Below, in pieces: positions 1 to 43,606 of a DNA stretch of 43,606 bases (position 1 is its first letter; every line of letters begins with the position of its first letter). Under the pieces are notes generated by a model. The model made no database searches, had not been told where the DNA came from, and saw only the letters and a list, made by a program, of their open reading frames with translations. A program made the translations under genes and the position numbers. Origin of the DNA: a virus; the IMG/VR virus record IMGVR_UViG_3300017788_000052, positions 1 through 43,606 of that record; one strand, written 5' to 3'.

Positions 1-362
1 AAATCAGCGTCTAGTAATAAAACACCGTTGACTTTACCACTACCAGAAACTTTAGATTTAAGTCTATGTGCGGTAGATATTTTTGTATTGACCTTAGAAG
101 AACCTTTAAGAGAAACAGTAAGGGCTATTTCTTTCTCTAGACCGAATATATAATCTGGCCTATCTTCTATTTCAAATACTTCTAAATCAACTAATCTATC
201 TAAAAAGTCTTCTACAAGATCAGAGGGTTTTATAAACCCAGTCTTTAGATCAGGTTTGGCTACGAATTTTGGTTTAGGCCGACTATCTACATTAAGGGAC
301 CCTTTAAGCCCCCCAGAACCCTTTAGTTTAAATATAAATAAAGTTTCGCATCCACGATCCAT
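1..362 (-). CDS. partial tail protein downstream of the tape measure (N-terminal 120 aa)
   Basis: The frame opens at an ATG at 362-360 that shares one base with the TAA stop of the tape measure (TAATG junction). It stays open to the window edge, so the C-terminus is missing. The visible part starts MDRGCETLFIFKLKGSGG and then has charged beta-rich stretches with Lys/Ser-Gly segments. I do not recognise a family. In siphophage and myophage maps the gene after the tape measure normally encodes a distal-tail or baseplate-hub protein, so that role is inferred from position only. The one-base stop/start overlap predicts translational coupling to the tape measure. Confidence 0.6.
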   Translation of the reverse strand, partial: MDRGCETLFIFKLKGSGGLKGSLNVDSRPKPKFVAKPDLKTGFIKPSDLVEDFLDRLVDLEVFEIEDRPDYIFGLEKEIALTVSLKGSSKVNTKISTAHRLKSKVSGSGKVNGVLLLDAD

Positions 363-3300
363 TAATAACGACCTCTTTTAAGTTCTTCAACAACTCTGTC
401 TATTATTGCGTTTTGGGCTGACTCAGATAATTCTCTTCTCATAGAGTTTGTAAGGTCGGAAATATTAACATTTACACTTGTTGGGTTTAGCTGAACGCTC
501 ATATTAGTGCTGGCAAAGTCCATAAATGATTCCCTTAATTTAGATATTTGCTCACTTAGAGCTTGAACATCACTACCTATAGAAACAGCGTCTTTAAATA
601 TGCTTACAGAGTCTTTAAACATTTGGACCGCAACATTAAATTGCTCAAATCCTGCCTGATTATACACTTCTGATCCACCGCCAACTACACCGCCCTTGTT
701 GTAATAGCCCTGATTTATTCTATTCAAAGTTCCTAAACCAACTTTATCAACGGCAGATTTTCTAACTACAAATTCTCCAGGGGTCAACATAGCTGGAATA
801 GTATCGGTTCCGCGAGGTTTAAATACACTACCACCAGAAGCAAAAAATCCAAGCCTTGCTACAGACATAGCCGTATTAATTTCTTTTTCTTTCTCTACGT
901 CTACAAACGTTTTATTTATAGTTTCTTTGAAAGTTTCAACAGCATTATTAAATACCTCTGTGCTATGCATAAATTCAATATTAGCATTTCCATATTGTTG
1001 ATCGCCTATAGTTCCTAACACTTCGGCAGATTTTCGTATATCACTTTCTGCTGTAGATATTTGAGCATTTTGATTTGCTACACTTTGGGCTACAGAACTA
1101 TTAGCTCCAAGAGTACTAGTAGCCATAGCCATATTACCTTGTCTAACAAGCTCATTAACACTTCTTCCGTTAAATTCTGTTATTCCAGCACCAGCCATAG
1201 ATTGTAAATTTTCTACCGCACCAGCTATTGCTCTAGGTCCAAGTTGACGCAATATAGAATTATCTCCAGCGGCTAATGCATCTGTAGCAGCACTAGATTG
1301 TATATTGTTGAAAAAAGCTTCTATATCTCCTTGTGCTAAACTCTTAATAGCATCTTGTTCTAGTCTATTTTTTTGTTTTATTATTTCGATTTCTTTCTTT
1401 CTAATTTCTATATTAGCTTTAGCCGCATTTATTAAAGCTTCTTGCTGAGTTTTTACCCTTTCTCTTTGTTCTTCTCCACCACCCAATTGATTTCTATCTT
1501 GACCACTATTTAAATCTATTCTACTCGTAGCAGACAATAATTCCTGTCCAGTTAATGCATTAACAGTACCACCCTGTATTGCTGCTAGTGATTGATTTAA
1601 TTTTTGTAATTCTAGTTCTCTTTCTCTAGCTGGAGTAAATGTCCTTCCACCAAATTCACCTTGTATTTGTTCCGCTTCTTTTCTAAGATTTATAGCATTA
1701 TTTATTTCTGAAATATAATTACGTTCAAGAACAAGTCGTTCTTTAAGAGAAGATACAAGTTGTTTTTCATATTCATAAAGTGTAGAAAAAGTATCTTTAG
1801 TAATCTCTCCTACCTTTTTAAACGCCGGTTCCAATGCTTTCAAAAGTTCTTCTTTTACTTTATTAGGATCAGACGCATTTAATATAGGCAGCTTTTCTTC
1901 TAAAAGAGTCCTTACTTGTGATATAACAGTTTGGTCAAAACCCTGGTCTCTTAATTGGTCCGCTATTTGTACTCCAGGAACAACAGTCTCATCATTTACA
2001 TCAAGCCTTATATCTCCAGTTGTAATTTGATCTATAAGAGAAGCATATTGTTCTTGTCTAGCTGCCTGAGTTTGTAAGAATATTTCTGTATCCTCATTTA
2101 TCAATCCAGATGAAGCTGCTCTTGATATACTAGCCTTATTAGATTCTTTTAATTGATTTAATCGGCCAGAATTACCAGCCCCATAGAATTCTGCTTCTTG
2201 TATCGCTCTAGCAAAAACATTTATTCCGGACTTTCCTTCTTCTATCGTTCTATTAAACTCAAGAGTAGCAGATTTAAATGCATTATCAACTGCTATTCTA
2301 TTTAAATTTATACGAGTTAATTGTTCTTGAACTTTAGATTGCTCTATATAAGATTGCGTTAAAGCTATTTGTGTTTCAATAAGTAATTGTTGAGCTTTTA
2401 TAGTTTCTAATTCAGTTGTAAGTTTTGCTTTTAATACTACATCATCTTTCTTTGTAGCTTCAGCCAACTCTTCTTCTACTCTTATCGCTTCAGCCCTAAA
2501 GAAATTAAATTGACCTCTATATTCAAATATTTGTTGTTTACCAATTTCTTCAACTTTTTCTATTCTTTCTTTATTGTTTAATCTTTTATCATTATTAATT
2601 AATTTTAAAGTATCTAGATTAGTATTTCTTTGATTCTGTAAACTAGATGCAATAGTAGCTCTTTCACTAACATTTAAATTAGGATTAATAACAGCTTGCG
2701 AAAGAGACATTCTATTATATCTTGCATTTCTATCCCGCTGATCTATATTATGATTCTCTGTATCATAACCAAATAATCCTAAAGGTTTTAATATAGTATT
2801 TCCAGGATTATGATTTCCAATATATTCATCAATTCTATCAAGAAATCTTTCAAATCCACCCATGCCTCTTCTTTCTGCTTCCCTAACAGTAGCTCCAGCA
2901 ACAGCCCTTTCTGCCCGATCTTTTTCATAATTTCTTCTTTTATCTAATAAATCTGCTAATCCAATAAGATTTTCTTCAAATTGTTTCATAGAATTATTTA
3001 TAGATGCTATAGATTCTTCAACTATTTTAAAATTTATTTCTTTTATTTTTTCTGAATGATTACTAATAACATCAACAAGACCATATAAAGCACCACCAGC
3101 AGCACCAATAGCTACACCAAAAGGTCCAAAAGCAGCACCGGCAGAAGCAAATTGTGAAGCGGTACTAACTATACCAGCAGTATCAGCAATATTTTTAGAT
3201 TCAATTAAACTAGTCTTAGCATCTCCAAATCTTCCTTGGGTTAAAGCTTTTTCTGCTAATTTTTGATTATAAGCTGAATAAGAACTTAAACCAGAAGATA

Positions 3301-6300
3301 CCGCAGCACCAGCACCACCAATAGCACCGCCTATTTTAGTTCTACCAGCAGATGTATTAAAATCAAATCCTTTTATGAATTCATTAAACTTAGAAGATTT
3401 TTCTTTAGGAAGAAGATTTAATAATTCTTCATCTTTACCAATTCTTTCTTCAAAATCTTTTACATTAGTTTCGGCATTAAGTTTTCGTTTTTCATATTTT
3501 TTTATTTCTAATTTAGCGGCAGTAATATTTTGTTTAGGATTATTTTTTAAAGTATCTTCTATATTTTTTTGAATATCTAATATTTGTCCATCAATTTCTC
3601 TTATTCTAGTTTTTTCTGATTGTAGATGAGATTTATCTTTATCAATTCTTTCTTTTAGTTTTTTAGGGTCTGATATTACGGAATTAACAGCATGTTGTCT
3701 TTTAGCTTCTTTTAGAGCATTTGTCTTTTCTTCTATTTGAGAAGGGTCTTTAAGTTCTTTTGCTACCTCTAATTCTATCTCAGCCTCTTTAACTGCTTTA
3801 TCAAGCTCCTCAAAAGATTTAGATAGTTCTTTTATTCTATTATTAAATGCCTCTTGACTATCTTTTTCAGATTTAAATAAATCAAAAAAGTTTTTATCTA
3901 TATTTCCATCTGCATCAGCCATAGTTCCAGCAAGTTTATCAACCACTGTAGACATTAAATAATAAGAACCTACAGCCTGTGTACCAGCTACTTGTAATGC
4001 TCCAAAAACTTGCCCTAATTTGCTGGAATCGCCTATAAGTTGTGTAAATGTACTAGCTAATATACTAATTCCAGCAAATGCTCCAATGCCAGCGCCAGTT
4101 ACTCCGCCACCGCCACTATAGTAAGATATTCCATCTTTAGACTTTCCACCCTTTTTCCCTTTATTTAGCTTATCTAAAGTAGACATTCCTAGTGCAGCTA
4201 CAGCACCCTTATTAAGTACATACTCCCCAGGTGTTAGCATAGCTGGTACTGTATCTCTATTACCAGTACCTGGAACCGGACCCCCACCGGCAAGATATTT
4301 TATTTTATATCTATCGTCTGAATCAAAAATCTGCTCCATCAAAGTAGTTATCTTAGATGTACTTCCCTGATCTATCTTTTCTTTAGCAAGTTTAAATATT
4401 TTTTCAAAATCATCTTTTCTATTTTTAAGAACTTCCTCGTTTGATGATAGAGATTTATAAACAGCCTCTGGAAGCAAATTTCTAACACTTTCTAAATTAC
4501 CACTAAAGATAGCATTTCTAAGGCGTGTTCCACTTATTAATTCGTCATCATCAGATGAAGACCTGTCAACATCTCTATAACGAAAACCTGCGGCCTCAGC
4601 TTTTTCTTTAGTACTTTCATATTTTCCTTCTGCTCTTTTTCCACCTGTAACAATATAACTTCTACCTTCTAAAGATTCTCCAGGTAATGCAAAATTAAAT
4701 AGTTTAACTTTACCATCCTTATCAACATAACCTAATTCAGGCTGAAAATCGCCCTGCATTACATTATCAAAACCATGTTCTGCAAAACCTATTTTAGCTA
4801 AATGTAATCTATATCTATCTCCAAATAAAGCTGTTCTCCAAGTGCTTTGATCGTCTAATTTAGGAGTTTCTCCTTTACCAACTCTTATAAGAAAATCTTC
4901 TTTCTTAATACCTTCCCCAATCATATCTCCAGTAAGACCAAGAACATGTCCAAGAGTAGTAGGGTTAAAGGAACCAAGCATTTGTACCGCATCGCCAGTT
5001 AATTCTTCATACTTAGCACCTATCTTTTCGCCACCGGCAACACTTTGAAATTTAACTTTAGCTTCTTTAACATATTTTTGTACTAAAGCTTCTGAAACTC
5101 TAGAATCGGTAGGAGCATATTTAGAAGAATCGCCACTTCTTCCAAATAAATGTAAACCAGTTTCGGCTCTAATTTGTCTATTAGAAGTCAATGTCGCTAT
5201 TTCATCAGGCGTAGTACTAGATAGAAAAGTAACTTCATCGTCTTTTCCGAGCTTACTAAGATATTCTAAATGCCCTCTAGTAACTTCAGAAGAAACATTT
5301 ATTAATTCTGTTATTCCTTCTAAGTCAGATGGTTTTGTTATAGGAAATAGTTTTCTATCTCCAGCCATAGTATGAGCAAGAGTAGTTTTTCCTGATCCAG
5401 CCATACCAATAATATTTTTAACTTTTATACCAGGATCAGCAACAGCCTGTAACATAATGCTTTTTCTCAAATCGGCGGCATTACTAACACCTAACTGAGT
5501 CATTAGGTCTGTATCTAAATATCCAACAGCCCCTTGACCAGATTTAGCATATTCTTCTCCAAGACCCTCTAAGCTAATATTTTTAATATTTCTTGCTTTA
5601 ATACTTTGTGCTTCTTTTATTAATTCAATATTTTTTTCTCTTAAAATTTGTCTTACATATTCTAATGCCTTATCACCATCCTCGCCATAAGTAATTGAGT
5701 TATCATGCCGCATTATTTTACTAGTTTTATAACCCATAGCATCATAAAACTTTTGAAGTCTTGCTTCAGTCCCATATTTTGGATTAGCAATTTCTGATAT
5801 AGCACCGGCGAATGGCGTTGCCCCAATATTTTTCTCATTAACTATAAATGGAAAAGCCTTATTCTTTTCAGGATCATAATATTTTTTATCAGCCTTTATT
5901 GCTTCTATAGCAGCCTTTTGTTCTAATTGCTGCATTGTAACACTTATATTTCTACCAGTCATTACTCCTTCTTCGCTAAATCTAAAACCATAGTCTCCTA
6001 ATGCCTTCTCACTATTTTCACTTATAAAATTCTCAACTTTATCACTCATTGAAGAAGGATTAAAAGTTCTTTTAGCATCTGCTAGTTTTAAATTAGGAGA
6101 TATACTTTTTCCAAAAAGTTTTCCGAAGTTTTCTGTATTTATATTCTTATTAAGAAAGTCAAAGTCAAAAGTACTAGAACCACCTTGAAAATTAAGTCCA
6201 ATAAGAGCAGAAGTTAAACCTTCTAATAAATAACCTTGAATAGAATTTTTAACACCTGGATCACTTCCAAATTTTTTAATAACATTCTTTTTGTGCGTTT

Positions 6301-8104
6301 CGTCTATTTTTAATGGCTCTAAACCTGTAACAAAAGTTGAACTTGTAACTAAATCCTCAAGCATTGCTTCAGTATGTTGTTGAGAAATTCTATCAAAATC
6401 CTGCTGAACAACTTTATAATCTCTTACTTTACTATTAGAAATAGTATAAATATCTAATGGAAAACCATTTGCATAAGTTTTTCGTCTATCATCTTTTTTT
6501 CTAGCGTTTAAAGCATACTTCCCTTGAATTCCATCATTACTTCTTTCTGTTGGGTCTAATGTAAAAACACCAACTGTTCCATCATCTACAACCCAACCAC
6601 CTTGATTCAATCGTTGTGGCGATTTATTCATCTTATTTAATCTATTAGAACCAATAGATTTAGCAGCGTGTCTATTTAACACAAACTCACCAGGAGTTAG
6701 CATAGCTGGAACGGTATCAGTATTTCCATAGCCAGAAACAGGTCCACCAGAACTAAATTGTTGAGCAGATACAAGATTTTTACTAAAGTCCTTAGAGAAT
6801 CCACCTATAGTTTTTGCCAATCTAATACCAGCAAAAGCTGTGAACAAAGGAATAAGGGGCTTTAGGGCGTCCACTAACTTTATAACAGCGGAAGTAGTGT
6901 CGATGAAGAAGTTTGTAACAACTTTAAATGTTTTACTTTCTGTTATACTTCTGATTAATACTTGGAACTCTTCATTGAGTCTAGAGAGTTTGTTTGCAAG
7001 ACCCTCTTTGGCCTTTATGGCGTCTTCATCCAAGCTGCTTTCGCCAGCCTTAGCAACATTAAGGGCTTGTTGTGTAATTCTATATTGCTGAATAAGAGGA
7101 ATGAATTTACCAATCTGTCTAAAACCAGCAACAACTTCACCGGCTTCTATGAGCCTTAAATCCCCTTGTGGGAGATTACCAAATTTCTGATATATCCTTT
7201 CTATGGATTCTAGCGGCCCGATAAATCTACCTAGTTCATCAGTAAGCTCTATACCATATTTGCGTAAGTATTCAATAGTTTTGGGTCTTTGAATTCTAAC
7301 AAATATAGTTCTAAGGGCGGTAGCAATACTTTCTGCATTTTCTCTAGTTGTTTGTCTAACAGATGTAAATAAAGAAATAAGTTCATTAAGATCGCCGCCT
7401 GAAGATTTAAAAACACCACCGACCCTACGAACTACTTCGATTAAGTCTCCAGATTCAACAGCAAATGCACCGGCAACTCTATTTATAGCACCCAATTGTG
7501 CAGAAAGAGCATCTGCCCCTTTTCCAAATTGATTAAAAAGAGCAATAGCGCCTTCGGTTGTTTCTATGATGTTATCAAATGTTGGGGCTAGCTCAGTTTT
7601 AGCCAAAGTATCAAGGGCTATTCTAGTGTCCCTAGCAGAGAAACCAGCTTGAGATAGTAATACGGAAACCTTCGCCAAGGTATTACCATAGACACCAAAG
7701 TTTGTAGCTAATCTATTTATTTCGTTACTAAGGTCTGATAGTCCAGCCATACTTTTGCCAGTAACTTGGCCGACCTTTATCATTTCAGCTTCAAATTCTC
7801 TAGCCTTTCTAAATGCGGAATTAAGTCTAGACGTAAAAATAGCCACAGACCTTGTGGCTATCGAGAATGAAACGAATCTTTTGAAAGATAGGGCAAAAGT
7901 TTTAGCTAGTTCTTCTGTAGCATGATTAGTACTATCAACTGCGGCTTTTACCTTTTTAATTTCGGCAACAGCTTGGCCAGTACCATTTGTTTTTACATTT
8001 ACATTTACGTCAGAAAACTTTCTTTTTAAATCACTAACAAAACGATCAACATCTGAAGACCTACGAAACTGTAGCTCCGCTGTAAGAACAAACTTTTTGG
8101 CCAT
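362..8104 (-). CDS. tail tape measure protein with embedded enzymatic cargo region
   Basis: This 2580-aa protein is the probable ruler that sets tail length and is threaded through the tail tube. Residues about 100-330 resemble the phage minor tail/tape-measure domain (TIGR01760/PhageMin_Tail): N-F-G-V-Y-G, VLLSQAGFSARDT and long amphipathic helices. Three copies of a DTVPAMLTPGE module start at residues 453, 1273 and 2424. Between the first two (about 500-1270) lies globular sequence with a Walker A motif (GMAGSGKTT, 900-908), a nucleotidyltransferase-like SFNPTTLGH (1045-1053) with ISGTRLR (1190-1196), and a weaker E628/D647/D676-A-K678 pattern like PD-(D/E)XK nucleases. Residues about 1390-1600 are coiled coil. 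Several Ala/Gly-rich hydrophobic segments follow (for example around 1337-1390), as in tape measures that reach the inner membrane. It sits after three tail-assembly genes, the expected position. The identity as tape measure is firm; the cargo functions are inferred. Confidence 0.9.
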   Translation of the reverse strand: MAKKFVLTAELQFRRSSDVDRFVSDLKRKFSDVNVNVKTNGTGQAVAEIKKVKAAVDSTNHATEELAKTFALSFKRFVSFSIATRSVAIFTSRLNSAFRKAREFEAEMIKVGQVTGKSMAGLSDLSNEINRLATNFGVYGNTLAKVSVLLSQAGFSARDTRIALDTLAKTELAPTFDNIIETTEGAIALFNQFGKGADALSAQLGAINRVAGAFAVESGDLIEVVRRVGGVFKSSGGDLNELISLFTSVRQTTRENAESIATALRTIFVRIQRPKTIEYLRKYGIELTDELGRFIGPLESIERIYQKFGNLPQGDLRLIEAGEVVAGFRQIGKFIPLIQQYRITQQALNVAKAGESSLDEDAIKAKEGLANKLSRLNEEFQVLIRSITESKTFKVVTNFFIDTTSAVIKLVDALKPLIPLFTAFAGIRLAKTIGGFSKDFSKNLVSAQQFSSGGPVSGYGNTDTVPAMLTPGEFVLNRHAAKSIGSNRLNKMNKSPQRLNQGGWVVDDGTVGVFTLDPTERSNDGIQGKYALNARKKDDRRKTYANGFPLDIYTISNSKVRDYKVVQQDFDRISQQHTEAMLEDLVTSSTFVTGLEPLKIDETHKKNVIKKFGSDPGVKNSIQGYLLEGLTSALIGLNFQGGSSTFDFDFLNKNINTENFGKLFGKSISPNLKLADAKRTFNPSSMSDKVENFISENSEKALGDYGFRFSEEGVMTGRNISVTMQQLEQKAAIEAIKADKKYYDPEKNKAFPFIVNEKNIGATPFAGAISEIANPKYGTEARLQKFYDAMGYKTSKIMRHDNSITYGEDGDKALEYVRQILREKNIELIKEAQSIKARNIKNISLEGLGEEYAKSGQGAVGYLDTDLMTQLGVSNAADLRKSIMLQAVADPGIKVKNIIGMAGSGKTTLAHTMAGDRKLFPITKPSDLEGITELINVSSEVTRGHLEYLSKLGKDDEVTFLSSTTPDEIATLTSNRQIRAETGLHLFGRSGDSSKYAPTDSRVSEALVQKYVKEAKVKFQSVAGGEKIGAKYEELTGDAVQMLGSFNPTTLGHVLGLTGDMIGEGIKKEDFLIRVGKGETPKLDDQSTWRTALFGDRYRLHLAKIGFAEHGFDNVMQGDFQPELGYVDKDGKVKLFNFALPGESLEGRSYIVTGGKRAEGKYESTKEKAEAAGFRYRDVDRSSSDDDELISGTRLRNAIFSGNLESVRNLLPEAVYKSLSSNEEVLKNRKDDFEKIFKLAKEKIDQGSTSKITTLMEQIFDSDDRYKIKYLAGGGPVPGTGNRDTVPAMLTPGEYVLNKGAVAALGMSTLDKLNKGKKGGKSKDGISYYSGGGGVTGAGIGAFAGISILASTFTQLIGDSSKLGQVFGALQVAGTQAVGSYYLMSTVVDKLAGTMADADGNIDKNFFDLFKSEKDSQEAFNNRIKELSKSFEELDKAVKEAEIELEVAKELKDPSQIEEKTNALKEAKRQHAVNSVISDPKKLKERIDKDKSHLQSEKTRIREIDGQILDIQKNIEDTLKNNPKQNITAAKLEIKKYEKRKLNAETNVKDFEERIGKDEELLNLLPKEKSSKFNEFIKGFDFNTSAGRTKIGGAIGGAGAAVSSGLSSYSAYNQKLAEKALTQGRFGDAKTSLIESKNIADTAGIVSTASQFASAGAAFGPFGVAIGAAGGALYGLVDVISNHSEKIKEINFKIVEESIASINNSMKQFEENLIGLADLLDKRRNYEKDRAERAVAGATVREAERRGMGGFERFLDRIDEYIGNHNPGNTILKPLGLFGYDTENHNIDQRDRNARYNRMSLSQAVINPNLNVSERATIASSLQNQRNTNLDTLKLINNDKRLNNKERIEKVEEIGKQQIFEYRGQFNFFRAEAIRVEEELAEATKKDDVVLKAKLTTELETIKAQQLLIETQIALTQSYIEQSKVQEQLTRINLNRIAVDNAFKSATLEFNRTIEEGKSGINVFARAIQEAEFYGAGNSGRLNQLKESNKASISRAASSGLINEDTEIFLQTQAARQEQYASLIDQITTGDIRLDVNDETVVPGVQIADQLRDQGFDQTVISQVRTLLEEKLPILNASDPNKVKEELLKALEPAFKKVGEITKDTFSTLYEYEKQLVSSLKERLVLERNYISEINNAINLRKEAEQIQGEFGGRTFTPARERELELQKLNQSLAAIQGGTVNALTGQELLSATSRIDLNSGQDRNQLGGGEEQRERVKTQQEALINAAKANIEIRKKEIEIIKQKNRLEQDAIKSLAQGDIEAFFNNIQSSAATDALAAGDNSILRQLGPRAIAGAVENLQSMAGAGITEFNGRSVNELVRQGNMAMATSTLGANSSVAQSVANQNAQISTAESDIRKSAEVLGTIGDQQYGNANIEFMHSTEVFNNAVETFKETINKTFVDVEKEKEINTAMSVARLGFFASGGSVFKPRGTDTIPAMLTPGEFVVRKSAVDKVGLGTLNRINQGYYNKGGVVGGGSEVYNQAGFEQFNVAVQMFKDSVSIFKDAVSIGSDVQALSEQISKLRESFMDFASTNMSVQLNPTSVNVNISDLTNSMRRELSESAQNAIIDRVVEELKRGRY
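764..835 (-). repeat. DTVPAMLTPGE module, copy 3
   Basis: Residues 2424-2447 of the tape measure: GGSVFKPRGTDTIPAMLTPG then E-F-V-V, followed by a helix with LNRINQG. It stands near the C-terminus, about 130 residues before the end, with no enzyme-like domain between it and the terminus. Confidence 0.8.
4211..4288 (-). repeat. DTVPAMLTPGE module, copy 2
   Basis: Residues 1273-1298 of the tape measure: GGGPVPGTGNRDTVPAMLTP then G-E-Y-V-L-N, followed by a short helix containing LDKLNKG. It closes the cargo region on its C-terminal side and precedes the hydrophobic and coiled-coil part of the ruler. Confidence 0.8.
4295..6607 (-). other. cargo region of the tape measure (P-loop + nucleotidyltransferase-like)
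   Basis: Residues about 500-1270 of the tape measure lie between module copies 1 and 2 and lack the coiled-coil and low-complexity look of a ruler. In order they hold a possible PD-(D/E)XK patch (about 6050-6262), a P-loop NTPase segment (about 5075-5428, Walker A at 5381-5407) and a cytidylyltransferase-like segment (about 4451-4993, SFNPTTLGH at 4946-4972 and SGTRLR at 4517-4534). The C-terminal stretch after SGTRLR, ending NLLPEAVYKSL, resembles the end of NMN/phosphopantetheine adenylyltransferase folds. Substrates cannot be predicted. The motif reading is direct; enzymatic activity is inference. Confidence 0.6.
6674..6748 (-). repeat. DTVPAMLTPGE module, copy 1
   Basis: Residues 453-477 of the tape measure: a Gly-Gly-Pro-Val turn, then NTDTVPAMLTPGEFVLN, then a helix with R-H-A-A and L-N-K-M-N-K. 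Copies 2 and 3 share the core and the following helix with a conserved L-N-(K/R) spacing. This copy marks the N-terminal border of the cargo region. Related modules are common in tape measures of marine and freshwater phages; their job is not established to my knowledge. Confidence 0.8.
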
Positions 8105-8118
8105 TCATAAGTACCTCA

Positions 8119-8922
8119 TTAATCACTAGGAGTATCTTCTTCCTTTGCAACTACTTCTTCTTCTTCATCGTAAAATTCTGTTTCTATTAAGTAACTTCCG
8201 TCTTCATCTAGTCTATTGCCATTTATATCTATACGTTCACCTTTTTCATTGATATAGTGGCCTTTATCATTAATCTTTCTATATTCCCTATCTACCAAAT
8301 TTCCTTCTTTATCTATAAGTCTAAGTTGGTCATCTACAAGGTTATACTTAGAAAGAAAAACATTCTCAGTTAGTTTCTTATTATAGTCTTCATCTAGTCC
8401 ATACATTATAGAAGCTAAATTAGAAGCTGCGGCATATGCAATATCGTCTTGAGCATTATCTACATAAGACTGATATGATTGATAAACCTTTGTACCATTT
8501 TCATTAAAAGTACAAGACGCCACCAAAAAATCAAATCTAGCATTATCAGCTAGAGACTCGGCAGAATTAGATTCATAAGATTGCCTCTCAGAAATAAGAG
8601 TAGTGAGCCTTCTTCTTAGGTCTCTCATTTTAAGAGCATTTTCTCTACCAGTTTTTAACGACTGTCTACCACCCCTACAAATTTTAACTTCCAAATCATC
8701 CAGTTCTTTTCTTATATCGCTTTCTTCCTTATCTTTTTTAGAATCCCAAACGCCATTCTCAGATAGAAACTTTAATACTTGGGATTTCGATTGAACACCC
8801 CTCTTTAAGCAATTAGCCAACTCAACAGAATATGTCACACTAGCTTCTTGTATAACTTTTGGAGACGGAGTAACAACATTATATTTCTTTCCGCCGACCT
8901 CAAATTCTTTCTTATCACTCAT
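8119..8922 (-). CDS. probable tail assembly chaperone, position-based
   Basis: A 267-aa acidic protein encoded immediately before the tape measure, where tail assembly chaperones usually lie. The start at 8922 is supported by GGAGAGGAAATA-ATG. The N-terminus (EFEVGGKKYNVVTPSPKVIQ) resembles the short beta start of chaperone-like tail proteins, and the centre is helical with many Arg/Glu. Residues about 195-245 are a run of degenerate Asp-Gly turn repeats (IDKEGN, INDKGH, INEKGE, IDINGN, LDEDGS). The C-terminus is nearly all acidic. It overlaps the previous gene by 8 nt. I saw no canonical X-XXY-YYZ slippery heptamer at the overlap, so ordinary coupling is more likely than a lambda G/GT-type frameshift. 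Confidence 0.55.
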   Translation of the reverse strand: MSDKKEFEVGGKKYNVVTPSPKVIQEASVTYSVELANCLKRGVQSKSQVLKFLSENGVWDSKKDKEESDIRKELDDLEVKICRGGRQSLKTGRENALKMRDLRRRLTTLISERQSYESNSAESLADNARFDFLVASCTFNENGTKVYQSYQSYVDNAQDDIAYAAASNLASIMYGLDEDYNKKLTENVFLSKYNLVDDQLRLIDKEGNLVDREYRKINDKGHYINEKGERIDINGNRLDEDGSYLIETEFYDEEEEVVAKEEDTPSD

Positions 8923-9277
8923 TATTTCCTCTCCTATTAACCGGTAAAACTATTTTTATTTCTTTCTTATCTATATTATAATTACAAAGATCAGCATCAA
9001 TTGATCTTAATTGATTATTCCCCTTGTCCAATATTTCTTTTCTAAGTTCTTCAAAGACCCTCTTAAAATCTTGCTGGCTTTTTGTCGGGGTTTTTTCATC
9101 ATAGCCCCACAAAAACCCAAAATGTTCTTCAATAGAAGAAATAGCCCCTATCATAGTGGTCTTAATTCTATTGCTCATTCTTTCTCTTAGAGAGTCGTAA
9201 GACATCGCCTTATGCCTCTCTTCTTTTATTTTCCTATAGTCGGAAAACATCTTTCTATTTTTCTCAAAATCACTCAT
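8915..9277 (-). CDS. small helical tail-assembly protein of unknown function
   Basis: A 120-aa charged helical protein (MSDFEKNRKMFSDYRKIKEE) with no recognised domain. It overlaps the previous gene by 8 nt and the next by 8 nt, so it belongs to one tightly coupled run of three genes between the tail tube and the tape measure. That position fits the small partner of a tail chaperone pair, but no motif confirms it. Confidence 0.5.
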   Translation of the reverse strand: MSDFEKNRKMFSDYRKIKEERHKAMSYDSLRERMSNRIKTTMIGAISSIEEHFGFLWGYDEKTPTKSQQDFKRVFEELRKEILDKGNNQLRSIDADLCNYNIDKKEIKIVLPVNRRGNNE

Positions 9278-10232
9278 TTAACTTTCCATTCCTCATTAAA
9301 ATAGCCTCTCTTTGTTTTTTCACTATAGAAGCCTCTGGTGTATTAGCCTTATTAACACGCCTAGCTTCTTCAGAATTTAATCCAACAACCTTGAAAACCT
9401 CCTGGGAATTCTTAACTTTATCGCTCATTCCCCCTGTTATATCTTCTTGTTCTGAACTTGTTTTTCTCTTCTTAGATTGCTTTATAAACCAACCATCTAA
9501 CAAAAAATCGTCACTTATTACGTCTGCTGTAGGACTCTCCATAGATTCATACACGTTATCATAGGTTTGTGACCAAGCTATCAGCATCCTTTGGGAACTA
9601 GTCATTTCTCTTTTTGGAAAGGAAAACCAACCCCTTTTAGTATTTTTTCTAATCCCCCACATAGTTTTCCAAGGCTCATTTTTACATATATCTCTTATGA
9701 TATCTTCATCTACTATATAACTGTAATATATGGGTAACACGTTCATCCTTATGTTTTCTTCATACTTATGCAGTTTTTTTGAGTTTTTAACAAAAGAAGT
9801 ATTCTCTATTATGTATACGGTTTTATCCGTATTGGCCATGCCCTCACAGGTATCTCTGTAGAATGCGGCCTTTTTCTCAAACAGTTCTTTTATTTTAAAC
9901 TCTACATCTTTAACTAGGGTTTTTGCCATCCTTAAAGAGTTTTTGTCGGACCTTCTTTCAAAGGCGTTAAGTTTAGTATCTTCTATCATTGTCCTAAACT
10001 TTTCTATTTCGTCATCGTCGCTCTTTGTCCAATATCCGGTTTCATTCATCCATTCTTCTAGGTCTAATTGTGTCATTAGGCCCCTATTTACATAACTCTC
10101 ATATCGGGAAATATAAAACTCGCAGGAGCGATAATAAACTTCTCTTGTTGGGGGTAATATTCTTATATTTTTATAGTCTACAACACCCCTAAGTATCCTA
10201 TAAAGAAAAAGCTCCCTATCTATATGATCCAT
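9270..10232 (-). CDS. tail-region protein of unknown function (320 aa), start codon inside a hairpin
   Basis: I do not recognise the family. The protein is mostly helical and rich in Lys, Glu and Tyr, with a Trp-containing middle (EPWKTMWGIRKNTKRGWFSF) and a charged C-terminus. No transmembrane or signal segment is visible. It follows the tail tube gene and precedes two small genes and the tape measure, so a role in tail assembly is likely. The start at 10232 has GAGG five bases upstream. Both the GAGG and the ATG lie in the loop of a terminator-like hairpin and within a 16-codon upstream ORF, so expression of this gene is probably controlled. Confidence 0.6.
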   Translation of the reverse strand: MDHIDRELFLYRILRGVVDYKNIRILPPTREVYYRSCEFYISRYESYVNRGLMTQLDLEEWMNETGYWTKSDDDEIEKFRTMIEDTKLNAFERRSDKNSLRMAKTLVKDVEFKIKELFEKKAAFYRDTCEGMANTDKTVYIIENTSFVKNSKKLHKYEENIRMNVLPIYYSYIVDEDIIRDICKNEPWKTMWGIRKNTKRGWFSFPKREMTSSQRMLIAWSQTYDNVYESMESPTADVISDDFLLDGWFIKQSKKRKTSSEQEDITGGMSDKVKNSQEVFKVVGLNSEEARRVNKANTPEASIVKKQREAILMRNGKLNE

Positions 10233-10252
10233 AGGGACCTCGACAGGGAGCT
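10201..10252 (-). terminator. terminator/attenuator hairpin over a start codon
   Basis: On the minus strand AGCTCCCT (10252-10245) pairs with AGGGAGCT (10217-10210), followed at once by TTTTTCTTT. The loop can form an inner GGTCC/GGATC hairpin, or alternatively CCCTAT can pair with the ATAGGG part of the same right arm, so mutually exclusive structures are possible. It lies just after the tail tube gene. It could end most transcripts there, as expected for a very abundant protein, and throttle the tail-assembly genes. Confidence 0.6.
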
Positions 10253-10266
10253 AAATCGTTTTTCAT
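10216..10266 (-). CDS. possible 16-codon leader peptide overlapping the next start
   Basis: ATG at 10266-10264 is preceded by AAAGGATTAAAT, a good ribosome site with six-base spacing. The frame encodes MKNDLAPCRGPYGSYR and stops at TAG 10218-10216, after passing over the start codon (10232) of the following gene in another frame. Its codons span the left arm and loop of the hairpin at 10210-10252. This is the geometry of a leader ORF that opens or closes a downstream start. The peptide itself has no recognised function, and its translation is inferred. Confidence 0.35.
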   Translation of the reverse strand: MKNDLAPCRGPYGSYR

Positions 10267-10294
10267 ATTTAATCCTTTGTGATCCTAAAAGTTA

Positions 10295-11503
10295 TTAAGT
10301 AAGGATATCAGTTACAATAGCTAGTTCTGGACCAGAATAAGGAATAACCCCACTACCTGGATCAGAAGGTGCTAAGATTCTTAAATCATTATAAGTTCTA
10401 TAGCTATAGCTTAGGCTAACATTACCCCCACCGGTATCTCCCCCACCATAAGAAACAGATTGTAGTTTATTCTTTCTTCCAAGATCAAAGTATGTACCAT
10501 CATGGATAGCTAATTTAATTGTTTCTTCTTTAGTATTATCGCCTCTATAAGGAGTTAGTGCAAGAGCAGGGTCTCCAGCTTCTAGGGCATTAATAAAGTC
10601 TCCGGATGTAGCAATAACTTCAAAATCACAAGTAACTTCGACGGTAGGATTAGAAGCTTTATAGTAAGGTTCTTTTCTTCCTAACTCAAAAATATCTTCT
10701 CTACCAAAGTCAGCGGAAATACTAATGCTTTGAATATGAACTTTTGGCTGTCCATTAGGATAGACTCCTGTATATGCATTACCATTTCCTGTTACACCAA
10801 CACCAAAAATAGATACAGGAATTTCAGACATATCAAGCCTGAAGTATTGTCTTCGTTGTACACCACCTTTGAATCTATTAAAGGCTTCTGTAGAATCACC
10901 AGCATTTGCTAAAGTTCTATTTAAATCTAGGTTAGTAGGATAATCCCCTGAACCACCGATCATAAATGTTGCATCAGTAACAGCAGTACCAGTTAGACCT
11001 AAAGGATTTGTAGGATTTTCACTAAACCATTGTTTTGAATTACCTACAAGTGTTACAGATTCTGTAAAATTACCATCTGTAGAAAAATTATAAGAAATAT
11101 TTCCAACATACATGCCTGAGCAATAAACTTCTACTGGGGCAACACCAGTAACAAATTCTTTGTCATCTGGATAAATACCAAGACTCAAACAAGACCTTGC
11201 TTTTGATCTAGCTTGTAGATTAGTACCATTTGAGTTTTTTGTAGCCATGTGATAGATCAGTGGATATCCATCAAAAACCTTCTCTAAAGTAACTTCTACT
11301 TCAGCAATGTTTTCAATGTTTTGATAAACTTGGCTCATAGCATATTCAAAAACTGTATCAATTGGAAACTGAGTATTAATACCAGCACTTTGAATACCAT
11401 GCATTAATGTAACAGCATCACCATTGATAGTCGTACCATCTTTATTATAACATGGTTTGATACCTACAGCTTGGCAAGCATAAATTATTCTAAAATTAGA
11501 CAT
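10295..11503 (-). CDS. probable major tail tube protein
   Basis: A 402-aa beta-rich protein with few long helices, Gly/Asn loops and repeated strand patterns (VEVTLEKVFDGYPL, VEVYCSGMYVGNISYNF, VTCDFEVIATSGDF). The pattern fits tail tube proteins, and the position before the tail-assembly genes and tape measure supports it. No tail sheath gene is visible next to it, so the window gives no evidence for a contractile tail. The start has GGAGAA eight bases upstream. A GTGTATAAT element lies 39 bases upstream of the start, and a terminator-like hairpin follows the gene, which would give a separate strong transcript. Confidence 0.6.
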   Translation of the reverse strand: MSNFRIIYACQAVGIKPCYNKDGTTINGDAVTLMHGIQSAGINTQFPIDTVFEYAMSQVYQNIENIAEVEVTLEKVFDGYPLIYHMATKNSNGTNLQARSKARSCLSLGIYPDDKEFVTGVAPVEVYCSGMYVGNISYNFSTDGNFTESVTLVGNSKQWFSENPTNPLGLTGTAVTDATFMIGGSGDYPTNLDLNRTLANAGDSTEAFNRFKGGVQRRQYFRLDMSEIPVSIFGVGVTGNGNAYTGVYPNGQPKVHIQSISISADFGREDIFELGRKEPYYKASNPTVEVTCDFEVIATSGDFINALEAGDPALALTPYRGDNTKEETIKLAIHDGTYFDLGRKNKLQSVSYGGGDTGGGNVSLSYSYRTYNDLRILAPSDPGSGVIPYSGPELAIVTDILT

Positions 11504-11541
11504 ATTCGAATTCTCCGTTTTTAAAAACTAAATTTCATTGT

Positions 11542-11550
11542 ATTATACAC
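11542..11550 (-). promoter_or_regulatory. GTGTATAAT element upstream of the tail tube gene
   Basis: The minus strand reads GTGTATAATAC just after the stop of the preceding gene and 39 bases before the tail tube start. The same nonamer, or a one- or two-base variant, occurs in four other gaps (14013, 29950, 32999, 35036). The best -35 candidate here is TTGAGG with a 19-base spacer, which is weak. It is a candidate -10 element of a phage promoter class. Confidence 0.45.
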
Positions 11551-11551
11551 A

Positions 11552-12514
11552 TTATATATTGTATTTCCTCAAGTCTAGCATCATCCTAACGACCCCAGAT
11601 TTAAAGAAAGCCCTCTTAAAATTACTCTTAATACTACTAGTATTGTAAGATTGTGCCTTATAGCCTGGGTAAGAAACTATTAATTCTCTATAGTTTTTGG
11701 CATTTTGCCTCAATTTACCGTTATTTAAGAACGGAAAGCCATCATCTAAAATCATAAAATTCTTATTATAAAAATATATAGTTCTATCATTTTGGAAGCT
11801 AATTATATCCATAAGGCGTTCACACATATCATCTGTAGAAGCAAAACAGTAGAAAAATACATCAAAATGTAGTATTTGTCCTCCACCTAGCTGTAATCCG
11901 GACTGTTTTCTTTCTGGAGAATCTATGCATATAAGTGGCATTCTATAGTCAAATTCGCTAACTTCGTCTCCAATATTTCTTATAGATTCTAAAACATCAG
12001 AACCTCGAACACTTATCCATTTGAACGAATGTTCTACTTGAACTTTGCTAGTTAAAGCGATAGGATTCTTAAAAACTACTTGGCCATTATTGTAATCTAT
12101 AAAGTGCTCGTATTGACCAGTAACTCCGGATGGGTAAAATACATTATTTACATATATTCCGGAAACCTTTATAGGTTCAGAAACCTCAGAAGCAACAGAT
12201 ACGCCACTCTCCCAAACCCAATTATCATGTAATCCATACCATATTAAACCTTTAGGTATAGCTTGGTTGTTTAGCGGACTCATTAGGCTAGCGTCTGTAG
12301 ATAGTTTTACATCTTTTTTCGTGTAAAAATCAAAAGGCTCTGGACCGTATTGGTTTATCAAAGATGAAACCGTTTGATTTCGTTGTACATTAAAAAAATT
12401 ATCTTTATTAAGTAGACCCCAATCGAAGAATGAAATAAGGTTATCCTCTACTTCATTGTATGCTGTATTATACTTTACAGAAGCTATACCTTTTAGTTCT
12501 GGAGAGTCATTCAT
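11552..12514 (-). CDS. neck/tail-completion protein candidate (320 aa)
   Basis: Not recognised by family. It has a beta-rich first half with Gly/Ser turns (VSGIYVNNVFYPSGVTGQY) and a basic C-terminus (SNFKRAFFKSGVVRMMLDLR). It starts at a TAATG junction with the previous gene and is the last gene before the tail tube, a position often held by tail completion or terminator proteins. That role is inferred from order only. Confidence 0.5.
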   Translation of the reverse strand: MNDSPELKGIASVKYNTAYNEVEDNLISFFDWGLLNKDNFFNVQRNQTVSSLINQYGPEPFDFYTKKDVKLSTDASLMSPLNNQAIPKGLIWYGLHDNWVWESGVSVASEVSEPIKVSGIYVNNVFYPSGVTGQYEHFIDYNNGQVVFKNPIALTSKVQVEHSFKWISVRGSDVLESIRNIGDEVSEFDYRMPLICIDSPERKQSGLQLGGGQILHFDVFFYCFASTDDMCERLMDIISFQNDRTIYFYNKNFMILDDGFPFLNNGKLRQNAKNYRELIVSYPGYKAQSYNTSSIKSNFKRAFFKSGVVRMMLDLRKYNI

Positions 12515-13152
12515 TACAAATACCTACTTAAAACATTCTGTATATCTGAATCATTATTCGGGTCTTGAAAAGCCCTTACTATAAAATTATTTGTAGGCGT
12601 ACCAGAATAAGTATAAGGAACTCCCCAAGCACCACGCTTAACCATAATACCACCTGTTGATCTACCCTTACCTTCTATTGGTTTGAAATGATAGCCCAAT
12701 ACTATAGGTACTAAGCCAAAATTTAAAATCCAATCCATCCAGTGTAAAACAACGCCTTTTTCGGTAACAATAAATCCCTCTGGCATTTCTAAAAACTCTG
12801 TAAAAGCATAGTTGCCAAAATTCATTGATAAAGTACCAAGATTTGCACTATTTAAATTCTTTATGTTTATAGAAAAAGACCTTGCTGCGGCAGAGCATAT
12901 TTTGTTTACTATAAAAGATTCTTCTCCAATTGGTATACCAAGTTGCGGCCCTAAATTACCCGCTGGACCCAATAGTATATCTTGCATTTCTGGTTGCTTA
13001 AAAACCCAATTAAATATTAGTTGTCTTATATCCGCTATTATTAAATTCTTCTTTTTATTAAGTAGCCTGTTTATAAAAAACCCTACACTTTCTTCTATTC
13101 TATTTTTAATACTACTACTACTATCTTTAATTCTTATACTTATATTAGTCAT
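12514..13152 (-). CDS. neck protein candidate (212 aa)
   Basis: An unrecognised protein with an N-terminal basic helix, a Pro/Gly-rich centre (LLGPAGNLGPQLGIPIGEES) and a hydrophobic stretch (MDWILNFGLVPIVLGYHF). The frame remains open four codons upstream to a TTG at 13164. I prefer the ATG at 13152, because it forms a TAATG junction with the preceding stop and has GGGA six bases upstream that would otherwise lie inside the coding region. Its place between the 148-aa protein and the tail tube suggests the head-tail connection. Confidence 0.5.
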   Translation of the reverse strand: MTNISIRIKDSSSSIKNRIEESVGFFINRLLNKKKNLIIADIRQLIFNWVFKQPEMQDILLGPAGNLGPQLGIPIGEESFIVNKICSAAARSFSINIKNLNSANLGTLSMNFGNYAFTEFLEMPEGFIVTEKGVVLHWMDWILNFGLVPIVLGYHFKPIEGKGRSTGGIMVKRGAWGVPYTYSGTPTNNFIVRAFQDPNNDSDIQNVLSRYL

Positions 13153-13598
13153 TAGTATTCCCAAATAGTTAAAACATATTTGTCACTATTAAAGCTATGC
13201 GGTATTTGTTTAGCCGACATAGTTAGTTTATAAACATCTGTACTATTTTTAAATTCTGCATAAATAGCGTCTTTTATCTTTTCGTAATCTGTTATCTTTG
13301 AGAGCATTAATAGGCCATTATCAGGAATAGTAATATCGCCCACTATTCTATTCCACTCTTTTCTTTTCCAGTATAATTTAACCTTTATTGTTTCCGAAGT
13401 ATCTTCTTCCAGATAAAATCTAGAGGGTTCTTTACCCTTTATATTAACCGAATTAAAAATATTGTTCTCGATAAGGCTTTCGTCGCTTTTAATTCTACGA
13501 TAAAAGAATTCGACCTCTGAGCCGAAAATATCGTAGGATTGATCGGCCAATTCTTTCCAAATGGTTTTTAGGGAGTTTACTTCGTCGTCAGTAATCAT
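13152..13598 (-). CDS. head-tail joining protein candidate (148 aa)
   Basis: An acidic alpha/beta protein of a size typical of head-closure or tail-terminator proteins, but with no motif that decides between them. It is the first gene after the 161-base gap at 13599-13759 and is coupled to the next gene by TAATG. Any 5' leader transcribed through the gap would be antisense to the predicted plus-strand RNA at 13675-13750. Confidence 0.45.
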   Translation of the reverse strand: MITDDEVNSLKTIWKELADQSYDIFGSEVEFFYRRIKSDESLIENNIFNSVNIKGKEPSRFYLEEDTSETIKVKLYWKRKEWNRIVGDITIPDNGLLMLSKITDYEKIKDAIYAEFKNSTDVYKLTMSAKQIPHSFNSDKYVLTIWEY

Positions 13599-13639
13599 AA
13601 ACTATTTTCCGAAAAATTTGGTCTACATGGGTAAAACAC

Positions 13640-13668
13640 TTGACAAACCGAGTTTTTAACAATATAAT
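13640..13668 (+). promoter_or_regulatory. perfect sigma70 consensus promoter facing no gene
   Basis: TTGACA at 13640-13645, a 17-base spacer and TATAAT at 13663-13668: both hexamers match the consensus exactly with optimal spacing. It points right, against every gene in the window. Transcription would start near 13675. Confidence 0.75.
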
Positions 13669-13674
13669 TCTTTA

Positions 13675-13750
13675 TCTAATAATTAATTATAGAGAATCAA
13701 AGGATTAAATTACGAATTAAGCGGCGCTATTTATATCGCCGTTTTTATTT
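13675..13750 (+). ncRNA. predicted small RNA of about 75 nt
   Basis: The segment runs from the expected start of the perfect plus-strand promoter to the T-run of an intrinsic terminator. No start codon follows its AAAGGA sequence at a usable distance, so a peptide is unlikely. It would be complementary to the leader of any minus-strand transcript entering the 148-aa neck gene. The promoter and terminator are read directly; the RNA is inferred. Confidence 0.5.
13719..13750 (+). terminator. intrinsic terminator of the plus-strand RNA
   Basis: CGGCG (13722-13726) pairs with CGCCG (13737-13741) around a 10-base AT loop. The stem can extend by G-T, A-T and A-T pairs, and TTTTTATTT follows. Read on the minus strand the hairpin is followed by CTTAATT, a poor U-tract, so it works better for plus-strand transcripts. 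Confidence 0.65.
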
Positions 13751-13753
13751 ATA
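13728..13753 (-). promoter_or_regulatory. two TATAAATA octamers (late-promoter-like)
   Basis: The minus strand carries TATAAATA at 13753-13746 and again at 13735-13728, 18 bases apart, upstream of the 148-aa neck gene. TATAAATA is the T4 late promoter core read by the sigma-like gp55, and this phage encodes a small sigma-region-2-like protein. In AT-rich DNA the octamer also occurs by chance (there is one inside the tape measure near 7480), so this is tentative. Confidence 0.25.
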
Positions 13754-13759
13754 TAGAAT

Positions 13760-13975
13760 CTAATAGATTCCAGACCCTCCCCAGAACCATTGATCTTTCC
13801 AAACTGGCTCAGGAGACTCTTTAACAAAGAGATTTATTTGGGGTTTTAGGACATCTAGCTCGATCTCACTTTTAATACTGGCTTTCCCAAAATTTATAAC
13901 AACAGAACCTTGTGGTTCCTTATCATAAGATAATGGATAATTTCCAGAGGTTTTTGGGTTTATATAGTACGCCAT
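13760..13975 (-). CDS. small protein of unknown function (71 aa)
   Basis: A short protein with an N-terminal NPKTSG segment, a beta middle (GSVVINFGKASIKSEIEL) and an aromatic end (WKDQWFWGGSGIY). It has GAGAG eight bases before the ATG and a GTGTATAAT element 38 bases upstream. It is the last gene before the 161-base gap. The Gly/Trp-rich end suggests a small virion component, but I recognise no family. Confidence 0.5.
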   Translation of the reverse strand: MAYYINPKTSGNYPLSYDKEPQGSVVINFGKASIKSEIELDVLKPQINLFVKESPEPVWKDQWFWGGSGIY

Positions 13976-14012
13976 ATTATTCTCTCATCTATTAAAAATA
14001 TTAAATATATTT

Positions 14013-14021
14013 GAATTATAC
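14013..14021 (-). promoter_or_regulatory. GTGTATAAT element upstream of the 71-aa gene
   Basis: The minus strand reads TATAGTGTATAATTC, overlapping the last codons and stop of the preceding gene. The start codon of the 71-aa gene lies 38 bases downstream, nearly the same spacing as at the tail tube gene (39). No good -35 hexamer is seen. Confidence 0.45.
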
Positions 14022-15086
14022 ACTATAAACAGTAAGATATTCGGGTCTATAATTGTCTGCATTAGCACCTTCCCATTCATCTATTTTGTCTTTATATCGG
14101 ACATAAGAAGTTCCTACCGTGTAGTCGCCTTCATACTCTTCCATTAAAGAAACACTAGTTTCTTTAGTAATAAGAACATATCTATCACCATAAAAAAATC
14201 CTTTCACATGCCCTGAATCACCAAGTATAGATCTATCTGACCAAATACTATTTGGAGGGTTTAGATACGTTTTTAAACGATAATTTGGTCCTAAATTTTC
14301 ATTTTTAAAGGAATATGTAAAATCATATACTCCATTTGGTACCCCCCAACCTTGAACAAGACTATTAGGTGGTTCATAAGTTATACCAAACGTTTGACAA
14401 TTACATCTTCTATATTGGGTATGCATAGTACAAAAAGGGTCATAAATTATATTTTTAGTGTTTGTATAATTTCCATTATATTTATTATTAGTATTATTTG
14501 CAATAAAATGATGTAATGGATATCCTATAAACATAGCTGGTACAATACTAGATGGTACATCTGAATCTAGTCTTACAAGACCACTATCATTGCCAGGAGA
14601 GGGACTACCAAATAATGAATATCTATCGACAATATCTCTATAAACCCTCTGATTATTTTCATCTAAAAACAATACTTTTGTACCAATGCTAGGTATAGTA
14701 GAGTGATACTGATATACCATGTGCTTTTTTGTTATTAAAAACCCTCTATGCCCCCATTTTCTTTGATGCGAATTCCATACAGGGATACAAGTAAAGGGTT
14801 TTTTATTTGTAACCCAATGTTTTGTATTATATAATATACTAGATGGTAGCTGATAATCATATTGAGCATTAAATTGAAAGAAATCTAATACTGTCCCAGA
14901 ATTATCTTTATACAAATACGTTATACTACCATTATTATAATCTGCACCATTTATATAACCAATCATAGTATTATAAATGGTTTTATATACGCTTTTCATA
15001 GATGCTGATTCATATACATCGCCGTTTTTAACGTATGCAGTAATATCTTCTATTTTCTGTAAAGACCTTGCAGATTTAATTAACAC
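14016..15086 (-). CDS. trypsin-like serine protease domain protein, virion candidate
   Basis: This 356-aa protein appears to hold a chymotrypsin-fold protease. H122 lies in FLITKKHMVYQYHS, placed like the TAAHC histidine. An Asp (D167, or D174 in LVRLDSDVP) precedes a strand as in the D-x-A-L-x-L motif. S291 lies in ILGDSGHVKGFFYGDRYVLI, the classical GDSG followed by two strands. The order H-D-S and the spacing fit family S1-like peptidases. The first 90 residues are a separate helical region. A few Cys residues (219, 228, 230) sit between D and S. It starts with GTG at a TAGTG junction, GGAGAT upstream, within the fibre cassette. It may process fibres or host surface proteins; catalysis is inferred from motifs. 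Confidence 0.6.
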   Translation of the reverse strand: MLIKSARSLQKIEDITAYVKNGDVYESASMKSVYKTIYNTMIGYINGADYNNGSITYLYKDNSGTVLDFFQFNAQYDYQLPSSILYNTKHWVTNKKPFTCIPVWNSHQRKWGHRGFLITKKHMVYQYHSTIPSIGTKVLFLDENNQRVYRDIVDRYSLFGSPSPGNDSGLVRLDSDVPSSIVPAMFIGYPLHHFIANNTNNKYNGNYTNTKNIIYDPFCTMHTQYRRCNCQTFGITYEPPNSLVQGWGVPNGVYDFTYSFKNENLGPNYRLKTYLNPPNSIWSDRSILGDSGHVKGFFYGDRYVLITKETSVSLMEEYEGDYTVGTSYVRYKDKIDEWEGANADNYRPEYLTVYSV

Positions 15087-16579
15087 TATTCTAAATCTCC
15101 TGTTATAATCACATCAAGTCCACCATAAGGAGATAATAGTGCCTGAGAGTATCTACCTTTTGTTCTAGTATAATTATTTAGATTTCTTGGAATTTGAGTA
15201 CCACTTGCAAAAATTATATCTCCTGACCCCATTTGAACAACCCTGGTGTCTTTAGTTAAATCATATAGATACATAGTTATATCTTGAACGCCATTATATA
15301 CTAAATTCAATCCAGAATCTTCAAATGATGTTACATAATTAAACGGGCCGCCCTCTGGTATTATTAAAGTCTTATCTATATTCATATCTTGTATAAGATT
15401 CAAATAATAATAATTATCATTTTCTCTATAGACTATTTTTGGTATAGAAGCATCATCCACAAATGTAAAACAATTTTTTTTCATAGCGCCACCGGCTATA
15501 AGACCGCTTAAACTATAAAATGCGGCGCTAATATTAACTAATCCTGAAGAATCTATATGTATATATCCATTAGAAAGACATCCAGTAATATCATTTTTTA
15601 TGCCATTAGCTATTATTAAGGAATTATCTCCAGAAACAATAATATTATTACCTATTAGTAAACTACCTTTACCATTTAAATAACAATTATTTCCATAAGA
15701 AGTGCTATCATCACCAACTACTAAAGCCCTAAACCCAAATGAAGACGAATGTTTTCCAACGGCCCCATTAAAAATTCCGCATGTAAAAGAATCATTACTT
15801 ATTACATTATCTATACCAAAACTTATACCATTTCCGCTAGATTGTATTAAATCATCAAAATTAGAACTATATATTTTAAAAATATCATTTTCAGAATAGC
15901 TGACAGAACTTAATCTTATAAAATCACTTCTACTTTGTTTTGTAGTCCCCAAAATAAAAGGCTCTTGCATTATTCCACTATTAAAATAGTCAATATCTGC
16001 ACAATAAAAATCTGGGCCACACGGATTAGTAAGCTGTATATAAGTATTGACCCCACTATGACTAATATCAAAATCAAAATCCCCGCTAACAATAGTATCA
16101 CCCTGTAAATTAGAAAACCTCAAAGGAATTAAATTACCGCTACTATTCTCAAAATACAATTCTCCACTAACTGACCTTATATAGGCAACACCACTCCCTA
16201 ATACCTTTAAAGGTCCCCCTGATATAATATTTTTTTCGTTAAAAACTGCTATAGAATTTTGAGTGTTATCTTGTTGGGTTGTTATAGAATAATCACCAGG
16301 AATAGTACAAAAGATAGTTTTCTGACCATTCGGTAAATCAAGTTTTTGATTAATTATAGAACTATATATTACAGTATCCCTAGATAGTGTATTATTGGAA
16401 TTATACGTTCCAATACCTATCTCATAGCCACCATTATATAGTAGAAAATAATAAGTTTCGTCTCCATTACTCATAAAAGACGAAAACGTTGTAAATCCAG
16501 TTACAGCGCCCTGAAGTAGTATAGGGTCTAAACCTACAGAAGAAGTTAATTCTCTTGCTCTATTATTTATTTTCAACAT
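15086..16579 (-). CDS. fibre-like protein with shared N-terminal module and YadA-like head repeats
   Basis: A 497-aa protein. The first 105 residues form the module also found at the start of the 319-aa and 524-aa proteins: N-R-x-x-E-T, L-Q-G-A-V-T-G-F, a GD..YY strand, Y-E-I-G-x-G-T-Y and SRD-x-V. This resembles a known phage minor-tail/fibre N-terminus. Residues about 265-345 are short repeats of the trimeric-adhesin head type (GKHSSSFGFRALVVGDDSTS, then SYGNN and LLIGNN). The C-terminus is beta-rich. It is probably a trimeric fibre fixed to the virion by its N-terminus. Confidence 0.6.
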   Translation of the reverse strand: MLKINNRARELTSSVGLDPILLQGAVTGFTTFSSFMSNGDETYYFLLYNGGYEIGIGTYNSNNTLSRDTVIYSSIINQKLDLPNGQKTIFCTIPGDYSITTQQDNTQNSIAVFNEKNIISGGPLKVLGSGVAYIRSVSGELYFENSSGNLIPLRFSNLQGDTIVSGDFDFDISHSGVNTYIQLTNPCGPDFYCADIDYFNSGIMQEPFILGTTKQSRSDFIRLSSVSYSENDIFKIYSSNFDDLIQSSGNGISFGIDNVISNDSFTCGIFNGAVGKHSSSFGFRALVVGDDSTSYGNNCYLNGKGSLLIGNNIIVSGDNSLIIANGIKNDITGCLSNGYIHIDSSGLVNISAAFYSLSGLIAGGAMKKNCFTFVDDASIPKIVYRENDNYYYLNLIQDMNIDKTLIIPEGGPFNYVTSFEDSGLNLVYNGVQDITMYLYDLTKDTRVVQMGSGDIIFASGTQIPRNLNNYTRTKGRYSQALLSPYGGLDVIITGDLE

Positions 16580-17538
16580 TATACCTCCATACCTTGACTT
16601 ATTTTTAACACACCGCTATCACTCCATAAAATACCAGATGAAAGCGGATTAGTTGTGGGTAAATTAATCATAAAGGTTAGTTTATCTATAGACAAATTTC
16701 TACATCTTAAATCTCTATAATCGTTAGCACCATCTCTAGTTGCAATTTTTAATTGAGTAGAACTAGTTCTTATAATAGCAGGGTCTCCACTACTAGCTAC
16801 ATAACTACCAGCGTTAGGAAAAGCTAATAAATTACACTGAATTTTATCGGCAGAAAGATATTTATTACAATGAAGCATATCAATTGGGTTTGAACCAATA
16901 GGTATATTATAATCTCCATCTATATAACTAAGAACAACACCGCTATTACTAACGTCGCCAGCAAGTCTAAAATTATCTATTGTACCAAAATCAGTATTTG
17001 TAGTATAATACTCAAAAACAAGTGAAGTATTATTTTGTGCATATAATCTATTTGTTCTTACGTCCCCCTTTAACACTCCAGAGGCTGTATCTTCTTTATT
17101 TCTAATAATAATATCATTTCCAGAAGCCTTAAACATAGCGTTTCCAATAACAATACCACTAGGTTTCCATTCTAATCCAGTAGAATTAATAACTCCGCTA
17201 GTAGAATGAATTAAAAATGTATTATTCTGTAAATTTTCTTTAGAAAATACAGCTTTCTCTCCTGGATAGGTAACATATATCTGTTTAGTGTTGGAAAGGA
17301 AATTAACTTTATTATTACTGTTTGTAGAGCTTAAAACTTGATCTCTAGATACAGTATTTGAGTTATACGTCCCTTTACCTATTTCATAATCAACATCAGA
17401 TACTATACAATAGAATAATGTATCACCATTTGTATAGTAAGTATTAAATCTTGAAAACCCCTGTACAGCACCGGCTAAACTCATAGTACCAGAACCAGAA
17501 GTTGTTGTTGTTTCTTTTATTCTATTATATAATTTCAT
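16579..17538 (-). CDS. fibre-like protein with shared N-terminal module (319 aa)
   Basis: The N-terminal 110 residues match the neighbouring fibres: YNRIKETTTTSGSGTMSLAG, G-F-S-R-F, NGD, YEIGKGTYNS, SRDQVL and a Val-Thr-Tyr-Pro strand end. The rest is beta-rich with TSSGV/PSG turns and no recognisable catalytic motif. It begins a TAATG-coupled pair with the 497-aa fibre. It is likely a structural paralogue carrying a different tip. Confidence 0.6.
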   Translation of the reverse strand: MKLYNRIKETTTTSGSGTMSLAGAVQGFSRFNTYYTNGDTLFYCIVSDVDYEIGKGTYNSNTVSRDQVLSSTNSNNKVNFLSNTKQIYVTYPGEKAVFSKENLQNNTFLIHSTSGVINSTGLEWKPSGIVIGNAMFKASGNDIIIRNKEDTASGVLKGDVRTNRLYAQNNTSLVFEYYTTNTDFGTIDNFRLAGDVSNSGVVLSYIDGDYNIPIGSNPIDMLHCNKYLSADKIQCNLLAFPNAGSYVASSGDPAIIRTSSTQLKIATRDGANDYRDLRCRNLSIDKLTFMINLPTTNPLSSGILWSDSGVLKISQGMEV

Positions 17539-17548
17539 ATTTCACCTT

Positions 17549-20500
17549 TTAAAATGGTACAGGACCAACATTCCTACATGTTTCAAGATTATGTAGTGGT
17601 CGTGTTTTTATTCTAGATTCTATAGAAAATGATCCACTAGTAGTTGTTAAATGTGTTATACCAAATGGTTGATAACTATAAGGGTCTACCCCACTAAGCC
17701 ATACACTTTTTGTACTAGGAGTAAATCCGTTTATTGTATAAAGTTTAGTTATATTAGAAGGTAAAGTGGATATAGTTACATCAAATGGACACATTGTATA
17801 ATATTCACCCTTACAACCTTTTCGTCCATTAGCAGCACCTGTCCACGACCCACCAAGATTTATAGTAGACCAATACCAACTATTAGAATTATTAGTATTT
17901 TCCACAACTTGTCCGCTTACAGCCCATAATCCACCATCAGATATAGCCCATTGAAAATTATCATTAACTTCTATCTCTGGTATATTACTACCAAGATCAT
18001 TTATAAGTATTCTACCACCAGCAGTAATAGGGTATATATAAGTCTTAGTTCCGTCAACTTCACTTTCCCATGTATAAGAACCCTTTAATCTTACAAAACC
18101 ATTATCAACATGAAGTATTATAACCGGTGGCATATCTAATAAAGTTTTTTCACCGGCAAAAAAACCTAATTCATTACAATCTGTATCAGTTAATAAAAAT
18201 CTTAAATGACCATTACTACTTATACTAAATAAATTATAACTATTACTATAACAATCATAAAAATTTAATGGAAAACTAAATGTTGCGTTATTTTTTACTC
18301 CAAGAATATTTCTACCACCTAGACTAATACTACTAAAATAACCGGCACTATTATCTGAGAAAGGAATATCTCCAAAACTTATTGGTACTAATTTATGTAA
18401 TGATCTAGCTGTAGGCCATGACCTGTATACGGAATCCATCCAATTGGTTGCAGCAATTTTCTTTTGAGTATCATTATCTCCTGGAAAATCTTGCCAACTT
18501 TTACCATGCATAAAAAACCCCGCATTTGTTAAACTATGAACTTTCCAATTATTTATAGGTTGTATAAAACTTTTATTATTAAGAAACATTCCTGCCATAG
18601 TAGTAACATTATAAACAGCCCAACCATTAACGGGTTGATTAAACTTTCCATATAAACCATCAGTGTTATCTGTTCCAAACATATAAGACATATCTGTATT
18701 GTAGCCCATCCACCATGTAGATACAAATCCGTCATTATATTTAGTGTTATAAAATGAATAACTAGTATTTGATGGCATTGGATAATCTAAATAATGAATA
18801 GTACTACAATCACCACATAAGCTTCTTAATTGGGTATGTACCCATATCGGAGTTGTGAACAAATGAAATTCATTACAGTTACAAAATATGTAACTTAAAT
18901 CTAGGGCGACTTTAATTCCAAAGTTATATATCAGTGTATTATTATTAAATAGGTCTATACTAACACTATGTAAATTAACACAATTATAAAACAATTCTTT
19001 AAATCTATTAGTGCCGGTTTTGAGTCTAAATCCAGGGCCAAAATTAGCAATAGATACTAGTTTATTTCTATCTTTTGAAGTTGGCGTTCCGTTACCGTAT
19101 GAAAAACCCTGAATATAATCGTCTTGACAATAATCTGAATAATATGTGTTTTGATTTGGCTCATAAACTAATATAGCTGGAAAAACATTTGTTATTAATA
19201 TTTCTCTAAGTCCGGCAGCAAGGCTTGTATATGTATAGGTTATATCAATATTTGGGTCTGTTAGTAGAATCCATGAATCCGCAGGTAATGGAGTACCAAT
19301 ATTTAAATAATCATCTAATAGGTCAAAACTTTCTTCGCCTTTGAAATCAACACACATCCAAACTGCATCCGGACTATTAGACCTCTTACAAGGTAGAGTA
19401 AAACTATTAATAGCAGTTCCACCACCACCAGAATTGTCTATATTAGTATTTATTATAGCATTAAAACCACCCCTTTTAACTAATAGAAGGTCTTCATAAT
19501 CTACGTTTGAATAAGGATTTACAAATGTTGTACAATCTACATCTGTTATTGGCATATCATATATACCAGTAGTCAAATTATAAGGTAAATCTACTTGAGT
19601 CCAGTTTAATGTTAAAACGTCTGAAAATCTAACATCGTCTTCAGAGTCTATATAGGCATATTTAAAATAAATCTTTCCACATGCATCTGCACATGTGGCT
19701 CTATATATATCTGTCCTAAGAAATATATCATTACAACTAAGTCTACTTCCAGTACTAGAGACACAAGCCACTTCTACTGACGATATAGGGTCTGTTCCTA
19801 AAACTTCTATTTTAAGTTGACCCCCTTCTCTAAATACTCTAAAACCAAAATCGCTACAACAAATAGCTTTAGAAAAATTGAAATCTACATTAAGATATCC
19901 ACTTGCATGATATAAGTTGTCTTCATTTGTAGCTCTAATAAGTATAGGGTGCTGACCAGATGTAATCACAGTGTTAGATTCATCGGTTTGTAATATCATA
20001 TCGCAGTTAGAACCACCGCCTATACTATAGTTATGAGATACCGGCTGGTTATCTATGAATACCTGATAAAACTCTTTTATAGGTCTATACATTTCTGAAT
20101 AGAAAAATACATCTGTATTTACAACAGTTTTGTTATTTACAGTTAATAAACCACTAATTTCAACAAATTGTCCGGCACTACAGGCTGGATGCTGACTAGT
20201 TCCACATCCACTAGAATCCCAAAAATTTACATTTATATTAGTGCTAGATAAAGAAACTCCTGATTGTACAGATTTCGGAAATACATAGTCGGGGCAGGTA
20301 TTGGTTAAACCAAACTGTATACCAAGTTTGGCATTTAGGTTATTTTTTGTTGTTTCATAACTAGCTTGAAATTTAAGCGGTTGACTTGGTTCTATATAAG
20401 CATAGCGTTTAGAGTTAAAATAGAAGGGGCTTAGACCAGACTGATATTCTGGGAAAATTCCAAAATCTATATTTCCAGCCTTAAAATAAAACCTTGATTC

Positions 20501-21445
20501 AGTTTCTGCTTGTAAAGAATAGTCTTGAACAAATAAATAACAGGGCTTGTCTACTGATATAACGCCGGTACAAGACCCACTTAAATCGTATTGATTACAT
20601 TCTGTGTGTTCTTCCGTTATTTTGTCGTATAGATCTATTTCTAATAGTAAATCATCTTCAAATTTTATATCAAGCGGAGAAGTTATGTTTTTAGTAGGGT
20701 GAGTACAAACATGACTATCATTTAAAAAACTGTTATGAGGTAAGTCTATAATATCTCCAGCCATATTTGGAAAATCTTGTGCCCCTTGATCCCCTATTTG
20801 TCCAGCTTGTAACGCAAAATCAAAAATTTTTGAACGCATAAATTCAAGTTTAGTATAAGTAATATCTCCAATAATAGTGTCACTACATGGAAGTTCAACA
20901 ACTTGCCTAAGTTCTCCTAATTCATCTATTCTATAATCTACATACCCTAATGATGGTTCCCACCATCGTATAACTCCGCTTGGATTGTCTGTGCATAAAG
21001 AATATATATTACTGGTTTTTTGAGGGTTAGTTCCCCAAATTCTGTCAGCAACTTGAATATAGCCTCTATAAAATTGTTGTAGAAAACCGCATAGAAATGA
21101 ATCTGAGTTTGCTGCATGATTACAAGGCCAAAGATTATTATCCCAACTACGATTTATGTTAAAGATAACCATGTATTTCCCACAATTCCAACATAGATAA
21201 TTTGGAAGATTTGGATAAGTTACATTATCATAATCATAATAAAAATCATATTCCGGTTTATTTTCTACAAATTCAACGACTCCTGAATATGGGGGATTAT
21301 ATACGAAATTATTACCACTATCATTTGCAGTAATAATATCCCATTTTATTGTCCAATCAATGCCACTCAGACTAGGTTCACCGTCGCATAAGCAACCACC
21401 TTTTTGTCTATTAATAAGCATAGTCTGAAATGGAGGCCCATACAT
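17549..21445 (-). CDS. large Cys-rich virion/adhesin candidate with BspA-like (DUF285) repeats
   Basis: A 1298-aa protein with about 36 cysteines, often paired (GCLC, LCWNCG, CC, CNC, LCGDC), which is unusual for a phage protein assembled in the cytoplasm. The first about 600 residues look like beta-sandwich repeats with Cys-flanked turns. Residues about 850-1010 resemble BspA/DUF285 repeats: DMSYMFGTDN, FNQPVNGWAVYNVTTMAGMF, FIQPINNWKVHSLTNAGFFM. DUF285 is typical of surface proteins and of some phage fibres. The C-terminal 250 residues are beta-rich with Trp. It lies in the fibre cassette between modules sharing an N-terminus, but does not carry that module itself. Receptor binding is inferred. 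The cysteines could form disulfides after release or bind metal. Confidence 0.55.
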   Translation of the reverse strand: MYGPPFQTMLINRQKGGCLCDGEPSLSGIDWTIKWDIITANDSGNNFVYNPPYSGVVEFVENKPEYDFYYDYDNVTYPNLPNYLCWNCGKYMVIFNINRSWDNNLWPCNHAANSDSFLCGFLQQFYRGYIQVADRIWGTNPQKTSNIYSLCTDNPSGVIRWWEPSLGYVDYRIDELGELRQVVELPCSDTIIGDITYTKLEFMRSKIFDFALQAGQIGDQGAQDFPNMAGDIIDLPHNSFLNDSHVCTHPTKNITSPLDIKFEDDLLLEIDLYDKITEEHTECNQYDLSGSCTGVISVDKPCYLFVQDYSLQAETESRFYFKAGNIDFGIFPEYQSGLSPFYFNSKRYAYIEPSQPLKFQASYETTKNNLNAKLGIQFGLTNTCPDYVFPKSVQSGVSLSSTNINVNFWDSSGCGTSQHPACSAGQFVEISGLLTVNNKTVVNTDVFFYSEMYRPIKEFYQVFIDNQPVSHNYSIGGGSNCDMILQTDESNTVITSGQHPILIRATNEDNLYHASGYLNVDFNFSKAICCSDFGFRVFREGGQLKIEVLGTDPISSVEVACVSSTGSRLSCNDIFLRTDIYRATCADACGKIYFKYAYIDSEDDVRFSDVLTLNWTQVDLPYNLTTGIYDMPITDVDCTTFVNPYSNVDYEDLLLVKRGGFNAIINTNIDNSGGGGTAINSFTLPCKRSNSPDAVWMCVDFKGEESFDLLDDYLNIGTPLPADSWILLTDPNIDITYTYTSLAAGLREILITNVFPAILVYEPNQNTYYSDYCQDDYIQGFSYGNGTPTSKDRNKLVSIANFGPGFRLKTGTNRFKELFYNCVNLHSVSIDLFNNNTLIYNFGIKVALDLSYIFCNCNEFHLFTTPIWVHTQLRSLCGDCSTIHYLDYPMPSNTSYSFYNTKYNDGFVSTWWMGYNTDMSYMFGTDNTDGLYGKFNQPVNGWAVYNVTTMAGMFLNNKSFIQPINNWKVHSLTNAGFFMHGKSWQDFPGDNDTQKKIAATNWMDSVYRSWPTARSLHKLVPISFGDIPFSDNSAGYFSSISLGGRNILGVKNNATFSFPLNFYDCYSNSYNLFSISSNGHLRFLLTDTDCNELGFFAGEKTLLDMPPVIILHVDNGFVRLKGSYTWESEVDGTKTYIYPITAGGRILINDLGSNIPEIEVNDNFQWAISDGGLWAVSGQVVENTNNSNSWYWSTINLGGSWTGAANGRKGCKGEYYTMCPFDVTISTLPSNITKLYTINGFTPSTKSVWLSGVDPYSYQPFGITHLTTTSGSFSIESRIKTRPLHNLETCRNVGPVPF

Positions 21446-23019
21446 TAATCTACAACCTTAGAATAAGTTAAAACATCTGGTATATTATCGGCACTACTTC
21501 CTATGCATAATTCAACTCTTAATATAGCGGCTGGAGGCAAGCTAACTGGCCAAGTGAATCCTTCTAGGGTTTTAAAATTAGAATTGTTTTTAGATATTGT
21601 TATATTACTAGCTGTATTATTTTTAAAATAAAAACAAAAAGAATCTCCTGTAACTTTTGTTCCTGTTAAAGAATGTATAGTTAAATTAGTGCCGCAACCA
21701 ATAATTTGAAAACAACCATTGTCTAAATTAATTGTAAGATTTCCGCCAAAATGACTCGCTGTATTAAAATCTCCAAGAAGATTTCCTCTAGCAACTCTTC
21801 TAGCTGTTACTGGCGCTAAATTTTGTGCAACAGCAGGGCTGGTATTAGAATTTCCTAATATAGTTCTAGCGCTCATTGATAGAGTAGAAGATATACCTTG
21901 TGGTCCAGTATAACCTGTAGGACCTCTAGGACCTTCTACACCTACACCGTTTACACCTGTAGCACCTTTGAGTCCAGTATAACCCGTAGGTCCTAATGAT
22001 CCTGTAGGACCAGATAATCCAGTAGGACCTATAGGACCAGTAGCCCCACCACCTGGGCCTGTATCACCTTTAGCACCAGCTACACCAGTATATCCAGTTG
22101 GGCCGCCACCTGCTGGACCTACTGGACCAGTAGGACCAATACCTATATTTGGTATGTTTCCATTATCTATAAAAGTTATACGACCCTTTTGGTTTACACC
22201 GATTGTTGTAAACGTATAAAGACCTGGAACTACAGTTGTATTGGTTAATTGACAGTCATCCACAGAATCACATAGAATATGGTCCATTCCTATAGCGTCT
22301 TCAGCTATCTTAGGACCAGTAATAGCATCATTTTGAATTTTTTCTGTAGTTACTGCATTATTAGCTATCTTACTAGTTGTAACTGCATTATCAACTATTG
22401 TTGTTAATCCGTCTCCAACGGAAGTAATATCGCCACTATGGTTTGGATGAGTATAAGCGGTTGGAAATCCTATAGCATCTACATAACCTTTATTTACAGC
22501 GTCTCCAGACGCAATAGGCATTGGTATTTTAAAATAACCATTATAAATAATACTATCGCCAGACGGTGATAACAAATTATTTTTAAGATGTAATCCAGAC
22601 CCATCTAAAAAATATCCAGAAACAGGTATTAAGACATTATCTGAATCAAACGCTGGTATATTACCATTGGCTATATTATGACTAGCATCTAAACCTTTTA
22701 ATGAGAATAGAGAATTTTCTGCCGGATATGTAACATAAACATGCTTTTCACCGGCGGCCCAATTTACTTTATTAGTATCACCGTTACTATTACTTAGGAT
22801 AATATCTCTACTAATAGAGAAATTCCCGTTATCTTCTATAAATGTGCCGTACCCAATTTCGTAAGAAGTTTCACTAACCATTCCATAGAATAGCCTATCC
22901 CCATCTACATATAGATCGGAAAATGCGGAATGAGAAGATACCGGACCTTCTAACGTTATATCAACAAGGCCCGTTATATTAGTTGTTTCTTTTACGCGAT
23001 TAAATATTTTAATATCCAT
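21445..23019 (-). CDS. collagen-like fibre protein with shared N-terminal module
   Basis: A 524-aa protein. Residues 1-115 are the shared N-terminal module ([33 protein letters not shown]). Residues about 195-260 carry a repeated [24 protein letters not shown] pattern, as in many fibre stalks. Residues about 293-375 are an imperfect collagen-like (Gly-Pro-Thr)/(Gly-X-Y) run that would form a trimeric rod. A beta-rich C-terminal tip follows ([20 protein letters not shown]). The Gly-X-Y run is interrupted by GGG and VNGVGVEG segments, unlike the perfect repeat at the right end of the window. Confidence 0.7.
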
Positions 23020-23021
23020 TT

Positions 23022-23930
23022 TTAATCAATTATTATAATATCTGATTGTGCGGGTTCATCAACATCATATCCAAATACAACCATATCGTTTATTTCTGCG
23101 TTTACATACTGACTAGCTTCATTAAGAACTTGAAAATTAATAACAACCGTTCCGCTACCAGTAAAAGTTCTATCTACTAAACCTATATAGTTTCTATCAA
23201 AATCTTCCGCTGTTCCTGCGGCATCTCTTGAGTTAGAGTGGCCAAAAACAACGCAATGTTGATTTTTCAATACTCCGGAAGGTATAGTTAATTTAAATTT
23301 ACCTGTAGCGACCCTTTCTATCGAATGAACATTATGATAACTATTAACCACAACTCCGCTTGATGCATCAAAATTTATCCAAGCTTTAGCTAGACCTCTT
23401 CCAGATTTCATTTGGGAGCCATCTTGGAAGTTTAAAGATGTATTTTCTCCAACCGTTATTTTATCTCCACTTGGAAGATATTCAAATTTCAATCCTCTTG
23501 TAGGTGTTAAACTACCAGATGCAGAAACATAGTTTCCATTCATCTTGAGATTTCCAGTCATACTTCTAGTTCCACCTAAATCTAGAAATCCTGGATGAGA
23601 ATCAATATTGTTTCTATTAAGTAAATCGTTGTGATCTATTCCGCTTGGACCTGGATAAGCTAATGTTTGATCTCCACCACCATTAGGAAAATTAACACCA
23701 CCTTCTGCTATGAAAAATCCATTAGCTCCACCAGTTTTCTTAGCTCTCACATTATTAACAAACGGAAACCCTGTATTATGATCGCCACTTCCAACTATAG
23801 AATTAATAGAATATGTAAGATCAGACATAGGATTTCTTATATCTGCCGCAGAAATACTACCAGCATTATTATCGGCTATATTTGCCTCTATCGTATCCAG
23901 TAATTGTTGTTTTGTTCTTAAATTAGCCAT
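23022..23930 (-). CDS. tail/collar fibre protein (302 aa)
   Basis: The first 45 residues ([33 protein letters not shown]) match the start of the 1163-aa fibre (KAQLVDFITEYITS, VTPEDIRTALIDL, DSVHIL), so the two share an attachment domain. The C-terminal half ([20 protein letters not shown], then [16 protein letters not shown]) matches a common phage fibre C-terminal fold of the AKAW-N-F type. It is TAATG-coupled to the preceding connector-like gene. Confidence 0.65.
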
Positions 23931-24436
23931 TAAAATACGCTCCTGTCATAAATAAGCTCAAATGCTTGGTTTAAATTATTATCTGTATGAGGTCCTAATA
24001 TTACTACGCCCATTTCTCCGCTCTGACCTAAATTGTATTGAAATAAAGCTTCTGCATATTTAGTGCATAAATCTGAAGTTATTTTACTAAGTGTCGTTAG
24101 CTGCAAACCGTTGTCTACAGTTATCTCAGACATACCATCTTTCATTGTAATTCTTTTGCCGCCACCATTGTTTAGCATAGTTCTAAATTCACTGTTTGTA
24201 ATCATACAAGCAGATTTTAGAGTTGTCAACAATAAAAAATCTTTATCATCTTCTGGTGAGGGTAATATATCAAAGGGCAAAAATACGTTATACTGTTTAA
24301 TGTGTTTTGTATCCATAGAGACAAATTGGGCGGCTACCACTAAATTATTCTGTAGTGATTCATCGCTGTATTTCTCTTTATTCATATCGCCTAGTAAAAC
24401 TCTTAGGGCTAACAAAATATTATCTATCCAAGTCAT
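23930..24436 (-). CDS. head-tail connector-like protein candidate (168 aa)
   Basis: The N-terminal helices (LLALRVLLGDM, KYSDESLQNNLVVAAQFV) follow the pattern of HK97 gp6 / P22 gp4-type connector proteins, where an L-R-x-x-x-x-D helix is followed by Y-S-D-x-x-L and a second helix. The rest is a helix-rich domain with TLSKITSDLCTKYAEALFQY. The start has GGGGTGAAAA upstream. Its place inside a fibre cassette is odd for a connector, so the assignment is moderate. A fibre-attachment adaptor is an alternative. Confidence 0.4.
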   Translation of the reverse strand: MTWIDNILLALRVLLGDMNKEKYSDESLQNNLVVAAQFVSMDTKHIKQYNVFLPFDILPSPEDDKDFLLLTTLKSACMITNSEFRTMLNNGGGKRITMKDGMSEITVDNGLQLTTLSKITSDLCTKYAEALFQYNLGQSGEMGVVILGPHTDNNLNQAFELIYDRSVF

Positions 24437-24446
24437 TTTTCACCCC

Positions 24447-25982
24447 CTATAGTAAATCAACTAGACCACCATTATCGTCATCGTCATCGTCATCATCACC
24501 TGTATCACCAGAACCTTGCTCGTCATCGTCATCTTCGTCTATTTCGCAAACAACATCCGGAATATTTTGGCGTTTAGTATATCTTAGTCTAGGTTTATTT
24601 AGGGCTTTATTACCCACATTATATACAACATACTTATATTTATCTTCTTTTCCAAGATCGGGTATGTCATATTTAATTATTATATTTATAGATTCTTGAC
24701 CAGCTATAACCGCATCTTTTACTGCGGAAGTAACGTCAAAAACTATCAAGCCGCCTTTAACAAAAACGGATTGTTTATTTGATCCACTAATTGTAGATAC
24801 ACTTTCTACTGTAGTTGGAAAGCTAGAAGTTGATGTTTCACAAGACATTTTGATGAAATCAAACGTACCATGATAGAAGGTATTTACAGAGTAATCGTTC
24901 AAATTAGCTGATCTAAAGTACTCTGCATCTTTTGTATCTATCTTCTCTACTTCTAGCAAAAGCTCTACTTTACTATTAAAATCGACACTATTATAATTTG
25001 GTGTAGCGAACCTAAGAGCTAGATTTCTATTTGCGTTAAGGGGCCTCAAATTAGGATAAGCCTCTTGTCTGAATTTATCCCCAACAACAAAATAGTCTAC
25101 CGGCACACCGTTTTCAATTTGCCCTATTATTATATTTTCAAAAATACCACTAGGATTACACTTATCTATAGATAGTGATGCAGAATTATTGTATTCAATA
25201 AACTCATAAGTACCAGCCCTAGTATTATTCAATATAGGTATACTTGGAGTATTAGGTATATATATTTTAAGATCATTAAACAAAACTGTATAATTGGGCT
25301 GTTTGAAGTAAGTACCAGACCCTAAGACCCCAGAATCAACCGCTGTTAATGTTGGCAGGGCTGTATCATAAGTCTCAAATGTGACCTGTGTAGTTGTAGC
25401 AGGTAACGTAGTATTAATATAGCCCTCAAAACTACTTGTAACCGTATAGACGGTTTGCTCATTCGCCAATATTCTAAAGGCAACCTTAGAATCCACCGGA
25501 TAACCACTGACCGGAGTTAAAACCCCACTAATAGGATTATCATTGTCGTTATAAACTACTCTTTTATCTCTTAATACTGTTGGTGTTTCTTCTGTATCTA
25601 GTTTTAAATACATCATTAATCTAGAAGCTCTAGAACTTGATATATCTATAGTTCTTCTAACAAAAAAGCTTGAAGGGTTTGTCGTAAGTATATTAACAAC
25701 ACCGCTTGAAACAGGGTTTAAATCTACATCTGGAACAAGGTCCCCAGATGGGTCTAACGGATTCTTAATTGCAGCTAAAAGTAAACCATCCTGATTATTA
25801 AAATATTGATAACCCAAAACTCCAGAATGTGGCGTTGTGTTATAAAGTATAACAGATGGTGCTAGTGATTTAGTATATGTTTTAGAATTACCAGAAGGCG
25901 GTGGCGTAAAGGTACTAATAGAAGATATATAACCACTTCCAAAATGTAAATTGTTACTTACTGTTCTTACAAAATTTGCCAT
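24447..25982 (-). CDS. beta-rich structural protein with poly-Asp tail (511 aa)
   Basis: Not recognised. The sequence is beta-rich with many PSG and SSGV turns like the neighbouring fibres. The last 35 residues are almost pure Asp/Glu/Gly (EIDEDDDDEQGSGD, then a run of eight Asp), encoded by short gtcatc-type DNA repeats. The acidic tail could bind Ca2+ or contact a basic partner. It starts two bases from the preceding stop. A virion structural role is inferred from neighbours. Confidence 0.5.
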   Translation of the reverse strand: MANFVRTVSNNLHFGSGYISSISTFTPPPSGNSKTYTKSLAPSVILYNTTPHSGVLGYQYFNNQDGLLLAAIKNPLDPSGDLVPDVDLNPVSSGVVNILTTNPSSFFVRRTIDISSSRASRLMMYLKLDTEETPTVLRDKRVVYNDNDNPISGVLTPVSGYPVDSKVAFRILANEQTVYTVTSSFEGYINTTLPATTTQVTFETYDTALPTLTAVDSGVLGSGTYFKQPNYTVLFNDLKIYIPNTPSIPILNNTRAGTYEFIEYNNSASLSIDKCNPSGIFENIIIGQIENGVPVDYFVVGDKFRQEAYPNLRPLNANRNLALRFATPNYNSVDFNSKVELLLEVEKIDTKDAEYFRSANLNDYSVNTFYHGTFDFIKMSCETSTSSFPTTVESVSTISGSNKQSVFVKGGLIVFDVTSAVKDAVIAGQESINIIIKYDIPDLGKEDKYKYVVYNVGNKALNKPRLRYTKRQNIPDVVCEIDEDDDDEQGSGDTGDDDDDDDDNGGLVDLL

Positions 25983-28900
25983 TTATTCTTCCTGGAAAAG
26001 CATAGTATAGTTTAACATATAGCCTTGTGGAGAGTATGTAAAGTCATTAGAGAAATCGTTGTTTAGATTAATAGTAACGACTGGTGGCATATTTCCACCT
26101 GTGTTTTGATTTCCACAAGCTAGACTTGATGATATAGTAACTGGTTTGTTATTCTTACCAGATATAATTTGACTTTCTATTACAGTACCTTTTAGAACAA
26201 GGTTTCCGTTTTGATCTAAATAGGCGACTAAATCGCCGTTAGAATTATACCACTGTTGCAAATCTACAGTATCGTCATCACTATTTGCTGAAACTTCTAA
26301 AGATGCACCTGGAAATACTCTACTTGCTCCACCTACAGATACTCTACCTGCACAAGAATCGCCAGCTACAATTCCGCATATATTTACTTTGTTAAATACA
26401 GTACCATTCAGAAGTTTATTCAAATCTTTATCTGGCAGTATTTCTAAATTGTTATAACCCCTTACTCCTTCTAATGCATTATCACCTATACCAATAGATT
26501 TAGATGATCCAGAATTATGTCCAGCCGAATTTCCTATGAAAATACTATCGTTAGCACAATCAGAATCTTCTCCAGCAGAAGGTCCTATAAAAACGCTATT
26601 ATCTGGATTTGCAGAATTTCTTCCTGTTCTATGACCTATAGAAACAAAAGATATATCGCCAGCTAAAGTAACATTAGAAACATAAGCATCTTTAGCTGAT
26701 TGAGGCCCTAATATAACGCTATTTGTAAACCAAGTGCATTGATCTCCAGCTTCACTTCCTATAAATATATTATTACAGTTTTTAGAGTGATCTATAGCTG
26801 TATTATTTGAAACAACTAAATTATAACCTAAACCGCATTCATAAAACATTTGCGGATTTAAATGATTAACAAATTGAGATAGTTGTGAAATTGGTGTTCT
26901 TTTAACATTGCCGCTTGACTCAATTAAAATATTTGAGTTGTAGCCAAATTGACCGTTATTATCTATAGTTATGTTAGACATATCTAAAGATGCGGTTGTT
27001 AATTTAGTACCAGGGTTATAAGTTAAAGCTATACCATTTCCAGCTATAGTTGGTATACCACTAGCTGTTTGTATAGAAGTTCCGTCCCAAAATCTTATTG
27101 GAGCATGTAGGTTTAAGTGGCCCTTAATATTAAGAGCAGGTATATCATTAGAAAACTGATGCGAAAAACCCGATGGGGCAATAAATGATGTAATGTTTAC
27201 AAAATCTAATAGTGGATGATCTGGAAAAGCGTCTTTCTTTAAAATTAAATTAGAAACACCATCGTCTAATTGTTTCAAAGATGTGCTATAATTGTTAGCT
27301 AAAGAGCTTCGAATAATAAGTTCATCTTGAATCTTGAGGTATCCAAGATTATTACCATCATAAATTTTAGAACTAATAAAATAATTATCTTGATATCCAA
27401 TAAGCAATCTTCCTACAGAGTTGTCATCTGTATAAGATGATAAATTATTTCCTATTAAAATATTTTGTTCTTCTAACCCATAGTTGCGTAAATCATTTTT
27501 TCCTATTGCAATAAATTCAACGGTTTGTATAAAGTTTCTATCTACGTTTTCGCCAATAACTGTATTTTGATTAGCATCAGTATAAACAAATGCTGAATTA
27601 AATTTATTTGGCTGAGTTTCTGATAGTAGGTCAAATATATTTCCAGAACCGTCTTTGAAGAAGATAGATTCTGATCTTCCTATACCAGGAGTTGCAGGTG
27701 TTACATATATAGAGCCATAACCAAGTTCACCACTAGGGGCTAATGAGCTTTTTATTCTAAGCGGCGTCTGTAAATTAAACTCCCCACTTTCTAGAATGAA
27801 AGACTCTACTTTGTTTCCGCCATAATACAAACTACCTTTTGTTTGTGTAGTATTAGACTCTAATTGAAAACCATAATTTAAATCATTGCCATTTGCAGAC
27901 AATTCTAAGTATGTAGGTCCACTTATAGAAGAAAATCGTACATTAGAATTATCTTTTAAATAAACATTAAATGCCGCTTTTATACTATCATAAGTATCGG
28001 TAAAAGGAAATAGCCCACATTTTAAGCCAGAAGGGTCGGTAAGAAAATATATCTCACTACCAGCTTCAATATCAGTAAACTGGATTCCATTAGCTTTAAT
28101 AATTGGAGTACTATAGCAAAATAAAGAATTTGATAATTTATTTGGTATATAATTAGATGAATAAGAAAATACAGAATCACCACTTGGATATGCTATATTT
28201 TGAATAGCAGAAAGAAAAGAATGACTATTTACTAAAGAATTAGAATAATCAAAGCCGCCATACGGATCATAATAATTTCCAAAATATGAATAATCATCTC
28301 CTAAGACCCCTATATGATTATTATTATTATTTCGTAACTCTATCTTATCTCTACCCCTTATGGCATCAGTCATTACGTGATTGCCTGGATCGGTAGATAT
28401 ACTTATATCAGAATTCCAATGTGCCCTAGAATATACATTATCAAGAACAAGATCGGTTAGAGTAAAATCAGGCTTAGAAAAAGAAAACCCATATTCTCTG
28501 TTATATCCAGTTCCGCTAGAAACAATATAAAGGCCCCCGCCATCTATTTGTTCATCTGTGAAAATGTGTTTGGGTGTATTTGTTAGCGGGTCTGTACCAC
28601 TAGTTGCTAAAGTTATTCTTTTGTTATAAGCACTTATACTAGTAGTATTTACTATACTATTTATTGTTGCAGTTTGCGTTACGAATAAATTTTTAGTTCT
28701 AATAGTATTAATTTCATTGCCTGAAGCCCCAATATCTACTATTCCACTCGGAGTTAAACTTTTATTTAAAGAAATGCTTCCATCAGAATCTATTTGGTTT
28801 ACAAAAATCTTGTCCCAAACATAAGTATTAGTACCTAATGTATCAGTTGATCCACTTTGCGATGGTGTTACATTACCTTTTACTTGTAATGTGCCACCGG

Positions 28901-29474
28901 TATGTATAGTATTTGTACCAATAGCCAATCTTAAATTAGATAAGTCGCCCCTCATTAATGGTACAACTGTACTATGTCCACTTGGATATGTAGACACAAA
29001 ATTCATATCAATTGGATGTGAGCCTATAAAAAGCTGATTGCTATCATTTTCGCCAATATAATATCCGGCATAGGCCCCTATACCAATATTATTGTTGCCT
29101 CTTTTATTTTTAATTAGAGATGCAGCCCCAACCGCAACATTCAAATCCCCACTAATATTATTTTCTAGTGATGAAATACCTAAAGATGTATTTTCGTAAC
29201 CAACTAAATTACAGTGAGAAGAAGCGTATCCAACAGAAGTATTACCACTACCAATAACAGATGGCATTGATTCTTCGCCAACTACCGTATTATTAGTAAT
29301 AGGGCTAGATAGGTTATTAGACAGTATAGTTTCGCCAGAAGTCAATATATGAACAGAGTCTATAAGGTCTATCAGGGCTGTCCTGATATCTTCTGGAGTA
29401 ACTCTTCTATTAACGTTAGATGTTATATATTCCGTTATAAAATCAACTAACTGTGCTTTACTTTTTAGTGGCAT
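25983..29474 (-). CDS. long fibre protein with YadA-like head repeats (1163 aa)
   Basis: The N-terminal 45 residues are the attachment domain shared with the 302-aa fibre. Residues about 70-150 hold trimeric-adhesin head repeats (GSGNTSVGYASS, GYENTSLGISSLEN, GDLNVAVGAASL, NNNIGIGAYAGYY), and a second set lies at about 900-1020 (HSKNCNNIFIGSEAGDQ, DNSVFIGPSAGED, NDSIFIGNSAGHN). The middle is a long beta-rich shaft with repeated PSG turns. No intramolecular chaperone (peptidase S74) motif is obvious at the C-terminus. It is the largest fibre in the cassette and follows a small fibre protein after the capsid terminator. Confidence 0.7.
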   Translation of the reverse strand: MPLKSKAQLVDFITEYITSNVNRRVTPEDIRTALIDLIDSVHILTSGETILSNNLSSPITNNTVVGEESMPSVIGSGNTSVGYASSHCNLVGYENTSLGISSLENNISGDLNVAVGAASLIKNKRGNNNIGIGAYAGYYIGENDSNQLFIGSHPIDMNFVSTYPSGHSTVVPLMRGDLSNLRLAIGTNTIHTGGTLQVKGNVTPSQSGSTDTLGTNTYVWDKIFVNQIDSDGSISLNKSLTPSGIVDIGASGNEINTIRTKNLFVTQTATINSIVNTTSISAYNKRITLATSGTDPLTNTPKHIFTDEQIDGGGLYIVSSGTGYNREYGFSFSKPDFTLTDLVLDNVYSRAHWNSDISISTDPGNHVMTDAIRGRDKIELRNNNNNHIGVLGDDYSYFGNYYDPYGGFDYSNSLVNSHSFLSAIQNIAYPSGDSVFSYSSNYIPNKLSNSLFCYSTPIIKANGIQFTDIEAGSEIYFLTDPSGLKCGLFPFTDTYDSIKAAFNVYLKDNSNVRFSSISGPTYLELSANGNDLNYGFQLESNTTQTKGSLYYGGNKVESFILESGEFNLQTPLRIKSSLAPSGELGYGSIYVTPATPGIGRSESIFFKDGSGNIFDLLSETQPNKFNSAFVYTDANQNTVIGENVDRNFIQTVEFIAIGKNDLRNYGLEEQNILIGNNLSSYTDDNSVGRLLIGYQDNYFISSKIYDGNNLGYLKIQDELIIRSSLANNYSTSLKQLDDGVSNLILKKDAFPDHPLLDFVNITSFIAPSGFSHQFSNDIPALNIKGHLNLHAPIRFWDGTSIQTASGIPTIAGNGIALTYNPGTKLTTASLDMSNITIDNNGQFGYNSNILIESSGNVKRTPISQLSQFVNHLNPQMFYECGLGYNLVVSNNTAIDHSKNCNNIFIGSEAGDQCTWFTNSVILGPQSAKDAYVSNVTLAGDISFVSIGHRTGRNSANPDNSVFIGPSAGEDSDCANDSIFIGNSAGHNSGSSKSIGIGDNALEGVRGYNNLEILPDKDLNKLLNGTVFNKVNICGIVAGDSCAGRVSVGGASRVFPGASLEVSANSDDDTVDLQQWYNSNGDLVAYLDQNGNLVLKGTVIESQIISGKNNKPVTISSSLACGNQNTGGNMPPVVTINLNNDFSNDFTYSPQGYMLNYTMLFQEE

Positions 29475-29917
29475 TATTCTATAGATAGTCCAAGATTAGC
29501 AGGATTGAATTTAACAGTTTCTCCAGCGTAGATCATCCTTGGAGGGTCTAACTCTTTAAAAAATAATACATTACCTTGCCCAACTGTTGAGCTATCTAGT
29601 ATAGCTATTCCAGAGACCATACCCCAATCACCAGTAGGGGTTGGGAATGTTATATTTAGCTTATTCCTTACAGGGCCTAGATCGGTTTTATGATTATTTG
29701 CATTATAATCCCATCTAGTACTAGAATTAGCTGGTGTACTTATCTCTACCCTTAAATATCCAGGACTATTAACTTCGTTTATTGTAGAACCTGTTTGGTT
29801 TGGTTGTACCGGAGTTTTAGTTAAAGCTATGGCTATTTTGGTCGGGGCAGTATAAGTAACATTAAGAACAACGTGTTTAAGAAGCTTTTCTTCTAAATAG
29901 TTAGAAGTCCCGTACAT
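29474..29917 (-). CDS. small fibre-associated protein, Gp80-like family
   Basis: A 147-aa protein with the layout of a widespread phage tail-fibre-associated family: an N-terminal N-Y-L-E-E-K-L-L helix, VTYTAPTKIAIALTKTP, a Gly-Tyr-x-R-V strand, then ITFPTPTGDWGMVSGIAILD, VLFFKELDPPRMIYAGETVKF and a short last strand. Such proteins usually lie beside fibre genes. The ATG has GGGGGA upstream. It is the first gene after the capsid terminator, with a GTGTATATA element 33 bases upstream. Confidence 0.65.
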   Translation of the reverse strand: MYGTSNYLEEKLLKHVVLNVTYTAPTKIAIALTKTPVQPNQTGSTINEVNSPGYLRVEISTPANSSTRWDYNANNHKTDLGPVRNKLNITFPTPTGDWGMVSGIAILDSSTVGQGNVLFFKELDPPRMIYAGETVKFNPANLGLSIE

Positions 29918-29949
29918 AAAAAATCCCCCTATGAATGTGTTTTCAATAG

Positions 29950-29958
29950 TATATACAC
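29950..29958 (-). promoter_or_regulatory. GTGTATATA element, variant of the recurring motif
   Basis: The minus strand reads AAGTGTATATACTATTG between the capsid terminator and the first fibre gene. It could supply the restart promoter of the fibre cassette. It differs from GTGTATAAT in the last two positions. Confidence 0.35.
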
Positions 29959-29965
29959 TTTTGAA

Positions 29966-29999
29966 TATAAAAAAAGGCCCTGATTTTATCAGAGCCTTT
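29966..29999 (-). terminator. strong intrinsic terminator after the major capsid gene
   Basis: On the minus strand AAAGGCTCTGAT pairs with ATCAGGGCCTTT (12 bp with one G-T pair) around a three-base loop, followed by further T residues (seven in the run). It is placed 26 bases after the capsid stop and separates the head genes from the fibre cassette. Confidence 0.85.
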
Positions 30000-30024
30000 C
30001 TTCTTCGCCATATTATAAACTAGG

Positions 30025-31023
30025 TTAGAATGAGCCTAGAATAACTCTTCTAGTATCAAGAACCCCGAATCCAAGTTCTTGCCATCCATAAAAACCTACT
30101 CTTTGTTGTCTGTGAAGTGTAGGATCAGGGAAAACTTGCAATTGTTTCTTGATTGGCATAACGAAACTATCGTTAGATGTTAAGTCAAGACCGATAACAA
30201 TTTCTCTGTCTCCTGCTGCAACAGAACCGCCAAGAACGTTTGTGAAGAACAATTGATATTCTTGTCCAACTCCGAGTTCATCAAGATCGTGAAGGTTTAC
30301 ACCAAACATTCTTGTGATGTTTTCAGAAAGATAAATTTCTCGTCTTGTAATTTCGTCAACTTGGTCAAGACCCCAAGACCGAATATCTTGTAGGGCTTCT
30401 GGACTTACATACAAGTCTGTTAATTTTCCTCTGAAACCGGAAGCTGAATTACCACCAGCATTTCTTCGCATGGTATTTTGTAACAGAGTTACCAATCTCT
30501 TTGTAAACATTCCGGCTGGAGCATTAGCATCATAAACCAAAATGTTTCTATCTACACCAGCAGCAATAAGTGTATGCCAACCATCATCATTAGCTTTCTT
30601 AACAAATCCTGCTCGCATAACTTCCAAAGCTCTAGCGGCAACATCCCACTTAGCTTCTTCGGAATATCGAAGTAGCCAGTCTACAGAAGAAGCAATATTG
30701 TATGTCGGAATAGCGATGTAATCCGATTCAACGCTTCGTTCTGGGATTCTACCATGACCAGGATTGGTGTAAGCAACATGCTCACCTTCCATTCCAGGAG
30801 CAAGAAGATCGGTAGGATATTCTGCTGTAGCACCTTTTTCTAAAGGAATACCTTGAAATATACCTTCAAGAGTACCACCGACAAGAACAGCTTTTCGCAA
30901 TGGCATTGTGAGTGCTTCTGCATACTCTCTTTGAGCCGCAATAGCTGTTTCTTCATGTGCATCGCCAGTACGTCTTAGTAGATCAATAACTGAGTCATCT
31001 GGCCTTACTAAATTAAGTTTCAT
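30025..31023 (-). CDS. major capsid protein (HK97-fold type)
   Basis: A 332-aa protein in the expected place after protease/scaffold and decoration genes, followed by a strong terminator. The acidic helical N-terminus (RRTGDAHEETAIAAQREYAE) is followed by a P-domain/A-domain-like alternation of strands and helices. It includes a long spine-helix-like segment (AARALEVMRAGFVKKANDDG) and ends with FGVLDTRRVILGSF, a typical capsid end. I see no long N-terminal delta domain, consistent with the separate scaffold. Codon choice is richer in G/C than in the fibre genes. Confidence 0.8.
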   Translation of the reverse strand: MKLNLVRPDDSVIDLLRRTGDAHEETAIAAQREYAEALTMPLRKAVLVGGTLEGIFQGIPLEKGATAEYPTDLLAPGMEGEHVAYTNPGHGRIPERSVESDYIAIPTYNIASSVDWLLRYSEEAKWDVAARALEVMRAGFVKKANDDGWHTLIAAGVDRNILVYDANAPAGMFTKRLVTLLQNTMRRNAGGNSASGFRGKLTDLYVSPEALQDIRSWGLDQVDEITRREIYLSENITRMFGVNLHDLDELGVGQEYQLFFTNVLGGSVAAGDREIVIGLDLTSNDSFVMPIKKQLQVFPDPTLHRQQRVGFYGWQELGFGVLDTRRVILGSF

Positions 31024-31041
31024 TTTTATTTCTCCTTGTTA

Positions 31042-31527
31042 TTAGTTAGGAAGATTGACTTCGACTTTAGCGTAGCCATCTGCATCTTTACCAGTCAAAA
31101 ATCTACCAACTTTATGAACACCACTACCTGCGGTAGCTGTAAAATTACCAGCGGTAGTTTTACTAACATAAGCTGCGTTACCAGCAACAGGACTACCGTC
31201 TACCATGTTTGTAACAACATACCCTTTTCTAAGTATCGTAACCTTACCACCCAATTGAACTTCGTTTTTGTAAACATTCAAGTGAGTTCTAGTTAAGTCT
31301 TTATTAACAACATCGTTCATAAGAACGCCTAACGGTATACCACTAGGGCTAGCATCACTAGCAATGCCTACAGCCATATAAGTTGCGATATTCTCGCCCT
31401 GATCCATAGCTGCACCTGACCCTGCTGTAGCACCGTGAACAGCGATACCCCCTCTATCTGCGATGCTACCACCCCAGTAGAAGCTAATATCGTGTTGAAT
31501 TTCATATCTATCAGCTTTAAGTGCCAT
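31042..31527 (-). CDS. putative head decoration protein
   Basis: A 161-aa protein between scaffold and major capsid genes. It is Gly/Ala/Val-rich and beta in character: an N-terminal ADRYEIQHDISFYWGGSIAD, then AVGIASDASPSGIPLGVLMN and a C-terminal GRFLTGKDADGYAKVEVNLP. Size, position and composition fit capsid decoration/stabilisation proteins. I know of no decisive motif, so a minor capsid protein is the alternative. Confidence 0.5.
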   Translation of the reverse strand: MALKADRYEIQHDISFYWGGSIADRGGIAVHGATAGSGAAMDQGENIATYMAVGIASDASPSGIPLGVLMNDVVNKDLTRTHLNVYKNEVQLGGKVTILRKGYVVTNMVDGSPVAGNAAYVSKTTAGNFTATAGSGVHKVGRFLTGKDADGYAKVEVNLPN

Positions 31528-31533
31528 GATTAT

Positions 31534-32214
31534 TTATTCTCCTTTATTATCTTTGAGACCAATAGTACTAGATAACCAAGAAGCTAAAGACACCTTCAGC
31601 TTGCCTTTGTCATCGCCAGTATTAGAACCTAAAGAAGTTTCTGCATTAGTATCTGAAAAAGTTTCTTTTCCAGCCTTTGCGCCTTCTTTTTTGTCTTCCA
31701 TATCATCTTTATATTTTGCTTTGTCTTTCTTCATCTTGTCGTCTTCTTTAGAATCTTTCTTAGCAACAGACTTGAGGGTTTCTAGAACCTTATCAAAGTT
31801 TTCGTCACTCAAAGAATCATAAATTTCTAAAGAACTTTCGGCTTGTGTTTTTTCTAGACCTGCATCAACAAGTTTTTGTAGTCTTGTTGCATCTTTGTTA
31901 GCTTTGGCAATCTTACCAAGCTCTACATCTTTAGCTGACAAAGCTTCTTTGATATCTGCAATTTCTTTATTTAAAGAAACGATAGATTCATCTTTCTTAG
32001 CTAGGACTTCAGTAATTTCTTGAATCTTAGTATTCAGATCAGAAATTGTTTTGTCTTTTGCTTCAGAAGATAGTTTGATAGCTTCTTCTCTCTTTTGAGA
32101 TTCGTCTGCTTTAGCTTTTTCAAGATCACTCTTAACTGACTTCAATTCTGAAAGTGCGGCATCAAGCTTCTCTTGAGAAAGTTTCAACTGCTCTTTAAGC
32201 AATTCTTCTGTCAT
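31534..32214 (-). CDS. nested scaffold protein from an internal start (226 aa)
   Basis: Inside the protease-scaffold gene, ATG 32214-32212 (codon 257) is preceded by GGAGAGAGAAAA, one of the best ribosome sites in this module. The product, MTEELLKEQLKLSQEKLDAA onwards, begins exactly at the coiled coil. Lambda makes its scaffold Nu3 from within the protease gene C in the same manner. The site is visible; its use is inferred. Confidence 0.5.
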   Translation of the reverse strand: MTEELLKEQLKLSQEKLDAALSELKSVKSDLEKAKADESQKREEAIKLSSEAKDKTISDLNTKIQEITEVLAKKDESIVSLNKEIADIKEALSAKDVELGKIAKANKDATRLQKLVDAGLEKTQAESSLEIYDSLSDENFDKVLETLKSVAKKDSKEDDKMKKDKAKYKDDMEDKKEGAKAGKETFSDTNAETSLGSNTGDDKGKLKVSLASWLSSTIGLKDNKGE

Positions 32215-32982
32215 TTTTCTCTCTCCAATTTCGAATTTTTGTTTTTGTTCCGGCTTTACAAATGATGCCGAAGACTTTAAAATTATACTTCTAGGATTAG
32301 CAGGATTAGATACTAGACCCTTTCCTGAAAAAGTAAAATCTCGTAATACTCTACCTATTTTGTGTCCTTCATATTCTCCGGACCCACCATAGATTCTTAA
32401 ATGTTTTGTCAAATAAGAAGTAGCCTCTGATCTTTCAATTATCATTGAGGCCCCTTCCGGAGTAATTACCCCATAATCAAACTTAGGGAATAAACACTCC
32501 ATTGAAACAAACCATAAACCTTCTCCAATCTCTTTTAAGATTTTTGCTATTCTATTGTTTGTTTCTTCTTTTCTCCAAATCTTATATATGACTGCGGCTG
32601 TTACAATATCAAAGTTATCAGGAATATCTTCGTCATAATAAACTTCTTGTCCAGAAGAAACATAAGAACCGGTTATGTGACCGACTATATCATCTTCATC
32701 ATGCTCAACATTTAATTTCTTATCTACCGCAGTATATCTAGCTTTCCACATTTCGGAAGGAACAAAAATATCATCATTTAAGTTCCATCCAGTAGAAGCT
32801 AATATAGTTTCTATATAAGCTAAATCTGGTTGATCTGGATTATAAGCTTTAGAAGTAAATAATTTCAATTTTTCATCAGATGGTTTATCAGCCTGTTTTA
32901 TGACAGATTGATATGCTATAGAAGAAGAGGCAGCAATAGCCTCAGATAGCCCATCTTTTACCTCTTGTTTAAATATTTTCAT
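31534..32982 (-). CDS. prohead protease-scaffold fusion
   Basis: A 482-aa two-part protein. Residues 50-235 look like a capsid maturation protease of the XkdF/prohead serine-protease kind: H94 in LNVEHDEDDIVGHITGSYVS and a possible serine at S160 in LWFVSMECLF. Residues 257-400 are an unbroken Lys/Glu coiled coil (EELLKEQLKLSQEKLDAALS), and the last 80 residues are a charged tail, as in scaffolds. The C-terminal half would serve as internal scaffold for the capsid and be removed by the protease half. An in-frame ATG at codon 257 with its own ribosome site suggests a second, scaffold-only product. The protease family is tentative; a ClpP-like protease is also encoded upstream. Confidence 0.65.
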   Translation of the reverse strand: MKIFKQEVKDGLSEAIAASSSIAYQSVIKQADKPSDEKLKLFTSKAYNPDQPDLAYIETILASTGWNLNDDIFVPSEMWKARYTAVDKKLNVEHDEDDIVGHITGSYVSSGQEVYYDEDIPDNFDIVTAAVIYKIWRKEETNNRIAKILKEIGEGLWFVSMECLFPKFDYGVITPEGASMIIERSEATSYLTKHLRIYGGSGEYEGHKIGRVLRDFTFSGKGLVSNPANPRSIILKSSASFVKPEQKQKFEIGERKMTEELLKEQLKLSQEKLDAALSELKSVKSDLEKAKADESQKREEAIKLSSEAKDKTISDLNTKIQEITEVLAKKDESIVSLNKEIADIKEALSAKDVELGKIAKANKDATRLQKLVDAGLEKTQAESSLEIYDSLSDENFDKVLETLKSVAKKDSKEDDKMKKDKAKYKDDMEDKKEGAKAGKETFSDTNAETSLGSNTGDDKGKLKVSLASWLSSTIGLKDNKGE

Positions 32983-32998
32983 TTTTTACCTCTGTCAA

Positions 32999-33007
32999 AA
33001 TATACAC
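32999..33007 (-). promoter_or_regulatory. GTGTATATT element, variant of the recurring motif
   Basis: The minus strand reads GTGTATATTTTGACAGAGG between portal and protease-scaffold genes, 17 bases before the start codon. If used as a -10 element the transcript would begin very close to the ribosome site. It differs at one position from GTGTATAAT. Confidence 0.3.
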
Positions 33008-33014
33008 AAAAACC

Positions 33015-34988
33015 CTAAATATCGAGTAAAATGTACTCTGAATAGTTGCATATAAACTCTAGTCTAAAATCTTCCAAACCTATTCTTTCTAATGTAATTC
33101 CTTGTTTTTCTAAGGAATCTAATAGGTCTTGAGGGGCTTTAGAGAGTTTTGAAAGAGAAAAAATTATGTCTTTGTCTTCTACTACAGATAGTGGTTCTAA
33201 GCCGCAGATAGTGTCTATCTTTATGTATTCCAGGTCCTTTATTTCAGCCTTACTAAGCTGTCTAAGGTGCTTTTTACCAACTTCGTTTAAAAATGCGGCA
33301 TTTATAAGTTCGGAAACTCTGTCCCATGTATTATTAACCCATTTAATAGTAGCAGAAGTTCTTGGTTTTGCTACCCTTTGCTTTCTTGGTGCAGTATCTT
33401 TCTTTTTAATGGGTCTTCCATTAGGACCAGCGGGTTTTTGGACCATTTTTTCTTTACTGATTTTTTCAGTAGATTTGATTTGTTTATCGAGTTTTTCCAT
33501 ATCCATATCAAAATTAGCATTGTGAAATGGACTAGCTTTTGTTGGTAAATCTCCGGACTCTCTATCTTCTGTTTCTTTCTTGAGTCTAGCTCTTTCTATT
33601 TCGGGGCTACCCTTAAATCTTTCTATTACCATTTCATCACTTATTATATTTCTATCTGCCAATTGTATTAGTAGGGCTTTTTCAGCATTTTCGTCTGATA
33701 TAGACATTTGATCAAACATTATTTCTGCGGGATATCTAAATCCCATAGCCTGTCTAACCATTTCTATTTCTTTAGACCAAAAATCTATTAATAGCATTCT
33801 ACCATATTCAAGTCTATCTATAAGAGTTTTTAAAGACATTGAATTATTAGTAAATCCAGATTTTCCACTACTAGCCTGACCAGTCATAGAAGGTGGTATT
33901 CCAACACCGGCATATATAGCGTTTAGTGGGGCGTCATATTTAGCAGACCCTAAAAATTTATGAACATCTGTAGCCGATTCTTTAAAGTCTAACTCTGGAC
34001 CCCAAACAAGTTCCATAGTACCGCCCCCTTGATTAGACGATAGAATTTGTCTTAATCTATCAATAGCGGGTTTATTAGGTAATATCTTATGTTCTAAACT
34101 TCCTAATCTCCAAAGTCTGATATTTGAAATAGCCCCGTCCAATGCGGCAAAATCCGCAAGCCTCATTCTTTCTAACATGAATATATCATCCAGAATAGGG
34201 TATATCATTGGATCAGCCCAATCTTCCCAGTCATCCTTCTTATAGTGGTATATAGATAATCTTTCTTGTTCCAAAACTATATTCTTTTCGTTATTGGTTA
34301 TTTGCTGTCTAAGAGTTTTTGGTAAGTTATCGAAAACCGGTTTTGGAATATGATTTAAGTTTTCTATTTGGTAGACATTTTGATTGTGGAAAAACTTTCC
34401 TGTATTAGATATATTAACAACATACTGGCCCTTCTCATTGATGTCTATACTTAGGGGATTGAAGAATGTATAACGAAAAGGAATTCTACTCTTATCTACC
34501 TCGTAATCAGGTATCTTTATGTCCGAAGCTACAGACTTCATAAAGTTTATCATATTTGGGGAAACATCCGTGTAGGCTCTATACAGGAACACGTTACCCA
34601 ATCTATAAAGGTTATTTAAAAATCTCTCTGATCTTTCTTTTCCACCTACTTTATCAAACCACTGTTCGAAGAATGTTTGAGCAGATTTATTTTTGTGGAC
34701 TAGCCTAACGCCCTGACAAGCAAAGTCGCTCATTAAGTCGATAACTTGCTTTATGATACCATTCTGCTTATAAGCTTTATTGCAGAGTGAAATAGATTTT
34801 CTCTTATCTTGGGGAACAGCAGAATTTGGTCTAAAAGCGTCATAGTCCTTTCTATTGAATTCGGGACGTATGGTTCTTAGACCCTCAGAACTTTTACTAG
34901 TATTAAAACTACTAGATATAGCTTCACTATACTCATTTAGAGCTTTAGTAAAGCCATTAATGCTAGACCAAGTGTTTAATTCGGACAT
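33015..34988 (-). CDS. portal protein
   Basis: A 657-aa protein directly after the large terminase and before the protease-scaffold gene. Portal features are a helical N-terminus (NKAYKQNGIIKQVIDLMSDF), a wing with a Y-R-L-G-N-V-F-L-Y-R strand, the stem/crown region around LNAIYAGVGIPPSMTGQASS and KTLIDRLEYGRMLLIDFWSK, and a Lys-rich segment (about 500-545) before a C-terminal extension. The portal forms the dodecameric DNA gate and terminase dock. The C-terminal 150 residues after the basic linker appear additional to the usual portal core. AGGGGGC lies five bases before the ATG. Confidence 0.8.
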   Translation of the reverse strand: MSELNTWSSINGFTKALNEYSEAISSSFNTSKSSEGLRTIRPEFNRKDYDAFRPNSAVPQDKRKSISLCNKAYKQNGIIKQVIDLMSDFACQGVRLVHKNKSAQTFFEQWFDKVGGKERSERFLNNLYRLGNVFLYRAYTDVSPNMINFMKSVASDIKIPDYEVDKSRIPFRYTFFNPLSIDINEKGQYVVNISNTGKFFHNQNVYQIENLNHIPKPVFDNLPKTLRQQITNNEKNIVLEQERLSIYHYKKDDWEDWADPMIYPILDDIFMLERMRLADFAALDGAISNIRLWRLGSLEHKILPNKPAIDRLRQILSSNQGGGTMELVWGPELDFKESATDVHKFLGSAKYDAPLNAIYAGVGIPPSMTGQASSGKSGFTNNSMSLKTLIDRLEYGRMLLIDFWSKEIEMVRQAMGFRYPAEIMFDQMSISDENAEKALLIQLADRNIISDEMVIERFKGSPEIERARLKKETEDRESGDLPTKASPFHNANFDMDMEKLDKQIKSTEKISKEKMVQKPAGPNGRPIKKKDTAPRKQRVAKPRTSATIKWVNNTWDRVSELINAAFLNEVGKKHLRQLSKAEIKDLEYIKIDTICGLEPLSVVEDKDIIFSLSKLSKAPQDLLDSLEKQGITLERIGLEDFRLEFICNYSEYILLDI

Positions 34989-35035
34989 ATTGCCCCCTAT
35001 TTTGCTTAATTAAATTGTATTCAAATTACAATATA

Positions 35036-35044
35036 ATTATACAC
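35036..35044 (-). promoter_or_regulatory. GTGTATAAT element upstream of the portal gene
   Basis: The minus strand reads TATTAGTGTATAATTATATTG, overlapping the end of the terminase gene and 48 bases before the portal start. The 55-base gap also has a weak ATTGTA/TACAAT inverted repeat. The -35 region is poor. Confidence 0.45.
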
Positions 35045-38000
35045 TAATATAGGTTTTTTGAGCCATCTACGAACCAAGCTGGTCCAGAATACATATTTTT
35101 ATCAGCGTTTTTCTGTTTTTGAGATATTGTGTCTGCAAATCCCCCGTAGAATCCATATTCTTCTGGGATTGGAGTTCTGTCTATTATACGGGCAGCCATA
35201 TTAGCCATTAAGAGAGAAGAGTATCGGTCTTTTCTAAGCCTTTTCTTCTTACCGCCCCCAAGAATAACTTCGGGTGTATCCCACTTATCTCTACCATTTG
35301 GGGTCTGTCCCATTTCTATTAGAGAAAGTTCTTCTTTTAATTCTTCTATATCTAAAACGCAATCCTCTAGGGTATCATACTTTCTTTCTTTTAATATATC
35401 ATCTGCCGTTGAAAGTCCTATAGTTGAATTATCAAAGAATGGAAACACTAGAATCTTATCTTCTAGGTCTTTCTTGAGTCCGTGATTAGCCTCACAGAGC
35501 CAATCGTATTTAACAAACTGGCACAACTCTAATATGTGAAGACCCTTCTCGTCATCCGTGTCTTTCTCTTTTTCTTCGTCTATAACAGGCCAAATCAGAT
35601 GTTCTCCTTCTTCTAACTTATCTGTATCGTGTAGAGCTTCCATAACAGCTATACCACCGCCCTGAGCGTCCATAGCTATATGAACACAATTAAACCTTTT
35701 CATAAGGTTTCTTATTTTTCTAGCACAATAAGAATAGAAATCCTTCTCTGTAGATAGACCCATCTTTTGCATATCTTTATGCTGTGATCTATTAGTTGTC
35801 CAGCAATGAACAACTCTCCTATGATCTCCATTTAGTTCTATAACTACGATACTAAAATTATCAACTTCAGAAGCAGGGTCAACTCCAAATACATATTTCT
35901 TATTTCTATCCCCAATAAGCATTGTATTAAAGTTTATATCATTGCCCTTACCATCTTTTATGATGTTATCTATAGAAGGCACACAAGATTGTATTAATGA
36001 TCTCTTAAAGAATCCCTGAGAGTCTTTTGTAAATACCGCCCCATATTCCATCATATAAATACCGGTATGAACAGTAGCCCTAGACCTTGCAACCATTTCG
36101 GGGTCCATAAATCCTTCTGGTACTAGCTCATAAGGTATTCTCATTATAGAATAGTCTTGCCACCTGAAATTTTTAGGTATACCATCAGTAAATATTTCTG
36201 AGAGCTTTATTCTATCTCCTTTGCTTTTTATTATTCTACGCCACTTTTTCCAGTAATCGGCAAAGTGATTAAAATCGTAATAAGCGGTTCCAGATAATAT
36301 TATTTGATTTGGTATTCTAAACCCAGAATGGTCTAATTGTTCATCTTCTAGAACAATTCCCTCTTCTTCAGCCTTCTTCTTTGCGGCAGCAATTTTAACA
36401 CCTTCTATTGGGGTAGAAGAAACAACACCGAATCCGGCTACAACTGTTTCAAATACATCTCTAGGAATAGTAGCAAATTCGTCAGCAATAATATCGTGTG
36501 CTCTTTGACCTCTAATCTTACTATTATGACTAAAAAATCCATTTGCACAATATTCATGTGTTGAAGGAATGTGCATATCATAAGTATTTAAGTTACCTGC
36601 ATTTTCTATACTAACTATTTTATCATAATAAATATCTTTATTAGCTAATTTTTTTAATAATTCTACAACATTCGAATCTATATTGTTATAAGCTTCTAAA
36701 AATATATCTAAAAATTTATGAGTAATATTTTTTTTTCTTTTTATTATAGAATATGATATTTTATTATTTTTACTTGTATTATTTTTACATATATCTAGCA
36801 TAATATCTTTTAAAAAAGTAATATTATCATCGTGAGATTTCTCGCATGATTGTAAAGACAGACCCCTTAATAATTCATTTTGTTTTCTCTGCAATCTAAA
36901 GCCTATTTTTTCAGCAAATAATTTACAATTTTTACCGGTTAATAATAAAGAGTATTCTATATTCCAATTCTTATTTTTACGTTTTCTACTTCTCAAATTA
37001 GATATGATTCCATAGTGTAATAATATGTATTGAATTTGTTTAACAAGCTCTAAACTAGTGCTATATAAAGTTATAGATATAGCTGTTCCACCTTTTGTAT
37101 TAGATATTTGTATAGTTCCGTCTGTGTCAAACAATCCTGATATACATGCAGACATATTATTTTTAGATGATGATAAAATTGTATTTGGCAATTTTTTATC
37201 TATAGCATAAGTTTTTTCCATCCCCCAAAAATCTAACCAGTCTTTATTTATCTTTTTAGAACAACAAATAAAATGATGTTTATCTTTTTTAGAGCATTTA
37301 ATCCATTTTTTAGGAAAAACAGAGTTAAAAATTGGTATAAAGTGATCAACATCTGAAGTTGCAAATCGTAACGAATATTTGTTTGTCCAACACCCGTCTC
37401 CTATCATAGACCCTAATATATAAGCCTCATCTTCGTTACAATTGAAATTTCCATCATGCCATCTTTCGCTTCTATCTATTAAAATTCTATCTCCTATTTG
37501 TAGCTCATCCGTTCTAACCCAATCTATATTAGAATTTCTACAAACCCTCATTTTATGATTATATGTTCCACTATATTCAAAACCCTTTTTTGTCTTAATT
37601 CTTTTTACTGGTTTTATACCATTATTATAAAATTCATCGCTATAATTAAATTTTCCATTACCATATATTAAATTGGAAATTCTATCATTTATTTTCCTAA
37701 AACCATTTTTATAAGTAATATATGTGTCAGAAGATAGGCAACCATCTCCTAATGGAAGACACGATATAATACTATTATTAATCTTTAAACTATATCTATC
37801 TGTATCTTTTCTTATACCACTTTTATTGTGATCGCACATACTTCTTAACAAAGGAGAATTATTCCACATATTCTCCATATACTCAAACAATATCTTAGAC
37901 TGTCTGAAACCACCACCGACTATGATTACCTTCCTACCATCTAGCATTAAAGCCCTGAGTATAGAATAAAGAGATAATATGAATGACTTACCAAAACCTC

Positions 38001-38241
38001 TAGTCGCAATCAACATAGGAAATTTTCTTTTCCATAGTTCTTGTATCATAAGGCATTGTGTTGGAAGAAGTTCTATACCTATGATTTCCTTACTTGTAAA
38101 GTAAAGGTATTCCGGATTAGACATAATATAAGAGAGTCTAGAACAAAAATCAAATTGGTCATTCAGGATAAATTCAGCCGGATTACATATTGACTTAATT
38201 TCTTCATCTGTTAAGTTTAGCCAAGCGTTGTTTTTATTCAT
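35044..38241 (-). CDS. terL: terminase large subunit interrupted by an intein
   Basis: A 1065-aa precursor; removing the 406-residue intein leaves a 659-aa packaging motor. Walker A is LIATRGFGKS (77-86), Walker B is DIIADE (583-588) with D587/E588, and the coupling motif is ILSGTA (648-653). The RNase H-like nuclease has D788 in VFGVDPASE and D858 in HIAMDAQGGG, and a third acidic site near the DDEKG segment is likely. The order is that of T4 gp17-type terminases. It hydrolyses ATP to pump DNA into the prohead and cuts concatemers. The intein sits between Walker A and B at GDG/S. The gene starts inside the ATGA overlap with the ClpP-like gene without a clear ribosome site, suggesting coupling. 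Confidence 0.95.
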   Translation of the reverse strand: MNKNNAWLNLTDEEIKSICNPAEFILNDQFDFCSRLSYIMSNPEYLYFTSKEIIGIELLPTQCLMIQELWKRKFPMLIATRGFGKSFILSLYSILRALMLDGRKVIIVGGGFRQSKILFEYMENMWNNSPLLRSMCDHNKSGIRKDTDRYSLKINNSIISCLPLGDGCLSSDTYITYKNGFRKINDRISNLIYGNGKFNYSDEFYNNGIKPVKRIKTKKGFEYSGTYNHKMRVCRNSNIDWVRTDELQIGDRILIDRSERWHDGNFNCNEDEAYILGSMIGDGCWTNKYSLRFATSDVDHFIPIFNSVFPKKWIKCSKKDKHHFICCSKKINKDWLDFWGMEKTYAIDKKLPNTILSSSKNNMSACISGLFDTDGTIQISNTKGGTAISITLYSTSLELVKQIQYILLHYGIISNLRSRKRKNKNWNIEYSLLLTGKNCKLFAEKIGFRLQRKQNELLRGLSLQSCEKSHDDNITFLKDIMLDICKNNTSKNNKISYSIIKRKKNITHKFLDIFLEAYNNIDSNVVELLKKLANKDIYYDKIVSIENAGNLNTYDMHIPSTHEYCANGFFSHNSKIRGQRAHDIIADEFATIPRDVFETVVAGFGVVSSTPIEGVKIAAAKKKAEEEGIVLEDEQLDHSGFRIPNQIILSGTAYYDFNHFADYWKKWRRIIKSKGDRIKLSEIFTDGIPKNFRWQDYSIMRIPYELVPEGFMDPEMVARSRATVHTGIYMMEYGAVFTKDSQGFFKRSLIQSCVPSIDNIIKDGKGNDINFNTMLIGDRNKKYVFGVDPASEVDNFSIVVIELNGDHRRVVHCWTTNRSQHKDMQKMGLSTEKDFYSYCARKIRNLMKRFNCVHIAMDAQGGGIAVMEALHDTDKLEEGEHLIWPVIDEEKEKDTDDEKGLHILELCQFVKYDWLCEANHGLKKDLEDKILVFPFFDNSTIGLSTADDILKERKYDTLEDCVLDIEELKEELSLIEMGQTPNGRDKWDTPEVILGGGKKKRLRKDRYSSLLMANMAARIIDRTPIPEEYGFYGGFADTISQKQKNADKNMYSGPAWFVDGSKNLY
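36523..37740 (-). mobile_element. LAGLIDADG homing-endonuclease intein in the large terminase
   Basis: 406 residues from C168 (block A CLSSDTYITY) to H572-N573 (FFSHN), followed by Ser574 as the first C-extein residue. Block B is SGTYNHKMRV. The endonuclease blocks are AYILGSMIGDG and CISGLFDTDGT with their acidic residues present. Block F is NTYDMHIPSTHEYCANG. All splicing residues (Cys1, the block B T-x-x-H, His-Asn, Ser+1) are intact, so it should splice. The DNA is far more AT-rich than the exteins: 7 G/C of 60 at 36601-36660 against 27 of 60 at 35221-35280, a sign of separate origin. Confidence 0.93.
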
Positions 38242-38885
38242 TTTAAGAGGGAATCTATATTAGGGTAAGTATCTGTTCCAAGGATAGCATCTACGAGTCC
38301 GTAATGTAGGGCTTCTTGTGATGTTAGATACCAGTTGCCTTCATCTAATTTCTTTTTTACAAAACTCTTTGCAAATCTATCTGGATATCTTAGTTTGCGG
38401 CTTTTTACATATTCAGAATCTTTAACTTTGAACGAATAAATATCTATCATTTTAGCGGCCATTTTTTGAGCGATTTCGAAATATTTGACATTATTTGTGT
38501 GGATATCGCTTAAATCCTCTTCTCCATAATGACACATCATGTATGCATTTGGCATAATTACTCTGAAATCTGCCGCTTGAGGGATCAGGCTTCCCATTGA
38601 ACATGCGGAGCCGTAAATTAAAACCGTTACATAGCTTCTCGCATGTTTTATAGAGTCATACATTGCCATACCATCTTCCCACTGTCCACCCCTATTCGCA
38701 TTCAGGTGGATTAGTATATTACCGTTTGGTACATCTAGTGCTCTTAGATTCTTTATGAATATTGAAGACATTTCATGGTTTACATCGTCATCTTCAAAAT
38801 CATTTTGCATTCTATTCACAAATATCTCTTTGTACTTAGAATATACTACCCCATAATTATGAAGATCAGTTAGAACATTTCGCAT
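38238..38885 (-). CDS. ClpP-like serine protease, possible second head protease
   Basis: 215 aa of the ClpP/crotonase fold. S96 lies in YGSACSMGSLIPQAAD, H119 in PNAYMMCHYGEED, and the end (YLTSQEALHYGLVDAILG) matches the ClpP C-terminal helix with its catalytic-Asp region. ClpP-like (S14) enzymes act as prohead proteases in several phages and usually sit near the portal; here the gene precedes the large terminase by an ATGA overlap. It may cleave scaffold or capsid. A cytosolic regulatory protease is the alternative. Confidence 0.75.
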   Translation of the reverse strand: MRNVLTDLHNYGVVYSKYKEIFVNRMQNDFEDDDVNHEMSSIFIKNLRALDVPNGNILIHLNANRGGQWEDGMAMYDSIKHARSYVTVLIYGSACSMGSLIPQAADFRVIMPNAYMMCHYGEEDLSDIHTNNVKYFEIAQKMAAKMIDIYSFKVKDSEYVKSRKLRYPDRFAKSFVKKKLDEGNWYLTSQEALHYGLVDAILGTDTYPNIDSLLK

Positions 38886-39358
38886 CGCTCCAGGTCCTTA
38901 TATTTTTCGTTGATAGATTTTAGAATCCTACAAGTATATAAAAATCCATTGTATGCACTTCCAGCGAAAATAACCTGAATACCAAAGTCCAATTGCATTT
39001 CTACAATTCTCTTATGTAGATACCGCCCCGTAATTCTTATTTGCGGTAGATTAACATTCTTTGGAAACTGCATCATTTGTTCAAATTCAAATTCCAGTAT
39101 TAAGAACTTATGTTCAAAATTCTTCATTCTTGCTAGTTCTCTATAGAATCTGTCACTATCCTTTCCAAGATTAGTTGCTACTTCTACAGGAGAAGCTTTT
39201 CTTTCTATACATAGCTTGTCATGTAGCCCGTCTATGGTGTAATCACCTGTCTCTAATTGACCATACTTCATACCCTGACACAATAGATAAGGAGTGAAGT
39301 TATAGCCTGTTTTTTCCCTACTGTCTTTAACGACCCAATATTTCGGTGGACTATTCAT
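38870..39358 (-). CDS. ERCC4-domain nuclease
   Basis: 162 aa with the XPF/ERCC4 nuclease signature: D12-S-R-E-K in the first strand, G38-D39-Y in LETGDYTID, and E52-R53-K54 in CIERKAS, followed by a helix with the D-R-F-Y-R-E-L pattern. The family cuts branched or single-strand/double-strand junction DNA; here it may resolve replication or packaging intermediates. It has AGGA just upstream and overlaps both neighbours by 8-16 nt. Confidence 0.8.
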   Translation of the reverse strand: MNSPPKYWVVKDSREKTGYNFTPYLLCQGMKYGQLETGDYTIDGLHDKLCIERKASPVEVATNLGKDSDRFYRELARMKNFEHKFLILEFEFEQMMQFPKNVNLPQIRITGRYLHKRIVEMQLDFGIQVIFAGSAYNGFLYTCRILKSINEKYKDLERCEMF

Positions 39359-39626
39359 ATTTCCTATTCACTATATTCAAAAACAACCTTGCATAAAAAT
39401 GTTCTTTTCTGGCTATAGAGTCGTGACACCTTCTACATAGACAGATACCATTTCTATCATCATACCTATTAGACATAAATCTAGACCAAGGTAATATATG
39501 ATGGACTTTTATAGCCCTCTTAGAGCCACAATTAGGCATTTGACACGTATATCTATCCCGTCTCCTTATTCTAGCTCTCCAGTTCCTATACTCTTTAGAA
39601 TCCCAATCTCTCTGCATCTTTTTCAA
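39351..39626 (-). CDS. HNH endonuclease (91 aa)
   Basis: A compact HNH fold with a zinc ribbon: C28/C33 in YTCQMPNCG, H42-H43 in IKVHHILPW, N59 in DRNGICL, and C64-x2-C67-H68. HNH proteins beside terminase genes help packaging cuts in HK97-like phages; free-standing homing enzymes are the other possibility. The start is uncertain. The longest frame begins with TTG at 39626 (AGGA upstream), and an ATG lies at 39617. Either way the start overlaps the end of the dehydratase gene in another frame. Confidence 0.8.
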   Translation of the reverse strand: MKKMQRDWDSKEYRNWRARIRRRDRYTCQMPNCGSKRAIKVHHILPWSRFMSNRYDDRNGICLCRRCHDSIARKEHFYARLFLNIVNRKYE

Positions 39627-40788
39627 TCATCTTCCTAACTAGACCTTTAAAATTGTAAGTTGGTTCCCAACCTAATACCTTTCTAGCCTTAGTATAAGAA
39701 CCCCTTAAATAAGGAACCTCTGCGGGTCTAATAAATTGGGGGTCTTGAATAAATAGGTCTTTATAAGTAATACTAAGAGAATCGAACTGATATAAGGTAT
39801 TTACACATAAAAAGGATTCTTTAATAAAATCATCTATTGTATGGGTAGTTCCAGTACATATAACGTAATCATCAGGAGAGTTTTGCTGTAACATAGTATA
39901 CATAACAGAAACATAATCACCGGCATACCCCCAATCCCTACACGTAGACACATCCCCAAGCCTGAGTTTAGAAAAAGAAAGTGTTTTATCACCAGTGTCG
40001 TATGAGATAAGATGCTTAATTATACTATCCTTGTGAAATGTTATATAATCCCCTTCAGTGTTTATTATATTATTATATGAGAGGGAGTTAGAGTACATAA
40101 AATTAGCAAATGAAGTAAACCACTTTGTTATCTTGCGTGTAACGAATAACTCGCCCCTGCGTTCTCCTTCGTGATTAAATAATATACCACAAGAGGCGTG
40201 CATATTATAAGCATTGCGGAATAATCTAACCATTTCATGGGCGGCACATTTAGCTATGGCATAGGGCGATTGGGGTAAAAACCTAGTGCTTTCATCTTGA
40301 TAAGAATGAATAGAGGGGTTTTTTAGTATGTGCTTTCCAGCCTCTGTTGTGGCATCTCCCTCTCTTATTAGGCCGTTAATATATGAGAAGGCTGAACCAA
40401 ACATTTCACTAGATGAGGCTTGATAGAACTTAACGTGGGTCATGTTTAAGTCAACAAGGGCTTCTAATAGATTCATACATCCTTTTGCGGTAATATCCCA
40501 TGTAACACCAGGAGACTTAAACGATGTTCCAACGTGAGATTGGGCGGCTAGATTATAGACCTCTTTAACATCGGGGTGTTTGTTTAAGACCTTTATGATG
40601 CTAGATATATCAGTAACATCCCCCTCTTCTATTATGAAGTTATTATCGTTCAGAGCATTTCTTAGATTGTCTTCATTGGGCTGGCTTGATCTACGCTTAA
40701 CTCCAACTACTTTATAGCCTTTTTCTAACAATAGGTCTGCTAAGTGAGACCCGTCCATTCCAGTTATTCCTGTTATTATAGCTTTCAT
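39595..40788 (-). CDS. gmd: GDP-mannose 4,6-dehydratase
   Basis: A 397-aa extended short-chain dehydrogenase that converts GDP-mannose to GDP-4-keto-6-deoxymannose, the precursor of GDP-fucose, rhamnose or perosamine. The NAD(P) site is G7-x2-G10-x2-G13 (TGITGMDGSH). The catalytic region is A-S-S-S-E128-M-F-G with Y176-x3-K180 (SPYAIAK). The substrate strand is NHEGERRGELFVTRKI, and the family end RPAEVPYLRG ... LGWEP is intact. Two loops, about residues 133-170 and 222-272, are longer than in the usual 345-375-aa enzymes. It may remodel host surface glycans after infection. GGAG precedes the ATG. Confidence 0.9.
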   Translation of the reverse strand: MKAIITGITGMDGSHLADLLLEKGYKVVGVKRRSSQPNEDNLRNALNDNNFIIEEGDVTDISSIIKVLNKHPDVKEVYNLAAQSHVGTSFKSPGVTWDITAKGCMNLLEALVDLNMTHVKFYQASSSEMFGSAFSYINGLIREGDATTEAGKHILKNPSIHSYQDESTRFLPQSPYAIAKCAAHEMVRLFRNAYNMHASCGILFNHEGERRGELFVTRKITKWFTSFANFMYSNSLSYNNIINTEGDYITFHKDSIIKHLISYDTGDKTLSFSKLRLGDVSTCRDWGYAGDYVSVMYTMLQQNSPDDYVICTGTTHTIDDFIKESFLCVNTLYQFDSLSITYKDLFIQDPQFIRPAEVPYLRGSYTKARKVLGWEPTYNFKGLVRKMIEKDAERLGF

Positions 40789-40790
40789 TA

Positions 40791-41579
40791 TTACTCCAAT
40801 ACGGTTTCGTGATTTAAAAAGGGTTGATCTACTTCTTTATCTATGAAAGAGTGGTACGCGCCCAATCTTTGCTTTTCTTTTTCAGTAGCTAGTCTAAGCA
40901 GTTCCATTTCCGTTCCATATCTCCTAAGTTTATCGTGGTCGCTCATTAAATTAGCTACCCACGAAGAAAAAGACTCTTTAGAATCTTCTATGCGTTTTAC
41001 TCTTTGTTCTCTTGTGGCTTTCATATCTTTTAATATAGCCATTTTTTTAGCTAACAATTCTCTGTAATCTTTATTGATAGCTTCTTGTGCGGCCCTTAAT
41101 CCTGCCAACTGTCTTTCTCTAGTTGTGGCTTGTTCTATATCTTCTGGATCAGGACTTGGTAAAGCCTCAAAAAGCCGAAGATGAGTTTCTAACCGAGAAA
41201 TATCTTCTAGGTTAGACTTATTTGTAGCAAGTGATCTATTACAAAGGACTTCCAACTTTATTAAATCTATAATCTGTAATTCTTCTGTTGGGGTAGTGTC
41301 TCTATTAAATTGCTCAACTGTTTGATTCCAATGATACTCAAACAAATCAATTTCGGCAGATGAAAACTGTTCTTTTAATTGTTTAAAAAAGGGGCGATTT
41401 CTAAGGGCGTGTGACCCTACTTCTTTCTTTGCTTCAACCGCATATTTTCTTTTCATATATGCGGCTAAACTTGCTTCTTCTCTATTGAGTTTTTTAGCCA
41501 TCTCTTGTAGGGGCATCTCTAGGTTATTTTTTATAAATGCGTCTTCTTCTAAAGATATGCGACCTTTTTTAAGACTCAT
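40791..41579 (-). CDS. putative terminase small subunit / HTH DNA-binding protein
   Basis: 262 aa. The N-terminal 50 residues form a likely helix-turn-helix of the SANT/GcrA kind (ISLEEDAFIKNN, LQEMAKKLNREEASLAAYMK). A long helical region follows (about 95-240, with RERQLAGLRAAQEAINKDYR), as in the oligomerising core of small terminases. It lies upstream of the large terminase but separated from it by four genes. It would recognise DNA for packaging. AAGGAGAA is six bases before the ATG. A transcription regulator is the alternative. Confidence 0.5.
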   Translation of the reverse strand: MSLKKGRISLEEDAFIKNNLEMPLQEMAKKLNREEASLAAYMKRKYAVEAKKEVGSHALRNRPFFKQLKEQFSSAEIDLFEYHWNQTVEQFNRDTTPTEELQIIDLIKLEVLCNRSLATNKSNLEDISRLETHLRLFEALPSPDPEDIEQATTRERQLAGLRAAQEAINKDYRELLAKKMAILKDMKATREQRVKRIEDSKESFSSWVANLMSDHDKLRRYGTEMELLRLATEKEKQRLGAYHSFIDKEVDQPFLNHETVLE

Positions 41580-42078
41580 AAAATTCTCCTTCGGTTATAC
41601 CATTTTCTTCACAAATTTCTCTTAGGACTTTTAATAGCTCAGTTTTTTCTAGTCTTGGAAGATAAGCCCCACTTGTAAACTTTAGGTAATTCTCCCTGAG
41701 AGAAACAGGCAGTTTAGTATCTATAATATAAAGGAGCTTAGAGAAATCTGTATATGAGCTTTGTTCGTAAGATACATTAAAACCCTCTTCTATCGGAAGT
41801 GGTTTTAATAGATTTTTTTTAGCTTCAGGATCTTTTTTTAGATAATAATTATCTCTAACAAAATTTTTGAGTCTATTAGATAAATTATGAGATAAAAAAT
41901 TCTCTAATGGGCGGTTTTCATCATAACGCTCTAGGGCTTCTAGGCATATAATAAAAGCCTGCTGTTTTATATCGTCAAGTTCATATCCTGGAAATATATA
42001 TCTGGGCGAAACCCTATTAATCACTATATCTATAGTTTCTAAGGTCTCCCTTTCTGTTTTGTTTTTTGGTATTCTCAT
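41569..42078 (-). CDS. sigma-factor-like protein (region 2 only), possible late sigma
   Basis: 169 aa. Residues 28-80 have the sigma70 region 2 pattern (IFPGYELDDIKQQAFIICLE, A-L-x-R-Y-D, NFLSHNLSNRLKNFVRDNYY), covering the core-binding and -10-reading helices. No clear region 4 helix-turn-helix follows. T4 gp55, the late sigma, is also short and lacks region 4, so a late-gene role is plausible. The promoter is a perfect consensus for host RNA polymerase, which would suit early expression. The -10 hexamer ends five bases before the ATG, leaving no room for a ribosome site, so the mRNA is probably leaderless. Confidence 0.6.
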   Translation of the reverse strand: MRIPKNKTERETLETIDIVINRVSPRYIFPGYELDDIKQQAFIICLEALERYDENRPLENFLSHNLSNRLKNFVRDNYYLKKDPEAKKNLLKPLPIEEGFNVSYEQSSYTDFSKLLYIIDTKLPVSLRENYLKFTSGAYLPRLEKTELLKVLREICEENGITEGEFYES

Positions 42079-42083
42079 ATATT

Positions 42084-42112
42084 ATTATAGTATAATAGTG
42101 TACAAATGTCAA
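42084..42112 (-). promoter_or_regulatory. perfect sigma70 consensus promoter, leaderless start
   Basis: On the minus strand TTGACA (42112-42107), a 17-base spacer and TATAAT (42089-42084) both match the consensus exactly. The gene's ATG begins at 42078, so transcription should start at or next to the A of the start codon. Confidence 0.8.
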
Positions 42113-42118
42113 CCTAAT

Positions 42119-43039
42119 TTACCAAGTCCAAATTACAACTAAACCATCACCACCAGCACCACCTAATCCACCAGTGGTCCCACCACCACCACCACCTCCT
42201 CCACAGCCTATACCCCCATTACCTCCATTACCACCTACGTTTGTGTTGGACGAGCCTCCACCTGCACCACCGGCAAAGAACCACATACCATTACCTAAGC
42301 CGCTACGGAATGAGTATCCATGTTCACCGTCATTGCTACCGGCTGCACCACCATTTACTTGTGGTTGTAGTACTTCTCTTGACCATCCAGTTGTAACACT
42401 ACCTCCAGAAAAATTAGCCGATGTAGTTCCGCCACCACCAGCGCCTCCTGTAAGCATCAGTTGATGGGAAGCATCAGCTCCATTAGCTCCGGTGTGTGCT
42501 CCACCAGCACCGGCTGCTTGACCAAGAGAAGCAAACCAACTTAATGACCATGAAAGTAGAGCTATGTTTCCGTTAGTCAGTACGGTGCTGGCCCCTCCAG
42601 CACCACCTGCGGCACTATCCGTCCCATTACCACCGGAACCCGCATTACCGTTGCCGGACTGTAGTATGGACGAGACGTTAGCTTCGCTTTGAACCACGGC
42701 TACTACAGCTCGACCACCTACTTCACCGGCTACACTTCCACCTCTCGGAACTTGAATCCATAATTCATTTGGTAAGATCGACGCAGGGTAAATAGCCGAT
42801 GCAGTTGCGCCTGACCCACCACCACCACCACCTCCGCGAGCTGTACCAGACGATCCACTAAAACCGTTACCCCCAGCACCCCCAGCACCAATACATTTAA
42901 TGGCAACAAATTTACAATTGCGTGGCTTTGTCCATTGCTGCCAGTTCTTTATTTCGCCTTGAGCACCTGGATTGCCGATTGCGTGAAAGTATTGTTCGGT
43001 GACTACTGACTCAGGATTCCCAAAAATTCCTGGATTCAT
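42119..43039 (-). CDS. glycine-rich tail fibre/adhesin
   Basis: 306 aa with long Gly runs (GGGGGGG around residue 70, GGAGGGG, and GCGGGGGGGG near the end) and a closing GGDGLVVIWTW, typical of the glycine-rich domain of phage fibres and adhesins. The N-terminus (SVVTEQYFHAIGNPGAQGEI, then W-Q-Q-W-T-K-P) would be the attachment segment. The Gly-rich part may form polyglycine-II sandwiches that carry receptor-binding loops, as in T-even gp38. Its DNA is richer in GC than the neighbours. It is TAATG-coupled to the gene before it. Confidence 0.7.
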   Translation of the reverse strand: MNPGIFGNPESVVTEQYFHAIGNPGAQGEIKNWQQWTKPRNCKFVAIKCIGAGGAGGNGFSGSSGTARGGGGGGGSGATASAIYPASILPNELWIQVPRGGSVAGEVGGRAVVAVVQSEANVSSILQSGNGNAGSGGNGTDSAAGGAGGASTVLTNGNIALLSWSLSWFASLGQAAGAGGAHTGANGADASHQLMLTGGAGGGGTTSANFSGGSVTTGWSREVLQPQVNGGAAGSNDGEHGYSFRSGLGNGMWFFAGGAGGGSSNTNVGGNGGNGGIGCGGGGGGGGTTGGLGGAGGDGLVVIWTW

Positions 43040-43431
43040 TATAGATCAGCTCCTAACACCCATACTCGATGAGCTTCTGCGTTGTGGGTACTAGCTCCGA
43101 TTTGCACAGCAGTACCTTTAAGAACTAGATCGTTGTAGTTCTTCATTCCACGATGAGCCGGTCTAGTTGCTGACGCGGATGTTGCTCCAATCGGAATTTC
43201 GTCAAATAGATTCCATGTAATACCTGAGTCGGTAGATAGAAAAATTCGAATCATACCTGCGGTTGTAGTTACTACAGCCTGAGCCACAATCGACGTAATT
43301 CTAAATCCGTTGTCTGAGCCGGATGCAATCGAAACAATTATTCCTGATCCGTCTCGGTTAGTATTAGCAGTTAATACGGTAGCAACATCAATCACTCTAG
43401 GATTTGCTGCATAAGTTGGTTTGTCTGCCAT
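43039..43431 (-). CDS. beta-rich virion protein of unknown function (130 aa)
   Basis: A 130-aa protein rich in Ala, Thr, Ile and Val, probably a beta-sandwich: VTTTAGMIRIFLSTDSG, then W-N-L-F-D-E-I-P-I, then AVQIGASTHNAEAHRVWVLG. I have no family name for it. AAAGGG lies upstream of the ATG. It stands between a collagen-like gene and the glycine-rich adhesin, so a fibre-complex component is likely. Confidence 0.5.
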   Translation of the reverse strand: MADKPTYAANPRVIDVATVLTANTNRDGSGIIVSIASGSDNGFRITSIVAQAVVTTTAGMIRIFLSTDSGITWNLFDEIPIGATSASATRPAHRGMKNYNDLVLKGTAVQIGASTHNAEAHRVWVLGADL

Positions 43432-43447
43432 TATAAATACCCTTTAT

Positions 43448-43606
43448 TTAATTAACCAAATTTAATAGTAAAAAATCAATATTTCCAGCAGGCCCAGTAG
43501 CTCCTGTAGGTCCAGCAGGCCCAGTAGCTCCTGTAGGTCCAGCAGGCCCAGTAGCTCCTGTAGGTCCAGCAGGCCCAGTAGCTCCTGTAGGTCCAGCAGG
43601 CCCAGT
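43448..43606 (-). CDS. partial collagen-like fibre protein (C-terminal 52 aa)
   Basis: The frame enters from the right edge and ends at TAA 43450-43448. The visible product is repeats of TGPAGPTGA, then [16 protein letters not shown]. It would form a trimeric Gly-X-Y rod. Unusually, the protein ends within 11 residues of the collagen repeat, with no globular tip. The start is outside the window. Confidence 0.75.
43484..43606. repeat. perfect 27-bp tandem repeat, at least 4.5 copies
   Basis: Four full units and a 15-base partial unit, identical base for base, each encoding three Gly-X-Y triplets on the minus strand. The array continues beyond the window edge, so the true copy number is unknown. 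Confidence 0.9.

Follow-up and report, generated by a model that had tools for sequence, protein, structure and literature searches.

A module-bounded cargo slot in the tape measure protein of an uncultured phage, with candidate nuclease, kinase-like and nucleotidylyltransferase domains

The tape measure gene and its surroundings

The window analysed here is the whole 43,606-nucleotide stretch of the virus record IMGVR_UViG_3300017788_000052 (IMG/VR). It contains an uninterrupted minus-strand reading frame of 2580 residues (Table 1), which is identified as a phage tape measure protein by its match to PhageMin_Tail (PF10145; Pfam, E 2.8e-19, residues 127-313) and to several PHROG tape measure families, in agreement with the preliminary description of this DNA. 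The gene lies in the structural gene cluster, on the same strand as the genes for the major head protein and the terminase. GMAGSGKTT (from residue 900), SFNPTTLGH (1045-1053) and ISGTRLR (1190-1196) are all present in this single frame, at the residues where they had been reported. Two exact copies of DTVPAMLTPGE occur in the same frame as these enzyme motifs, and a variant of the module, DTIPAMLTPGE, is found at residue ~2434.

Table 1. Features of the tape measure gene. Positions are those of the window; residues are those of the 2580-aa protein.
Feature	Residues	Position	Strand	Evidence
Tape measure protein ORF, 2580 aa		362..8104	(-)	Uninterrupted reading frame; Pfam and PHROG matches
Conserved N-terminal tape-measure region	1-440	6785..8104	(-)	~50% identity in IMG/VR relatives; PF10145
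TPGE module 1, left slot border	449-499	6608..6760	(-)	Module HMM, 66 bits
Cargo slot	500-1269	4298..6607	(-)	Between modules 1 and 2
D1, PD-(D/E)XK-type nuclease candidate	524-715	5960..6535	(-)	Iterative HMM family, column conservation
Putative catalytic residues of D1	E628, D647, D676-A-K678	6071..6223	(-)	Column conservation
Linker or unassigned region	716-850	5555..5959	(-)	No relative in iterative HMM searches of other tape measures
P-loop kinase-like domain	855-1028	5021..5542	(-)	Homologous P-loop domains, AF2 model
Walker A, GMAGSGKT	900-907	5384..5407	(-)	Motif
NMNAT/PPAT-type (HxGH) nucleotidylyltransferase domain	1036-1240	4385..4999	(-)	Profiles, predicted fold
GSFNPTTLGH, (H/T)xGH motif	1044-1053	4946..4975	(-)	Register with 30 phage transferases
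ISGTRLR, ISxxxxR motif	1190-1196	4517..4537	(-)	Register with 30 phage transferases
TPGE module 2, right slot border	1270-1320	4145..4297	(-)	Module HMM, 63 bits
TPGE module 3, near C-terminus	2420-2470	695..847	(-)	Module HMM, 68 bits

Several other minus-strand genes of the window deserve mention. The large terminase gene (35044-38241, 1065 aa) is apparently split by an intein-like insert at about residues 165-575, which ends in ...GFFSHNS and has an endonuclease-type match, phrog_4645. Adjoining the terminase is a ClpP-like protein (38238-38885), which could be the prohead protease, with the tape measure as a possible further substrate. Inside the structural gene cluster, 39595-40788 reads like a GDP-mannose 4,6-dehydratase/NAD-epimerase.

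A cargo slot between TPGE modules

The stretch singled out in the preliminary description, 4295-6607, corresponds to residues 500-1270 and lies between the first two TPGE modules. Relatives of the tape measure share its first 440 residues at ~50% identity, and 161 distinct N-termini were compared. Both TPGE modules were detected in 125 of them, and in all 125 an insert lies between the modules, so that none of these tape measures has a clearly empty slot. The survey supports the proposal that DTVPAMLTPGE modules bound an insert. The N-termini without both modules mostly belong to ORFs running off contig ends; nine ORFs that end inside a contig have a single module. The inserts vary from 117 to 993 aa with a median of 289, and five slots, including that of this phage, exceed 600 aa. 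Among the cultured phages with a TPGE module that were checked (Gordonia phage Sting, Synechococcus phages S-SM2 and S-SCSM1, and Clavibacter phage CN1A), each has one copy of the module and none has a cargo slot.

The cargo slot is hypervariable across a large group of phages, and the three-domain insert of this phage is one of its forms; the slot and its PD-(D/E)XK-type first domain had been overlooked in the preliminary description. The 771-aa insert has no close relatives in phage records or IMG/VR, and the linker between its first two domains showed no relative in other tape measures in iterative HMM searches. In the openly accessible literature we found no account of phage tape measures with an exchangeable cargo slot that is bounded by modules.

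D1, a candidate nuclease domain

The first domain of the slot, D1, represents a family that iterative HMM searches found in 108 tape measures. It is present in 102 of the 125 slots and absent from the other 23. Across 111 divergent D1 domains, E628 is invariant (111/111), the D647 column is D in 98%, the D676 column is always acidic (81% D and 19% E), and K678 is conserved in 97%; a Gly is also near-invariant. The E...D...(D/E)xK catalytic set of the PD-(D/E)XK superfamily is therefore present in D1, and from this residue pattern we infer that D1 is a candidate nuclease of the PD-(D/E)XK type. The D1 profile gave only chance-level matches in PDB and Pfam. When ~588 sampled cellular genomes from two phyla were searched, D1 was found only in two tape-measure contigs that were already known, indicating that it is not a common cellular nuclease in those phyla. 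D1 may point to an unrecognised PD-(D/E)XK-like family which, in the data searched, occurs in tape measures only.

P-loop kinase-like and nucleotidylyltransferase domains

The second domain carries an intact Walker A motif, as do its counterparts in other tape measures. Homologous P-loop domains were detected by iterative HMM in the tape measures L076, L044 and L107, and by a scan in L235, L237-L240 and L242; as slot cargo, the P-loop family occurs in 8 tape measures, this phage included. An AF2 model was built for residues 845-1262 (the joint D1/P-loop/transferase alignment misplaced the transferase rows), and its P-loop part has pLDDT of 82-95 over model residues 11-120. Its best P-loop match among the VIA rows is the zeta toxin kinase 6epg, which at Z 8.0 (147 residues, rmsd 4.0) is borderline, since similarity of folds by chance sets in at about this level. 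These data support the assignment of residues ~855-1028 as a predicted P-loop kinase-like domain.

For the third domain, residues ~1036-1255 gave weak matches in several libraries: HIGH_NTase1_ass (2.6e-5, just under the curated cut-off) and Citrate_ly_lig (0.0064) in Pfam, PRK13670 (2e-4) and FAD synthetase (0.0019) in NCBIfam, cytidyltransferases (0.0011 and 0.0044) in PHROG, and 3gmi (MJ0951; 0.013) in PDB. Because these weak matches agree in position across independent libraries, the transferase signal is more than chance. Alignment to phage cytidyltransferases with hhalign gave P = 1.2e-4 and a probability of 54, while 30 shuffles and nine other tape-measure stretches reached at most 1.4%. 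In a joint alignment, TLGH and ISGTRLR have the correct order and spacing and stand in register with 30 phage transferases. A profile made from these 30 transferases and the present domain finds MJ0951, nicotinate-nucleotide adenylyltransferase, phosphopantetheine adenylyltransferase and NadR in PDB.

The transferase half of the AF2 model (pLDDT ~35-80) is best matched in VIA by the NMNAT of M. thermoautotrophicum, 1m8f (Z 11.5, 157/167 residues, rmsd 3.5), followed by a PPAT with Z 11.0. Since the AF2 input alignment held phage transferases, this fold match is partly circular and is supportive rather than independent. Foldseek of the model against PDB returned nothing at E <= 0.001; VIA-align and BFVD gave matches. 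A single-sequence structure of the whole insert was uninformative (pLDDT 34) and was discarded. The preliminary description had weighed a helical or disordered structure of residues 880-1220, devoid of Rossmann-type sheets, against its own proposal, and the AF2 model shows a Rossmann-type fold there. Motif, profile and predicted fold together uphold both the P-loop and the nucleotidyltransferase domain that it proposed, and they support an NMNAT/PPAT-type nucleotidylyltransferase as the probable identity of residues 1036-1240. This domain is the only nucleotidylyltransferase detected in a slot. Taken alone, it has no close relatives in phage records or IMG/VR, and it has GGKR where its phage relatives have GSDR.

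This departure at one conserved position, together with the wide variation in insert length, would be expected if the insert were a structural spacer or a folded plug whose enzyme folds are inactive relics. We consider such an explanation quite improbable, since relics would lose the motifs that are retained here: the E/D/(D/E)xK residues are near-invariant in 111 D1 domains, and Walker A, HxGH and ISxxxxR are intact.

Other cargo and exchange of cassettes

Other slots hold other kinds of domains. A HAD-like family occurs in 10 tape measures. The 854-aa slot of L072 (9525-12086) contains D1, a match to ADP-ribosyltransferase exoenzymes (7.4e-5) and then HAD-like sequence. A SprT-like sequence is found in L111, and a weak SNase match in L108. 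A second style of multi-cargo tape measure was seen in L237 (4096-10668), L239 (1058-8299), L240 (3292-11913) and L242 (2341-11607), in which GGYVPNFA/GFIPNFA linkers stand between many domains, among them D1-like and P-loop domains and, in L242, a GNAT-like sequence.

Of 30 pairs whose N-termini are 90-100% identical, 11 have cargo with no BLAST match at all. At the DNA level, L282 and L292 are 92% identical upstream to base 9569 of L282, where the insert starts at 9570, and 96% identical downstream from 10464, the insert ending at 10443. Their cargos have no similarity in blastn or blastp searches. The same pattern of similar flanks and unlike cargo was observed for L101/L104 and L054/L072. 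The E...D...(D/E)xK pattern is found in both the L282 and the L292 cargo, suggesting that a swap often replaces one nuclease allele by another. These comparisons strongly support the view that the breaks of exchange fall at the TPGE modules and that the enzyme cassette is exchangeable. Judged from the sequences, the tape measure chassis, its slot, the exchange of cassettes and the three domains are directly evident or strongly supported.

Exchange breaks at conserved modules, and a nuclease-type domain in 102 of 125 slots, would also be expected of a selfish cassette, in which the PD-(D/E)XK domain is an in-frame homing-type nuclease, the modules are its recombination arms, and the kinase and transferase are passengers. 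Nuclease genes are reportedly found at boundaries of phage genetic exchange, which would fit this idea. But homing would leave the ART-, HAD- and SprT-like cargo unexplained, splicing domains were not seen at the slot edges, and both the slots that lack D1 and the absence of clearly empty slots speak against it. We regard this explanation as improbable.

Stand-alone transferases of marine phages

Marine-phage cytidyltransferases (phrog_395; loci L114-L233) share the HxGH transferase with the present domain but are stand-alone proteins, 15-26% identical to it. Many of them carry an N-terminal tag like the capsid-targeting signal of T4. By a strict pattern, which was written after inspection of the sequences so that the enrichment is descriptive, 39 of 113 stand-alone transferases have the tag, against 39 of the 717 remaining ORFs in these loci and 1 of the 1095 ORFs in the tape-measure loci. 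Together with the P-loop fusions noted below, this suggests that the same enzyme pair may travel in phage heads elsewhere. In L114-L233, several P-loop and HAD-like ORFs adjacent to the transferases also begin with the MKTFxxFLxEA-like tag, which resembles the T4 capsid-targeting sequence with its protease site; these loci possibly encode a large set of head-packaged, injected enzymes.

Where the cassette may act

We favour, with a little better than even confidence, an explanation in which the tape measure serves as the chassis for a cassette that can be exchanged, and the enzymes are borne in the tail, ejected ahead of the DNA and active in the new host cell. The TPGE modules would mark off a site able to accept folded enzyme cassettes, and in the cassette of this phage a nuclease domain of the PD-(D/E)XK type would be followed by the P-loop kinase-like domain and the nucleotidylyltransferase of the NMNAT/PPAT type. 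These enzymes would stay on the tape measure in the tail and leave with it before the DNA. Exit of the tape measure from the virion during infection is established for some phages (PMC13277306), and by this route the cassette would be the first to reach the envelope or cytosol. The nuclease may then attack the DNA of the host, of plasmids or of rival phages, or neutralise a defence, and the kinase-transferase pair may phosphorylate and then nucleotidylate a scarce target. Injection at infection would best explain the cassette by analogy with injection-system effectors such as Tme. The activity of the enzymes, their ejection, where they act and on what targets are all inferred. The ADP-ribosyltransferase, HAD-like, SprT-like and SNase cargo of other slots is effector-like, which argues for delivery.

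A virion contains few copies of its tape measure, so that the target is more likely to be scarce, such as DNA, a signal, a protein or a tRNA, than to be a bulk metabolite. The preliminary description had named NAD or a cofactor as a possible substrate of the injected enzyme, which the estimated copy number makes unlikely; restoration of the NAD pool by an injected enzyme was rejected on the same estimate. When folded, a cargo of ~770 residues would not fit the width of a typical tail tube, and storage in an unfolded state or outside the lumen would be needed. Two further points count against delivery. The transferase, with its deviating GGKR, occurs in one phage only. In addition, the kinase and transferase need nucleotides and would have to act in the cytosol, either of the infected or of the producing cell, whereas delivery of tape measures is known mainly as far as the envelope.

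The need for ATP fits cargo that works in the producing cell, where hundreds of tape measure copies would be present in the cytosol late in infection, the attached enzymes would act before or during assembly, and the copies in virions would be by-products. With about 6 copies at 10 turnovers per second (both estimates), an injected enzyme would take hours to rebuild a millimolar pool such as NAD, and hundreds of late copies could matter for such a bulk pool. However, the DNA of the phage itself would be at risk from a nuclease attached to a late protein made in abundance, and late expression would be served by a separate gene; fusion to a virion protein and fast exchange of cassettes suit delivery better. 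Action in the producing cell thus appears rather unlikely to us.

Extended to the group, delivery by the tape measure would mean that uncultured tailed phages use tape measures as polymorphic effector carriers, a generalisation to which we give not quite an even chance. The cassettes between the modules, which would encode nucleases, kinases, ADP-ribosyltransferases, phosphatases and, in this phage, a nucleotidylyltransferase, would be swapped between phages and delivered ahead of the genome against hosts or rivals, as a phage counterpart of polymorphic toxins and of the tape-measure-derived effectors of injection systems. If this is true, the tail ruler of many uncultured phages also serves for delivery, with cargo swapped at one defined site, and is akin to the Tme and Sle1 effectors. 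The slot system makes it possible to test whether enzymes enter cells on tape measures, and the TPGE module borders allow automatic mining of cargo.

Comparison with known systems

Lysozyme or peptidase domains are known in tape measures. The preliminary description knew of no tape measure with a kinase plus nucleotidyltransferase pair, and we found no description in the literature of a P-loop domain paired with an HxGH transferase in such a protein. Among phage proteins at large the pairing has precedent, since 10 of 120 stand-alone cytidyltransferase ORFs of marine phages contain a P-loop. NadR, COASY and similar fusions likewise join a P-loop kinase to an NMNAT/PPAT-type domain. In NadR the transferase is N-terminal to the nicotinamide riboside kinase, while here the P-loop precedes the transferase, the opposite order that had been noted before. 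In addition, the kinase-like domain may be closer to zeta toxins than to a nucleoside kinase, and the pair is part of a virion protein.

The proposed delivery of variable enzymes by the tape measure has parallels in which other carriers are used. The internal proteins of T4 also combine a constant delivery part, the capsid-targeting sequence, with highly diverse counter-defence parts, but they are small and packaged in the head, whereas the present carrier is a tail protein (PMC3012670). The polyvalent proteins of phages and conjugative elements are invasion proteins that combine several domains, such as ART, GNAT, peptidase and nuclease-like ones; those of phages are proposed to be packaged in the capsid, and their nucleotidyltransferases are of the Pol-beta rather than the HxGH type (PMC5512222). 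The term 'tape measure' does not appear in that paper (PMC5512222).

Further parallels are effectors of bacterial injection systems. Sle1-type effectors are tape-measure-like and have diverse, exchangeable functional domains, as the present protein does; they differ in serving bacterial injection systems and in having the functional domain at the C-terminus, and involve neither a phage virion nor a module-bounded internal cassette (PMC13277306). Tme, from the contractile injection systems of Streptomyces, is an effector related to tape measures, and its endonuclease domain is experimentally active (PMC11126660). It resembles the present protein in being tape-measure-like, in having an endonuclease domain and in its proposed ejection from a tail-like tube (PMC11126660). 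The nuclease of Tme is EndA-like and C-terminal and serves a bacterial injection system, whereas here a PD-(D/E)XK-type candidate, followed by a kinase-like domain and a probable transferase, occupies an internal slot in a phage protein.
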